Below, piece by piece: positions 1-54,417 of a stretch of 54,417 bases of DNA. The DNA lies in contig JAGPCO010000001.1 of assembly GCA_018058095.1 (NCBI GenBank), forward strand, positions 1-54,417. The letters are read 5' to 3'. The notes under the pieces are model-generated. The model did no database searches, was not told the origin of the DNA, and was given only the letters and a program-made list of their open reading frames with translations. This stretch comes from Kofleriaceae bacterium (GTDB lineage Bacteria > Myxococcota_A > Polyangia > Haliangiales > Haliangiaceae). Numbering within the stretch: the stretch's first letter is position 1; each line of letters starts with the position of its first letter. The position numbers were made by a program, and so were the translations under genes.

Positions 1-1
1 G

Positions 2-139
2 CATCGCCGCGATCGTCCTGATCGTCACCTCCACCAGCCCCCCCGGCCCACCCTCCGGCATCGTCGTCTCCAGCGGCAGATACCGGATCCGCCGCACCGC
101 CTCACCCTTGCCCGTCTCCTTCTGCCGCGCTGTCACCAT
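2..139 (-). CDS. Probable Y1/RAYT-like transposase, N-terminal fragment (runs off left edge)
   Basis: An ATG on the minus strand opens a frame of 46 codons that continues past the left edge without a stop. The predicted start is MVTARQKETGKGEAVRRIRY, and further on it reads GGLVEVTIRT. From memory, an RYLP...LVEVT.RT segment is typical of the N-terminus of IS200/RAYT-like Y1 transposases in deltaproteobacterial and myxobacterial genomes. The catalytic HUH and Tyr motifs would lie outside the window, so the family call is tentative. A weak purine-rich GGGTGGGC precedes the start. The direct repeats at 297-426 lie upstream and may be related to it. It could also be another kind of transposase or an unrelated protein. 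Confidence 0.45.
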   Translation of the reverse strand, partial: MVTARQKETGKGEAVRRIRYLPLETTMPEGGPGGLVEVTIRTIAAM

Positions 140-296
140 GCGCCCACCCAGAGCACATCCCGCGCCAGCCAACCTTTCGCCTCATTCCCGCCACTTGCCA
201 ACCCGACCGTCCGGCCCACCGGACGCCCTCGTCCGCCCCGTCCGCCCCTCGCCCACTCCCGGACACCGCACCCGAGTCCTCTCGCCGGTTTACATA

Positions 297-426
297 GCGC
301 CCCACTCCGCGACCCATCCCCCGATCACGTCGTCACGACCTTGTCTCAGGGTCACGACCTTGTCTCAGAGAGAGCGCCCCACTCCTCTACCCATCCCCCG
401 ATCACGTCGTCACGACCTTGTCTCAG
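297..426. repeat. Tandem direct repeats (two 53-nt units plus an extra 17-nt core)
   Basis: A 53-nt unit at 297-349 recurs at 374-426, differing only in a few bases near its left end (ccgcg versus cctct). Each ends in the 17-nt core TCACGACCTTGTCTCAG (333-349 and 410-426). A third copy of the core alone lies between them at 352-368. The unit also holds a short perfect palindrome, GTCGT-C-ACGAC. The block sits in the 306-nt gap between the partial transposase-like gene (start at 139) and the hisF stop (446). Nothing else is recognisable in 140-296. Such repeats fit transposase-binding ends of an IS or REP-like sequences mobilised by a RAYT; the role is inferred. Confidence 0.75.
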
Positions 427-445
427 AGACGGAGCCGGGGCGCGC

Positions 446-1237
446 TCAGCGCGGCGGGCGGACGGGCAGTCCCGCTGCGGCGAGGTGGCGGCGGGCGTCG
501 GTGATGGTGTGCTGGCCGAAGTGGAAGATGGAGGCGGCGAGGACGGCGTCGGCGCCGGCGCGCAGGCCGTCGACGAGGTGGTCGAGGGTGCCGACGCCGC
601 CCGAGGCGACGACGGGGATGGACACGGCGCCGGCGATGGCCGCGACCAGCGCGGTGTCGTAGCCAGCGCCGGTGCCGTCGCGGTCCATGCTGGTGACCAG
701 CACTTCGCCGGCGCCGCGGGCGGCGACCTCGCGGGCCCAGGCCACGGCCTCGCGCGCCTGCAGGGTGCGGCCGCCGTGGCTGTACACGTCCCAGCCGGCG
801 TCGGCCGCGCCGCGATCGTCGACGGCTCCATCGCCGCGGCGGCGGGCGTCGATGGCCACGACCAGGGCCTGGCAGCCGAAGCGAGCGGCGATGGCGTCGA
901 CCAGGCCGGGCTCGGCCAGGGCCGCGCTGTTGATGGCGATCTTGTCGGCGCCGGCGTCGAGCAGGCGCTCGGCGTCGTCGACCCGGCGCACGCCGCCGCC
1001 GACGGTGAGCGGCGCGAACACCCGGTCGGCGGTGCGGGCGACGACGTCGAGCAAGGTGGCCCGGCCCTCGGGCGCGGCGCCGATGTCGAGGAAACACAGC
1101 TCGTCGGCGCCCTGGGCGTCGTAGGCGGCGGCCTGCTCGACCGGGTCGCCGGCGTCGCGCAGCTGCAGGAACTGGATTCCCTTGACGACACGGCCACCGA
1201 CGACGTCGAGGCACGGGATGATCCGCCGCGCCAGCAT
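446..1237 (-). CDS. hisF: Imidazole glycerol phosphate synthase subunit HisF
   Basis: HisF is the cyclase half of IGP synthase. It uses ammonia from HisH to turn PRFAR into IGP and AICAR, the fifth step unit of histidine synthesis, in the cytoplasm. The 263-residue protein starts [20 protein letters not shown], placing the catalytic Asp at residue 11. The second catalytic Asp is in VVAIDARR, followed by an insertion longer than usual before YSHGGR. The (beta-alpha)8 phosphate-binding motifs VGGGVR and ASGGVGT are intact. It is the last gene of the hisBHAF run; its ATG overlaps the hisA stop by one base (TGATG), indicating translational coupling. The repeat block begins 19 nt past its stop. 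Confidence 0.96.
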
Positions 1238-1971
1238 CAGGCCCCCGCCGCGCTGCGCCCGGCACCGACGGCGATGGCGGCGGCCAGCGTGAAGGCCTCC
1301 TCGTACAGCGCCTTGCCGACCACGACCGAGGCCACGCCGGCGTTGCGCAGCGCGATCAGGTCGGCCAGCGTGCCGACGCCGCCGGAGGCGATGACCTCGC
1401 ACCGGGTGCTGGCGGTGAGCGCGGCGGTGGCGGCGACGTTGGGCCCCTCGCGCAGGCCATCGCGGGCGACGTCGGTGTACAGCACCGCGGTCGCGCCCCA
1501 CGCCGCCGCCCGCGTCGCCAGGTCGGCGGCGGCGATGGTGCTGGTCTGGGTCCAGCCGTCGACCGCGACCCAGCCGTCGCGGGCGTCGACGGCGACGACG
1601 ATGCGGCCGGGGTGGGCCCGGCACACCGCCTCGACCAGCGCCGGCTCGCGGATGGCGGCGGTGCCGAGCACGGCGCGGGCGGCGCCGGCGGCCAGCACCT
1701 GCTCGACCGCGGCCCGCGTGCGCAAGCCGCCGCCGACCTGGACCGGCACCGGCGACGACGCGACCAGCGCGGCGATCAGCTCAAGCTGCGCCGGCGCGCC
1801 GGCGAAAGCGCCGTCGAGGTCGACCACGTGCAGGCACTCGGCGCCGGCGGCCAGCCAGCGCGCGACCAGGCGGGCCGGCTGGTCGTCGTACACGGTGACC
1901 TGGTCGCGCTTGCCCTGGGCCAGGCGCACGACCTTGCCGCCGAGCACGTCGATGGCCGGATAGATGCGCAT
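1237..1971 (-). CDS. hisA: Phosphoribosylformimino-AICAR ribotide isomerase HisA
   Basis: HisA catalyses the Amadori isomerisation of ProFAR to PRFAR, the substrate of HisF/HisH. The 244-residue protein starts [20 protein letters not shown], with the N-terminal catalytic Asp of the AIDV motif. The second catalytic Asp is in the YTDVARDG segment. Phosphate-binding motifs VGGGLR and ASGGVGT are present. Length is normal for the family. The ATG lies 4 nt after the hisH stop and the stop overlaps the hisF start, so the three genes are almost certainly co-translated. Confidence 0.96.
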
Positions 1972-1975
1972 GGGA

Positions 1976-2614
1976 TCAGGTCCCTTCGACGAAGTTGCCG
2001 AGGATACGCAGGCCGACCGCCTGGCTCTTCTCGGGGTGGAACTGGCAGCCGGCCAGGTGCTGGTGCCGGACCATGGCGGTGATCGGCTGGCCGTGGTCGG
2101 TGCTGGCGACGACGACCGCGGGGTCGACCGGCCGGGCCGCGAACGAGTGCACGAAGTACACGTGGGCGTCGGCCGCCACCCCGGCCAGCAGGGGGTCGGG
2201 CCGGTGCCGGTTGAGCACGTTCCAGCCCATGTGCGGCACCTTGTGGGTGGCGTCGGCCCGGAGCGCCTCGATCCGACCGGCGATGAGCCCGAGCCCGGCC
2301 GGCGTGCCAGCAACCGCGCCGTCGGCCCCGGCCAGCTCGTCGCTGCCGTCGAACAGGATCTGCAAGCCGAGGCAGATGCCGAGGTACGGCCGGCCGCGCC
2401 CGAGCCAGGCCCGCACCGCCCCGTCGAGCCCGTGCGCCGCCAGCGCGCGCATGAACACCGCGAACGCGCCCTGGCCCGGCACGACCAGGCGCTCGGCCCG
2501 GGCGATCACCTCGGGGTCACGGCTGCGCACCGGCCGGGCGCCGACCGCGGCCAGCGCCCGCTCGACCGAGCGCAGGTTGCCGCCGCAGGCGTCGAGGATG
2601 ACGACCTCCTTCAG
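1976..2614 (-). CDS. hisH: Imidazole glycerol phosphate synthase glutaminase subunit HisH
   Basis: HisH is the class I glutamine amidotransferase that supplies ammonia to HisF. The nucleophile Cys is in GICLGLQ and the catalytic His-Glu pair in QFHPEKS; the oxyanion strand PGQGAF replaces the usual PGVGAF. The start is a problem. Homology demands a beginning at about VVILDACGGNLRSV, but there is no ATG, GTG or TTG nearby in frame. A good AAGGAGG (2611-2605) is followed 5 nt later by ATC at 2599. The coordinates use CTG at 2614, which overlaps the hisB stop. The nearest canonical start is GTG at 2710, deep inside hisB, and would add 32 Arg-rich residues. The product is certain; the start is not. 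Confidence 0.9.
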   Translation of the reverse strand: MKEVVILDACGGNLRSVERALAAVGARPVRSRDPEVIARAERLVVPGQGAFAVFMRALAAHGLDGAVRAWLGRGRPYLGICLGLQILFDGSDELAGADGAVAGTPAGLGLIAGRIEALRADATHKVPHMGWNVLNRHRPDPLLAGVAADAHVYFVHSFAARPVDPAVVVASTDHGQPITAMVRHQHLAGCQFHPEKSQAVGLRILGNFVEGT

Positions 2615-3231
2615 GTGAGCGTCCCCTTGGTCGACGGCACCGCGCCGGCCAGGCGCGGGTCGATCTGGGTGGCGGCGTCGACGGCGCGCGCGAACGCCTT
2701 GAACACGCACTCGATCACGTGGTGGGCGTTGCCGCCGTAGTGCAGGTTGACGTGCAGGTTACACTCGGCCTTCACGGCGAACGCCGCGAACCACTCCTTG
2801 GCCAGCTCGCAGTCGAACCCGCCGATCCACTTGCCGTCGAGGCCGGGCACGTTCCACACGAAGGCCGGCCGGCCCGAGAAGTCGACGGCGACGGTGACCA
2901 GGACCTCGTCCATGGGCAGGGTGGCCCAGCCGTACCGGACCAGGCCGGCCCGGTCGCCCAGCGCCTCGCGAAATGCCGCGCCCATGACCAGGCCGACGTC
3001 CTCGACGGTGTGGTGGCCGTCGACCTCGATGTCGCCGCTGGCCTCGACGGTGAGGTCGAACACGCCATGCCGGGCCAGCGCGTCGAGCATGTGGCTCAGG
3101 AACGGCAGCGGGGTGCGGATGGCGCGCTGGCCCGAGCCGTCGAGCCCGAGCTCGACCACCACCTGCGTCTCCTTGGTGCTGCGTTCGATCCGCGCGCGTC
3201 GTGGGGCCACGCTCCCTTGTAGCCGAACCAC
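2611..3231 (-). CDS. hisB: Imidazoleglycerol-phosphate dehydratase HisB
   Basis: Monofunctional IGP dehydratase, a manganese enzyme that converts IGP to imidazole-acetol phosphate. The two metal-binding His clusters are seen as DGHHTVEDVGL and GGNAHHVIE, and FLSHMLDALARHG matches the conserved N-terminal region. At about 206 residues it is a normal stand-alone form, with no fused phosphatase. The chosen start is GTG at 3231; GTG at 3210 (VAPRRARIERST) fits the family N-terminus better, but the AAGGGAG before it is only one base away. It is the first gene of the hisBHAF operon. A divergent lipoprotein gene starts 20 nt away. Confidence 0.94.
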   Translation of the reverse strand: MVRLQGSVAPRRARIERSTKETQVVVELGLDGSGQRAIRTPLPFLSHMLDALARHGVFDLTVEASGDIEVDGHHTVEDVGLVMGAAFREALGDRAGLVRYGWATLPMDEVLVTVAVDFSGRPAFVWNVPGLDGKWIGGFDCELAKEWFAAFAVKAECNLHVNLHYGGNAHHVIECVFKAFARAVDAATQIDPRLAGAVPSTKGTLT

Positions 3232-3251
3232 CCCGGGCGTACAAATCGGGG

Positions 3252-4418
3252 ATGCGCCGTCGTTCCGCCCATGCCCTCGCCCTCGTCCTCGCGACCGCCG
3301 GAGTCACCGCCTGCGGTGGCGGCAAGAAGCCGGTCAAGAAGCCCGACCCGAAGCCGGTCGTGACCAAGCCGGTGCCCAAGCCCGAGACCGCGGCCGACCG
3401 CGCCGCCAAGCGCCTGGCCGCGGCCCAGGCCATCGTCGCTGATGGCGCCACCTGCGCCCCGGCCACCCTCAAGGGCAGCGGCGAGGTGGTGCTGCAGCTC
3501 GGCGCCATCGACAGCAAGCCGGTGCTGTGCGCGACCGACGTCAAGGCCGGGCGCCTGCTCGGGCCCATCGCGTGCTGGACCGTCGACACCAAGGGCGGCG
3601 AGCTGGCGTACCGGGCCCCGGCCCCGCTTCCGGGCGTGCCGTTCCAGGTCGGGATCGACGGCCGGTGCGCGCTCGAGCGCTGCCTGCCCGAGGGGGCCGA
3701 GACCGGCGACGGCACGGCGTGGATGGCGGTCAACGTGGCGGGCGACAGCATCCTGCTCGTCGGTGACGTGGTCCACGTCTTCGGCGCCGACAACACCGCG
3801 AAGGGCCAGATCAAGCTGCGCGACACCACCCACGCCGACAAGGCGCTGGTCGGTGAGGTCACCGCCGCCGCGTTCGTGGGCGACATGGTGTACGTCGCCG
3901 GCGGCGGCGAGGGCGGGCACAAGGTCTTCGGGTTCAAGCTCGACGGCACGGCCCAGGGCGCGGTCGAGCGCCTCGGCGGCGCCGACAAGGGTCCGATCAG
4001 CATCATCGCCGGCGCGCTGTCACCGTTCGGCGACAAGCACGTCGCCATCGTCGAGGCCGGGCTGACCTCGATGCTCACCGTCGAGGTCGCCACCGGCAAG
4101 CGGGCCAAGCTGGTGCGCAAGCCGCCCAAGACCGCGTGTAAGGCCAAGGAGCTGGCCGCGTTCGCCGCGGGCGACAAGGACAAGATCGGCAGCAAGTGCC
4201 TCACCGCGCTCGGCAAGCACTTCGAGCCGTACGTCGGCGCCATGTTCGTGCAGGGCGTCAACAACCACCTCGCGCTCCTGCGTGGGGGACGAGACGGGGC
4301 CCTGGTCAAGCTCGACGGCAAGACCCTGGTCGAGAACGCCGAGTTCCCCGAGCCGTGGTGCGGGACCGAGGGCGGCGACGCGGCCGCGCCCGCGCCCGCG
4401 CCCACGCCCGCGCAGTAG
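3252..4418 (+). CDS. Lipoprotein of unknown function with Lys/Pro-rich linker
   Basis: A 388-residue predicted lipoprotein. The signal peptide starts MRRRSAHALALVLATAGVTA with Cys21 as the likely lipidated residue. It is followed by GGGKK and a Lys/Pro-rich spacer (about residues 25-48, KPVKKPDPKPVV) that could cross the periplasm or peptidoglycan. The rest has repeated G-D-V/G-D-M turn motifs that suggest beta-propeller-like strands, then a Pro/Ala tail. Paired Cys residues suggest disulfides. I do not recognise a family. The ATG at 3252 is chosen because it directly begins the signal peptide. The gene is divergent from hisB and 45 nt upstream of the kinase gene, with a hairpin between. Confidence 0.75.
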   Translation: MRRRSAHALALVLATAGVTACGGGKKPVKKPDPKPVVTKPVPKPETAADRAAKRLAAAQAIVADGATCAPATLKGSGEVVLQLGAIDSKPVLCATDVKAGRLLGPIACWTVDTKGGELAYRAPAPLPGVPFQVGIDGRCALERCLPEGAETGDGTAWMAVNVAGDSILLVGDVVHVFGADNTAKGQIKLRDTTHADKALVGEVTAAAFVGDMVYVAGGGEGGHKVFGFKLDGTAQGAVERLGGADKGPISIIAGALSPFGDKHVAIVEAGLTSMLTVEVATGKRAKLVRKPPKTACKAKELAAFAAGDKDKIGSKCLTALGKHFEPYVGAMFVQGVNNHLALLRGGRDGALVKLDGKTLVENAEFPEPWCGTEGGDAAAPAPAPTPAQ

Positions 4419-4426
4419 CCCGACGA

Positions 4427-4453
4427 CGGCGCCGGCGCGACGGCGCCGGGTTT
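4427..4453 (+). terminator. Possible weak terminator hairpin after the lipoprotein gene
   Basis: CGGCGCCG (4427-4434) and CGGCGCCG (4441-4448) form an 8-bp stem with a 6-nt loop, followed by only three T residues. It lies 8 nt after the lipoprotein stop and just before the kinase gene. The short T-run makes it weak, and each arm is itself self-complementary. Confidence 0.3.
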
Positions 4454-4463
4454 CGCAGGTACG

Positions 4464-6743
4464 ATGGCGGCCGATGCAGCGAGGCGCCACGCCGTGACGC
4501 GACACCCCGACGGCCCGGCCGCGGATGGTGAGGCGGCCGGCCCCGGCCCGACGCCGCCGCGCATCGACCAGACCGCGCCGACCATCGCCGGCGGCGGCCC
4601 CCTGCCGGAGGACGGCCGGCCCACGGTCAGCCCGACCCGCGTGCCCGACGTCGGGGTCGAGGTGTCCGAGGTCCTCGGCGTCGGGGGCATGGGCATCGTC
4701 TACCGCGGCCGCCAGGTCGACCTCGATCGCCCGGTCGCCTTCAAGCGGCTGATGGACGAGCCGTCGGCCACGACCCGCGCCCGCTTCGTGCGCGAGGCCC
4801 GGCTGACCGCGCGCCTCGACCACCCCAACATCGTGCCGGTCCACCTGCTGTCGCCCGGCCCCGACGGCAGCCCGACCGGCTACGCCATGAAGCTGATCGA
4901 CGGCAAGACCTTCGAGCAGCTGATCGAGGAGACCGCGGCGATGCTCGGCAAGGGCACGCCGCTCGACGACGACCACACCCTCGAGACCCGGCTCGAGCAC
5001 TTCCTCAAGGTGTGCGACGCCATCGCCTTCGCCAACGACCGCCAGGTCATCCACCGCGACATCAAGCCGGCCAACGTCATGATCAGCGCGTTCGGCGCGG
5101 TCTACGTCATGGACTGGGGCATCGCCCGGCCGATCGGCGCGCCCGACCTGGAAGCCGACGAGGCCGACCCGGCCGACCCGGCCGAGGCCGCCAGCGCGGC
5201 CGCCGCCGATCCGGCCGACGTCGCCCTGACCCGCGTCGGCGCGGTCATCGGCAGCCTGGCCTACATGTCGCCCGAGCAGGCGCGCGGCCGCAGCGACCAG
5301 CTCGACGCCCGCTCCGACCAGTACTCGCTCGGCCTGCTGCTGCAGGAGCTGGCGTCGCTGCGCTCGCCGACGGCGCGGGCGTCCGACGCCTCGGCGCTGT
5401 ACGCGGCCGGCCGCGGCCAGCGCCTGCCGTTCGAGGTCCTCGACGACGGCCAGCGCCCGGTGCCGCCCGAGCTGGCGGCCATCGTCGCCCGCGCCACCGC
5501 CATCGAGCGCGACGCCCGCTACCCGAGCGCGCAGGCACTGGCCGACGACGTGCGCCGCTTCCTGCGCGGCGAGCCGGTCCACGCCCTGCCCGAGGGGCCG
5601 ATCGCTCGCCTGCTCCGGTTCATGAGCCGACACCGGCGCGCGACCTTGGTCGCGTTCGTCGCGGTCCTGGCCGCCGCCGCCATCACCGTCGGCTGGAGCC
5701 GGTACCGGCAGGCCGCGCGCGCGCTGGCGGCGCGCGAGCGCGGGGCCAAGCTGACCGCCCTGTACACCGAGGTCGCGCGCCAGGCCACGCGGATCGACGC
5801 CGAGCTGTTCCGGCTCGAGGAGGGGCTCGAGGGCCTGACCGCGGCGGCGGCGTGGGCCCTGACCGGCCCCGAGCCCAGCCCCGAGGCGGCGCCGATCTAC
5901 TTCGCGACCGACTACGCCGACCCGGCCCGGCGCCCGCCCGACTTCGGCGCCGGCACCGGCTATCGCTGGCCGGTGTCGCTGACCCAGCTGGTGGTCGGCC
6001 TGCCGCCGGGCGCCGACCCGGCGCCGCTCCTGCCGCGGATCCGCCGCCTCATCCCGCTGCGCGAGCACATCCGGCAGATGGTGGTGGCGGCGCGCCTGGG
6101 CGACACCACCGCGGTCAGCGCCGACCAGGCCACCGACCTGCTGCGCCGGCGCGGCAGCCCGATCGACTACGCCTACGTCGATCTGCCCGAGGGGGTCCAC
6201 GTCATGTGGCCGGGCATGGACGCGTTGCCGCCTGGCTACGACGTGCGCACCGCGTCGTTCTACCAGATGAGCGCGAACAAGCGCGGCAAGCGCTGGGGCG
6301 CGCCTTACGTCGACGCCACCACCGACGCCGCCGGCGACGACCTGGTGCTGCCGTGTACGCAAGGCATCTGGTCGCCGCGCGGCGAGTTCCTCGGGGTGGC
6401 CGGGGTCGAGATGACGGTGACCAAGATGGTCGAGACGGTCATGGTGTTGCCGACGCGCCAGACCGTGCGGGTCAGCCTGGTCGAGGGCCGCGGCGGCAAG
6501 GTGGTCGACTCGCGCGACGCCGGCAAGCGCTTCGTCGCCAGCGGCAAGGACGAGGCCATCACCTTCGCGCAGTTCGACCTGCCGGCGGTGGCCGCGGCGG
6601 TGCAGGCCGGGCGCGAGGGCATCCTCGAGACCCGGCGCGACGGCCGGGCGGTGGTGGTCGGCCTGGTCCGCCTCGACGCGCTCGGCTGGACCTACGTGGT
6701 CGAGGTCGACGCCGCCACGCTCGGCCTGCCGCCGGCAACGTGA
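4464..6743 (+). CDS. Membrane Ser/Thr protein kinase with outward Cache-like sensor domain
   Basis: A 759-residue kinase. After a Pro-rich N-terminus, the Gly loop LGVGGMGIVY is at residues 71-80, the ATP-binding Lys at 94 (VAFKRL), HRDIKPAN at 197-204, a DWG in place of DFG at 217-219, and SPEQ in place of APE near 269. An acidic/Ala insertion occupies about 228-252. One membrane segment (about 393-411) follows a basic RHRR. The remaining ~330 residues would face the periplasm and look like a PDC/Cache ligand-binding domain (GKRWGAPYVDATT, then LVLPCTQGIWSPRGEFLGVA). The arrangement suggests an extracellular ligand controls cytoplasmic kinase activity; the ligand is unknown. The next lipoprotein gene follows after 16 nt. 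Confidence 0.88.
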   Translation: MAADAARRHAVTRHPDGPAADGEAAGPGPTPPRIDQTAPTIAGGGPLPEDGRPTVSPTRVPDVGVEVSEVLGVGGMGIVYRGRQVDLDRPVAFKRLMDEPSATTRARFVREARLTARLDHPNIVPVHLLSPGPDGSPTGYAMKLIDGKTFEQLIEETAAMLGKGTPLDDDHTLETRLEHFLKVCDAIAFANDRQVIHRDIKPANVMISAFGAVYVMDWGIARPIGAPDLEADEADPADPAEAASAAAADPADVALTRVGAVIGSLAYMSPEQARGRSDQLDARSDQYSLGLLLQELASLRSPTARASDASALYAAGRGQRLPFEVLDDGQRPVPPELAAIVARATAIERDARYPSAQALADDVRRFLRGEPVHALPEGPIARLLRFMSRHRRATLVAFVAVLAAAAITVGWSRYRQAARALAARERGAKLTALYTEVARQATRIDAELFRLEEGLEGLTAAAAWALTGPEPSPEAAPIYFATDYADPARRPPDFGAGTGYRWPVSLTQLVVGLPPGADPAPLLPRIRRLIPLREHIRQMVVAARLGDTTAVSADQATDLLRRRGSPIDYAYVDLPEGVHVMWPGMDALPPGYDVRTASFYQMSANKRGKRWGAPYVDATTDAAGDDLVLPCTQGIWSPRGEFLGVAGVEMTVTKMVETVMVLPTRQTVRVSLVEGRGGKVVDSRDAGKRFVASGKDEAITFAQFDLPAVAAAVQAGREGILETRRDGRAVVVGLVRLDALGWTYVVEVDAATLGLPPAT

Positions 6744-6759
6744 TCCGCGACCAGCGCCG

Positions 6760-7458
6760 ATGAGACGTGTTGCCATCCCCCTGCTGCTGGCCGGTTGTGG
6801 CCGCCTGGCGTTCGATCCGGCCTCGACCGACGGACCCATCGGGGACGGCGGCGCACCGCTCGACGCCGCGCAGGCACCCGACGCGGCCCCGTGTATCGCG
6901 TCAGCCTGGTCGACCGGCTTCGACACGGTCCCGCCATGGGGGGCGCTGTGGCTGGCGCCGAGCACGTCGCTGGCGCAGGCCGCGATCTCCGGCGGTGAGC
7001 TGCGCCTGACCCCGGTCATGGCGGCGGGCCAGTACGCGGGCTTCGCCGCCAACACGAGCGTCGGGTTCTACGACCGCCGCCTGTCCCTCGACGTGCGGCA
7101 GGGCGCGGGTGATGCCGGCGTGTTCCTCGGCCTCGACGCGACCGCGACCCAGGACTACCTCCGCGTGTACCTCGTCGACGACGTGCTCTCGGTCGTGAGC
7201 TCGATCGGGACCGACACGATCGTGCTCGGGTCGGAGGTGGTCGATCTCGTGCGCGAGCGCCGCTGGCACCTGCGCGAACGTGCCGGTGTGGTGGAGGTGT
7301 CCGTCTCGGCCGACGGGGCGGCCGCGCGGCAGGTGTGGCAAGGACCGACCCCGTCGGTCCTTGCTGACGTCATCGTCGCCATCGGGGTCGGCCTGGGCAC
7401 CCCCGCGACCCGGCCGAGTGTTGCCCGCATCGACGACCTGGTCGACTGCCAGGAGTAG
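6760..7458 (+). CDS. Small lipoprotein, possibly lectin/LamG-like
   Basis: A 232-residue lipoprotein starting MRRVAIPLLLAGCGRLAFDP, with Cys13 the likely lipidation site. An Asp/Ala/Pro-rich spacer (about 20-45) follows. The C-terminal ~180 residues have alternating hydrophobic strands (YDRRLSLDVRQGAGDAGVF, YLRVYLVDDVLSVV) resembling a concanavalin/LamG-like beta sandwich, but I cannot assign a family. It follows the kinase by 16 nt and is probably in the same transcript. It ends 14 nt from the convergent Hsp70 gene. Confidence 0.7.
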   Translation: MRRVAIPLLLAGCGRLAFDPASTDGPIGDGGAPLDAAQAPDAAPCIASAWSTGFDTVPPWGALWLAPSTSLAQAAISGGELRLTPVMAAGQYAGFAANTSVGFYDRRLSLDVRQGAGDAGVFLGLDATATQDYLRVYLVDDVLSVVSSIGTDTIVLGSEVVDLVRERRWHLRERAGVVEVSVSADGAAARQVWQGPTPSVLADVIVAIGVGLGTPATRPSVARIDDLVDCQE

Positions 7459-7472
7459 CCCGCCGCGCCCGA

Positions 7473-9962
7473 TCAGCGCCGCAGCTGCTGCAGCCGGCTG
7501 CGCGCGGCCGACACGTCGGCCGGCGACAGCGCGCCGATGACGTCGAGCGAGCAGCTCTGCTCGCGGCCGGTGCGGGCGTCCCGGGCCCGGACCGACAGGA
7601 TGCCGGACGCGTCGATGGCGAAGGTCACCTCGATCGAGGTGTCGCCGCGCGGGCGTGGCTCGAGCCGGTCGAGCACGAGGTCGCCGAGCAGGACGTTCTC
7701 GTGCAGGCGGCGCGACTCGCCCTGGCACACCTGCAGGCGGACCGCGTCCTGCTCGTCGCGCGAGGTGGTGAACATGCGCTTGATCTCGAGCGGGACGCGC
7801 GAGTTGCGACCGATCAGCTCCTCGCAGAACCCGGCCACCGTGCCGACGCCAAGCGCGCGCGGGGTGACGTCGAGCACGGTCGGCAGCGGCGCGGTCGGCG
7901 CCGGCATGGGCGCGGTCGGCGCGGCCGGCCAGCCGCCGAGCACGCTGGCAGAGACCGCGGGCATCGGGTCGTCGCCACCGTCGCCGAGGTCGCCGCGGGC
8001 CCCGGGCGAGCGCGGCACGCCGACGTTGGTGACGCGCGGGTCGGCCGACAGGGTCGACGCGTACGGCGGCTGCGACGCGCCGAACCCGCGCGCGGTCGGC
8101 GGCTTGAGCGGCGCCACCTCGGCCGTGGGCGCGCCGAACTCGTCGAGGGTGGGGCTGGTGACCGGGCCGAGCGCGTCGTCGAGCGTGAGGCCGCCGGTCG
8201 GGGCGTCGTCGAAGTCGAGCAGGCCCGACCCGCCCGGCGCCGGATCCATCATCAGCGTGCGCTGGTCGGGCCCGGCCACCTGCCGCGGTGGGGTGGGCGG
8301 AGGCGCGGCGACCGGGCGCGGCGGGACCGACGGCGCCCGGGCCGGTACCGGTGGGACCGATGGCGCTCGCGCCGGCGCAGGCGGGACCGACGGCGCCCGC
8401 GCCGGGGCGACCGGCGCCGGGATGACCGGCGGCGAGGCGACCGCAATCGGCTGCGGCACGCCCGGCGGCGTCGACGGCGGCGGCGGCGAGCGTGGTGGCG
8501 GGTCGGCCGGGGCCGGCGGCGGCGCGGCCGGCTTGGTCACGCGGCCGATCGGCACGGCCTTGGTCGGGTCGAACTTGTCGACGTGGGCACCACGCGCGGC
8601 CGGGCGCTCGGTCACCCGCATCGGCGGCTTGAGCGGGGCGGCCGACATCGGCGCGGTGTGGCGCGGCTCGGCCGGCGCCTTGGGGATGCCCTCGGTGACC
8701 GAGTCCTCGGAACGGAACGCGTCGGCCGCGGCCAGGGTCGGCTCCTCGTTGGCCGAGGCCGCTGGCGCCGCCGGTTCGGCCGCCAGGACCCGGCCGCTGG
8801 TGCGGCGCTCGAGGGTGCGGCGGATGGCGTAGGCCTGCAGCGCGGCGCCGACCGCCACCGCCTCCTCCGGGTTGACCTCGGTCCGCGGCGCCTTGCCGAA
8901 GTACGCCGCGACCCGGTCGCGCACCAGCGGCATCTTGGTGGTGCCGCCGACCAGGACGATGTCGTCGATGCCGTCCTTACCCAGGCCGGCCATACGCAGC
9001 GCCTCGTCGCACACCGGGAAGGTCTGATCGACGACGTCGAGCACCGCCGACACCAGCTCGTCGCGGGTCAGCTCGTGGCGCAGGTCGAGCGCGGCGCCGC
9101 CCGGCCCGTACGCGATCTCGTCGATCTTGATGATGGCCCGGGTCCGGCGCGACAGCTCGATCTTGGTCTGCTCGGCGACGGCGCGCAGTCGCATCATCGC
9201 GATCTCGTTGCTGCGCAGGTCGACCCGCTGCTCGGCCAGGAAGGCGGCGACCAGGCGATCGACCACGCGCTCGTCGAGGTCGTCACCGCCCAGGAACGAG
9301 TCGCCGGCGGTGCCGAGCACCTCGAACCGCTGGTCGTCGAGCTTGAGGACGGTGATGTCGAACGTGCCGCCGCCGAAGTCGTACACGGCGATGGTCTTCT
9401 TGAGCGCGCGCAGGTTGCCATAGGCCAGCGCCGCCGCGGTCGGCTCGTTGAGGACCCGGACCACGGTCAAGCCGGCGATGGCGCCCGCGGTGGCGGTGGC
9501 CGAGCGCTGGGCGTCGGTGAAGTTGGCCGGCACCGTGACCACGGCCCGCGTCGCGTCGCCGCCGAGCGCGGCCCGGGCGATGCCGCGCATGTGGTCGAGC
9601 ACGATGGCCGAGATCTCCGGGACGGCGAACTCGCCGCCGCGGGTCTTGATGAGCGGCTGCTGGTTGGGGCCCTCCTTGATGAGGAACGGGGCCCGCCCCC
9701 GCGTGGTCTGCACCTCGCGCGCGCCGAAGGTGCGCCCGATCAAGCGCTTGACCGAGTACACGGTGTTCTTGGGGTCGATGACCTTGCGCTGCTTGGCCTC
9801 GGCGCCGACGACGACCGAGCCGTTGGGGTGGAAGCTGACCACCGACGGCTGCACCTTGGCGCCGCCCTTGCCGGCCAGGACGTGCGGCACGCCGGCCTCG
9901 TCACACGCCGCCACCACCGAGTTGGAGGTGCCGAGGTCTATGCCCAGGATCGGCTCGGTCAC
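7473..9962 (-). CDS. Hsp70/DnaK-family protein with long Pro-rich insertion
   Basis: An 829-residue Hsp70 relative. The nucleotide-binding domain (about 1-395) has all signatures: [26 protein letters not shown], and [15 protein letters not shown]. The substrate-binding beta domain starts only at about residue 695 ([12 protein letters not shown]) and ends about residue 815 with no room for the C-terminal helical lid. Between them lies a ~300-residue Pro/Ala/Thr-rich segment, including three copies of a 10-residue PARAPSVPP repeat. In DnaK these two domains are joined by a short hydrophobic linker, so this is not the housekeeping DnaK. GTG start. The upstream HExxH membrane-protein gene ends 10 nt before it, so the two are probably co-expressed. 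Confidence 0.9.
8321..8410. repeat. 30-bp tandem repeat within the Hsp70-like gene
   Basis: Three imperfect 30-bp units begin at 8321, 8351 and 8381, each with GGGACCGA followed by TGGCGC/CGGCGC. On the minus strand they encode PARAPSVPP-type decapeptides in the Pro-rich insertion. The reading frame is kept, so copy number may vary without disrupting the gene. Confidence 0.75.
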
Positions 9963-9972
9963 GCGCTGGCGG

Positions 9973-10527
9973 TCAGCCTACCCCCGAACCCGGGTCAGCG
10001 TCGAGTTTCGCCAGCACCCGGTCGTACCAGCGGTCGAGCTGGCGCCGGAACGGCCACATCCACCCATACGCGGCCCCGGTGAACTGGCCGAGGATGTGCG
10101 CGCGCAGCACCGGCGAGCGCGCCGCCTCGATCCCGTACACCTCGGCGGTGGCGCGCACGCTCTCGGCGTAGGCCTCCTGCTCGAACCGGGCCCGGAAGTA
10201 GGCCAGCCCGAGCGGCAGCGGCAGGAGCACGTACAGGACGGCCATGCCCGGCAGGGTCCAGCGCCGGAACTGGCGCAGGTGCACCGCCTCGTGCCGCATC
10301 GTGATGTAGCGCTCGTCGGCGTCGCGCTCGTCCCAGTCGGGCGTGACGTAGATGCCCTGGCCGATCGTGGTCTGGAACTGGTCGAGGTACGTCCGCATCT
10401 GCCCGAAGGTGACGACGACCAGCGTGTGGTGGATGGCGCGGTGCAGGCGCGAGGTGTGCTTGTGGACGACCCGGAAGCGCGGGAACTCCTGCCGAAGCTC
10501 GGCGACGAGCGCCTCGTAACGATCCAC
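9973..10527 (-). CDS. Putative HExxH membrane metallopeptidase-like protein
   Basis: A 184-residue protein of unknown family. HEAVHLRQ at about residues 79-86 gives a HExxH zinc-site pattern, and FEQEAYA about 35 residues later could offer the third (Glu) ligand as in gluzincins. Between them a hydrophobic segment ([20 protein letters not shown]) looks like a membrane span. The protein starts with GTG ([12 protein letters not shown]). The Hsp70-like gene begins 10 nt after its stop, suggesting a functional link such as membrane-associated protein quality control. Proteolytic activity is inferred from motifs only. Confidence 0.6.
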
Positions 10528-10589
10528 CCGGGCATGGTACCGGTTGCGCCTTGCGCCGGCCAGGCGTGGTCGGTAGCGTCGGCCGCCCC

Positions 10590-12917
<2,328 letters not shown>

Positions 12918-12996
12918 CCGGCGGCCCGGCGGCAGTCCGGCCCCAGCGCGGTCCCGACCGCGGCGTGGTCGGATTCTCGTGCGAGGTCGCGCGGTT

Positions 12997-13035
12997 TTGA
13001 TTTTGGTTTTCATTTTCCTTGAAAACCACTTTCAA
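12997..13035 (+). promoter_or_regulatory. AT-rich palindromic operator, Fur-box-like, upstream of porin/imelysin operon
   Basis: An AT-rich island stands out in GC-rich surroundings. TTGAAA (13019-13024) and TTTCAA (13030-13035) form a perfect dyad with a 5-nt spacer. The 15-mer TGAAAACCACTTTCA (13020-13034) matches the 7-1-7 Fur consensus TGATAAT-N-ATTATCA at 10 of 14 positions. An overlapping dyad pairs GGTTTTC (13005-13011) with GAAAACC (13021-13027). TTGATT at 12997 could be a -35 box with a -10 at about 13020 under the palindrome. The site ends 18 nt before the GTG of the porin gene, as expected for a repressor operator. Fur control is an inference supported by the imelysin downstream. 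Confidence 0.55.
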
Positions 13036-13053
13036 CTCTGGCCAGGTAGCGAA

Positions 13054-14406
13054 GTGTTTCCCAGCCGCCCGCGCATCCCTGCTTACCTGTATCTGGCCTG
13101 GGCCCTCGTGCTGCTGCCGACATTGCCTGCGACCGCGGCCCGGGCCGACGGCGTGGTGTCGAGCGGCGCGTTCGACCTGGCCTTCGGCGGCTACGGCGAG
13201 CTGGGCGCCGCCTTCCACGACTTCGGCGCCGACCAGAACCGGGCCGGAGGCGCGCTCGACGACCGCCGGCTCGAGCTGGACACCACCCGCTTCGTCGCGG
13301 TGATGGAGGCGACCATGCCGATCGGCCTCGAGGTCGAGGCCGAGGTCGAGTTCGAGCACGGCGGCACCGGCGGGGCGCGAGAGATCGAGTACGAGGAGTT
13401 CGGCGAGTTCGAGACCGAGGTCGAAAAAGGCGGCGAGGTGATCGTCGAGGAGCTGTACGTCAAGCGCACCCTCGCCGCCGGTCGCCTGCAGCTGGCGGCC
13501 GGGCGCTTCTACGTCGCCCTGGGCCACCTCGGCACCTACTACCGGCCGACCGACTACCTCGGCGCGGTCCGGTCCGAAGCCGAGACGACGATCTTCCCGG
13601 GCCAGTGGGACGAGATGGGCCTGGCGCTCACCGCCCAGCTTGGTCGCGCCCCGGGCACGCTCGGCGGCCGGGTTCGCCTGACCGCGCAGCTGGTGAACGG
13701 CCTCGACTCGGCCGGCTTCTCGTCGCGGGCCTGGGTCGCGTCGGGCCACCAGGGCGCGTACGAGACGGTGCGGGCGTCGAGCCTGGCCGGGGTGGCCCGG
13801 GTCGACGTGGTGCTGGCGCCTGGGACCGAGGTCGGCGCCGCTGGCTACGTCGGTGGCTCGTCGCGCAACCGGCCCAAGGCTGACCTGGTGCGTGAGTGCA
13901 CCGAGGCCGAGCGCGACGGCGACGACGTCGCCCCGTGCGGCTACGTCGCCGGCACGGTGGCCATCGGCGAGGTCCACGGCCGGCTCAGCGCCGGCGGCTG
14001 GCGCGGCCAGGCCCTCGTCGTCGTCGGCCACCTCGCCAACGCCGACGACATCAGCGCCCGCAACGATCGCCTCAGCAACAACGCAGGGGTCGACCGCACC
14101 CCGGTCGCCGACAACGCCGTCGCCGCCAGCGCCGAGCTCGGCTTCGACGTGGCGCCGGCGCTCGGGCTGTGTGTCGACAACGCGCTGCTGCCGTTCGCTC
14201 GGGTCGACTACCTCGACACCATGGCCCGGGTTCGGCCCGAGCTGTTCGACAACCCGCGCTTCGAGCGCACCACGGTCGGGCTTGGCCTGACCTACCTGTT
14301 CAAGAACGCCTTCACCACCAAGCTCGACGTCCAGCGCCGCTGGTTCGGCTCGGCCGACCTGCGCGCGGAGCACACCGTGCGCGCCACCACCGGCTTCGTC
14401 TTCTGA
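13054..14406 (+). CDS. Outer-membrane beta-barrel porin-like protein
   Basis: About 450 residues. GTG at 13054 is chosen because it has an AGG 8-10 nt upstream, gives a normal signal peptide (FPSRPRIPAYLYLAWALVLL, cleavage after ATAARA), and leaves the palindromic operator outside the gene. The mature part has short alternating beta strands with Gly/Asp turns, acidic loops (EIEYEEFGEFETEVEKGG), and ends in a C-terminal Phe (TTGFVF), the usual barrel-assembly signal. It is followed after 21 nt by the imelysin gene. It is likely the outer-membrane channel of this iron-related operon; the substrate is not shown. Confidence 0.75.
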   Translation: MFPSRPRIPAYLYLAWALVLLPTLPATAARADGVVSSGAFDLAFGGYGELGAAFHDFGADQNRAGGALDDRRLELDTTRFVAVMEATMPIGLEVEAEVEFEHGGTGGAREIEYEEFGEFETEVEKGGEVIVEELYVKRTLAAGRLQLAAGRFYVALGHLGTYYRPTDYLGAVRSEAETTIFPGQWDEMGLALTAQLGRAPGTLGGRVRLTAQLVNGLDSAGFSSRAWVASGHQGAYETVRASSLAGVARVDVVLAPGTEVGAAGYVGGSSRNRPKADLVRECTEAERDGDDVAPCGYVAGTVAIGEVHGRLSAGGWRGQALVVVGHLANADDISARNDRLSNNAGVDRTPVADNAVAASAELGFDVAPALGLCVDNALLPFARVDYLDTMARVRPELFDNPRFERTTVGLGLTYLFKNAFTTKLDVQRRWFGSADLRAEHTVRATTGFVF

Positions 14407-14427
14407 CCTCGGATGAAAGGAACTCTC

Positions 14428-15495
14428 ATGCGCCCTGTCCTGCTCGCCTTGCTCACCCCGACCGCGCTCGTCCTCGCCGCCTGCGGCGACGACGGCGGCA
14501 CCACGCCATCCGGCTTCGACGACGCCCAGGTCATCGCCGACTTCGCCGACCAGGTCGTGGTGCCGACCTACCAGCTGCTGGCGACCCGCACCGCCGCGCT
14601 CGACGCCGCGCTGGCGACGCTGGCGGCGACGCCGAACGAGGCCAACCTGACCGCCGCCCGCCAGGCCTGGGTGGCGATGCGGGTGCCGTGGGAGCAGAGC
14701 GAGGCGTTCCTGTTCGGCCCGGTCTCGGCCCAGGGCTGGGACCCGGCGATGGACAGCTGGCCGCTCAACCAGACCGACCTCGACGCCGTGCTGGCGACGC
14801 AGGATCCGCTGACCCAGGCCTACGTGCGCAACCTGCCGGAGACGCAGAAGGGCTTCCACACTCTCGAGTACCTGCTGTGGGGCGTCGACTCGGCCAAGCC
14901 GGCGACCGCGCTGACCCCGCGCGAGCTCGAGTACGTCGGCGCGCTCGGCGATGAGCTGGTGCTGATCACCACCGATCTGGTCGCCAGCTGGACCGACGCC
15001 GGTGGCTACCGCGCCACGTTCGCGACCGCTGGCCAGGCCGGCAACACGGCGTACCCGTCGCTGGGCGCCGCGGCCCAGGAGATCCTGGGCGGCATGAGCG
15101 GCATCTGCGACGAGGTCGCCAACGGCAAGATCGCCGATCCGTACGACGCACGTGACCCCAACCTGGTCGAGAGCCAGTACAGCTTCAACTCGCTGCTCGA
15201 CTTCGCCGACAACGTGCGCGGCGTGCGCAACGCCTACACCGGCGACGCCGAGGCGGCCGGCACCATGGGCCGGGGCCTGGCCGACGTGGTGGCCGCGGCC
15301 GATCCGGCGCTCGACACCCGCCTGCGGGCCGAGCTCGACGCCGCGATCGCGGCCCTCGCCGCTGTCCCAGGCCTGTTCCGCGACGCCATCACCGACCCGG
15401 CCAACGACGCGGCGATCGAGGCGGCGCAGGCCGCGATCCGGACCGTGCAGGCGACGATCGACGGCGACCTGACCACGGTCGTGCTGGGGAGCTGA
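14428..15495 (+). CDS. Imelysin-family (peptidase M75/IrpA-like) lipoprotein
   Basis: A 355-residue lipoprotein. Signal MRPVLLALLTPTALVLAA precedes Cys19 in AACGDD. The imelysin GxHxxE motif is seen as GFHTLEYLLWG, with the helical pattern of the two four-helix bundles around it. Imelysins (IrpA, ICMP, EfeO-like) are iron-regulated envelope proteins implicated in iron uptake, despite the M75 peptidase name. ATG at 14428 has AAGGA 6 nt upstream; an earlier in-frame ATG at 14413 is possible. The di-haem oxidoreductase gene starts 2 nt after its stop. Confidence 0.88.
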   Translation: MRPVLLALLTPTALVLAACGDDGGTTPSGFDDAQVIADFADQVVVPTYQLLATRTAALDAALATLAATPNEANLTAARQAWVAMRVPWEQSEAFLFGPVSAQGWDPAMDSWPLNQTDLDAVLATQDPLTQAYVRNLPETQKGFHTLEYLLWGVDSAKPATALTPRELEYVGALGDELVLITTDLVASWTDAGGYRATFATAGQAGNTAYPSLGAAAQEILGGMSGICDEVANGKIADPYDARDPNLVESQYSFNSLLDFADNVRGVRNAYTGDAEAAGTMGRGLADVVAAADPALDTRLRAELDAAIAALAAVPGLFRDAITDPANDAAIEAAQAAIRTVQATIDGDLTTVVLGS

Positions 15496-15497
15496 AC

Positions 15498-16835
15498 GTG
15501 CGGCGCGCGGTGCACGCAGCGGGGCCAGCGCTGACGGCCCTGCTGAGCCTCGGGGCGGTGGCCTGCGGCGACAACCTCGGCGCCGAGGTCACCGCCGGCG
15601 GCGCCACCACCGTCGGCGACCGCACCTCGAATGCGTTCAGCCTGCCAGCGCCCGGGTTGAGCCCGGCCGAGCTCGCGCGCCACCTCGATGGGGACCTGGA
15701 CTTCGACTCCACCTTCGTGACCGGGGACGCGCCGGTCAACGGCGGGCTGGGCCCGCGCTTCAACAACACCTCGTGCGGCGCCTGTCACAGCCGGGACGGA
15801 CGAGGCCGCGCCGTGATCGGCGACGGCCCGACCTCGCAGCTGCTGGTGCGGGTCAGCCTGCCGAGCGGGACGCCCGACGTGCCGGGTGGCGCCGTGCCCG
15901 TGCCGGGCATGGGCACGCAGCTGCAGGACCACGCGGTGTTCGGCGCCGAGCCCGATGCCCGCGTCACGCTGGGGTGGGACGAGCTGCCGGGTCGCTACGG
16001 CGACGGCACGCCGTACGTGCTGCGAGCGCCACGCCTGACCATCGTCGGCGTGGCGGCGCCACTGCCATTCGAGGCGTTGACCTCGCTGCGCCTGCCGCCC
16101 GCGGTGTTCGGGCTCGGGCTGCTCGAGGCGGTCGACGAGGCCGACCTGCACGCGCTGGCCGACCCCGACGACGCCGATGGCGATGGCATCTCCGGCCGGG
16201 TCAACCAGGTGTGGGACCCGGTGACCGGCACGACCCGGATCGGTCGGTTTGGTGTCAAGGCCAACACCAGCGACCTCACGGTGCAGGCGGCCGCGGCCTA
16301 CGCCAACGACATGGGGATCGGCAACCCGATCGCCAGCGACACCGCCGGCGGTGCCGCCGACCTGGCGCTGGCCACCGTCGAGGATGCCGCGTTCTACACT
16401 CGCACCCTGGCTGTGCCGGCGCCGACCGCGCCGACGCCGGCCAGCACGCGCGGGCAGGATCACTTCGACGCCTTCGGCTGCGCCGGCTGCCACGTGCCGC
16501 ACCTGCGCACCGGCCCGAGCCCGATCGCCGTGCTGGCCGACCAGGACTTCGCGCCGTACACCGACCTCCTCTTGCACGACCTCGGCGACGGGCTGGCCGA
16601 CGGCCGCCCCGACTTCCTCGCCAGCGGGCGCGAGTGGCGCACGCCGCCGCTGTGGGGCCTGGGACTGGTCGAGACCGTGCTGCCGGGCGCGACCTACCTG
16701 CACGACGGCCGGGCCCGCACCCTCGCGGAGGCCATCCTGTGGCACGGCGGCGAGGCCGAGGCCGCGCGCGAGCGCTTCCGCACTGCCGACGCCGCGACCC
16801 GGGCCGACTTGGTCGCGTTCCTGCGCAGCCGGTAG
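15498..16835 (+). CDS. Di-haem oxidoreductase (DUF1111/thiol-oxidoreductase-like) lipoprotein
   Basis: A 445-residue secreted protein with lipobox Cys23 (LGAVACGDN). It has two c-type haem motifs, CGACH at 93-97 (after RFNNTS) and CAGCH at 328-332, the two-haem layout of the DUF1111 family. The segment FLHDGRA-like TYLHDGRARTLAEAILWHGG is the family's conserved C-terminal signature. Such enzymes are commonly encoded beside imelysins and are thought to handle iron redox at the envelope. GTG start, 2 nt after the imelysin stop. It ends 18 nt from a convergent gene. Confidence 0.88.
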   Translation: MRRAVHAAGPALTALLSLGAVACGDNLGAEVTAGGATTVGDRTSNAFSLPAPGLSPAELARHLDGDLDFDSTFVTGDAPVNGGLGPRFNNTSCGACHSRDGRGRAVIGDGPTSQLLVRVSLPSGTPDVPGGAVPVPGMGTQLQDHAVFGAEPDARVTLGWDELPGRYGDGTPYVLRAPRLTIVGVAAPLPFEALTSLRLPPAVFGLGLLEAVDEADLHALADPDDADGDGISGRVNQVWDPVTGTTRIGRFGVKANTSDLTVQAAAAYANDMGIGNPIASDTAGGAADLALATVEDAAFYTRTLAVPAPTAPTPASTRGQDHFDAFGCAGCHVPHLRTGPSPIAVLADQDFAPYTDLLLHDLGDGLADGRPDFLASGREWRTPPLWGLGLVETVLPGATYLHDGRARTLAEAILWHGGEAEAARERFRTADAATRADLVAFLRSR

Positions 16836-16853
16836 CAGGTCGCTGACCCTCGT

Positions 16854-17819
16854 CTACTCGACGACGGGGCAGTTGACGTCGGCGACGCCGGTGGCGAGGA
16901 CGTTGGCGGCCTGGGCCGAGGCCAGGTCGGTCACGCTGGCGAAGTCGGCGTTGTCGTAGACCGCGACCGACCACAGCGGCGAGTAGTCGCTGTCCCCCGG
17001 GACCGAGCCGAGCACGTTGTGGGTGCGGCCCTGGCCATCGACGACGAAGCCGGAGGCCGGGCCCCCACCCGGCTGATCCGGGTTGGTGTTGAACGTGACG
17101 TAGATCGGCGAGGTCGACATCGACGCCCCGGTCAGCGGCGCCTCCTCGAACGAGAAGTAATTGATGACCGTGTCCTGGTACCAGCCGCGCTGCAGCGCCG
17201 GCGAACCGCCGCCGAGGCGCTTGCTGGCGGTCGACCCGGCCGGCACGACCGGGCAGTTGACGATGTTCTCGGTCGGCTCGAGCGTGAGGCCCTCGGCCAG
17301 GATGGCCTCCCGCGAGGTGATGGTGTTGGCGACGTAGTCGGTCGGGACGATGACCTTGGTCACCTTCCAGAAGTCGCTGTAGCCGGCGCTGCCCGGCTTG
17401 ACGTCGACGATGTTGAGCTGGCCGGCGATGGGGGCGGACTCACCGGCGTGAAAGAAGACGAAGATGTCGGCGGTCGCCGTCGGCTGGACGTCGAAGTTGT
17501 AGTAGCTGACCGGCTGGCCAGCCGGGCCCAGGCCGGTCGTGATGAACGGGGCCTGGTCGAAGGCGACGGGCGCGTTGGCCGGGGGCAGGCCGTTGTTGCC
17601 GTCGCGCACCATCAGCATGCCGGTGCCAGCGGCGAAGCGATCGACCGCCGTCACCTCGGCCGCGTCGGGATCACGTGGGCTGAGGACCGGGTCGTCATCA
17701 CCCGCGCAGCCGGTGGCGGCGGCGGCGAGGAACATGACGTAGGCGAGCTGACCGGTGGCGAGCGCGACGCGCGCGCTGACCGACGCGAAGCGCGTCGGCG
17801 ACGAGGTTACGGAAGACAT
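16854..17819 (-). CDS. Secreted protein of unknown function
   Basis: A 321-residue protein. The N-terminus has a hydrophobic segment (TGQLAYVMFLAAAATG) before Cys39 in GCAGDDDP, so it is probably a lipoprotein. An Asp/Ala-rich spacer follows. The mature domain includes FDVQPTATADIFVFFHAG and YSDFWKVTKVIVPTDYV and contains two well-separated NCPVV motifs, the second at the very C-terminus (VNCPVVE), suggesting a disulfide. I do not recognise the family. The ATG has a clear AGGAG 5 nt upstream and an ECF-like promoter pattern further up. It converges on the di-haem oxidoreductase gene. Confidence 0.75.
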   Translation of the reverse strand: MSSVTSSPTRFASVSARVALATGQLAYVMFLAAAATGCAGDDDPVLSPRDPDAAEVTAVDRFAAGTGMLMVRDGNNGLPPANAPVAFDQAPFITTGLGPAGQPVSYYNFDVQPTATADIFVFFHAGESAPIAGQLNIVDVKPGSAGYSDFWKVTKVIVPTDYVANTITSREAILAEGLTLEPTENIVNCPVVPAGSTASKRLGGGSPALQRGWYQDTVINYFSFEEAPLTGASMSTSPIYVTFNTNPDQPGGGPASGFVVDGQGRTHNVLGSVPGDSDYSPLWSVAVYDNADFASVTDLASAQAANVLATGVADVNCPVVE

Positions 17820-17851
17820 GTGAACTCCTGATCGGTTTGTGGTGCGCTCTC

Positions 17852-17877
17852 TACGCACCTCACCTGACCGGGTTACA
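17852..17877 (-). promoter_or_regulatory. Candidate ECF-sigma-type promoter
   Basis: On the minus strand TGTAACC (17877-17871) is followed after 15 nt by CGTAGA (17855-17850). This spacing and the AAC / CGT cores are typical of ECF sigma promoters. The predicted start of transcription would lie about 25 nt before the ATG at 17819, leaving room for the AGGAG. No sigma or anti-sigma gene is in the window to support it. Confidence 0.4.
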
Positions 17878-17910
17878 CCGATCGTGGATCCCGCGACCGC
17901 GGCGCGTGCG

Positions 17911-18327
17911 TCACGCCTCGTCGTCGTCGTCGGCTGCTGCGCCCGGGGCCAGGCGCGCGACCAGGTCGGCCAGCCCGACCTCGGCCGGATCGCGCCAGCG
18001 CTCGGCTCGGCGCGCGCGCAGGGCGGCGACGATCTCGAGCAGGCGCGGGTCGCGCGCGTGCTTGACGTCGTGGCGGACGCCCTTGCCGCGGTTGCAGCGC
18101 GCACACGCCAGCGCCAGGTTGGCCAGCTCGGTCAGGCCGCCGTGGGTGCGCGGCCAGATGTGCTCGAGAGTGGCGGCGCTGATCGGCGTCCCGTCGGCCC
18201 CGAGCACCAGCTTGCCGCCGCAGTGGATACACTTGCCGACCCAGCACGCCACCCCGCCGCGCACCGCCCGCTCGAACGTGCGATCGGTCGCGATCACCGC
18301 GAGCATCCATTGGTGCTTGCTGGGCAT
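17911..18327 (-). CDS. HNH endonuclease family protein
   Basis: A 138-residue protein with a Cys-rich HNH fold: CIHCG at residues 33-37, the HNH His pair region LEHIWPRTHGG (His56), Asn70 in ELANLALAC, and CARCNRGKG at 75-83. The two CxxC pairs would bind a structural zinc and the His/Asn a catalytic metal. The C-terminus is helical and ends in an acidic DDDDEA. It starts at ATG 18327, only 8 nt after the kelch gene stop, so it is probably co-transcribed with it. Stand-alone HNH proteins of this size occur as general nucleases or in mobile elements; the target is unknown. Confidence 0.82.
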   Translation of the reverse strand: MPSKHQWMLAVIATDRTFERAVRGGVACWVGKCIHCGGKLVLGADGTPISAATLEHIWPRTHGGLTELANLALACARCNRGKGVRHDVKHARDPRLLEIVAALRARRAERWRDPAEVGLADLVARLAPGAAADDDDEA

Positions 18328-18335
18328 GGCGCGGG

Positions 18336-19412
18336 CTACGGCTGGTAGCGCCAGACCTGGTCGGTCACGGCCGGGCCGGCCACCATGCCGCCGATGGTGA
18401 AGGCGGCGCCGCCGCAGGTGACCAGGGCCCGGTGGTCCATCGTCGCCACTGGCTTGGCCGGCAACACCCCGGCGACCACGCCGTCGGCGCCGAGCACCAG
18501 GCTGTCGGCCCGCGGCGGCGAGGGGCGGGCCGTGTCGTAGCTGAGCCCGTCGAAGTTGTACGGATCGTCGGTGCCGGCGTGGATGACGATCTGGCCAGCC
18601 AGCGCGCCGGCGGCGGCCCGGTACCGCGCCGGGGCCGGGTGCGCCGGCAGCTCGTCCCAGGTGATCGCGGTCGGCGCGGCCGGGTCGAGCCGACCGCGCC
18701 AGGCCTGGCTGGTCAGGGCGAAGCCGCGCGGCCCGGCGGTGACGCCGTCGACGAGGATCAGCTCGTCGCCGACCAGCGCCCCGGCGTGGCCGAACACCGC
18801 GGCGCCCGGGAACGGCGTGGCCGCGCTCCACTGGTCGAGCGTGCTGTCGTAGAGCTGGACCGCGGCGACCGGCGCGGTGTTCGACCACCCGCTGACGACG
18901 ACGATCCACCGGTCGCGCCAGGCCACGGCGACCGCGTCGTCGATGGCGATCGGCAGCGGCGCGCGCGCCTGCCACTGCCTGGTGCCGAGATCGAGCCGGG
19001 CCACGGTGGTGTCGGTGGTCTCGCCGCCATCGGCGCCGACCTGATAGCCACCGAGCAGGTACACCGCGCCGCCGAGCGCGACCGCGGACGCGGCGATCCG
19101 CGCCGGCCCGGGTGCATCGTCCAGCACCGCCCAGCCAGCGGCCCCGGCGTCCAGGATCCACGCGCGGGTGTGGATCGCCGCCGCGGCGCGAGCGACGCCG
19201 ATGCCGGTGGCCGACACCAGCACGCAGCCGGCCGCCGTCTCCACCGCGGCGACCGCGTTGTTGCCGACCGCCTCGGGCAACGCCGGCGCCGCGCTCCAGC
19301 CGCGCCGGTCGGCGTCGGGACCGGGCCCGGCGTCGGCCCCGCCGCCATCGCTGTCTCCGCCGCAGGCCGGGACGAGCCCGACGAGCAACCACGACAGCCA
19401 CCGGCCAGCCAT
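18336..19412 (-). CDS. Kelch-repeat lipoprotein
   Basis: A 358-residue protein starting MAGRWLSWLLVGLVPACGGD, lipobox Cys17. After a Gly/Asp spacer there are about six kelch-type blades with GG pairs and W residues (VYLLGGYQVG, WRDRWIVVVSGW, LVLGADG, FTIGGM). These usually form a six-bladed beta propeller that binds ligands or partners at the cell surface. It is divergent, with a 51-nt gap, from the larger kelch protein at 19464 and upstream of the HNH gene. Confidence 0.82.
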   Translation of the reverse strand: MAGRWLSWLLVGLVPACGGDSDGGGADAGPGPDADRRGWSAAPALPEAVGNNAVAAVETAAGCVLVSATGIGVARAAAAIHTRAWILDAGAAGWAVLDDAPGPARIAASAVALGGAVYLLGGYQVGADGGETTDTTVARLDLGTRQWQARAPLPIAIDDAVAVAWRDRWIVVVSGWSNTAPVAAVQLYDSTLDQWSAATPFPGAAVFGHAGALVGDELILVDGVTAGPRGFALTSQAWRGRLDPAAPTAITWDELPAHPAPARYRAAAGALAGQIVIHAGTDDPYNFDGLSYDTARPSPPRADSLVLGADGVVAGVLPAKPVATMDHRALVTCGGAAFTIGGMVAGPAVTDQVWRYQP

Positions 19413-19463
19413 CCCTGGCACATACCACGGCACGACCAGGTCGCCGCGCGTTACCATGCGGCG

Positions 19464-21938
19464 ATGCGGCGGGCGGGCAGGATGGTGATGACCGTGGTCG
19501 GGTTGGCCGGGTCGATCGGCGCCGGCTGCCTGCGCTCCGGCGTCGAGCAGTGCGCCGATGGGACCACCTGCCCGGCCGGCACGACCTGCACCGCGGCCGG
19601 CTGCCGCGACGACGACCAGCTGGCCGCGTGTGCCGGCCTGGCCGACGGCGCCGACTGCGCGTTCGGCCCGGTCGACGACGGCGTGTGCGCCGGCGGCGTC
19701 TGCCTGGCCCGCGGCTGCGGCAACGCGGTGGTCGAGGCCGACCGCGGCGAGCGCTGCGACGACGGCGACCAGGCCAGCGGGGACGGCTGCGCGGCCGATT
19801 GCAGCAGCGACGAGCGATGCGGCAACTCGGTGATCGACGTCGCCCAGGGCGAGGGCTGCGACGATGGCGACACCCGGAGCGGCGACGGCTGCTCGGCCGG
19901 CTGCGCCGAGGAGCAGGCGCGCTGGCAGCTGCGCGGCGACTCGCCGCCGCCGCGCGACGACCTGGCGGCGGCCTACGACGCCCACCGCGGCCGGGTCGTC
20001 CTGTTCGGCGGCAACACCGACACGACCGTGTTCGGCGACACCTGGGAGTGGGACGGACGGGCCTGGCGCGAGCTGGCCGCGCCGACCGAGCCCGGTCCAC
20101 GCGCCCGCGCGGCCATGGCCTATCACGCGTCTCGCCGGGAGATCGTCCTGTTCGGGGGAGCGCGCCCGCAGGGTCAGTTCGACGACACCTGGATCTGGAA
20201 CGGGGTCAGCTGGCAGCGGCGCTCCCTGACGATCCGGCCCGAGGCGCGCCAGCGCCACCTCCTGGTCGCCGACCCTGGTCGCGACGAGCTGATCCTGTTC
20301 GGCGGCGAGCTGTCATCGGTGTCGCGTGGAGACACCTGGCGCTGGGATGGCGTGGCCTGGACCAAGCTGGACCCGGCCGCGTCCCCGTCGCGACGGCACT
20401 GGAGCCAGGCCGCCTACGACCCCATCCGCGGCCGGATCGTCCTCTATGGAGGCCAGACCGACTTCGACGGCATGGTGGTGCACGACGACACCTGGGAGTG
20501 GGATGGCACGACCTGGATCGAGCGCCAGGCCGGCGGCGGCGCGCCGGGTCGGCGGCGCTTCGCGGCGATGGCCTGGGACGCCGGCCGACAGCGCGTGGTG
20601 CTGTTCGGTGGTGATCGGCAGGGCTACCAGGACGACACCTGGAGCTGGGATGGTGCGACCTGGCACCACGAGGACGCGGTCGGGGCGCCGACCGCGCGCG
20701 GCTTTCACGGCCTGGTCGCCGCGCCGGATCGCGGCGGCCTCGTCCTGTTCGGCGGCCAGGGCCAGGCCTTCTTGAATGACACGTGGGTCCTGACCGATCG
20801 CTGGCGCAACCTCACGCCGATCCGCCCGCCGGCGCGGTCCGCGCCGAGCCTGGCCCGCGACGAACGCCGCGGCGACCTGGTGCTGGTCGGCGGCGGGGCG
20901 GCGGCGGCGCCGCTCGACGACACCTGGCTGTGGAATGGCGCCTGGCGCGCGACCACCCCGGTGACGCGCCCACCACCACGCTTCGGCCCGGCGCTGGCCT
21001 ACCACCCCGGCACCGATCGCGTCGTGATGTTCGGCGGCGACGACGACGTGGTGGCCCTCGGCGACACCTGGGCCTGGGACGGCGCGACGTGGGTCGAGCA
21101 GGTGACGTCACCCTCACCCGGGCCACGCTCGGGGCCGCAGATGGTGACCGAGCGCGGCCGCGGCGACCTGCTCCTGTTCGCCGGCTTCGGCTACGACGAC
21201 GCCTGGCGCTGGGACGGGGCGGGCTGGAGCGAGGTGCCCCGCGTCGGCGCCTGGCCGAGGCGGCGCGGCGGGCACGGCATGGCGTACGACGAGCGCCGCC
21301 ACCGCGTCGTGCTGTTCGGCGGCGACGACCTCGGCCGACTGGGCGACACCTGGGAGTGGGACGGCACGAGCTGGACCCAGTTCACGCCCGACCCGTCACC
21401 CGAGCCGCGCATGTTCGCCGCGATGGGCTTCGACCCGCGGCGCGGGCGGGTGGTGCTGGCCGGGGGGCTCGACCGTACCAACGCCCTGCTCAGTGACACC
21501 TGGGAGTGGGACGGGAGCCGATGGACGCCGATCGACGCGCCGCAGCTGCCGGCGCGGGTCCGCGCCGGGATGGCCAGCAATGGCGTGGAGCTGCTGGTGT
21601 TCGGTGGCGACGATGGCGGTCCGACGCGCGACACCTGGGCGTTCGCGTACCAGGCCACGGCCGGCCACGCCGACGAGACCTGCGACCCGGGCGCCGGTTC
21701 CGGGGCCGACGTCGACCGCGATGGCGCCGCCGGCTGCGCCGACGACGACTGCGCGGCGACGTGCGCGCCGACCTGCCCGGTGCTGACCTCGTGCGCGGCC
21801 GGGCCCGGCTGCGGCGATGGGACGTGCAGCCCGATCGAGTCGTGTGGCCTGTGCCCGGTCGACTGCGGCCCCTGCCCGACGCGGTGTGGCGATCTGCGGT
21901 GCGACGCCGCCGAGGTGTGCGTGGGCGATTGCCCGTGA
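19464..21938 (+). CDS. Large kelch-repeat surface protein with Myxococcus-type Cys-rich repeats
   Basis: An 824-residue exported protein. After a hydrophobic signal (VMTVVGLAGSIGAGC) comes a Cys-rich region with two Myxococcus Cys-rich/DUF4215-type repeats, each reading CDDGD..SGDGC, from about residue 88 to 150. The central ~570 residues hold roughly eleven kelch units with the recurring pattern RVVLFGG ... DTWEWDG..W at ~50-57 residue spacing, enough for two propellers. The C-terminus is again Cys-rich (CGDGTCSPIESCGLCPVDC). ATG 19464 directly opens the signal peptide. It probably sits on the cell surface; function unknown. Confidence 0.85.
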   Translation: MRRAGRMVMTVVGLAGSIGAGCLRSGVEQCADGTTCPAGTTCTAAGCRDDDQLAACAGLADGADCAFGPVDDGVCAGGVCLARGCGNAVVEADRGERCDDGDQASGDGCAADCSSDERCGNSVIDVAQGEGCDDGDTRSGDGCSAGCAEEQARWQLRGDSPPPRDDLAAAYDAHRGRVVLFGGNTDTTVFGDTWEWDGRAWRELAAPTEPGPRARAAMAYHASRREIVLFGGARPQGQFDDTWIWNGVSWQRRSLTIRPEARQRHLLVADPGRDELILFGGELSSVSRGDTWRWDGVAWTKLDPAASPSRRHWSQAAYDPIRGRIVLYGGQTDFDGMVVHDDTWEWDGTTWIERQAGGGAPGRRRFAAMAWDAGRQRVVLFGGDRQGYQDDTWSWDGATWHHEDAVGAPTARGFHGLVAAPDRGGLVLFGGQGQAFLNDTWVLTDRWRNLTPIRPPARSAPSLARDERRGDLVLVGGGAAAAPLDDTWLWNGAWRATTPVTRPPPRFGPALAYHPGTDRVVMFGGDDDVVALGDTWAWDGATWVEQVTSPSPGPRSGPQMVTERGRGDLLLFAGFGYDDAWRWDGAGWSEVPRVGAWPRRRGGHGMAYDERRHRVVLFGGDDLGRLGDTWEWDGTSWTQFTPDPSPEPRMFAAMGFDPRRGRVVLAGGLDRTNALLSDTWEWDGSRWTPIDAPQLPARVRAGMASNGVELLVFGGDDGGPTRDTWAFAYQATAGHADETCDPGAGSGADVDRDGAAGCADDDCAATCAPTCPVLTSCAAGPGCGDGTCSPIESCGLCPVDCGPCPTRCGDLRCDAAEVCVGDCP

Positions 21939-21956
21939 CCGGGCCGATGGCCCCCG

Positions 21957-23171
21957 TCAGCGCGCCAACGCGAACGGGTCAGACACCGCCGGATCGTCGA
22001 CGAGGGTCTCGTCGCTCAGCGCGGTGAGGAAGGCGATGAGGTCGGCGCGCTGGTCGGGCGTGAGCGTGAACCCGCTCACGAACGGGCTCTTGTTGGGGTT
22101 GAGCCGGCCGTCGCCCGCGAACGGGCCGGAGGGGACGTCGCGCCCGCCCCGCTCGTAGATCGAGATGACCTCGTCGAGGGTGGCCACGCTGCCGTCGTGC
22201 ATGTACGGCGCGGTCAGGGCCACGTTGCGCAGGCTGGGTGGGCGGTACCGTCCGCGATCAGCGGGCGCGAAGGTGATCTCCCACAGGCCCTGATCGACGG
22301 CGGGGTAGTCGCCGGTGCCGCCGACGTTGTACAGGCCGGTGTTGAAGAACAGCGCCGGTGGCTCGGGCAGGCCGGCGTGGTCGGCGGCGATGGTGAAGTT
22401 GAAGCCGCCGTGGCAGTGGTGGCACTCGAAGGTCTCGGAGAAGAACATCTCCTGCCCGCGCAGCTCGGCCGCCGACAGCGCGCCGAGGTCACCCTGGCGG
22501 TAGCGGTCGACCCGCGAGTCACCCGAGATGAGGCGGCGCTGGAACGCGGCCAGCGCGCGGATCACGTTGGGCCAGGTCACCGGCGTCGCCTCCCCGGGGA
22601 AGGCCGCCGCGAACCGAGCCGGGTAGCCGGGGTCGGCCGACAGGCGGCCGAGGATCTCGTCCTCGTGCCCGGCCGCGCCCAGCTCGATCGGGTTGTCGCC
22701 GAAGATCGGCACCAGCGCCTGCTGCTCGAGCGACGGCAGCAGCGGGTTGGCCCAGGTCAGGGTCGGGCTGTACGCCACGTTGACCAGCCCCATCGCGTTG
22801 CGGCGCAGGACGACGCCGGTCGAGCCGGCCGAGGTGACGCGCCCGTCGGTGAAGGCGCGCGCCTGCAGGTGGCACGATCCACACGCCTGGGTCTCGTTGG
22901 CCGACAGGCGCACCTCGTAGAAGAGGAAGCGGCCGAGCTCGGCCAGCTCGGCGGTGAGCCGCTCGCTGGCCGGCAGGCGCGGCACCGGGAAGCCGGGCGG
23001 CAGCGCAAATGGCCAGGTCGGGACGGCGGCGTCGGGGTCGGCCGCCGCCGCGTCGACGATCACCCCGGCGTCGGCCGGGCCGGCCGCGTCGTCGCCACAG
23101 GCGGCCAGCCCGGCCGCGAACGCGCACAACGTGGCCACCGGCGCGGCCGGGGCGATCGCCTTGGCCCTCAT
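21957..23171 (-). CDS. MbnH-like di-haem enzyme (metallo-mystery pair / MXAN_0977 family)
   Basis: A 404-residue lipoprotein (Cys25 in GLAACGDD) of the MauG/cytochrome c peroxidase superfamily. Two c-type haem motifs are present, CGSCH at 97-101 and CHHCH at 250-254. The C-terminal PYMHDGSVATLDEVISIYERGG and the GRLNPNKSPFVSGFTL region are typical of the MbnH branch. MbnH oxidises a Trp of its partner MbnP to kynurenine, making a copper site. Its ATG overlaps the stop of the MbnP-like gene by one base (TGATG), so the pair is translationally coupled. Convergent with the kelch gene (18-nt gap). Confidence 0.9.
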   Translation of the reverse strand: MRAKAIAPAAPVATLCAFAAGLAACGDDAAGPADAGVIVDAAAADPDAAVPTWPFALPPGFPVPRLPASERLTAELAELGRFLFYEVRLSANETQACGSCHLQARAFTDGRVTSAGSTGVVLRRNAMGLVNVAYSPTLTWANPLLPSLEQQALVPIFGDNPIELGAAGHEDEILGRLSADPGYPARFAAAFPGEATPVTWPNVIRALAAFQRRLISGDSRVDRYRQGDLGALSAAELRGQEMFFSETFECHHCHGGFNFTIAADHAGLPEPPALFFNTGLYNVGGTGDYPAVDQGLWEITFAPADRGRYRPPSLRNVALTAPYMHDGSVATLDEVISIYERGGRDVPSGPFAGDGRLNPNKSPFVSGFTLTPDQRADLIAFLTALSDETLVDDPAVSDPFALAR

Positions 23172-24079
23172 CACCGCACCGTGAACAGCTGCTGGTCGGC
23201 GGCGACCGCGGTCTCGTAGGTCAGGCCGAGGCGCGGGAAGATCGGCAGGCACTCCGGGTCGGCCGGAAACGACATGCAGCCGGGCGCGGTCATCGGCGTG
23301 TTGACGCTCAGGTTGGACGTCGCCAGGACCGGGGCGATGTCGGCGACGATGGTGTCGGTCGCCGGATCGAAGCCGGTCAGCGCGATGCTCATGCGGTTGC
23401 CGTTGGTGCAGGCGCTGGTCGGCGGCGCGGCCGGATCGGCGCCCGGGCAGCCGGTCGAGCCCAGGTGCAGGTTGAAGCCGGCGGCGCCGATGGCGCCGTC
23501 GATCTTGAGGAACTTGTAGCCGGCGCGCCAGGCCCAGTGCATGCCAGGGGCGTTGAGCGGGGTGATGGCCGCGGCGTAGTCGAGGTGGTTCTTGTCCTCG
23601 GGCACGCCGACGACGAACGAGATCCCGTCGTAGCTGCCGGGCGGGACGGTACCGACCAGGGTGGTGTAGGTCGCGGTCGAGCCCATCTGGCAGGCGCCGG
23701 TGTTGTTCTCGAAGTCGAGCAGGGCCAGGCCGTCGGCCTGGTTGTCGTTGCCGGTCAGCGTGACCGGCACGCCAGCGCCACCGCCGACCGGGGTGAGCAG
23801 GACGCTGGACACGTAGAAGCGGAAGTCGGTGCCGACGTAGGCGGTGGGCGGCGTGCCCAGGCCCGGGTAGCTGGTGCCGCAGGCGAAGGCCTGGCCACCG
23901 ACCTCGGCCGCGAAGCGGATCGACACCGCCTGCGCCTGCGGGGCGGCGTCGGGGCTGCCGGCGGCGTCGGGGCTGGCCGGCGCGGCGTCGGCGTTGTGGT
24001 CGTGATCGTGCTCGTCGTCGCCGCAGGCAAGCAGGCTGACGGACAGGAGGGAGGCGAGGGAAACAGTGAGAATACGCAT
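23171..24079 (-). CDS. MbnP-like copper-binding protein (metallo-mystery pair four-Cys protein)
   Basis: A 302-residue lipoprotein (MRILTVSLASLLSVSLLACG, Cys19). Immediately after the lipid anchor is a His/Asp cluster DDEHDHDHNAD suited to metal binding. The mature domain has six Cys (67, 130, 211, 224, 268, 277) and the family's GMHWAWRAGYKF segment (residues 179-190), which carries Trp182 and Trp184, one of which is probably the residue turned into kynurenine. MbnP proteins bind copper in the periplasm or on the surface. It is encoded directly before its MbnH-like enzyme, with one-base overlap, and 128 nt after a Cys/His-rich small protein. Confidence 0.9.
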   Translation of the reverse strand: MRILTVSLASLLSVSLLACGDDEHDHDHNADAAPASPDAAGSPDAAPQAQAVSIRFAAEVGGQAFACGTSYPGLGTPPTAYVGTDFRFYVSSVLLTPVGGGAGVPVTLTGNDNQADGLALLDFENNTGACQMGSTATYTTLVGTVPPGSYDGISFVVGVPEDKNHLDYAAAITPLNAPGMHWAWRAGYKFLKIDGAIGAAGFNLHLGSTGCPGADPAAPPTSACTNGNRMSIALTGFDPATDTIVADIAPVLATSNLSVNTPMTAPGCMSFPADPECLPIFPRLGLTYETAVAADQQLFTVR

Positions 24080-24207
24080 GTGAGTTCGTGACCTTTTCCG
24101 GGCCGAGCCCGGGGGATGAATCGAATGAAAGATGGTGACGACACGCGCCCGCCACGCGACACGTGGCGCGCGTGGTGGCGTCGAGACGCAGGCGGACCGT
24201 GAGCGAG

Positions 24208-24597
24208 CTAGGTCAGGACCGCGCCGGGTCGCGGCGGCGGGGTGCTCGGCTCGGGCGGCGACGGCTGGTGCGGCGCGAACGGCTCGAGGCGCGCGGGGGG
24301 CGCGGGCCGGAGCGTGACCAGGGCGAACTGGGGCGGGACGATGAAGGCGATGGCGATCAGCGTGGGGTGCTCGCCGGTCGCGCACGACACGACGCGCGGG
24401 TGATCATCATCGGCCTGCCGGCGCTGCTCGGCCTCGTGCCCGCTCGGACAGTCGGGGCAGCCGCAGTGCTCGGCCGCGTCGTGTGGCCCGCAGCAGCAGT
24501 GCACCACGGCGGTCGCGACCGCCTGGCTGCTGAGCACCGGCACGAACACCAGCGCGAGGAGCGCCAGCGCGACCTGCACGATGCGAGGCACGGACAC
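24208..24597 (-). CDS. Small secreted Cys/His-rich putative metal-binding protein
   Basis: A 129-residue protein starting with GTG. An N-terminal hydrophobic segment (VALALLALVFVPVLSS) is a signal or anchor. It is followed by HCCCGPHDAAEHCGCPDCP, then GH and DDDHPRV; six Cys and four His lie within about 25 residues, a likely soft-metal (Cu, Zn) site. A second hydrophobic stretch (LIAIAFIVPPQFALV) and a Pro-rich tail follow. It lies upstream of the MbnP/MbnH pair on the same strand (128-nt gap), suggesting a copper-sensing, sequestering or delivery role. I do not recognise a named family. Confidence 0.65.
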   Translation of the reverse strand: MSVPRIVQVALALLALVFVPVLSSQAVATAVVHCCCGPHDAAEHCGCPDCPSGHEAEQRRQADDDHPRVVSCATGEHPTLIAIAFIVPPQFALVTLRPAPPARLEPFAPHQPSPPEPSTPPPRPGAVLT

Positions 24598-24714
24598 CTG
24601 CGCAGGTTGGCGCCGGGCGCCGGGGTCGTCAAGATACAGCGCCTTTCACGCGACGTTTCGCCGCGTCTCCACGCTGGCCGCGCTGGACCTGCGCATACGC
24701 ACGCCTTGCGCCGG

Positions 24715-25011
24715 TCAGGCGGCGGTACGGGCGCGCGTCGATGGGCCGGGCGGGACCTCGGCGTCGAGCAGCGTGTCGTCGCCGGCCAGGGTCGGCAGGT
24801 CGAGCAGCGTGCCCAGGTCGATGTCCTCGTCGTCCTCGGGCGCGAGCGTCGCCTCGTCGTTGGCCGGGCCGTCGTACAGGCCGAGCGCGCGGATGTCGAT
24901 GATCTCGGTGGCCGAGCCGTCGTCGAGCGCGCTGGCCAGGAGGCGATCGATCTCGAACGAGCTGGCGGCCTGGAACTCGAAGCAGGCGGCGGGGATGGGT
25001 GGCGGTGGCAT
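24715..25011 (-). CDS. Small acidic protein, unknown function (98 aa)
   Basis: A 98-residue open frame starting MPPPPIPAACFEF with a consensus AGGAG 7 nt upstream (CAGGAGACCGCCATG). The middle is helical (SFEIDRLLASALDDGSA), followed by a very acidic stretch (NDEATLAPEDDEDIDLG) and a Leu/Asp segment, ending in STRARTAA. There is no signal peptide or known motif. It is 55 nt downstream of a second small acidic gene with nearly the same ribosome-binding context, and 117 nt upstream of the Cys/His-rich gene. Its coding status rests on the strong RBS and composition. Confidence 0.6.
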   Translation of the reverse strand: MPPPPIPAACFEFQAASSFEIDRLLASALDDGSATEIIDIRALGLYDGPANDEATLAPEDDEDIDLGTLLDLPTLAGDDTLLDAEVPPGPSTRARTAA

Positions 25012-25066
25012 GGCGGTCTCCTGGGGTCCGGACGTAGAGCGGCGAACGAAGGTGAGTGGCGCCCGC

Positions 25067-25291
25067 TCAGGCGCGCACGGCGGAGGTCAACACGGCCTCG
25101 TCGTCGCCCGCCGCGGCCTCGTCATCGAGGGTGGCGGCGCCGTCGACGTCGACCGCGTCGTACGGCTCGTCGTCGAGGGTGCCCGACGCCGCGACCGCGC
25201 GCGGGGCGACGGCGCTCGGGCGCGGCACCGCCAGCAGGAGGGCGATGAGGTGTTCGGTTTCCTGATCGAGCTGGTCGGTGTCTTCGAGCAT
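25067..25291 (-). CDS. Small acidic protein, unknown function (74 aa)
   Basis: A 74-residue frame starting MLEDTDQLDQETEHLIALLL with CAGGAGCCCGCCATG as RBS and start, matching the next gene's CAGGAGACCGCCATG at 14 of 15 positions. The N-terminal part is an acidic amphipathic helix, the middle is Pro/Ala-rich, and the C-terminus is acidic (LDDEPYDAVDVDGAATLDDE) ending in TSAVRA. Both small proteins share the layout helix, acidic tail, then a short end with Arg/Ala. No known family. It would be the first gene of the minus-strand run that leads to MbnP/MbnH. Confidence 0.55.
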   Translation of the reverse strand: MLEDTDQLDQETEHLIALLLAVPRPSAVAPRAVAASGTLDDEPYDAVDVDGAATLDDEAAAGDDEAVLTSAVRA

Positions 25292-25591
25292 GGCGGGCTC
25301 CTGGCGTCGGGTCCACCGAGCTACTGCGACCGCCGTGCCAGGGGCGCCGTCGTGCCCCGGCGACGTCGGCGCGCGCGAACCCTGCGGTGCCAAACCTGGC
25401 GACCGCGGTGGCCATGGGATCGGCGGTGCGGACCGAACCCAACACCCGGCGCCGATCCGCTACCTGAAGGCGACGGATACAGTCCTGTCCAGCACTTCTG
25501 ACTGTGTGCGGCCTTACCAAAGCAACCGGTGTCAGCGCCTGCACGCCGGTCCGGGATGGCGGCGGCCAGCATTTCTGATATGCCGCCGGCC
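25292..25591. promoter_or_regulatory. Divergent intergenic region with a 13-nt direct repeat
   Basis: 300 nt between the minus-strand small-protein/MbnPH run and the plus-strand S46 peptidase, so it should hold both promoters. CCAGCACTTCTGA (25489-25501) and CCAGCATTTCTGA (25566-25578) form a direct repeat with one mismatch, 77 nt apart. These could be regulator-binding sites. I see no convincing -35/-10 pair. Confidence 0.3.
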
Positions 25592-27943
25592 ATGAACAAG
25601 GTCTCGATGTCGAGCGTGCTGCTGCTGGCCCTGGCCTGCGGCGGCGGGAACAAGAACGTGGTCGGCGGCGGTGGCGACACCGGCGGCGGCGACACCGGCG
25701 GCGGCGGCGACACCGGCGGCGGTGGCGGCGCGGTCGACCCGGCGCTGGCCTTCCGCAAGCAGTTCGCCAACCCCGGCGGGATGTGGCTGCCGCAGCAGAT
25801 GACGCTGGCCGAGCACACCGCCAACTTCACCAAGATGGGCGTGGCCATCCCGGCCGAGCGCCTGGCCGATCCGCTGGCGGCCCCGCTGGCGGCGATCGTC
25901 AGCCTGGGCGGCTGCTCGGCCTCGTTCGTGTCGGCCGAGGGCCTGGTGGTCACCAACCACCACTGCGTGCAGGGCGCGCTGCAGCACAACTCGACCGCCG
26001 AGTCCAACCTGGTCGAGAACGGCTTCCTGGCCAAGACCCGCGCCGACGAGAAGAGCGCCGGCCCGTCGCAGAAGGTCATGGTCGCCCAGGCCTTCACCGA
26101 CGTCACCGCCAAGATGCGCGACGGGCTCGAGGCCATCACCGACCCGATCGCGCGCAAGAAGGCGTCCGAGCAGCGCGGCAAGGACCTGCTGGCGGCGTGC
26201 GAGAAGGACCGCCCGGGCATCCGCTGCTCGGTGTCGAGCTTCTTCGCCGGCGGTCAGTACACGCTGATCGAGTACCTCGAGATCCGCGACGTCCGCCTGG
26301 TCTACGTGCCGCACCGCGCGGTCGGCAACTACGGCGGCGAGATCGACAACTGGGCCTGGCCGCGCCACACCGGCGACTTCTCGTTCTACCGGGCCTACGT
26401 CGGCAAGGACGGCCGCCCGGCCGACTTCTCGCCCGACAACGTGCCGTACGCGCCCAAGCACTTCCTCAAGGTCAGCACCGCCGGCCTCAAGGCCGGTGAC
26501 TTCGTGATGGTGACCGGCTACCCCGGTTCGACCACCCGCACCAGCACCGCGGCCGACGTCCACCACGACGTCGAGTGGGAGCACCCGTACCTCATCGACT
26601 ACCTCAAGCAGCGCTACGTCATCGCCGAGGAGATGATCAAGTCCGGCCAGGCGGCGGCCGCCAACAAGGACCTCGACGAGGCCGGGCGCAAGGCCGGGGC
26701 CGAGCTGGCGATCAAGGCCGGCGTGTCCAAGCAGGGCATCCAGAACGGCCTGGAGAAGTACCAGGGCGTCCTCAAGGGCCTGACCTCGGGTGACCTGCTG
26801 GCCCAGAAGGACGCGCTCGACGCCAAGATCATGGCCTGGCTCGAGCAGCCGGCCCACGCCGCGCAGAAGGCCGCGGTCAGCAAGTACCTCGCGCTCGGGG
26901 CCGAGGAGCGGCGCACGGCGCGGGTCGACTTCGATCGCGGCGTCGCGATGGGCGGCTCGCGCCTGCTCGGCACCGCCATCTCGATGCTGCGCTGGGCCGA
27001 CGAGCGGCCCAAGGCCGACGCCGCGCGTAAGCCGGGCTACCAGGATCGTGACCTGCCGCGCGCCATCGCCGGCCAGAAGTCGTTCGCGCGCGCGTTCGAC
27101 CGCACCCTCGACCGCGCGGTGTTCAAGCTGGCGCTGACCCGGGCTGCCCAGCTCCCGGCCGCGGATCGTCCGTGGCTGGCCACCATCGTCGGCGTCAAGG
27201 CCGGCGCGACCATCGACGCCGCGGTCATCGACAAGGCGCTCGACAAGCTGTACGCGACCACCAAGCTCGAGGACGAGAAGGTCCGCCTCGACCTGCTGCA
27301 GAAGGGCACCCTCAAGCAGCTCAAGGCGTCGAAGGACCCGTTCGTCAAGCTGGCGCTGGCCCTGTGGCCGACCGTGCTGGCCGACGAGAAGAAGGCCGAC
27401 GCGCTGACCGGTGAAGTCCTGCTGGTGGCCCCGGCCTACGTCGAGGCCATGAAGGCCGTGCTGGGCGGGGCGCTGTCGCCCGACGCCAACTCGACCCTGC
27501 GCATCACCTACGGCACCGTCCGCTCGTTCAACCCGACCGGCACCGCCGAGACCGACTGGCCGTTCACGACCGCGGCGCAGATCACCAAGAAGGACACCGG
27601 CAAGGATCCGTTCGACGCGCCCAAGCCGGTGCTGGCCGCGATCAAGGCCAAGAACTACGGCCCGTACGCCGACCCGGCGCTCGGCGGCGAGCTGCCGATC
27701 AACTTCCTGTCCGACCTCGACATCACCGGCGGCAACTCGGGCTCGGCCACGCTCAACGACAAGGGCGAGCTGGTCGGCCTGGCCTTCGATGGCACCATCG
27801 AGGGTGTGTCGTCGGACGTGGTGTTCAACGGCGAGAAGACCCGGACCATCCAGGTCGACGCCCGCTACATGCTGTGGACCATGGACGCCATCGACGGCGC
27901 CGATCACCTGCTCAAGGAGATGGGCGTCACGCCGTCGCTGTGA
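25592..27943 (+). CDS. S46-family dipeptidyl peptidase (DPP7/DPP11-like) lipoprotein
   Basis: A 783-residue periplasmic serine exopeptidase that removes dipeptides from peptide N-termini. Lipobox Cys16 (LLLALACGGG) is followed by a low-complexity GGGGDT-type repeat. The chymotrypsin-like triad is visible: His in TNHHCVQGA (residues 121-129), Asp in GGEIDNWAWPRHTGDFS and Ser in TGGNSGSATL. NYGGEIDNWAWPRHTGDFSF-like text is the S46 hallmark. After the Ser, LAFDGTIEG has Gly where DPP11-type enzymes have Arg, so it is more likely DPP7-like with preference for hydrophobic P1; this is an inference. Start at 25592 chosen for the signal peptide; ATG at 25580 is possible. Confidence 0.93.
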   Translation: MNKVSMSSVLLLALACGGGNKNVVGGGGDTGGGDTGGGGDTGGGGGAVDPALAFRKQFANPGGMWLPQQMTLAEHTANFTKMGVAIPAERLADPLAAPLAAIVSLGGCSASFVSAEGLVVTNHHCVQGALQHNSTAESNLVENGFLAKTRADEKSAGPSQKVMVAQAFTDVTAKMRDGLEAITDPIARKKASEQRGKDLLAACEKDRPGIRCSVSSFFAGGQYTLIEYLEIRDVRLVYVPHRAVGNYGGEIDNWAWPRHTGDFSFYRAYVGKDGRPADFSPDNVPYAPKHFLKVSTAGLKAGDFVMVTGYPGSTTRTSTAADVHHDVEWEHPYLIDYLKQRYVIAEEMIKSGQAAAANKDLDEAGRKAGAELAIKAGVSKQGIQNGLEKYQGVLKGLTSGDLLAQKDALDAKIMAWLEQPAHAAQKAAVSKYLALGAEERRTARVDFDRGVAMGGSRLLGTAISMLRWADERPKADAARKPGYQDRDLPRAIAGQKSFARAFDRTLDRAVFKLALTRAAQLPAADRPWLATIVGVKAGATIDAAVIDKALDKLYATTKLEDEKVRLDLLQKGTLKQLKASKDPFVKLALALWPTVLADEKKADALTGEVLLVAPAYVEAMKAVLGGALSPDANSTLRITYGTVRSFNPTGTAETDWPFTTAAQITKKDTGKDPFDAPKPVLAAIKAKNYGPYADPALGGELPINFLSDLDITGGNSGSATLNDKGELVGLAFDGTIEGVSSDVVFNGEKTRTIQVDARYMLWTMDAIDGADHLLKEMGVTPSL
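25676..25722. repeat. GDT-encoding tandem repeat in the S46 peptidase gene
   Basis: GACACCGGCGGCGG occurs at 25676, 25691 and 25709, with GGC-rich spacers that keep the frame. It encodes a Gly-Asp-Thr linker just after the lipidated Cys, probably a flexible tether. Confidence 0.7.
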
Positions 27944-27962
27944 CCGACCCTGCGTCGTGAGG

Positions 27963-27998
27963 CGAGCGGGCGCGGAAGCGACCCGCTCGTCGCGTTTT
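27963..27998 (+). terminator. Rho-independent terminator of the S46 peptidase gene
   Basis: CGAGCGGG (27963-27970) pairs perfectly with CCCGCTCG (27982-27989) around an 11-nt loop, followed by TCGCG and TTTT at 27995-27998. It starts 20 nt after the peptidase stop. Confidence 0.6.
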
Positions 27999-28015
27999 CG
28001 GGGTGGCGCGCCGGC

Positions 28016-29377
28016 TCAGGGCGCGGCCGGCGGTGGCAGGCGCAGCGGCCGTTGCCCGCGCAGCGCGGTCGGCGGGGCGACCAGCAGCGGGTAGCTGACC
28101 TGGGTCGGGACCCGCCCGGCCTGAGCCGGTAGCTTCCAGCTGGCGGCCACGTCGGCCATGCAACTGGCCACCTCGGCGTCGACGCCGTGGGCGCGGGCGC
28201 CACGGACGGCGCCGTCGGCGTCGACGGTGAACTCGAGGGTGATCGTCCCGGCCAGGGTCGGCTCCGCGGCCAGGCGGACCTGGTAGCAGGCGGTGAACGC
28301 CGGCTCGGCGACGTGGGCGAAGCGCCGGACCAGGGCCAGGTCGAGCGGGCCGGTCACGGTCGGTGGGCGGTACTGCACGGCGCGGGTGGTGCGGGGCCGC
28401 CCGCCGCTGCCGACGCCGTACCCGGCGGCGCCGCGCCCGCGCCGGGCGTCCAGCGTCAGCTGGGTCACCCCGGCGGCGAGCGCCTCGGTGATCACCTCGA
28501 CCAGCAGCTGGGCGCTGACCCAGGGCGCCACGCTCACGCGCACGACGGTGGGCCGGCCGGCCTGGGCCAGCGCAGCGCGCAGCGCGTGCGGGTCGAACCG
28601 ATCACCTTGCACGCCGAGGCGGGCAAGCCGACCGGTGTAGGGCCCGACCAGCTCGACCGCGAGCTCACCGGGCCAGCCGAGGTCGAGGTCGAGCGTCGGC
28701 TCGACCGCGATGGCGCCAGGCTGGCCGATGGTGATCGGCAGGAGGCGCGGACCGGTTCGTGTCGCCACCACCAGCGCGCTGCGGTCGCCGGCCAGCCGGT
28801 CGAGCACGAGCAGCACCTGCTCGGCGCGGGCGGCGCGGTCGACCAGCACGGCGACCGCGTCGGCCGGCGCCGGCGCGGCCCGCACGATCACCGAACGGAC
28901 GACGACCTGCGCACCAGCGAAGTCGTCGGCGCGGTAGCTGACGGCGGCGGCGGCGGTGGCGTCGAGCGGCGCCAGCGCCGGATCGACGACGGGCTCGGCG
29001 ACCGACGCGTCGGCCGCGGGCACGGGCGCCGTGCGCACCTGGGCCAACCCGGCCAGCGCGGTGCGCGTGGTCGGGTGGTGGGCCTGCCCGCGCAGCGGCG
29101 GGCCGACCCGCGTGACGCCGCTCGCCAGCAACACGACCAGCGGGCCACCGACGAGCGGCGTGGTCGCCGCCGCCTCGACCACCGGCGGAGCCGCGCCCAG
29201 GTTGCCGGCCAGCGGCGGGCTGACCACGTCGGCCGCATCGGTGGCAGGTGGCGGCGACGGCGCGTCGGCCATGGCCGGCGGCGCGGTGGGTGGCGGTGGG
29301 GCGAGGCCGCCCGGGGTTGCTGGCGAGGCGCACGCGGCGAGTGACGCGACGACCCACCAGCACGACGGCGTCGCCAT
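28016..29377 (-). CDS. AgmX/PglI C-terminal-domain lipoprotein
   Basis: A 453-residue protein with lipobox Cys17 (VVASLAACAS), a Pro/Ala-rich spacer and a middle region without known domain. The C-terminal ~100 residues (from VRRFAHVAEPAFTACYQVRL through GTITLEFTVDADGAVRG to SCMADVAASWKLP) match the AgmX/PglI-type or TonB-C-like domain of myxobacterial gliding-associated proteins. The two Cys (in TACYQ and SCMAD) are the usual conserved pair. It ends 18 nt after the plus-strand terminator T-run. Partner and function are unknown. Confidence 0.75.
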   Translation of the reverse strand: MATPSCWWVVASLAACASPATPGGLAPPPPTAPPAMADAPSPPPATDAADVVSPPLAGNLGAAPPVVEAAATTPLVGGPLVVLLASGVTRVGPPLRGQAHHPTTRTALAGLAQVRTAPVPAADASVAEPVVDPALAPLDATAAAAVSYRADDFAGAQVVVRSVIVRAAPAPADAVAVLVDRAARAEQVLLVLDRLAGDRSALVVATRTGPRLLPITIGQPGAIAVEPTLDLDLGWPGELAVELVGPYTGRLARLGVQGDRFDPHALRAALAQAGRPTVVRVSVAPWVSAQLLVEVITEALAAGVTQLTLDARRGRGAAGYGVGSGGRPRTTRAVQYRPPTVTGPLDLALVRRFAHVAEPAFTACYQVRLAAEPTLAGTITLEFTVDADGAVRGARAHGVDAEVASCMADVAASWKLPAQAGRVPTQVSYPLLVAPPTALRGQRPLRLPPPAAP

Positions 29378-29406
29378 CGGCCGACGATACCGCACGAGCC
29401 TTGGGA

Positions 29407-30360
<954 letters not shown>

Positions 30361-30381
30361 GGCGCGGGCATCGTACCGGCG

Positions 30382-30966
30382 ATGCCGCCTGACTTCTACG
30401 CCCACCCGTCCGCCGTCGTCGACGACGGTGCCAGCATCGGCGCCGGCACCAAGCTGTGGCACTTCGTCCACGTCATGCCGGGCGCGCGGGTCGGCGCCGG
30501 CTGCGTGCTCGGCCACGGCGCCTTCGTCGGCGCCGGCGTGCACATCGGCGATGGCTGCCGCGTCCAGAACCACGTCTCGGTGTACGAGGGGGTCACGATC
30601 GAGGACGACGTCTTCCTCGGCCCGTCGTGCGTGTTCACCAACGTCAAGACCCCGCGCGCCTTCGTGTCGCGCAAGGACCAGTTCGCGCCGACGCGGGTCG
30701 GCCGCGGCGCCTCGATCGGCGCCAACGCCACCATCGTGTGCGGCGTGACGATCGGCGCCTACGCGCTCATCGGCGCCGGCGCGGTCGTCGCGCGCGACGT
30801 CGCCCCGCACGCCATCGTCGTCGGTGTCCCCGCGGTGTGGGCCGGCTGGGCCTGCCGGTGCGGCGAGCGCCTGCCGCAGCCCGACCCCAGCCAGCGCCTG
30901 ACCTGCGCCGCGTGTGGCGACAGCTACCGCGCGGCCGGGCCCGGGGTCGAGCGGCTGGTCCCCTGA
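30382..30966 (+). CDS. WbpD-like hexapeptide-repeat N-acetyltransferase with zinc ribbon
   Basis: A 194-residue left-handed beta-helix acyltransferase. Hexapeptide repeats run from about residue 10 to 150 (ASIGAGTKLWHFVHV, ARVGAGCVLGHGAF, IEDDVFLGPSCVFTNV). KTPRAFVSRKDQFAPTRVG and AHPSAVVDDGASIG match the WbpD/WlbB family that acetylates the 3-amino group of UDP-2-acetamido-3-amino uronic acids for surface polysaccharides. The C-terminus has CRCG and CAAC (about 162-180), a zinc-ribbon-like pair of the kind found in a WbpD subset. No other polysaccharide genes are nearby. Confidence 0.87.
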   Translation: MPPDFYAHPSAVVDDGASIGAGTKLWHFVHVMPGARVGAGCVLGHGAFVGAGVHIGDGCRVQNHVSVYEGVTIEDDVFLGPSCVFTNVKTPRAFVSRKDQFAPTRVGRGASIGANATIVCGVTIGAYALIGAGAVVARDVAPHAIVVGVPAVWAGWACRCGERLPQPDPSQRLTCAACGDSYRAAGPGVERLVP

Positions 30967-30972
30967 CCGGCC

Positions 30973-32367
30973 TCAGGCGACGACGCGATCGCGCCCGGCC
31001 CGCTTGGCCTGGTACAGCCGCTCGTCGGCGCACGCCAGCAGGGTCGGCACGTCGGCGCCGTCGGCGCCGGACTCGGCCACGCCGGCGCTGAACGTGTAGG
31101 CCGGCAAGCCGGGGCTACGCGCGGCGCGCAGGGCCAGGCGCAGCTCGTCGAGCACGCCGCGGGCGCGCTCGCGGCTGGTGCCGCGCAGCATGATCACGAA
31201 CTCCTCCCCGCCGTAGCGGCCGATCGCGTCGCTGCTGCGCAGGCGGCCACGCAGGTAGGCCGCGACCTCGCGCAGCACGGCGTCACCGACGAGGTGGCCG
31301 TGCTCGTCGTTGATCTTCTTGAAGTGGTCGAGGTCGAGCACGGCCAGGCAGACCCGCTCCCCGGTCGCGACCGCGGCGGCGGCGCTGGCCAGGATGTGGC
31401 GGCGGTTGGCCACCCCGGTCAGCTCGTCGTGGTGGGCCAGGTCGCGCATCTGCGCCTCGCTCGCCCGCAGCACCTCCTCGGCTCGGCGGTGCGCGGTGAT
31501 GTCGCGAAAGCTCCAGACCCGGCCGATCACCTCGTCGGCCAGGCGCTGCGGCCGGCTCGAGCGCTCGACCACCCGGCCATCGATCAGCTCGAGCACGTCG
31601 GTGGTCTCGCCGCTGACGCCGGCGAACGCCTCGTTGGCGCTGGAGATGAGCCCGGGCAGGGCCACCAGCTGGGCCTGCATGGCGGCGCGGATGCCGTCGA
31701 TGCTGGTCAGCGCGGCCGGGTCGAGCCGCCACATCTCGACGAAGCGGCGGTTGTAGGCCAGCGGCCGGCGCTGGTCGAACGCGAGGATGGCCTCGGCGGT
31801 CGACTCCAGCGTCGCCGCCAGCAGCGCCTCGGCCTGGGCCCGCTGCTTGAGCTCGAGCGCGAGCGAGGCCAGGGTGGCGAGGAAGGCGGCGTCCTTGATC
31901 TCGGCGCTGGTCCAGGTGCGAGCCGGGCCGAGGTGCTCGCTGCACAGGACGCCGACCAGGCGGCGCCCGGTGCGGATGGGCAGGTCGAGCATGGCGCCGA
32001 TGCCGAGCGGGGCGAGGTAGACCTGGGAGAACTCGGCGGTGCGCGGGTCGGCGTGGGCGTCCTCGGCGGCGATGGTCTCTTCTTGCTCGAGGGCGGTGAA
32101 GTAGCGCGGGAAGGTGTCGGCGCCGAGCGAGGTGCCGGCGCTGTGGCTCGCCTCGGCGGCCTGGAACAGGTCGACGCAGCGGAGCACGCGGCGATCGTCG
32201 TCGAGCAGCCAGATGCTGGCCCGGCCGACCGCGAGCGAACGCGCCGCGGTCTCGGTCACGGCCCGCAGCGCGGCGTCGGCGTCGCCCTCGAACCGGCGCC
32301 AGATGGTGGCCAGCTCGGCGGTGGCGTCGGCGACGCCGAGGCTCTCGCGTGGGTCGCTTGCTGCCAT
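30973..32367 (-). CDS. GAF-PAS-GGDEF diguanylate cyclase
   Basis: A 464-residue soluble protein that should make cyclic di-GMP from two GTP. A GAF domain (about 15-178) is followed by a PAS-like domain (about 185-300) and a GGDEF domain (about 305-464). The active-site loop is GGEEF at 386-390. An intact inhibitory I-site RSSD lies at 377-380, exactly 5 residues before it, so product inhibition is likely. HHDELTGVANRRH and LDLDHFKKINDEHGH are the classical DGC motifs. The GAF suggests control by a small ligand. Start at ATG 32367; GTG 32373 is possible. It ends 7 nt from the convergent acetyltransferase gene. Confidence 0.95.
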   Translation of the reverse strand: MAASDPRESLGVADATAELATIWRRFEGDADAALRAVTETAARSLAVGRASIWLLDDDRRVLRCVDLFQAAEASHSAGTSLGADTFPRYFTALEQEETIAAEDAHADPRTAEFSQVYLAPLGIGAMLDLPIRTGRRLVGVLCSEHLGPARTWTSAEIKDAAFLATLASLALELKQRAQAEALLAATLESTAEAILAFDQRRPLAYNRRFVEMWRLDPAALTSIDGIRAAMQAQLVALPGLISSANEAFAGVSGETTDVLELIDGRVVERSSRPQRLADEVIGRVWSFRDITAHRRAEEVLRASEAQMRDLAHHDELTGVANRRHILASAAAAVATGERVCLAVLDLDHFKKINDEHGHLVGDAVLREVAAYLRGRLRSSDAIGRYGGEEFVIMLRGTSRERARGVLDELRLALRAARSPGLPAYTFSAGVAESGADGADVPTLLACADERLYQAKRAGRDRVVA

Positions 32368-32422
32368 CACCACCCACTGTAGCGCGGCCGCGCCGGCCCT
32401 GGGGAGCGGGTGGCCCGGTGCG

Positions 32423-33982
<1,560 letters not shown>

Positions 33983-34049
33983 CGCGGCACGCTAGCACGT
34001 GATGGCGCGGCGGCTCGTCCCCGGCGCTGGCCTCGAGCTCGCGCCGCGG

Positions 34050-34499
34050 TCAACGCCGCGGCGGCACGACCCGCGCCGCCGGCAGCGCGGCGTGAAGCTG
34101 GGCCGGGCGCAGGCGGCCGCTCTCGAGCACGGCCAGCGTGGTCGTGCCGCGGCGGGCGATGAGGTGGCCGCCGGCGTGGAGCCAGCTCACCTCGGTGTCG
34201 GCCTGGGCCAGCAGGCACATCGCACGCGCGGTGGCGGCCCGAGCTCGCCGATCGTGCCCGGCGATGAAACACGCGGCCGCGACCACGGCCGGCCCGAACG
34301 TCGCGGTCGCGCCGACCGAGACCGCCGCCGTCAGCGCCACCCCGACGAACAACGCGCCGACGGCGCCGAGGACCCGGGCCCCGCGCAGCTGGCGCGCCTC
34401 GACGTCGCGCGCGACCTGCACCACCACGTCGCTCGACACCCCGGTCCACGCCGCGCGCGCGCTGATCGTCACGGCGTCGCCCTCGCGGCTGGCATCCAC
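34050..34499 (-). CDS. Two-TM membrane protein, paralogue of the upstream gene
   Basis: A 149-residue protein with a hydrophobic hairpin (about 42-85, VLGAVGALFVGVALTAAVS and FGPAVVAAACFIAG), then a cytoplasmic-looking basic helix and a small beta region. It ends in AARVVPPRR, and the upstream gene product ends in TARVVPPRR. The segments DRRARAATARAMCLLAQADTEV and DRQARARAARVLAARAQAEPDL also align. They are clearly tandem duplicates. GTG start at 34499. Function unknown. Confidence 0.7.
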   Translation of the reverse strand: MDASREGDAVTISARAAWTGVSSDVVVQVARDVEARQLRGARVLGAVGALFVGVALTAAVSVGATATFGPAVVAAACFIAGHDRRARAATARAMCLLAQADTEVSWLHAGGHLIARRGTTTLAVLESGRLRPAQLHAALPAARVVPPRR

Positions 34500-34517
34500 C
34501 CGACTGTAGCGCCGAAC

Positions 34518-34997
34518 TCAGCGCCGGGGCGGCACCACCCGGGCGGTGGGCGCGTCCTCGGCCAGCATCGCCGCGCCGAGCCGGCCGCACCCGGTGGCCG
34601 CCACCGCGCGGTCACCCCGGTACGCCACCAGGTAGCCTGACCGCAGCGCGCGGGCCGGGCCGTCGGGGCTGACCAGCTTCCATTCGAGGTCGGGTTCGGC
34701 CTGGGCCCGCGCCGCCAGCACCCGCGCGGCCCGGGCCCGGGCCTGCCGATCGCTGCCGAGGGCCAGGAACATCAGCACCAGCCCGGCCGGCCCGAGCGCC
34801 ACCGCCGCGTGGACGAACAGCCCGAGGACGATCGCCAGTCCGCCCAGGGCCCCGACCACCACGTACCAGGCCCGGGCCCAGCGGGTGTGCCGACGTGCGG
34901 CCCGGCCGGCCAGCTCCACCGCCTGGCCTGGGCGCAGCACCAGCGCCACCGGCCCGGGCTGGCGGCCGCCAGGTGCGGTCGTCGCGTCGTCGCTCAC
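34518..34997 (-). CDS. Two-TM membrane protein, paralogue of the downstream gene
   Basis: A 159-residue protein with a Pro/Gly-rich N-terminus, a hydrophobic hairpin (about 44-82, WYVVVGALGGLAIVLGLFVH then LGPAGLVLMFLALG), a basic helix and the C-terminal TARVVPPRR shared with its neighbour. Its GTG start overlaps the TGA of the DUF4178 gene (GTGA), so the two are translationally coupled and likely act together. Confidence 0.7.
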   Translation of the reverse strand: MSDDATTAPGGRQPGPVALVLRPGQAVELAGRAARRHTRWARAWYVVVGALGGLAIVLGLFVHAAVALGPAGLVLMFLALGSDRQARARAARVLAARAQAEPDLEWKLVSPDGPARALRSGYLVAYRGDRAVAATGCGRLGAAMLAEDAPTARVVPPRR

Positions 34998-35617
34998 GAC
35001 CCGGGCATGAGATCGATCGTCGCCTCGCTGACCTTCTTGCCGCGCAGGACCCGGTAGTCGGCGCCCCACTGCTCGACGATCAGCGTGTCCTCGCCGGGCG
35101 CGCTGTACAGCCACCACCGGCAGCGCTCGACGTGGGCGGCCGGGCGATCGCTCTTGAGGTTACCCAGGCCGCCGACGTCGCCGGTGACCTTGCAGGTGGC
35201 GGTGCCGCGCTTGTCGAGGCTGAACCGGACCTCGCCCAGGAGGAGCGACTCGGGCGGGTAGCCGGCGATCTCGTGGCGGTCGACGGTGAGGACGCGGGTC
35301 CCGGCGCCGCCGGTGCGCTCGAGGCCGACGATGAGCCAGCGCTCGTCGCTGCCGTCGACGATCCGGCCGCCGGTCCAGCGGTGGCCGTCCTCGTCGTAGC
35401 CGACCACACCCTCGACCAGGAAGTCGCGGCCGTCGAGCGTGAGGACGTCGCCGACCCGGAGGTCACGCACGGTGCGGTCGAGCAGGAGCTGATCGCCACC
35501 TGGCAGCGCCTTGCTGCCGCCAGACGGCAAGGCCTTGCGACCGCCGCGCCGGGACACGGCCATGGCCGCGGCGCCACCCCCGAGCACGGTCAGGACGATG
35601 ATCAGGATCCAGAACAT
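34994..35617 (-). CDS. DUF4178 domain membrane-anchored protein
   Basis: A 207-residue protein with one N-terminal transmembrane segment (MFWILIIVLTVLGGGAAAMA) followed by basic residues. The domain LRVGDVLTLDGRDFLVEGVV plus DGHRWTGGRIVDGSDERWLI is the DUF4178 signature, a small beta-barrel-like domain of unknown function often linked to membrane or stress operons. The stop overlaps the start of the first two-TM paralogue. It is divergent from the E1-beta gene, 165 nt away. Confidence 0.8.
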   Translation of the reverse strand: MFWILIIVLTVLGGGAAAMAVSRRGGRKALPSGGSKALPGGDQLLLDRTVRDLRVGDVLTLDGRDFLVEGVVGYDEDGHRWTGGRIVDGSDERWLIVGLERTGGAGTRVLTVDRHEIAGYPPESLLLGEVRFSLDKRGTATCKVTGDVGGLGNLKSDRPAAHVERCRWWLYSAPGEDTLIVEQWGADYRVLRGKKVSEATIDLMPGS

Positions 35618-35699
35618 CCGGGACGCATCGTGGCGATCGTGGTGCGCACCGTCAAGCGCGTGCGCCGCCGGTGCGGGCACGATCGGCCGGCGCCGATCC

Positions 35700-35728
35700 T
35701 TGACACCCGTAGGTCGCGAAAGTACACC
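35700..35728 (+). promoter_or_regulatory. Sigma-70-type promoter candidate for E1-beta/E2 genes
   Basis: A perfect TTGACA (-35, 35700-35705) and TACACC (-10, 35723-35728; 3 of 6 consensus) are separated by exactly 17 nt. The E1-beta start codon is 54 nt downstream of the -10. The perfect -35 with ideal spacing is notable in this GC-rich region. Confidence 0.5.
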
Positions 35729-35782
35729 GGTTGCCAACCTCGGCCAGGGCTCGTGCTGGCCAGATTGCCGTCGAGAAGCCGC

Positions 35783-36757
<975 letters not shown>

Positions 36758-36758
36758 C

Positions 36759-38072
<1,314 letters not shown>

Positions 38073-38074
38073 GC

Positions 38075-40738
38075 CTGGACCGTCACGACGCACCCGCGCC
38101 GGCCGGCGCCGGCTCCTCGCCCGAGCCCGAACCCGGCGCCGCCATCGGCCGTTACCGCGTCGAGCGGGTGATCGGGCGCGGCGGCATGGGCCTGGTGGTG
38201 GCCGCCCACGACCCCCAGCTGGGTCGGCCGGTCGCGATCAAGATCCTGCACGACGTCGGCGTGGGCGACCCCGAGGTGATGCAAGCCGCGGTGCGGCGCG
38301 AGGCGCAGGCGCTGGCGCGGGTCGACCATCCCCACGTGGTCGCGGTGTACGACGCCGGCGTCGACGGCGCCCCGTTCCTGGTCATGCAGCGGGTCGACGG
38401 CGACACCCTCGACGCCCACGTCCGGACGCATCGGCCGGCGGCGCCGGCGGTGCTGGCCTTGTTCGCCCAGGCCGGGCGTGGCGTGGCGGCGATCCACGCG
38501 GCCGGCCTGGTTCACCGGGACCTCAAGCCGGAGAACCTGATGATCGATCGGGCCGGGGTGGTGCGGGTGTCCGACCTCGGCCTGGCGCACCTCGGCGAGC
38601 TGACCGCCGGCGCGGCGCGCGAGGCCGACGCTGGCCCCGGACCGGCGCCGACCGGGCCGGCGAGCCCGGCGCCGGCGTCCGCCTCGCGCGCCGTCGGCAC
38701 GCCCGGGTACCTGGCCCCCGAGGTCCTGGCCGGCGCCAGCGCGACCGCGGCCAGCGATCAGTTCGCCTTCTGCGTCGCGCTGTGGGAGTGCCTGCTCGGC
38801 AGCTCGCCCTTCCCCGGCGCCAGCGCGGCCGAGCGCGCGGCCGCGGCGGCCGCGGGCCGCCTGGTCGAACCCGCACCGGGGCGGCTCACCGCGCCGGTCC
38901 TGCAGCTGCTGCGGCGCGGCCTCGCGTACGCGCCGTCGGATCGTTTCCCGTCGATGACCGCCCTGGTGGCCGAGCTGGAGCGGAGGCCGCGGTGGTCGAC
39001 CTGGCGGCGCGGCGCGGCGGGCGGCGCGCTGGTGGCGACCCTGGCCGCGATCGGCCTGCTGCTGGTGCCGGCGCTGCGGCGCGAGCATCGACCGGCCAAC
39101 CCCGGGCCGGCCATCGGCAGCGGCGCCGCCGCCGATCCGCCGCCCGCGCTGGCCATCGACGAGGCGTCCCTGCGCCGCCTGACCGCGACCGAGGCGTGTG
39201 ACGAGTACCCGGCGTTCGGCCCCGACGGAACCCTGTACTACGACGCGCCGGTCGGCGCCGACACCTGGCTGTTCGCGCTGGCGCCGGGCGGCGGCCCGCC
39301 CCGGGTGCTGACTCGCCCGACCGGCTGGGACCTGGCCCCGGCGCCGTCGCCGGATGGACGCTGGCTGGCCTACGTCCACAGCGACGACCGCGGCATGAAC
39401 GCGATGATCGGCGAGCTGGCCGACCTCGGCCACGCGCGCCAGCTCGCCCTGGGCTCGTTCCGGCCGACCTGGTCGCCCGATGGGCGCGCGGTGTGGGCCG
39501 GTCGACGAGGCGCGCTGCAGCGGCTCGACCCCGCGACCGGCGCGGTCAGCCGCACGCTGACCCCGCCCGACGGCATGGTCCCGCTGCACGGGCACGAGCT
39601 GGCCGACGGGCGCTTCGTGCTGCTCACCGGCAACGGCGCGACCTGGGCCGACGGCGTCGCCGTGTACGCCGCGGGCGCGACCGAGGCGCGCTGGCTCATC
39701 GCGCCCAGCGTCGACAACTCGTTCGAAGAGGTGCTCACGCTCGGCCCGGACGGCACCGGCCTGATCATCTCCGAGGTGACGGTCAGCGGCCCGGTCGAGA
39801 CCTGGTGGGTCCCGCTCGACGGCAGCCCGCGTCGGCGCCTGTTCGGCAGCGCGGTGGCCGCGCGCAAGCGGCTCGCCCTTCGCGGTGACGAGATGGTGTG
39901 GTCCGACTGCGCCGAACACGCCACGCTGGCCCGGGTCGACCTGACGGGACCGACCCCAACGCTGCGCGACCTGTCGAGCCAGGCCTGGGTCGACATGCAG
40001 CCGGTCGCCGCCAGCGCCGGGGACCAGCTCTTCTTCATCTCCGACCGGAGTGGCCCGGCCCAGATCTGGCGGGGCACCAGCAGCACGAGCGCGGCGGCGA
40101 CGCTGGTCCCGTTCGGCGACCTCGAGCTCGATCAGATCGAGGTCTCGGCCGATGGCGTGATGCTGGCGGCCTCGAGCGAGACCGGCGTGTACGCCGGCCC
40201 GGTCGATGGCAGCACGCCGCCGCGCCAGCTGCTGCCGGCGGCCGAGTACGACCGGCGCATGACCTTCTCGCGCGACCACGACCGGCTGCTGGTCGAGCAA
40301 GGCGTCGGCGGGGAGCGCGTCATCGTCGCCGTGCCGATCACGGGTGGCGCCGCCGAGCGGGTGGTCGACGCTGTTGCCTTCGCGCCCGCCATGTCGCCGA
40401 GCGCCGACGTCCTGGCCTACCTGACGACCCCGACGGGAGCGGATGGGTCGCACTACCGGCCCATGCTGCTCGACCTACGCACCGGCCGGGCCCGGCCGCT
40501 GGCCAGCGCGGTGCCGGCCGCGCCGTGGACCGATCTGCGCTGGGACGGGGCTGGCCGTCGCTTGCTGGTCAGCCGGCGCGACGGCGAGACGATCGAGGTC
40601 GAGGTCGCGACCGACCGGATCCTGCGCCGGTTCTCGTCGGGCGCGGACATGCTGTCGGGCCTGACCTACCTCGGCGACGACATCATCGTCGGCCGCATCA
40701 GGTGGTCCGGCGAGCTGTGGAGCGCCCGCCTGCGCTGA
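38075..40738 (+). CDS. Ser/Thr protein kinase with C-terminal TolB/WD40-like propeller
   Basis: About 887 residues. The kinase domain has GRGGMGLVVAAHD (34-46), ATP-binding Lys56 (VAIKIL), HRDLKPENL (147-155), DLG (167-169, replacing DFG) and GTPGYLAPE. One membrane segment follows near 314-334 (GGALVATLAAIGLLLVPAL). The periplasmic half has repeated short beta units (SPDGRWLAYV, SPDGRAVWAG, LFFISDRSG, SADGVMLAASS) of a TolB/WD40-like propeller. No ATG, GTG or TTG lies in frame before the Gly loop; the only plausible start is CTG at 38075, 3 nt after the E2 stop, so translation may be coupled. Product certain, start doubtful. Confidence 0.85.
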   Translation: MDRHDAPAPAGAGSSPEPEPGAAIGRYRVERVIGRGGMGLVVAAHDPQLGRPVAIKILHDVGVGDPEVMQAAVRREAQALARVDHPHVVAVYDAGVDGAPFLVMQRVDGDTLDAHVRTHRPAAPAVLALFAQAGRGVAAIHAAGLVHRDLKPENLMIDRAGVVRVSDLGLAHLGELTAGAAREADAGPGPAPTGPASPAPASASRAVGTPGYLAPEVLAGASATAASDQFAFCVALWECLLGSSPFPGASAAERAAAAAAGRLVEPAPGRLTAPVLQLLRRGLAYAPSDRFPSMTALVAELERRPRWSTWRRGAAGGALVATLAAIGLLLVPALRREHRPANPGPAIGSGAAADPPPALAIDEASLRRLTATEACDEYPAFGPDGTLYYDAPVGADTWLFALAPGGGPPRVLTRPTGWDLAPAPSPDGRWLAYVHSDDRGMNAMIGELADLGHARQLALGSFRPTWSPDGRAVWAGRRGALQRLDPATGAVSRTLTPPDGMVPLHGHELADGRFVLLTGNGATWADGVAVYAAGATEARWLIAPSVDNSFEEVLTLGPDGTGLIISEVTVSGPVETWWVPLDGSPRRRLFGSAVAARKRLALRGDEMVWSDCAEHATLARVDLTGPTPTLRDLSSQAWVDMQPVAASAGDQLFFISDRSGPAQIWRGTSSTSAAATLVPFGDLELDQIEVSADGVMLAASSETGVYAGPVDGSTPPRQLLPAAEYDRRMTFSRDHDRLLVEQGVGGERVIVAVPITGGAAERVVDAVAFAPAMSPSADVLAYLTTPTGADGSHYRPMLLDLRTGRARPLASAVPAAPWTDLRWDGAGRRLLVSRRDGETIEVEVATDRILRRFSSGADMLSGLTYLGDDIIVGRIRWSGELWSARLR

Positions 40739-40885
40739 TCCGCCTGATCCCGTCGCGCCGCCCTGGCGGCCGCGGCAAGGGTCAGCGATGGTGGCTAACA
40801 CCGATGCCGGCGCCGCCACACGTCTCCCGTAATTTGCTGAAACCACAGGGGTGATTGCCGGCATGGCCCTTGCTCATCCGTGGGT

Positions 40886-42793
40886 ATGCGCCGCCTGATC
40901 GCTCGGAGCTCGACCCTGGCCAGAGTGACCCGGGCCGCCGCCCTGTGCTTGCTGGTCGCGCTGACCTCGCTGGGCTGCGCCACTGCTGAAGACGCCGACG
41001 CCTGGTCCGACTGCGGCGGCAAGTGCGACGACGACAGCCACAGCGTGCCGGCGATCAACGCGCCCGGCCTGCTGGTCAACCACCTGCCGGTGCTGGGCGA
41101 GCTCGAGCGCTCCGGCCACGGCCTGGGCGACAAGCTCGGCGGCGACAGCACCAGCACCAAGGCCTTGCACGGCTCGTCGCCGACCTACCGCGACGTCGCC
41201 GACGTGCTGACCGCCGACCTGACCGAGCTGGGCCGGGGCGATTCGCTGGCTGGGGTCGGGATCAACTACGCGCACCGGCTGTTCGACAGCCGCTGGCTGC
41301 GCAGCAGCGCGGTCCGGTTCCGGCTGGTGGCCATCACCAACCGGCTCGACCTGGTCCACGCCACGCCGGGCGGGTGCGGCGAGGTCCGGTTCGTGTACCG
41401 GTTGATGTACGAGCAGCCGCAGGGCACGTCGCGCCTGCCGATGTCCCTCATGGTCGTTCACGTCCAACCGATGGTCGCGGGTGGCTGCGCGGCGGTCGCC
41501 CGCGCCTGGCAGTCGGGCGGCGGGGCCATGAGCGCGGCCGCGCTGGCCCGCGGCCCGCTCGCCATGCTGGCGCCGCCGTCGCGGATCGAGATCAACCTGC
41601 AGAGCGTGCGCTGGCCGGCCACGGTCCGCGCCGACATGGGTGGCCACGCCGAGTACCTGCTGCGGGTGTTCGACTTCGGCGGCCCGGCCAGCCGCGCCCT
41701 GGCGGGCCCGCTGGCCAACACCATCTCCGGCGACCTGTCCCCGACCCAGCTGACCGAGCTGCGGCGGTGGATCATCGAAAACGTGGCGGCGATCGACGCC
41801 GGCACCGCCATCATGCCCGATCGGTTCCTGGCCCGTCGCGACGTGTCGGTCTCACCACGTGGCCTGGCCCGCGCCGGCAACCGCCCGGCCCTGACCGCGT
41901 TCCCCAACCCGGAGCAGGAGTTCGCCGGCGTCGACTTCTCGCGCACCAAGCTGATCAAGTCGGCCGCCGGCCTGGTCCGTCGCCTCGACACCATGTCGTG
42001 CCAGGGCTGCCACCAGGCGCGCGGCCTGGCCGGCTTCCACGTGCTCGGTCAAGACGACCCTGGCCTGGCCCGCGCCAACGCGATCGAGGTCGGGACCTCG
42101 CCGCACCTCAACGAGGAGCTGGCCTGGCGCCGGCAGGTGCTGCAGGCCACCGCCGGCACCGGCGGGCCAGCCGGGCCGCGCCCGTTCGCCGAGCGCGACG
42201 CCAGCGTGCCCGGCCGCTACGGCGCGCACTGCGGCCTGGGCGATCCCAGCTTCGAGGCGTGGACGTGCGCCGACGGGTTCACCTGCGCCGACCTCAACGG
42301 CGACGAGGTCGGCGTGTGTGTGGTCGAGACCGGCGCCGGCGCCGGCGACGCCTGTGAAGCGTCCGACGTCACCTTCGATCCCAACCCGCGGGCCGATCGC
42401 GTGGTCGAGATGGAGGTGCTCGCGTGCAGCGTGCCGGGTGGTGGGCGCGCCAAGTGCAGCCGTTCGAGCAACTCGCCCGGCACCCTGCTCGGCGGCTTCC
42501 CCAACGGCGCCTGCACCGGCAGCTGCCGGACCATGGGCGCCACCGCCGGCGATGCCATCTGCGGCGCCGAGCCGCCGTCGGGCTTCAACGCCTGCCTGGC
42601 CGCCGGCAAGTCGTTCGACGTGTGTATGGCCAACGCGGTGCCGCAGTTCCGCCGCCGCTGCGACGCGGCGACCCCGTGTGGTGACGACTACGTGTGCGCC
42701 GGCGTGGCGGGCGCGCCGCGCGGGGTGGGCGCCTGCATGCCGCCGTACTTCATCTTCCAGGCCCGCGTCGACGGTCACCGGGTCGACAGTTAG
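40886..42793 (+). CDS. Large lipoprotein with one c-type haem motif
   Basis: A 635-residue exported protein of unrecognised family. The signal (RAAALCLLVALTSLGC) has Cys31 as likely lipid site, followed by SDCGGKCDDDSHS. Residues 60-330 form a domain of unknown type (ITNRLDLVHATPGGCGEVRF, VYRLMYEQPQG). One CXXCH occurs as SCQGCHQARGLAGFH near residue 375, so it may bind a single haem. The C-terminal ~190 residues are Cys-rich (CADGFTCADLNGDEVGVC, CAGVAGAPRGVGACMPPYF), probably disulfide-bonded. ATG 40886 follows a GTG at 40880, either of which can start. Function unknown. Confidence 0.78.
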   Translation: MRRLIARSSTLARVTRAAALCLLVALTSLGCATAEDADAWSDCGGKCDDDSHSVPAINAPGLLVNHLPVLGELERSGHGLGDKLGGDSTSTKALHGSSPTYRDVADVLTADLTELGRGDSLAGVGINYAHRLFDSRWLRSSAVRFRLVAITNRLDLVHATPGGCGEVRFVYRLMYEQPQGTSRLPMSLMVVHVQPMVAGGCAAVARAWQSGGGAMSAAALARGPLAMLAPPSRIEINLQSVRWPATVRADMGGHAEYLLRVFDFGGPASRALAGPLANTISGDLSPTQLTELRRWIIENVAAIDAGTAIMPDRFLARRDVSVSPRGLARAGNRPALTAFPNPEQEFAGVDFSRTKLIKSAAGLVRRLDTMSCQGCHQARGLAGFHVLGQDDPGLARANAIEVGTSPHLNEELAWRRQVLQATAGTGGPAGPRPFAERDASVPGRYGAHCGLGDPSFEAWTCADGFTCADLNGDEVGVCVVETGAGAGDACEASDVTFDPNPRADRVVEMEVLACSVPGGGRAKCSRSSNSPGTLLGGFPNGACTGSCRTMGATAGDAICGAEPPSGFNACLAAGKSFDVCMANAVPQFRRRCDAATPCGDDYVCAGVAGAPRGVGACMPPYFIFQARVDGHRVDS

Positions 42794-42848
42794 CCCCCTC
42801 CGCCGCGGTCCTCCCGCGTCAATCACCGCGTGCTACGGTGCCGCCGTC

Positions 42849-44123
42849 ATGGCCCGCTCCAAGGTTGCGATCCTGCGCACGCGCCCGGCCACGGTGCGCG
42901 CCGACTACCACCGGCTGCTCAACCTGGCCGGCTACCAGGACGTCATCGCCAAGGAGGCCGACACCGCGCTCAAGGTGAACATCTCCTGGCACTTCTTCTA
43001 CCCGGCGTCGTCGACCACGCCGTGGCAGCTCGACGGCGTCATCCGCGCCATGCGCGCCGACGGCTACCGCGACGACCTCATCCACGCCTGCCACAACCGC
43101 ACCGTGGTCATCGACGCCCACCTGGGCGAGCGCGAGAACAAGCAGCTCGACGTGGTCAACGCGTACGGCCTGCGCAACGTGCACCTGTACGAGGGCGAGG
43201 AGTGGGTCGACATCCGCGACGCCGTCGGTGACCTGGCGCGCGAGTTCCTGGTCCTCAACCAGGTCTACCCCAAGGGCTTCTCCATCCCGCGCCGCTTCAT
43301 CGGCGAGAACATCATCCACCTGCCGACGGTGAAGACCCACATCTTCACCACCACGACCGGGGCGATGAAGAACGCGTTCGGCGGCCTGCTCAACGAGCAC
43401 CGGCACTGGACCCACCCGGTCATCCACGAGACGTTGGTCGATCTCCTGATGATCCAGAAGAAGATCCACCGCGGCGTGTTCGCGGTGATGGACGGCACCT
43501 TCGCCGGCGACGGGCCGGGCCCGCGCTGCATGGTGCCGCACGTCAAGAACGTCATCCTCGCCTCGGCCGACCAGGTCGCCATCGACGCCGTCGCCGCCAA
43601 GCTGATGGGTATGGACCCGCTGGTCGACTGCAAGTACATCCGCCTCGCGCACGAGCGCGGCCTGGGCTGCGGCGACGTGCGCGACATCGAGCTGGTCGGT
43701 GACCTCGACGCCGCCGCCGAGAACTGGCACTTCGACGGCCCGTTCAAGAACATGACCTTCGCGTCGCGCAACCAGCACCGCCTGTACTGGGGCCCGCTCA
43801 AGCCGATCGAGTGGTCGCTCAAGACCTGGCTGGCGCCGGCGGCGTACGTGGCCAGCGTGGCCTACCACGACCTGTTCTGGTACCCGCGCTACGCCCGCGA
43901 GAAGATGGCGCCGGTGCTCGGCAGCGACTGGGGCCGGCTGTTCGCCAACTGGGGCAAGGTGGCCGAGACCGACGACGGCTTCACCGAGGTCGGGGCCGAG
44001 AGCCCGGAGCTGGTGCGCAGCGGCGTCAAGCACTTCGCCGAGGGGCTGCGCCTGGTCGGCATGGCGGTGAGCGAGTCGCCCGAGCGCAAGCAGCTCGGCA
44101 AGCGGCCGGCCGCCCGGCCCTGA
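42849..44123 (+). CDS. DUF362 domain protein
   Basis: A 424-residue protein of the DUF362 family. VNISWHFFYPASSTTPWQLD, the NKQLDVVNAYGLRN segment, IIHLPTVKTHIFTTTTGAMK and VMDGTFAGDGPGP followed by LASADQVAIDAVAAKLMGMDP are the family's motifs. Many DUF362 proteins carry 4Fe-4S clusters, but this one lacks the CxxCxxC pattern. No signal peptide, so likely cytoplasmic. Function is not established for the family. ATG 42849 is the start; a hairpin sits just after the stop. Confidence 0.85.
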   Translation: MARSKVAILRTRPATVRADYHRLLNLAGYQDVIAKEADTALKVNISWHFFYPASSTTPWQLDGVIRAMRADGYRDDLIHACHNRTVVIDAHLGERENKQLDVVNAYGLRNVHLYEGEEWVDIRDAVGDLAREFLVLNQVYPKGFSIPRRFIGENIIHLPTVKTHIFTTTTGAMKNAFGGLLNEHRHWTHPVIHETLVDLLMIQKKIHRGVFAVMDGTFAGDGPGPRCMVPHVKNVILASADQVAIDAVAAKLMGMDPLVDCKYIRLAHERGLGCGDVRDIELVGDLDAAAENWHFDGPFKNMTFASRNQHRLYWGPLKPIEWSLKTWLAPAAYVASVAYHDLFWYPRYAREKMAPVLGSDWGRLFANWGKVAETDDGFTEVGAESPELVRSGVKHFAEGLRLVGMAVSESPERKQLGKRPAARP

Positions 44124-44139
44124 GCCGGCGACCGCCGTG

Positions 44140-44158
44140 GCCACCGTCGACCGGTGGC
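44140..44158 (+). terminator. Stem-loop after the DUF362 gene (possible terminator)
   Basis: GCCACCG (44140-44146) and CGGTGGC (44152-44158) form a 7-bp stem with a 5-nt loop, 17 nt after the stop. No T-run follows, so intrinsic termination is doubtful. Confidence 0.25.
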
Positions 44159-44221
44159 AGCAGGCCGGGTGCGTGATCTCGCGCGGTTGCCGACGGCGCG
44201 CGCCGTGCTCTGTCCCGGGTC

Positions 44222-45118
44222 ATGCTGACCCGCCTGGCGTTCACCCTCCTGTCCGTGGCCGCGCCGCTCTCGCTGGCCCAGACCAGCTGCACCAGCGACG
44301 GCGCCGGCGATGGCCGCGACGACGTCGCCGTACCGGGCGGCAAGGCCGACGACAGCGAGTTCACCAGCTGCCAGCTCGACGCCGTGGTGAGCTACCTCGC
44401 CAGCGCCAGCGCTGCTGATCTCGAGGCGGCCGGGGTGTCGGCCGAGGCCGCGGCCGGGCTGCTGGCCCACCGTGACGGCGCCGATGGCGTGGCCGGCACC
44501 GACGACGACGACCGGTTCGACGACATCGCCGAGGTCGACGCGATCGACTTCGTCGGGCTCGAGACGATGCGCGCCCTGGTGGCGACGGCCGGCGCCGCCT
44601 GCGCCGAGGACCCGTACGCCCAGGCTCGCGACGTGACGCTGGCGCGGATCACGTTCCCCGACGGCACGCCGGCGCCGAGCTCGTACCAGCGGCCGACCGG
44701 CGGCGCCGGCCTGTCGCTCGGCGGCACCGAGTTCTGGCAGCGCTGGAGCGGCGGCCTGAGCCCGACCTTCAACTTCGGCGAGGGCACCGAGGCCGGCCGC
44801 CGCTGCATGCAGGCCAGCGCCATCCGCTGGGGCGTGATCATGGCGAACCCACCGGCCGAGATCGTCGCGCTCAACGACGAGAGCAACTGGGGCGGGTCGT
44901 TCTTCAACTGGAACGACGACCACTCCCTGGCCAGCTACGACGGCTCGGGCCCGCGCCTGTGGGCGTGGCGGACCGGGCTCATCAAGTGGATCAGCCAGAC
45001 CAACCGCGACGGCAGCTGCAACCTGCCCACGCTCGAGATGGTGCAGCGCCTCGCGGTCGACTGCCGGGCCCGGGCGGCCGGCGGCGGCGGCGAGATCCAG
45101 GGCTGCTCGGCGCGCTGA
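44222..45118 (+). CDS. Secreted protein with helix-hairpin-helix-like region
   Basis: A 298-residue exported protein. Signal MLTRLAFTLLSVAAPLSLAQ, then TSCTSDGAG and VPGGKADDSEFTSC. Residues about 50-125 (VVSYLASASAADLEAAGVS, ending in FDDIAEVDAIDFVGLETM) form a helix-hairpin-helix-like motif seen in other myxobacterial secreted proteins. The C-terminal domain is Trp-rich (LSLGGTEFWQRWSGGLSP, SNWGGSFFNWNDDHSLAS, WAWRTGLIKWISQTNRDG) with a final CNLPTLEMVQRLAVDC pair. Family not recognised. It converges on the RCC1 protein gene (22-nt gap). Confidence 0.75.
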   Translation: MLTRLAFTLLSVAAPLSLAQTSCTSDGAGDGRDDVAVPGGKADDSEFTSCQLDAVVSYLASASAADLEAAGVSAEAAAGLLAHRDGADGVAGTDDDDRFDDIAEVDAIDFVGLETMRALVATAGAACAEDPYAQARDVTLARITFPDGTPAPSSYQRPTGGAGLSLGGTEFWQRWSGGLSPTFNFGEGTEAGRRCMQASAIRWGVIMANPPAEIVALNDESNWGGSFFNWNDDHSLASYDGSGPRLWAWRTGLIKWISQTNRDGSCNLPTLEMVQRLAVDCRARAAGGGGEIQGCSAR

Positions 45119-45140
45119 GCGCGCGATGGCGCAGGGCCGC

Positions 45141-47498
45141 CTACTGCGGGTCGAGCACCTGCACCGGCAACCCCAGCGAGTACGGCAGCGGTCGGCCGAG
45201 CTGGCCGTGGCTGTTCGAGCCCCAGCAGAACAGGCGCGAGGTGCCAGCGTCGTTGACGATGGCGCAGGCGTGGTGCTCGGCGTAGGCGATCCGGATGGCC
45301 TCCACGCCGGGCGCGACCGTGCCCAGCACGTCGTCCCGGCGCGGCCGCAGCGCCTGCACGGTCGGCCCGGCCCCGAGCTCGCCGTGCCAGTTCTCGCCCC
45401 AGCAGACCACGGCCCGATTGCCGTCGATCGCGCAGCCGCCATCGTCAGCGGTCGCCACGGTCAAGAACGGCCCGGCCGAGCCGACCCACCGCGGCGTCAA
45501 CCCGTCAGCACAGCCGGTCCCCGCGGTGTCGAACCCGGCCAGCGCACACACGTTCTTCCGACCCCAGCAGGCCAGGTCACCGCTGCTGGTGATGGCGCAC
45601 GAGTGGGACGTGCCCGGGTCGGCCATCCGGGCCATCGGTGGGGTCGGCGGCAGTGGCAGCACCCCCACGCTGAGCAGCGCGGTCCAGTCCGCGCCGACGC
45701 CGCCGTCCGCGGCGTTCCGGCCGCCGTCGCAGATCACGCCGCCGTCCGTGACCATGAGCGGGAAGGAGTCGACGGCTGCCGTGCCCGGCATGCACGACAG
45801 CGTGATCGACGCCGGCTGACACTGAGCGGCATCGTTGCAGGTCATGCGGTCGCCGGCGGCGGCGCGGGTCTGGCCACGCTCCAGCGGGCGCGCGCCCAGC
45901 TCCTCGATGGCGGGCGTGTTGTTGATCTGTCCGTTGCCGTTGTCGCCCCAGCACAACACGTTGCTCGTGACGTTGGCGCACGTGTGATCACCGGTGCCGG
46001 TCACCTCGATCGCCGCCGACACCCCGCCAATCTCGACCGGCGCCACCGCCGCGAACACGTCCGCCCCGGCCCCGGCCTGGCCGCGGCTGTTGCTGCCCCA
46101 GCAGTAGGCCTGCCCCTCGGTACCGGAGGGGTTGTCGAGGAACACCGCGCAGGTGTGGCGCGCGCCGGTCGCGACCGACGCCCAGCGGCCCATGGGTCGC
46201 GGGGGTGGCACCTCGGCCGGCTGCGACGACAGCGCGCCCTGACCGAGCTGGAGCGCGTCGTTGTCGCCCCAGCACCACAGGCGGTCCGCGCCGTCGATGG
46301 CGCAGGCCGAGGCCGTGGCCCTCCCGCCCGGCTCGTCGAGCCCACCGACCGACACCGTGCGGACGCCGACCAGCGATGACATGGCCAGAGGATCGGTTCG
46401 GCGCAAGCTCGGCAATCGACCGCCATCGCCGAGCTGGCCGAAGTCGTGGCGGCCCGCGCAGTACAGGGTCCCGGTGGTCGAGACCCCGCAGGTCACGCCG
46501 GGCCCCGCCGCCAGCGCGCGAAACGCCGCGCCGGGGACGAAGCCCGGGCCTTGCCCGAGCTCCCGCGCCGCCGAGCCGGCCCAGCACGTGGCCGTCCCGT
46601 CGGTCGCGGTGACGCAGCCATGGCCGCTGCCAACGGTGACGTGGTCGTACGGTCCGGCCGAGGGCACGTCGTCGCGCAGCGCCACCGCGCTCGACGACGC
46701 ACACACCACCTGGCGCATGTCGCCGCTGCGCTGCAGGTAGCAGGTGGCGAACGGCCCGGCGTCGACGTCGACGACGACCTCGGGCAGTTCGACCGCGTCG
46801 GGGAAGGACGTGATCCCGATCCCGGTGGCGCCCGGGATCTGGCTCCAGGTCCCCGCGCCCCAGCAGCGCAGGCCGTCGGCGGCGCTGAGCGCGCAGCTGT
46901 GGCGTTCGCCGGCGACCGCCTTGCGGAAGTTGGTGCCAGCCGCGAGCAGGGTGATGCCGGCTTGCGCAGAGGAGGCCGCCCCGGTCTGAAACGTGCCGTT
47001 GTTGCCCCAGCAGTACAGGGCGCCCTGGGAGCCACTGCCGTCGTCGGCCACCGCACAGGCGTGCGCGGACCCCGCCGAGGCCTGGACCCACGCGGTCACG
47101 CCAGGCGGGTTGGGGACCTGGCGCGGCACGCCGATCAGCAGGGGCGCCGCCTGCCCGCACTGGCCGGACCGGTTGTCGCCCCAGCAGTACAGCTGGCCGT
47201 CCTCGCCGATGGCCAGCACGAAGCCGCCGCCGACGTCGACGCTACGCCACCGGCCGGTCGGCGGCCCGGCGTCTGGCCCCGGCGCGGCGTCGACGCCGAC
47301 GCCGACGCAGGTCGTGCCGGTGCCACAGGCGCGGCCGGCGTTGGCCGGCACACACGAGGCGCCGGTCACGCCGACGCAATCGTCGTCGGTGGTACACACC
47401 ACCGCGCAGTTGCCGGCCTCACCGCCACGGTAGCAGGCGCTGCCCAGGGCCAGCACACCCAGCACCAGCCCCACGGCACGGATCGACGACGAAGCCAT
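45141..47498 (-). CDS. RCC1-repeat lipoprotein
   Basis: A 785-residue surface lipoprotein. Signal and lipobox Cys22 (GVLALGSACYRGG), then a Cys-rich N-terminal region (CAVVCTTDDDCVGVTGASC) and a Gly/Asp spacer. The rest is a series of RCC1-like blades with the pattern HSCAL..DG.L.CWG.N..GQ.G (for example YCWGDNRSGQCGQ, RCWGAGTW, LCWGDNGNGQINN, FCWGSNSHGQLG), about twelve copies, enough for two seven-bladed-type propellers. Cysteines within each blade are unusual for RCC1 and suggest disulfides between blades. It is transcribed away from the E1-alpha gene (68-nt divergent gap). Confidence 0.88.
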   Translation of the reverse strand: MASSSIRAVGLVLGVLALGSACYRGGEAGNCAVVCTTDDDCVGVTGASCVPANAGRACGTGTTCVGVGVDAAPGPDAGPPTGRWRSVDVGGGFVLAIGEDGQLYCWGDNRSGQCGQAAPLLIGVPRQVPNPPGVTAWVQASAGSAHACAVADDGSGSQGALYCWGNNGTFQTGAASSAQAGITLLAAGTNFRKAVAGERHSCALSAADGLRCWGAGTWSQIPGATGIGITSFPDAVELPEVVVDVDAGPFATCYLQRSGDMRQVVCASSSAVALRDDVPSAGPYDHVTVGSGHGCVTATDGTATCWAGSAARELGQGPGFVPGAAFRALAAGPGVTCGVSTTGTLYCAGRHDFGQLGDGGRLPSLRRTDPLAMSSLVGVRTVSVGGLDEPGGRATASACAIDGADRLWCWGDNDALQLGQGALSSQPAEVPPPRPMGRWASVATGARHTCAVFLDNPSGTEGQAYCWGSNSRGQAGAGADVFAAVAPVEIGGVSAAIEVTGTGDHTCANVTSNVLCWGDNGNGQINNTPAIEELGARPLERGQTRAAAGDRMTCNDAAQCQPASITLSCMPGTAAVDSFPLMVTDGGVICDGGRNAADGGVGADWTALLSVGVLPLPPTPPMARMADPGTSHSCAITSSGDLACWGRKNVCALAGFDTAGTGCADGLTPRWVGSAGPFLTVATADDGGCAIDGNRAVVCWGENWHGELGAGPTVQALRPRRDDVLGTVAPGVEAIRIAYAEHHACAIVNDAGTSRLFCWGSNSHGQLGRPLPYSLGLPVQVLDPQ

Positions 47499-47566
47499 GG
47501 CCGGATGATACCCGTCCCGGGCCGGCCGGTTGACCGCCCCGAGCGAACTCCCTACAGTCGCCGACG

Positions 47567-48766
47567 ATGACGCCGCCCGCGACTCCGGTCACGCCGCCCT
47601 ACGACCTGCCGCCGGCCGCCCCGGTCGGCGCCGTCGCCGCCTACCTGGCCCAGGACGACCACACCCGGGCCCGCGGCCTCCTGCGCGTGCTCGACGAGCA
47701 CGGCACGGCCGACCCGGTGGTGGCGGCGCGGTACTCGCGCGAGTTCGTGCGCGCCCTGTACGAGGGCATGCTGCGCATCCGCGTCACCGACGCCCGCATG
47801 ATGGCGCTGCAGCGGCAGGGCCGCATCGGCTTCTACGGTGAGGCGCTCGGGCAGGAGGCGGCGGTGGTCGGCTCGGCCGCGGCCAGCGCGCCCGACGACT
47901 GGATCGTGCCGGCGCTGCGCGAGGCCGGGGTCGGCCTGTTTCGCGGCATGACGACCGACAGCTACCTGGCCCAGATCTTCGGCAACGCGGCCGACCCGAC
48001 CAAGGGCCGGCAGATGCCGTGCCACCCGTGCGATCGGGCGCACAACTACGTGGTGATGTCGTCGTGCGTGTCGACCCAGATCCCGCACGCCGTCGGCGTA
48101 GCCATGGCCATGAAGATCAGCGGCGACGGCGGCCGGGCCTGCTTCGGCTACATGGGCGACGGCGGCACCAGCGAGGGCGACTTCCACGTCGCCCTCAACT
48201 TCGCCGGGGTGATGAAGGCGCCGGTGGTGCTCATCTGCCAGAACAACCAGTGGGCCATCTCCACGCCGGGCAAGGTGCAGACCGCGGGCGAGACGATCGC
48301 CCTCAAGGCGCTCGGCTACGGGGTCGAGCCGATCCGCGCCGACGGCAACGACGTGCTGGCCAGCTTCGAGGCGGTCCGCTACGCCGCCGACCGAGCCCGG
48401 CGCGGCGACGGCCCGACCTTCGTCGAGCTGCTGACCTACCGGGTCAGCGCCCACTCGTCGTCGGACGACCCGTCGCGCTACCGCGACGAGCAGGTCACCG
48501 AGGTGTGGCGGCAGCAGCGCGACCCGCTGCGCCGGCTGCGCACGTTCCTCGAGGCGCGCGGGTGGATGGCCGCGGGCGAACACGAGGCGTGGGCGGCCCG
48601 GCTCGAGGCCGAGGTGCGCGACGCCATCGCCCGTCAGGAGCAGGTCGGCCCGCCGGCGCTGTCGACGCTGTTCGAGGACGTCTACGCCGAGCCGACCTGG
48701 CTGCTCGACGAGCAGCGGGCCTACCTCGAGGCGCAGCCGCGCTCGACCAACCCGCACCACCGGTAG
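47567..48766 (+). CDS. 2-oxoacid dehydrogenase E1 component, alpha subunit (branched-chain type)
   Basis: A 399-residue thiamine-diphosphate subunit. QGRIGFYGEALGQEAAVVGS matches branched-chain E1-alpha rather than pyruvate type. The TPP/Mg motif is GDGGTSEGDFH (197-207) with the closing Asn in QNNQWAI (about 225-231). TYRVSAHSSSDDPSRYRDEQ contains the phosphorylation-loop serines of the family. The N-terminal ~50 residues are a variable extension. It should pair with the E1-beta and E2 encoded at 35783-38072, but it stands alone 9.5 kb away, between an RCC1 protein and a lipoprotein gene. Confidence 0.94.
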   Translation: MTPPATPVTPPYDLPPAAPVGAVAAYLAQDDHTRARGLLRVLDEHGTADPVVAARYSREFVRALYEGMLRIRVTDARMMALQRQGRIGFYGEALGQEAAVVGSAAASAPDDWIVPALREAGVGLFRGMTTDSYLAQIFGNAADPTKGRQMPCHPCDRAHNYVVMSSCVSTQIPHAVGVAMAMKISGDGGRACFGYMGDGGTSEGDFHVALNFAGVMKAPVVLICQNNQWAISTPGKVQTAGETIALKALGYGVEPIRADGNDVLASFEAVRYAADRARRGDGPTFVELLTYRVSAHSSSDDPSRYRDEQVTEVWRQQRDPLRRLRTFLEARGWMAAGEHEAWAARLEAEVRDAIARQEQVGPPALSTLFEDVYAEPTWLLDEQRAYLEAQPRSTNPHHR

Positions 48767-48970
48767 CCGCCGGCGCGCGCGCACCGGCGCCGATGGCGAA
48801 GCGGCTTCAGGCGTGAATGACGGGTCACAGCCGGTCGTCGATCTGTCCACACCTCCTGCCGCGGCCCGCCCTCAACACTCATGATCTCACTCAGGTGCCG
48901 CCGGCCGCGCTCTGGATCACACCTGGCAACCGGCTTGCTTGCACGGACGCAGCCCCCCCCTCGAGGAACC

Positions 48971-50605
48971 ATGCCCTGGCCCACCCTGCGCGTCGTCCTG
49001 ACCACGTCCTGCCTTGCCCTGATCCTGATCGCCGCAGCTGGGTGCGGCCCCTCGGCCAAGGACCGTGCGCTCCGTGAGGCCAACATCGCCCGCTCGCGCG
49101 GCGACCTGGTCGGCGAGGTCCTGCACCTGCGCCGGGCCTGCGAGCTCGATCCCGACGATCGCGACGTGTGCGAGCGGGCGGCGCAGGTCCAGGCCCACGC
49201 CCGCCAGCAGCTGGTCATGTCGGCGCAGAGCGCGTGTAACGTCATCGGCCCGCCGCGCTCGCGCGAGCCGGCCGCCGTCGACGGCGCGGTCGCCGCGCTC
49301 GACGGGTGCCTGGCCGCGATCACCCGCATCCGCGAGGTCTCGCCAGGCGACGCCGAGGCCATCCGCCTGGCCGACAAGGCCGGCGTGGTGTGGAGCGACG
49401 CCTGCCACAGCACGCTGGCGCCGGCCGACAGCATCGATGGTCGCCTGTTCCGGGTCCAGTGCCTGGGCACCCGGGCCCAGGCCATCGGCACCCCGGCCTT
49501 CGCGGCCCGGGTCGGAGAGGCGCGCACGGCGCTGGCGGCGCCGCTGCTCGACCTGGCGGCGGCGGCGGCCAGCGCCAGCCGCCCGAGCGGGCGCCTGGCC
49601 GCCCTGGCGGCGGCGGCCTGCGTCGACGCGGGCGCGGTCGACGGCGCCACGCTGTCCCAGGCGCGGGCCGGCCACCGTGCGCGTTCGGTGCCCGGCCTGA
49701 CCGTGGCGCTGACCCGACCGCGCGGCTTTCCAGGCGAGCTGTGTGAGCCCATCGCCGCCGCCACCCACCACCGCGTCCAGTGCGCCGCCTCGGCCGCGCC
49801 TGGCCTGGACCTGAGCGGGACGCTGACGATCGAACCGACCCGGCACCGCGTCGGCGAATCGACCGAGCGGCACGACTACGTCGCCGGCATCGACCGCTAC
49901 GAGAACCCGGCGTATCCCCCCAGGACCCAGGACGAGCTGTACTCGCGCGAGCGCATGCGCCAGGCCGAAGAGACCTGGCGTCGCGACAAGGACGAGTGTT
50001 CCCGCGCCAGCGACGCCCTCAGCCGGGACTACTGCAGTGGCTGCCCGCTCGAGGACGAGAAGAAGCGGCGCTGCCTCCAGGCCGACACCAGCGAGGACCT
50101 GTTCGAGCAGCGCAAGGGCGACTGGCAGCGCGCGTCGGATAGCCTGCGCGACACGCCGGCCGTGCTCGAGCGCGAGATCATCCGTACCGCGAGCTACGTC
50201 GTGCGTACGCACGAGTGGCGGACCGACTGGCGCGCCGCGCTGCGGGCCGGTGCCCTGCAGCAGGCGCTCACCGGCAGCGCGGTCACCGGCGACACCGAGC
50301 ACCCCGGTGCGCCCGAGGCCAGCATCGCGGCCGATCCGCTGAGCGGGCCGAGCGACGGCTGGTACGAGGCCGAGGTCGCCGCCGAGCTGGCCCGGGGCGC
50401 GGCCGGCCTGCTCGACGCCGAGCTTCGGTCGCGGGCGCAGCAACTCGGCGTCGGTTGCGCCGGTGCGCCGCAGTGGACGGTCGAGTGGCTCGACTGCTGG
50501 GCGGTCAGCCAGGGCCTGTTGCGCGGCGAGGTCGGTGGCGATGCGCTCCTGACCCTCGCCAGCCACGCCGCCACCGGCGCGGCCATGCCGGTCAGCTGCC
50601 GCTAG
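48971..50605 (+). CDS. Large lipoprotein of unknown function
   Basis: A 544-residue exported protein. ATG 48971 is preceded by GAGGAACC and opens the signal MPWPTLRVVLTTSCLALILI with lipobox Cys25 (AAAGCGPS). The next ~60 residues look like TPR-type helices (REANIARSRGDLVGEVLHL). Further on, a Cys-rich charged stretch (SRDYCSGCPLEDEKKRRC) sits between two long helical regions. No domain recognised. The 204-nt upstream gap holds no gene or clear promoter. The DUF4139 gene follows after 144 nt. Confidence 0.72.
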   Translation: MPWPTLRVVLTTSCLALILIAAAGCGPSAKDRALREANIARSRGDLVGEVLHLRRACELDPDDRDVCERAAQVQAHARQQLVMSAQSACNVIGPPRSREPAAVDGAVAALDGCLAAITRIREVSPGDAEAIRLADKAGVVWSDACHSTLAPADSIDGRLFRVQCLGTRAQAIGTPAFAARVGEARTALAAPLLDLAAAAASASRPSGRLAALAAAACVDAGAVDGATLSQARAGHRARSVPGLTVALTRPRGFPGELCEPIAAATHHRVQCAASAAPGLDLSGTLTIEPTRHRVGESTERHDYVAGIDRYENPAYPPRTQDELYSRERMRQAEETWRRDKDECSRASDALSRDYCSGCPLEDEKKRRCLQADTSEDLFEQRKGDWQRASDSLRDTPAVLEREIIRTASYVVRTHEWRTDWRAALRAGALQQALTGSAVTGDTEHPGAPEASIAADPLSGPSDGWYEAEVAAELARGAAGLLDAELRSRAQQLGVGCAGAPQWTVEWLDCWAVSQGLLRGEVGGDALLTLASHAATGAAMPVSCR

Positions 50606-50615
50606 GCACGGGCAC

Positions 50616-50647
50616 GGTGCGACACCCGCGCCGGGTGCGACACCCGC
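50616..50647. repeat. Two tandem 14-nt repeats, each a small hairpin
   Basis: GGTGCGACACCCGC occurs at 50616-50629 and 50634-50647. The second copy reads GGGTG-CGA-CACCC, a 5-bp stem with a 3-nt loop; the first has a G-T-G-CGA-CAC core of the same kind. The pair lies 11 nt after the lipoprotein stop and may mark the transcript end or a regulatory element before the DUF4139 gene. Confidence 0.5.
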
Positions 50648-50749
50648 TGGCGGGCCCCGGCGTGAGCGCCGGTGATGGGCGCGTGGTCGCGTGGCCCGTG
50701 TGGATCGGTGACAACCGACCTGCGGCCGCATCGGTCGCAGGAGGACGAC

Positions 50750-53074
50750 ATGACCACGCTGCGCTCGATCCTGCTCCTGGCCGCGATCTCCACCCTGACC
50801 GGCGCCGCCGGGGCCTCTGCCGGCTGCACGCGTCGGGGCGGCTACGTTCAGGTCGATCAGGCCCCGCTCGGGCGGGTCGTGGTCTACCGCAACGGCGTCG
50901 CCTTCTACGAACGACGCGCGATCATCACCGACGGTCGCCTGGTGGTCACCGTGCCGCGCGACCGGGTCGACGACTTCCTCAAGTCGATGACCGTGGTCGA
51001 TCGCGTCACCCGCAAGCCGCTGCCGGTGGTCATCCCGCGCCAGCAGGACGCCGGCGGCGAGACCCTGACCATGACCCTGCGCACGCCGTCGACCCGCACC
51101 GCCGACGTGCTCCTGACCTACGTGACCGAGGCGCCGGCGTGGAAGCCGAGCTACCGCGTCGTCGTCGGAGGTGACGGCAAGGTCATGCTCGAGGGCTGGG
51201 CCATCGTCGACAACACCTCGGGCGAGGACTGGCGCGCGGTCCGGGTCGGGGTCGGCGCCAGCTCGGCGCTGTCGTTCCGCTACGACCTGTGGAGCGTGCG
51301 CTCGATCGAGCGCGACCTCCTGGCCGACCAGGAGCGCTTCGCGGTGGCGCCACCGACGGCGCGCTCGACCTTCGCCAGCGGCCCGGGCGCCGCGCCCGCG
51401 GGCGGGCCGCAGGTGAGCGACGTCATGCTCGACCTCATCCCGACCGGCCGCACGTTCTCGGCCGCGCTGGGCAGCGCCGCGGGTAGCCAGGCCGACGGGG
51501 TGGCGTTCAGCGGCTCGAGCAGCCTGGAGAACCAGTACTTCGTCGACGGCGTCACCACCGGCGAGACCATCACCATCACCGACGCCGCCCCCAGCATCGA
51601 CCCGACCACGACGGCGCTGAGCGCCCGGCCGGGCGGAGACAACCTGCCGACCTACACCGGCTCCGGCGCCTCGGCCCGCCCTGCAAAGGCGGCCGAGCGC
51701 GCGGCGCCCCGGCCCGCGCCGGTGCCACGGCTGGTCGAGGTCGCGCGCCAGCTCATGCGCGACCGCTCGGACGTGCTGATCGAGAGCCTGTCCGACCCCG
51801 GGCGCGACCCGACCGGGGCCGAGGCCAGCGCCCGCGCCAACCAGGTGCGCAACCACCTCATCGACGCCGGGGTGGCGCCGGCGCGGATCCGCGTCGAGGC
51901 CCGGCGCGAGGCGGGCACGACCGGCCGGGTCCGCCTGCTGGCGGTGGCGACGACCAAGGAGGCCCCGGCCGAGGAGGCCCGCCCCGCCGGCGGCAGCGCC
52001 GTCGCGGCGACGCCGGCCGCGCCGGGCGACTCGATGCCGGTCGGCGAGAGCCACTTCCTGTCCGAGCAGGCGCTCGACGTCGAGGCCGGCAGCAGCGCCA
52101 TGGTCTCGATGGTGCGAGCCGAGACCACCGGCGGCGTGGTCTACCTGTACGACCCGACCTCCGAGCGGGGCAACACCCGCTACGCGTTCCGTGCGGTCCG
52201 CCTCGACAACCCGACCGGCGACACGCTCGAGCCCGGCCCGGTCACCGTCTACGGCGATGGCCGGTTCATCGGCGAGGGGCTGACCGAGCCGGTACCGCCG
52301 CACGCCCCGGTCGTCATCCCGTTCGCGCTCGACCGCCAGATCATCGTCGAGCGGCGTGACGACGGCGAGGACCAGCTGGCGCGGGTGGTCAGCATCGAGC
52401 GCGGGGTGCTGACCGCCGAGATGCAGCGGATCCGGCGCGCCCACTTCACCGTCACCAGCCGCCTGACCAGCCCGGCCACCGTCTACCTGCGCCACCGCCT
52501 CGAGGACGGCTGGGCGCTGACCGAGGCGCCGTCGAAGCAGACCCGGGCCGGCGACGCCCACCTGTTCGAGCTGACCCTGGCCCCGGGTCAGGTCGCGCAG
52601 GTGGTGATCGCCGAGGCCACCCCGATCGAGCGGTCGCTGCAGCTGACCTCGATCGAGGCCATGAGCAAGCTGTCCATGTACGTCGAGAGCAAGGCGCTGG
52701 CGCCGGAGCTCGAGGCCGCGCTCGGCGCGGTGCTGGCGACGCACCGCAAGGCGGCCGACCTGGTCGAGCGGATCGCCACCCTGCGCCGGCAGCAGGCCGA
52801 GTACCGCGGCCGCAGCGCCGAGCTGGCGACCCAGCTGGTCGCGCTCGAGGCGGTCAAGACCGGGCGCGACCTGCTGCGGGTGCTGCGCGGCAAGCAGGCC
52901 GACATCCTCGAGCGCAGCCAGCGCCTGACCATCGCCGTGGTCGACGCCGAGGAGGCGCTCATGCTGGCCCGGGTCCAGTACGCCGACCAGCTGGCCGAGC
53001 TGCGCCTGCCCGACGCCCGCGCCGCGACCCCGGGTCCCGTCGCCACGCCGTCGCCGCGCGCGGCCAGCCGCTGA
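50750..53074 (+). CDS. DUF4139 domain protein with inserted TonB-plug-like and OmpA-like segments
   Basis: A 774-residue exported protein with a near-perfect RBS (CAGGAGGACGAC before ATG). The signal ends near Cys26. DUF4139-type strands occupy about 38-200 (VVVYRNGVAFYERRA, TYVTEAPAWKPSYRVV) and resume at about 420-660 (VVYLYDPTSERGNTRYAFRAV, FALDRQIIVERR), ending in a coiled coil (about 655-750). Two segments are inserted between the halves: residues 230-270 (PTGRTFSAALGSAAGSQADG, then SGSSSLENQYFVDGVTTGE) copy the plug motif of TonB-dependent receptors, and 327-395 (VARQLMRDRSDVLIESL, ARANQVRNHLIDAGVAPARI) look like an OmpA C-terminal domain. Surface role likely. Confidence 0.78.
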   Translation: MTTLRSILLLAAISTLTGAAGASAGCTRRGGYVQVDQAPLGRVVVYRNGVAFYERRAIITDGRLVVTVPRDRVDDFLKSMTVVDRVTRKPLPVVIPRQQDAGGETLTMTLRTPSTRTADVLLTYVTEAPAWKPSYRVVVGGDGKVMLEGWAIVDNTSGEDWRAVRVGVGASSALSFRYDLWSVRSIERDLLADQERFAVAPPTARSTFASGPGAAPAGGPQVSDVMLDLIPTGRTFSAALGSAAGSQADGVAFSGSSSLENQYFVDGVTTGETITITDAAPSIDPTTTALSARPGGDNLPTYTGSGASARPAKAAERAAPRPAPVPRLVEVARQLMRDRSDVLIESLSDPGRDPTGAEASARANQVRNHLIDAGVAPARIRVEARREAGTTGRVRLLAVATTKEAPAEEARPAGGSAVAATPAAPGDSMPVGESHFLSEQALDVEAGSSAMVSMVRAETTGGVVYLYDPTSERGNTRYAFRAVRLDNPTGDTLEPGPVTVYGDGRFIGEGLTEPVPPHAPVVIPFALDRQIIVERRDDGEDQLARVVSIERGVLTAEMQRIRRAHFTVTSRLTSPATVYLRHRLEDGWALTEAPSKQTRAGDAHLFELTLAPGQVAQVVIAEATPIERSLQLTSIEAMSKLSMYVESKALAPELEAALGAVLATHRKAADLVERIATLRRQQAEYRGRSAELATQLVALEAVKTGRDLLRVLRGKQADILERSQRLTIAVVDAEEALMLARVQYADQLAELRLPDARAATPGPVATPSPRAASR

Positions 53075-53155
53075 GCGCCTGGCCGGACGCGACGATCTCG
53101 CTGGCCCCAGGCGCCAGGGGCCTGGCCCACCACGATCGTGTGGCAGCCTGCTTCG

Positions 53156-54417
53156 ATGCTGCGATCCTCGCGCCTGCTCACGATGACGACCCTACTGCTG
53201 GTCATGGCCTGTGGCGACGATGGCGGCGGAGGCGGCGACGCCGGGCCGCGCCCCGACGCCGGGCCCGACGCGCCGACCGGCGCGCGCCTGCACCCGCTGT
53301 ACCCCGCGCTCGACCTCGACACCCTGCCCGGCAACGGCGGCGGCGCGGTCGGCCCGTACCAGCCCCCGACCCTGCCGACGACGACGCGGCAGGTCACCGT
53401 CACCAGCACCGGCCCGCAGGCCGGGCGCGACCTGCTCGACGCCTGCGCCACCGCCGGCACCGCGGTCACCGTGCCCGACGCGGCCGGTCGCATCGGCGTG
53501 CTCGACGTCGGCAACAGCGACGACTGCGACATCACGCTCGGCGCCGCGGTGGTGGTCGACTTCCTGTACCTGGGCCACCTGCCCGGCCCGGTGCGGGCGC
53601 CCAGCCACCGCATCCGCGTGCGCGGCGGCCAGTTCGGCAGCGTCGTGGTCGATCCCGAAAGCACCGACCTGGTGCTCGACGGCGTGGTCATCAACAACGC
53701 CGTCCTGCCGCCCGCGCAGCGCTCGGGCACCGCGATCTACCTCATCGACGACGATCAGCTGGCCGACGCCCAGGTGACCCGGTTCGCGCTGGTCAACTCG
53801 ATCATCCGCATGGTCGCGACCGAGCCCGACGGCGACGGCAACCGCGACGGCTGCGCCTACCTGGCCGGCGGCGCGCGCGACGTGTTCTTCGCCAACAACA
53901 ACATAGTCACCGCCGGCAACCGCAACTCGTGGGGCTTCCGCCTCAGCGGCGGCGACAACACGCTGTTCATCGACAACACCGTGCGGGTGTCGTTCCACAA
54001 GATGATCCGGATGAACGACGGCCCGGTCGACTACGTGTACGTCAAGGGCGGCACCTGGATGCGCGAGGCGACCCTGACCGCCGGCGGCCTGGAGATCAAC
54101 GACAGCTGGGCCCAGCTGGGCGACCTCGGCACCGACAACGTGTACATCCACGACCCCGCGGTGTGGATGCTGTCGACCGAGCCGGTGGTGTTCGGCGCCT
54201 CGTTCGGCCCGGGCCAGGTCGGCAAGCGGTGGGAGGCCCGGCGCATCTCCTGGCACGCCCGCGCCGCCGGCGTGGTCAGCGACGCCCACCTGCAGGGCCT
54301 GCAGGACGGCTGCGCCGCCGGCGCCACGTGCGACTACGGCGTCGGCACCCACAGCTTCGCGGTTGATCCGGGGCTGGCCCTGCCGACCACCGCGTGGCGC
54401 GACCTGCCGACCATCGC
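53156..54417 (+). CDS. Lipoprotein of unknown function (runs off right edge)
   Basis: An open frame of at least 420 codons with no stop before the right edge. Signal MLRSSRLLTMTTLLLVMA and lipobox Cys19 (ACGDDGGGG), followed by a Gly/Asp/Pro-rich spacer. The mature part has regular beta-strand repeats with NN/DG turns (LVLDGVVINNAV, VFFANNNIVTAGNRNSWGFR, DNTLFIDNTVRVSF), a pattern of right-handed parallel beta-helix (pectate-lyase-like) proteins. A polysaccharide-binding or cleaving role is possible but unproven. The C-terminal end is not in the window. Confidence 0.72.
   Translation, partial: MLRSSRLLTMTTLLLVMACGDDGGGGGDAGPRPDAGPDAPTGARLHPLYPALDLDTLPGNGGGAVGPYQPPTLPTTTRQVTVTSTGPQAGRDLLDACATAGTAVTVPDAAGRIGVLDVGNSDDCDITLGAAVVVDFLYLGHLPGPVRAPSHRIRVRGGQFGSVVVDPESTDLVLDGVVINNAVLPPAQRSGTAIYLIDDDQLADAQVTRFALVNSIIRMVATEPDGDGNRDGCAYLAGGARDVFFANNNIVTAGNRNSWGFRLSGGDNTLFIDNTVRVSFHKMIRMNDGPVDYVYVKGGTWMREATLTAGGLEINDSWAQLGDLGTDNVYIHDPAVWMLSTEPVVFGASFGPGQVGKRWEARRISWHARAAGVVSDAHLQGLQDGCAAGATCDYGVGTHSFAVDPGLALPTTAWRDLPTI

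Follow-up and report, generated by a model that had tools for sequence, protein, structure and literature searches.

A conserved porin-imelysin-di-haem oxidoreductase operon preceded by a predicted Fur box in a Kofleriaceae bacterium

Fur-regulated operons containing imelysin genes have been described in Pseudomonas aeruginosa (PA4370-PA4373) and Vibrio cholerae (VC1264-VC1266), and in a melting assay reported in the same account two imelysin-like proteins bound neither ferric ion nor haem (PMC3143127). EfeB is presented there as a likely member of the DUF1111 family, in contrast to another account in which it is a DyP-family protein (PMC3577903). The operon analyzed here resembles PA4370-PA4373 in combining an imelysin with a DUF1111/EfeB-like partner under predicted Fur control, but it differs from both described operons, which according to PMC3143127 encode a second imelysin-like protein of the GxxxxE type, whereas the window's own imelysin is the only imelysin match in the host genome. 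Like the EfeUOB system, it brings together an imelysin-like domain and an iron-linked peroxidase partner; in contrast to EfeUOB, it is a three-gene operon without EfeU, and its imelysin scores far below the EfeO cut-off (32.7 vs 270 bits). The word porin has no occurrence (0) in the text of PMC3143127, and no porin-imelysin operon was found in the open-access titles and abstracts searched; both words co-occur in PMC7901474, PMC7481331 and PMC5435343. Porins with Fur boxes (psp) were predicted in Geobacter metallireducens and Desulfuromonas (PMC545781), where the portion dealing with psp mentions neither imelysin nor the di-haem oxidoreductase with them, and our comparison of psp with the porin studied here is by description only. 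A porin with a hairpin as a fixed partner of such imelysin-DUF1111 operons was not found described in these titles and abstracts.

The operon is located on the forward strand of a 54,417-nucleotide stretch of DNA from a Kofleriaceae bacterium (contig JAGPCO010000001.1), which we refer to as the window. The first gene (13054..14406, GTG start) encodes a predicted porin with a signal-peptide-like N-terminus and a predicted 16-strand barrel; this protein matches no Pfam family. The second gene (14413..15495) encodes an imelysin (Peptidase_M75; family profile PF09375, 7e-73) with a lipobox cysteine (C24) and the GxHxxE motif (G147, H149, E152; positions 14851-14868), and both the motif and the lipobox cysteine are invariant in 10 of 10 aligned sequences. 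The third gene (15498..16835, GTG start) encodes a DUF1111 di-haem oxidoreductase (DHOR; PF06537, 6.2e-89), whose two CxxCH sites (15774-15788 and 16479-16493) are invariant in 8 of 8 aligned sequences; this alignment omits loci L054 and L055, in which the DHOR gene is cut by the end of the locus. The gene identities given in the original prediction were thereby confirmed, as were the spacings: 2 nt separate imelysin from DHOR, and the 21 nt claimed in front of imelysin apply if the alternative start ATG 14428 is used (6 nt with the in-frame ATG 14413). The gene that follows the operon in the window is convergent and encodes a DUF7482 protein.

The porin gene is preceded by the palindrome TTGAAAACCACTTTCAA at positions 13019-13035, which ends 18 nt 5' of the GTG at 13054. 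When scored against the 7-1-7 Fur motif, the model used for this palindrome, it agrees at 10 of 14 positions, so that position, score and distance are all as claimed beforehand. Agreement is closer with the published delta-proteobacterial Fur box (dFUR), a 17-bp consensus WTGAAAATNATTTTCAW derived upstream of feoAB and fur genes, which it matches at 14 of 16 specified positions; a table in the same paper lists similar sites, including cTGAAAAcCgTTTTCAa in front of Desulfuromonas feoA-feoB and tTGAAAATCAcTTTCAg in front of G. metallireducens fur (PMC545781). With up to two mismatches allowed, the pattern TTGAAA-N5-TTTCAA has a single match in the whole window (mean of shuffles, 0.02). The earlier statement that the palindrome stands alone is correct for matches of this quality and not for weaker ones, as a second Fur-box-like match, TTGATTTTGGTTTTCAT at 12997-13013, agrees with dFUR at 12 of 16 positions 22 bp upstream of the main box. 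A 22-bp tandem of box-like matches recurs in the related locus L050. A terminator-like hairpin with a T-rich tail (12977-12994; 1 found vs 0.4 expected) overlaps the start of the TTGATTTTGGTTTTCAT stretch, and TTGATTTTGGTTTTCAT may instead be the T-rich tail of this hairpin. The proposed overlap of the box with a -10 element is unsupported, because no sigma-70-type promoter was recognised around the box in a scan of 12850-13120, nor through the operon. Based on the consensus match, the scans of window and genome, the shuffles and the relatives described below, the 13019-13035 palindrome is best read as a Fur box and putative operator, with Fur as its presumed binder.

We extended the search to the host genome (7.57 Mb, 227 contigs). 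Exact TTGAAA-N5-TTTCAA occurs there in 2 copies, and up to two mismatches give 7 sites vs 4 for a reversed-pattern control, therefore just the closest matches stand out. The dFUR consensus at no more than three mismatches yields 6 sites vs 0 for the reversed pattern. The top two dFUR sites of the genome have 2 mismatches each: one is that of the window, and the other, C112:57952, lies directly 5' of feoA-feoB for a ferrous-iron transporter (Pfam matches FeoA 1.1e-19, FeoB_N 5.5e-44). The genome also has 13 TonB-receptor barrel matches and three FUR-family genes, one of them Fur-like by eye; the loci of these three genes lack a dFUR box (best 8-10/16). The presence of three family members leaves room for a PerR- or Zur-like protein on the operator, in which case the operon would answer to peroxide or zinc rather than iron, and a di-haem peroxidase-like enzyme would suit peroxide stress. 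We regard this as quite unlikely, since the sole other top-scoring site of the genome precedes feoAB, the dFUR consensus itself comes from feoAB and fur upstream regions, and many loci from relatives (below) carry sites near the Escherichia coli Fur box. Control of the operon by Fur is likely on this sequence evidence, and an iron role is probable.

The three genes form a conserved module in other bacteria. Of 192 genomes from the class, the host included, 33 contain a match to the porin, and 14 other loci were retrieved. In nine of these the porin, imelysin and DHOR genes occur with order and strand kept; the other five encode distant porins with neither partner. Two of the nine operon loci have about 2.8 kb between imelysin and DHOR, with a cytochrome-like protein encoded there in one of them. 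No orthologous porin was found in the 15 congeners listed (14 without a match and one with a distant match). In a larger porin-selected scan of named genomes, we analyzed the best 80 of 115 relatives. Imelysin is encoded beside the porin in 79 of these 80 loci and DHOR in 77, and 75 have all three genes on a single strand in the order porin, imelysin, DHOR. DHOR is missing from L115 and L138, which end just past the last gene found, and from L105, where 4.3 kb after imelysin contain no DHOR gene; L087 and L131 have a different gene order. Because eight of the nine operon loci from the first set reappear among the 80, the two sets do not count as independent. Judged by record title or genus, the module occurs in about ten phyla: Myxococcota, Oligoflexia/Bdellovibrionota, Dadabacteria, Latescibacterota, Calditrichota, Gemmatimonadota, Poribacteria, Chlorobiota/Kapabacteria, Armatimonadetes and Bacteroidota. 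A few of these titles could be mistaken, since the DNA upstream of the porin in L109 resembles that in L110 although the two records name different phyla. This conserved neighbourhood supports the original suggestion that the three gene products work together.

The box was examined in the same relatives. For the first ten operon loci, including the window's own, none of 300 shuffles reached the best dFUR score before the porin in eight cases; one of 300 did so for L053 and 84 of 300 for L056. The AT-rich L056/L095 was dropped as box evidence, given the 84 of 300 shuffles that reach the score. Among the four distant porins without imelysin that were scored (all but L058), L059 and L060 have boxes at 15/16, and L057 and L061 have no significant match. 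For the larger set, a box was called significant when the dFUR or the E. coli 19-mer model scored at a level reached by no more than 1% of shuffles, and 79 of the 80 loci had enough upstream sequence. Conservation of the palindrome before orthologous operons, named beforehand as the refutation test, held: a significant box precedes the porin in 51 of 79 loci vs 3 of 78 regions before imelysin, 1 of 75 before DHOR and 1 of 240 random tiles. Boxes were found before the porin in 20 of 24 loci of Myxococcota, 25 of 28 of Poribacteria, 3 of 4 of Oligoflexia/Bdellovibrionota, 2 of 2 titled Deltaproteobacteria and 1 of 5 unassigned; the sites of many Poribacteria loci and of the Oligoflexia loci L085 and L103 are those close to the E. 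coli Fur box. No significant box was detected in the remaining 28 of the 79 loci, including Latescibacterota (0/8), Bacteroidota (0/2), Gemmatimonadota (0/1) and five single-locus groups, so that all groups beyond the five with boxes total 0/16. Two lineages without Fur boxes have other motifs in common. After dereplication of the upstream DNA by single-linkage clustering, the box is present in 18 of 35 clusters and in 13 of 27 singletons. A model-free dyad scan was uninformative (18 of 79 loci at 5% of shuffles or fewer).

Imelysin itself was found in 101 of 184 genomes of the class. Only 3 of the best 30 imelysin loci of the class are porin-linked, and the other 27 combine imelysin with DHOR and have no porin within flanks of about 1.5 kb. 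A box precedes imelysin in 25 of these 27 porin-less loci, thus the box tends to precede whichever gene is first. In six relatives (L052-L055, L059 and L060) the box runs into an in-frame start for a signal peptide, of the MKxIF type, and some of the match there could therefore reflect coding sequence. The palindrome might by extension be a matter of chance or a by-product of coding sequence, which we consider extremely improbable: 11-18 nt separate the box from the likely start in the window, L048, L049 and L050, which places it outside coding sequence, and the control regions given above seldom score.

The neighbours of the module give a further view of its function. Of the 80 loci, 67 extend more than 2.5 kb beyond DHOR. 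Downstream genes on the same strand encode TonB-dependent receptors in 14 loci, ABM monooxygenases in 9, ferritin-like proteins in 5 and HmuY in 3, and the corresponding numbers for any position are 17, 9, 5 and 5. These neighbours point to iron or haem handling; none of the four types is found beside the operon in the window. An MbnP-MbnH-like pair, which we take to be linked to copper, starts about 5 kb downstream of the operon in the window. Together with the HmuY-like proteins (5/80) and ABM monooxygenases (9/80), this pair could be taken to mean that the module is iron-regulated and carries another substrate, for example haem or another metal cation, and the lack of ferric or haem binding by imelysin-like proteins would fit as well (PMC3143127). 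Such a substrate seems rather unlikely to us, as few loci have HmuY or ABM and the window operon has neither beside it, and the acidic hairpin of the porin, described below, suits a cation better than anionic haem.

An AlphaFold2 model of the porin, built from a 62-row alignment, has 16 long strands (pLDDT 85.6, pTM 0.83). In addition, it contains an extra hairpin between strands 3 and 4 (residues ~102-127), modelled with low confidence (block-mean pLDDT 51-63). In a VIA-align comparison the top structures are OprP (2o4v; Z 26.6, rmsd 5.1, 321 residues, 12% identity) and, level with it, OprO (4rjx and 4rjw; Z 26.3), with other porins at 24.2 or less. The predicted 16-strand barrel in this respect resembles the Porin_O_P family (PF07396). 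The window porin has no match to that profile at E up to 1, as opposed to 6 of 10 aligned orthologues that match at this threshold (best 2.5e-7). It also has no NCBIfam match at E up to 0.1, and the porin profile found nothing up to E = 1 among the sequences of solved structures. OprP has an arginine ladder for phosphate (according to the entry title); in contrast, the window porin has an acidic strand and hairpin, encoded at 13330..13449 (residues 93-132, with strand and hairpin taken from the model). In strand 3, E95, E97, E99 and E101 take turns with residues that are non-acidic and for the most part hydrophobic, from which we infer that these glutamates face the lumen of the modelled barrel. 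The hairpin has the consensus ELEYEEFGEFExEVEKGGE. Porins have short periplasmic turns and long outer loops, and by this rule the hairpin would face outward. Cation selectivity of the porin is plausible.

Conservation of the glutamates in an alignment of porins from the 80-locus scan was set aside as circular, these loci having been found with patterns from the same glutamate stretch. A new search was therefore made with porin residues 140-450 only, which matched in 77 of 282 genomes. We examined the best 30 loci from this search together with 20 distant loci from the full-length search. The hairpin is present in 16 of 16 imelysin-linked porins vs 0 of 34 other homologues, where linkage means an imelysin gene visible in flanks of about 1.5 kb to either side (shorter still for five of the 34). 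Among the 16 loci with the hairpin, 10 are the window's own locus or loci already in the earlier sets. Most of the 34 loci with neither hairpin nor imelysin in the flanks retain the E-x-E-x-E-H strand. These results bear on whether the protein is a general diffusion porin that is first in the operon by happenstance. An ordinary 16-strand fold, a Foldseek ranking by E-value in which Omp-Pst1 is first and OprP 18th, and similar porins elsewhere without imelysin within about 1.5 kb would agree with a general porin. We find it very unlikely, given that imelysin is kept beside the porin in 79 of 80 loci and that the hairpin splits imelysin-linked from other porins with no exception in 50 loci.

Taking these results together, we consider it probable, with good confidence, that the operon is an iron-repressed envelope unit for iron acquisition, composed of a Fur box, an acidic porin admitting cations, and imelysin and DHOR, perhaps with hand-over to FeoAB. 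With ample iron, Fur-Fe(II) would bind shortly upstream of the porin start, at 13019-13035 and perhaps also at 12997-13013, and repress a single transcript that spans the three genes. Iron scarcity would lift repression from the operon and feoAB together. The porin would then serve as an outer-membrane opening for an iron cation or a small iron complex, and the conserved glutamate strand and hairpin would make both its mouth and its lumen an acidic path attracting cations. In the periplasm, the lipoprotein imelysin would pick up iron through GxHxxE, the di-haem DHOR would alter its redox state, and FeoAB or another importer would move ferrous iron inward. The computations themselves establish the box with its conservation and its feoAB counterpart, the gene order, and the link between hairpin and imelysin. 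Fur as the binder, repression by iron, cation selectivity, the redox step of DHOR and the hand-over to FeoAB are the steps that we infer.

A broader idea, which we advance tentatively and with some doubt, is that a dedicated iron channel of the outer membrane, independent of TonB, has its founding type in this porin. Such a channel would be an OprP-like barrel that uses a glutamate strand and hairpin for iron cations as OprP uses its arginine ladder for phosphate, would always be coupled to periplasmic imelysin and DHOR, and would have spread to several phyla, controlled in each by local iron regulators. That a porin is kept alongside imelysins and their DUF1111 partners in different phyla suggests the point at which their substrate passes the outer membrane. 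The acidic hairpin is one discrete feature tied to the imelysin-linked porins, and, if the proposed function is true, these bacteria would have an outer-membrane route for iron that may work without TonB.

Directly 5' of the two predicted Fur boxes that precede the porin gene (13019-13035 and, weaker, 12997-13013), the window carries a hairpin that resembles a terminator and ends in a T-rich tail (12977-12994); it is perhaps the end of the UvrD-type helicase gene upstream. A weaker Fur-box-like match, ATGAAAGGAACTCTCAT, was found within the operon at 14413-14429, across the upstream start of the imelysin gene. It agrees with the published delta-proteobacterial Fur box consensus at 12/16, a score reached by none of 200 shuffles, and its counterpart was absent from both of the other porin-linked loci scored alongside.

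The next gene after the DHOR gene is convergent and encodes a DUF7482 protein (16854-17822, minus strand; family match 4.7e-7). About 5 kb away from the operon, also on the minus strand, there is an MbnP-MbnH-like pair (22143-24070), in which the gene for MbnP (PF20243, 1.8e-40) comes first and that for a di-haem protein of the CCP_MauG family (1.9e-42) comes next.

The sites upstream of the porin vary among the relatives. Most Myxococcaceae loci (L067-L073, L076-L079) have a site of the shape TTGATTCTGGTTTGCAAAATCAA, which differs from the compact box of other myxobacteria. No Fur box precedes the porin in four Latescibacterota loci (L091-L094); their upstream regions have in common a palindrome, TGTTTTA-N4-TAAAACA or a variant of it, that is perhaps a site for a different metal regulator. 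In the Chlorobiota/Kapabacteria-like loci L109, L110, L112, and L114, the Fur box is replaced by a common motif, TTTGGACTTAGTTTA(G/A)ATT or a close form. Strong predicted Fur boxes, each scoring 15/16, were identified at two distant porin loci without imelysin (L059 and L060), and these sequence matches suggest that Fur-boxed porins form a wider family.

Follow-up and report, generated by a model that had tools for sequence, protein, structure and literature searches.

Background

TonB boxes and plugs are regarded as parts of outer-membrane transporters, and also of bacteriocins and phages by which transporters are exploited, and among the vWA and M56 proteins of Bacteroidota some have plug and CarboxypepD_reg domains. 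We know of no description of the DUF4139-OmpA lipoprotein architecture of Myxococcota, and in a literature search, where DUF4139 came up in two papers on unrelated matters, we did not find a plug fragment described in DUF4139 proteins. The Oar subclass of TonB-dependent transporters, to which Oar of M. xanthus belongs, is built in the order CarboxypepD_reg, TonB box, plug and barrel. In M. xanthus, Oar-type receptors handle protein substrates, the NTE and plug of Oar bind the CTD of TonB1 in two-hybrid tests, and the TonB-box substitutions E118R and I122P lower PopC secretion (PMC6434023). The OmpA-like peptidoglycan-associated domain (PF00691) is found in lipoproteins and porins of the Pal/OmpA/YiaD kind, and in A. 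baumannii OmpA the residues D271 and R286 contact diaminopimelate (PMC6572160). DUF4139 and TIGR02231 describe the mucoidy inhibitor MuiA family, and YfbK-like vWA proteins have independently been proposed to be periplasmic force transducers (PMC12204202).

Here we analyse a gene in a stretch of 54,417 nucleotides of Kofleriaceae DNA, referred to as the window. Its product is almost certainly a predicted outer-membrane lipoprotein in which an OmpA-like domain breaks up the DUF4139-like body and carries, in its beta1-alpha1 loop, a captured piece of the N-terminus of an Oar-type receptor. The half plug and the TonB-box-like motif in this piece are homologous to those of Oar transporters, whereas the window protein is without the second plug half and the beta barrel, has its pieces in a permuted order and has as their carrier a predicted DUF4139/OmpA-like lipoprotein; the CarboxypepD_reg domain of Oar-type receptors is also kept by relatives of the gene. 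With PF00691 domains it shares the beta1-alpha1-beta2-alpha2-beta3-beta4 fold and an Asp and an Arg at the contact positions, but its domain sits between the DUF4139 halves, has the receptor fragment lying between beta1 and the remainder, and scores below the Pfam cut-off. Both halves of DUF4139/TIGR02231 are recognised in it, and it differs from this family in having a C-terminal coiled coil and the OmpA-like insert and in being a predicted lipoprotein. Some YfbK-type vWA proteins in this bacterial family (PMC12204202 for the type) share the receptor N-terminal module with it, but their body is vWA/YfbK_C and their module is N-terminal and collinear.

Results and discussion

The gene and its DUF4139-like body

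The gene lies on the forward strand at 50750..53074, from its ATG at 50750 to the end of its stop codon at 53074, and is a single unbroken frame (774 aa) with a Shine-Dalgarno-like AGGAGG (50739..50744, +) 5 bases 5' of the ATG. The sequence and the alignment point to a signal peptide (50750..50827, +) with the putative lipobox ASAG-C, in which the Cys is C26. This Cys is kept in at least 90% of relatives (alignment, n=40), whose lipoboxes, LAGC, LTGC or LSGC, are clearer; in the lipobox of the window protein the -3 residue is Ser.

The N-terminal half of the DUF4139-like body is made up of residues 39-204 (50864..51361, +; 309 bits with our own profile, Pfam DUF4139 at 122-167, confident in the AF2 model) and the C-terminal half of residues 429-755 (52034..53014, +; 524 bits with our own profile, AF2). 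The latter ends in a helical hairpin or coiled coil, residues 652-750 (52703..52999, +), with AF2 helices at 652-700 and 706-750. Homology to both DUF4139 halves is seen in two profile blocks that align over 40 relatives. The Pfam DUF4139 (PF13598) score of the window protein is 26.3 bits and thus under the gathering cut-off of 31.8, probably because the domain is split; the relatives L022 (34.1 bits) and L074 (37.9 bits) clear the cut-off. NCBIfam TIGR02231 matches with an E value of 1.4e-13 and 50.5 bits against a cut-off of 112.6, so that the MuiA threshold is not reached. Ribophorin I, which was among the top Foldseek hits as a structural match of the DUF4139 body, had a TM of 0.11 and was not trusted, and a search of the PDB with phmmer gave a chance match only.

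The OmpA-like domain

A preliminary description had placed a plug-like and an OmpA-like segment in the middle of the DUF4139 fold, and by our own profiles both do lie between the DUF4139 halves. The larger part of the OmpA-like domain, alpha1-beta2-alpha2-beta3-beta4, is formed by residues 325-401 (51722..51952, +; Pfam OmpA, AF2 pLDDT 84-91), and from this remainder its beta1 strand, SDVMLDL at about residues 223-229 (51416..51436, +; structure alignments), is cut off by the insert. With the isolated segment Pfam OmpA gives an E value of 6.5e-4, which is under the curated cut-off, and the paralog clears this cut-off (27.7 vs 27.2 bits). The predicted fold aligns to OmpA/Pal/YiaD and MotB domains with Z 9-11 over about 90 residues, which bears out the OmpA-like segment that had been noticed. 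In the model these alignments cover the residues from 216-224 to about 400, and therefore the first strand of the OmpA-like domain precedes the receptor fragment. Because of this placement of the first strand we put the fragment in the beta1-alpha1 loop; in the predicted structure the receptor fragment is nested in the OmpA-like domain, which is itself nested in DUF4139. Of the two neighbouring inserts that had been described both are thus present, but the plug part is inside the OmpA-like domain and not beside it. The OmpA-like domain of the relative L017 is likewise split, at 202-212 and 422-499, and more clearly than that of the window protein. L017 aligns to A. baumannii OmpA and Pal over a stretch that starts at 202-207, ends near 499 and includes a CarboxypepD_reg domain, which itself aligns to carboxypeptidase D with Z 12.9, and a disordered half plug.

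In the window protein D349 and R362 occupy the peptidoglycan-contact positions. The relatives are of two paralogous kinds, and this Asp/Arg pair is present in type A, which is DUF4139-OmpA with a low-complexity loop rich in Gly, Pro and Lys, while the Asp is lost from most members of type B, which combines the same DUF4139-OmpA body with a loop that holds receptor pieces. Nor is the OmpA-like domain peculiar to this gene, for the close homologs of DUF4139 that we examined from across the phylum have it as well: the fusion was seen in all 28 close homologs fetched from other Myxococcota families. In this phylum sample (L181-L208), DUF4139 lipoproteins that hold an OmpA-like domain between their halves are widespread, and many are under the Pfam OmpA cut-off.

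The receptor fragment

The fragment begins with a half plug in two pieces, IPTGRTFSAALGSAAGSQADG at residues 230-250 (51437..51499, +; 27 bits with the receptor profile PGRTF) and GVAFSGSSSLENQYFVDGVTTG at residues 250-271 (51497..51562, +; 42 bits with the receptor profile VDG); the plug-like stretches PTGRTFSAALGSAAGSQADG and SSLENQYFVDGVTTGE are residues 231-250 and 257-272. The second piece has 95% identity over 21 aa to the receptor of a relative. After it comes a TonB-box-like segment, GETITITDAAPSIDPTTTA, at residues 271-289 (51560..51616, +; 21 bits with the receptor profile BOX); it has the motif GETITIT..AP.ID, and ETITITDAAPSID at 272-284 is a putative TonB box at the level of the motif.

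Pfam and NCBIfam gave no match on the plug segment alone. Since this segment is too short for them and without its second half, we built our own profiles for single pieces (CPD, TonB box, PGRTF helix, VDG strand and the second plug half, PLUG2) from 30 receptors, and these receptor profiles do match the insert. A profile of the N-terminus, made from five Oar-like receptors, was searched against the whole genome of 7.57 Mb in six frames. The best hit was the genome's own Oar-like receptor (E 1e-110); the window gene, which matches over profile columns 121-168, came next (E 4.5e-14), ahead of every other TonB receptor of the genome, and the plug motif first seen at about 230-270 is therefore real. 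In a direct search residues 222-273 match the genome's own Oar-like receptor with 50% identity (E 7e-7).

By the piece profiles the order in the window protein is PGRTF-VDG-BOX, followed by the OmpA-like remainder and DUF4139. The order in receptors is CPD-BOX-PGRTF-VDG-PLUG2, so that there the TonB box precedes the plug, and the window copy is therefore permuted and has lost CPD. The PLUG2 profile has no match in the window protein and Pfam does not match a complete plug (PF07715); no barrel family was matched either, and where a receptor has its 22-stranded outer-membrane barrel DUF4139 stands downstream. A CarboxypepD_reg extension is not present in the window protein and relatives have one, for example L017 (Pfam E 9e-16). 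For both the window protein and L017 disorder is predicted over half plug and box (pLDDT <50). The plug-like loop that had been proposed is thus plug-derived, but since it holds only the first plug half with a TonB-box-like motif, permuted and predicted to be disordered, it is not a folded plug loop; in the structure prediction the OmpA-like part of the insert folds and the plug part does not. The TonB-box-like motif (271-281), the permuted order, C26, the missing PLUG2 and the nesting in the OmpA-like domain go beyond the preliminary description.

Relatives, loop arrangements and synteny

Relatives were collected in one scan of genome contigs and in searches of related genomes. The profiles support a mosaic that arose by insertion of plug-derived and OmpA-like segments in a DUF4139 protein, and this mosaic recurs in other Myxococcota. 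Receptor pieces were found in none of the 28 homologs from other Myxococcota families, and the fragment was found in the family of the window only. The type B loop reads CPD-BOX-PGRTF-VDG in L017 and L067; VDG-CPD-BOX-PGRTF in L018, L020, L021, L022, L060, L061 and L023 (6285-8870); PGRTF-VDG-CPD-BOX in L059; BOX-PGRTF-VDG in L053; BOX-PGRTF-VDG-CPD in L074; CPD-BOX-PGRTF in L019 and in one gene of L073 (8705-11677); PGRTF-VDG-BOX in the window, in a second gene of L073 (11771-14005) and in L134; VDG-BOX-PGRTF in L133; VDG-CPD-BOX in L014 (5790-8384); and PGRTF-VDG in L055. CarboxypepD_reg was confirmed by Pfam in L017, L022, L067 and L074 (E 9e-16 to 8e-8).

The type B genes of many genomes of the same genus are, like the window gene, downstream of a gene for an E1-alpha dehydrogenase (47567..48766, + in the window; Pfam E1_dh E 1.7e-83), which served as the synteny anchor. 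Because they have this neighbour in common, these type B genes are orthologs with differing loop arrangements. All the genomes are MAGs, and an error of assembly or annotation, or a broken receptor gene, had to be considered. This is extremely improbable, because the frame is uninterrupted, has its own ribosome site and has complete DUF4139 halves on either side, and syntenic orthologs in more than 10 separate assemblies together with the many relatives rule out a broken receptor gene or a misassembly. Between the E1-alpha and DUF4139 genes the window has, in this genome only, a gene for a predicted lipoprotein of 574 aa (48881-50605, +), which belongs to no Pfam family and is without a homolog in those syntenic loci that we compared. 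Downstream there is an open-ended ORF (53138-54417, +) with a lipoprotein-like start, an Asp/Gly-rich leader and no Pfam family.

The tree for counting origins was built from the DUF4139 body only, because the tree of the module pieces is too unresolved for this (39 of 61 inner branches open). In the body tree the window protein falls within a type B clade of 12 rows (100/100) which has at least six loop arrangements, and its branch is long; all 12 members of this orthologous clade have the receptor fragment. The type B proteins of genus g5 are placed elsewhere, and forcing all type B together was rejected (AU p 0.00014, lnL lower by 54). Therefore there were at least two acquisitions, unless gene conversion homogenised the bodies; copies of A and B are adjacent in L071 and L072, and conversion between such neighbouring copies may have evened out the bodies.

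Source of the pieces and constraint on the module

We compared 69 pieces from 20 type B proteins with receptors, taking shuffled genome labels as the null. The best receptor match was in the piece's own genome for 21 of the 69 as against 6.1 expected (p 0.0002), and for 16 as against 5.6 expected when the comparison was confined to the genus (p 0.0006). Because of this excess we conclude that the pieces are either renewed from, or kept like, the resident receptors. The window copy is exceptional, with 77% identity over 62 columns to a relative's receptor vs 50% to that of its own genome. The module evolves faster than the DUF4139 body: in five pairs its pN/pS is 0.50-1.07, against 0.09-0.41 in the DUF4139 N half, and it is below 1 in four of them.

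These results have to be weighed against the main alternative explanation, that the long disordered beta1-alpha1 loop is a linker tolerant of foreign sequence, refilled when the multicopy Oar-like genes recombine ectopically or undergo gene conversion with it, and that the pieces are without function. The weak constraint on the module fits this, as do the many arrangements, the gaps in the sets of pieces and the predicted disorder; pieces that follow the receptors of their own genome are what gene conversion would give, and relatives without the module fill the same loop with Gly/Pro/Lys-rich low complexity. However, across at least 33 proteins from several families the pieces come from one source only, the first part of Oar-like receptors, and never from PLUG2 or the barrel, and a fragment in every member of the orthologous clade and a pN/pS below 1 in most pairs also argue against it. 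We consider a functionless linker possible, though on the unlikely side.

Of 23 DUF4139 rows 13 have the strict TonB-box-like pattern, as do 31 of 38 receptors, and not one of the 2,994 other ORFs has it; relaxed forms were seen by eye in 4 further DUF4139 rows. By the strict pattern or the profile the motif is missing from L053, L055, L073 (11771-14005) and L134, and therefore the box cannot be the sole common function. No element is as constant as the VDG piece, which 21 of 23 DUF4139 rows have, so that the half plug is steadier than the box, and PLUG2 has no match in any of the 22 DUF4139 and 12 other module proteins. It has to be asked, then, whether the half plug (GRTF...SLENQY.VDG) itself binds the barrel of a resident receptor or a secretion substrate, the lipoprotein being a lid, a chaperone or a decoy. 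The constancy of the VDG piece, its likeness to the receptors of its own genome and the protein substrates of Oar-type receptors in M. xanthus (PMC6434023) would agree with such mimicry of a plug. Nevertheless it is improbable, because the half plugs are without the barrel-packing strands and predicted to be disordered, because a packing interface would hardly tolerate a permuted order and because the neighbour of the window gene is the E1-alpha gene and not a receptor gene.

Docking to the Ton system

The reading that we tentatively favour, as a real possibility at somewhat less than an even chance, is that the receptor-derived loop may be a docking segment which couples the lipoprotein to TonB or to a resident receptor. 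It is favoured because of the TonB-box data for Oar, the specificity of the motif, the TonB_C proteins that the genome encodes and the window motif ETITIT, in which Glu and Ile are spaced E-x-x-x-I like the residues substituted in Oar. The likeness of the pieces to the receptors of their own genome and the presence of the module in YfbK-type vWA and VIT-vWA proteins speak for it as well. The lipid would anchor the protein to the outer membrane and the OmpA-like domain would be able to touch peptidoglycan, while the disordered periplasmic loop would present a linear motif to the resident TonB C-terminal domain or to an Oar-like receptor system. In this way a non-transporter protein could be pulled by the Ton motor or be recruited by the receptor. 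Against this reading stand the relatives without the motif, a half plug that is steadier than the box, the fast evolution of the module, the loss of the contact Asp from most relatives with a module and the modest likeness of the window copy to the receptor of its own genome.

Other proteins carry the module too. In the YfbK-type vWA proteins L119-L123 and L128 (L119:2485-4461, L120:4005-6161, L121:2355-4421, L122:3846-6050, L123:3220-5757 and L128:1552-3426) it is N-terminal and collinear and consists of CarboxypepD_reg and a TonB-box-like motif, in some with the half plug; neither a second plug half nor a barrel is present. In the tree of the module pieces L128 groups with the receptors of its own and of a sister genome (100/100). 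Beside the vWA gene in L123 (G010:C457), 3220-9283 holds successive ORFs, each with a CarboxypepD_reg-like segment. The VIT-vWA proteins L129-L131 (L129:1512-4112, L130:3496-6132 and L131:2-1945) have PGRTF-VDG near the C terminus and the second plug half is absent; their half plug is followed by a C-terminal strand-rich stretch which ends in an aromatic W and is possibly a small outer-membrane barrel.

Conclusions

From sequence comparisons such as these a broader proposal can be drawn, which we put forward as speculative and rather doubtful: Kofleriaceae-type bacteria may graft the TonB-docking end of Oar-type receptors onto DUF4139-OmpA lipoproteins and onto vWA proteins of the YfbK and VIT types, and keep this end in step with the receptors that they themselves have. 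Envelope lipoproteins in general would then be pulled by the Ton motor, in a Ton-driven parallel to Tol-Pal. For DUF4139, whose function is unknown, a concrete setting emerges here, a predicted lipoprotein of the envelope that has a domain of the peptidoglycan type, and the locus is a good example of nested domain insertion with shuffling in place across syntenic orthologs. That a predicted lipoprotein and vWA proteins carry a portable receptor N-terminus, rearranged in circular fashion, suggests that transporters may not be the only proteins on which the Ton system acts.
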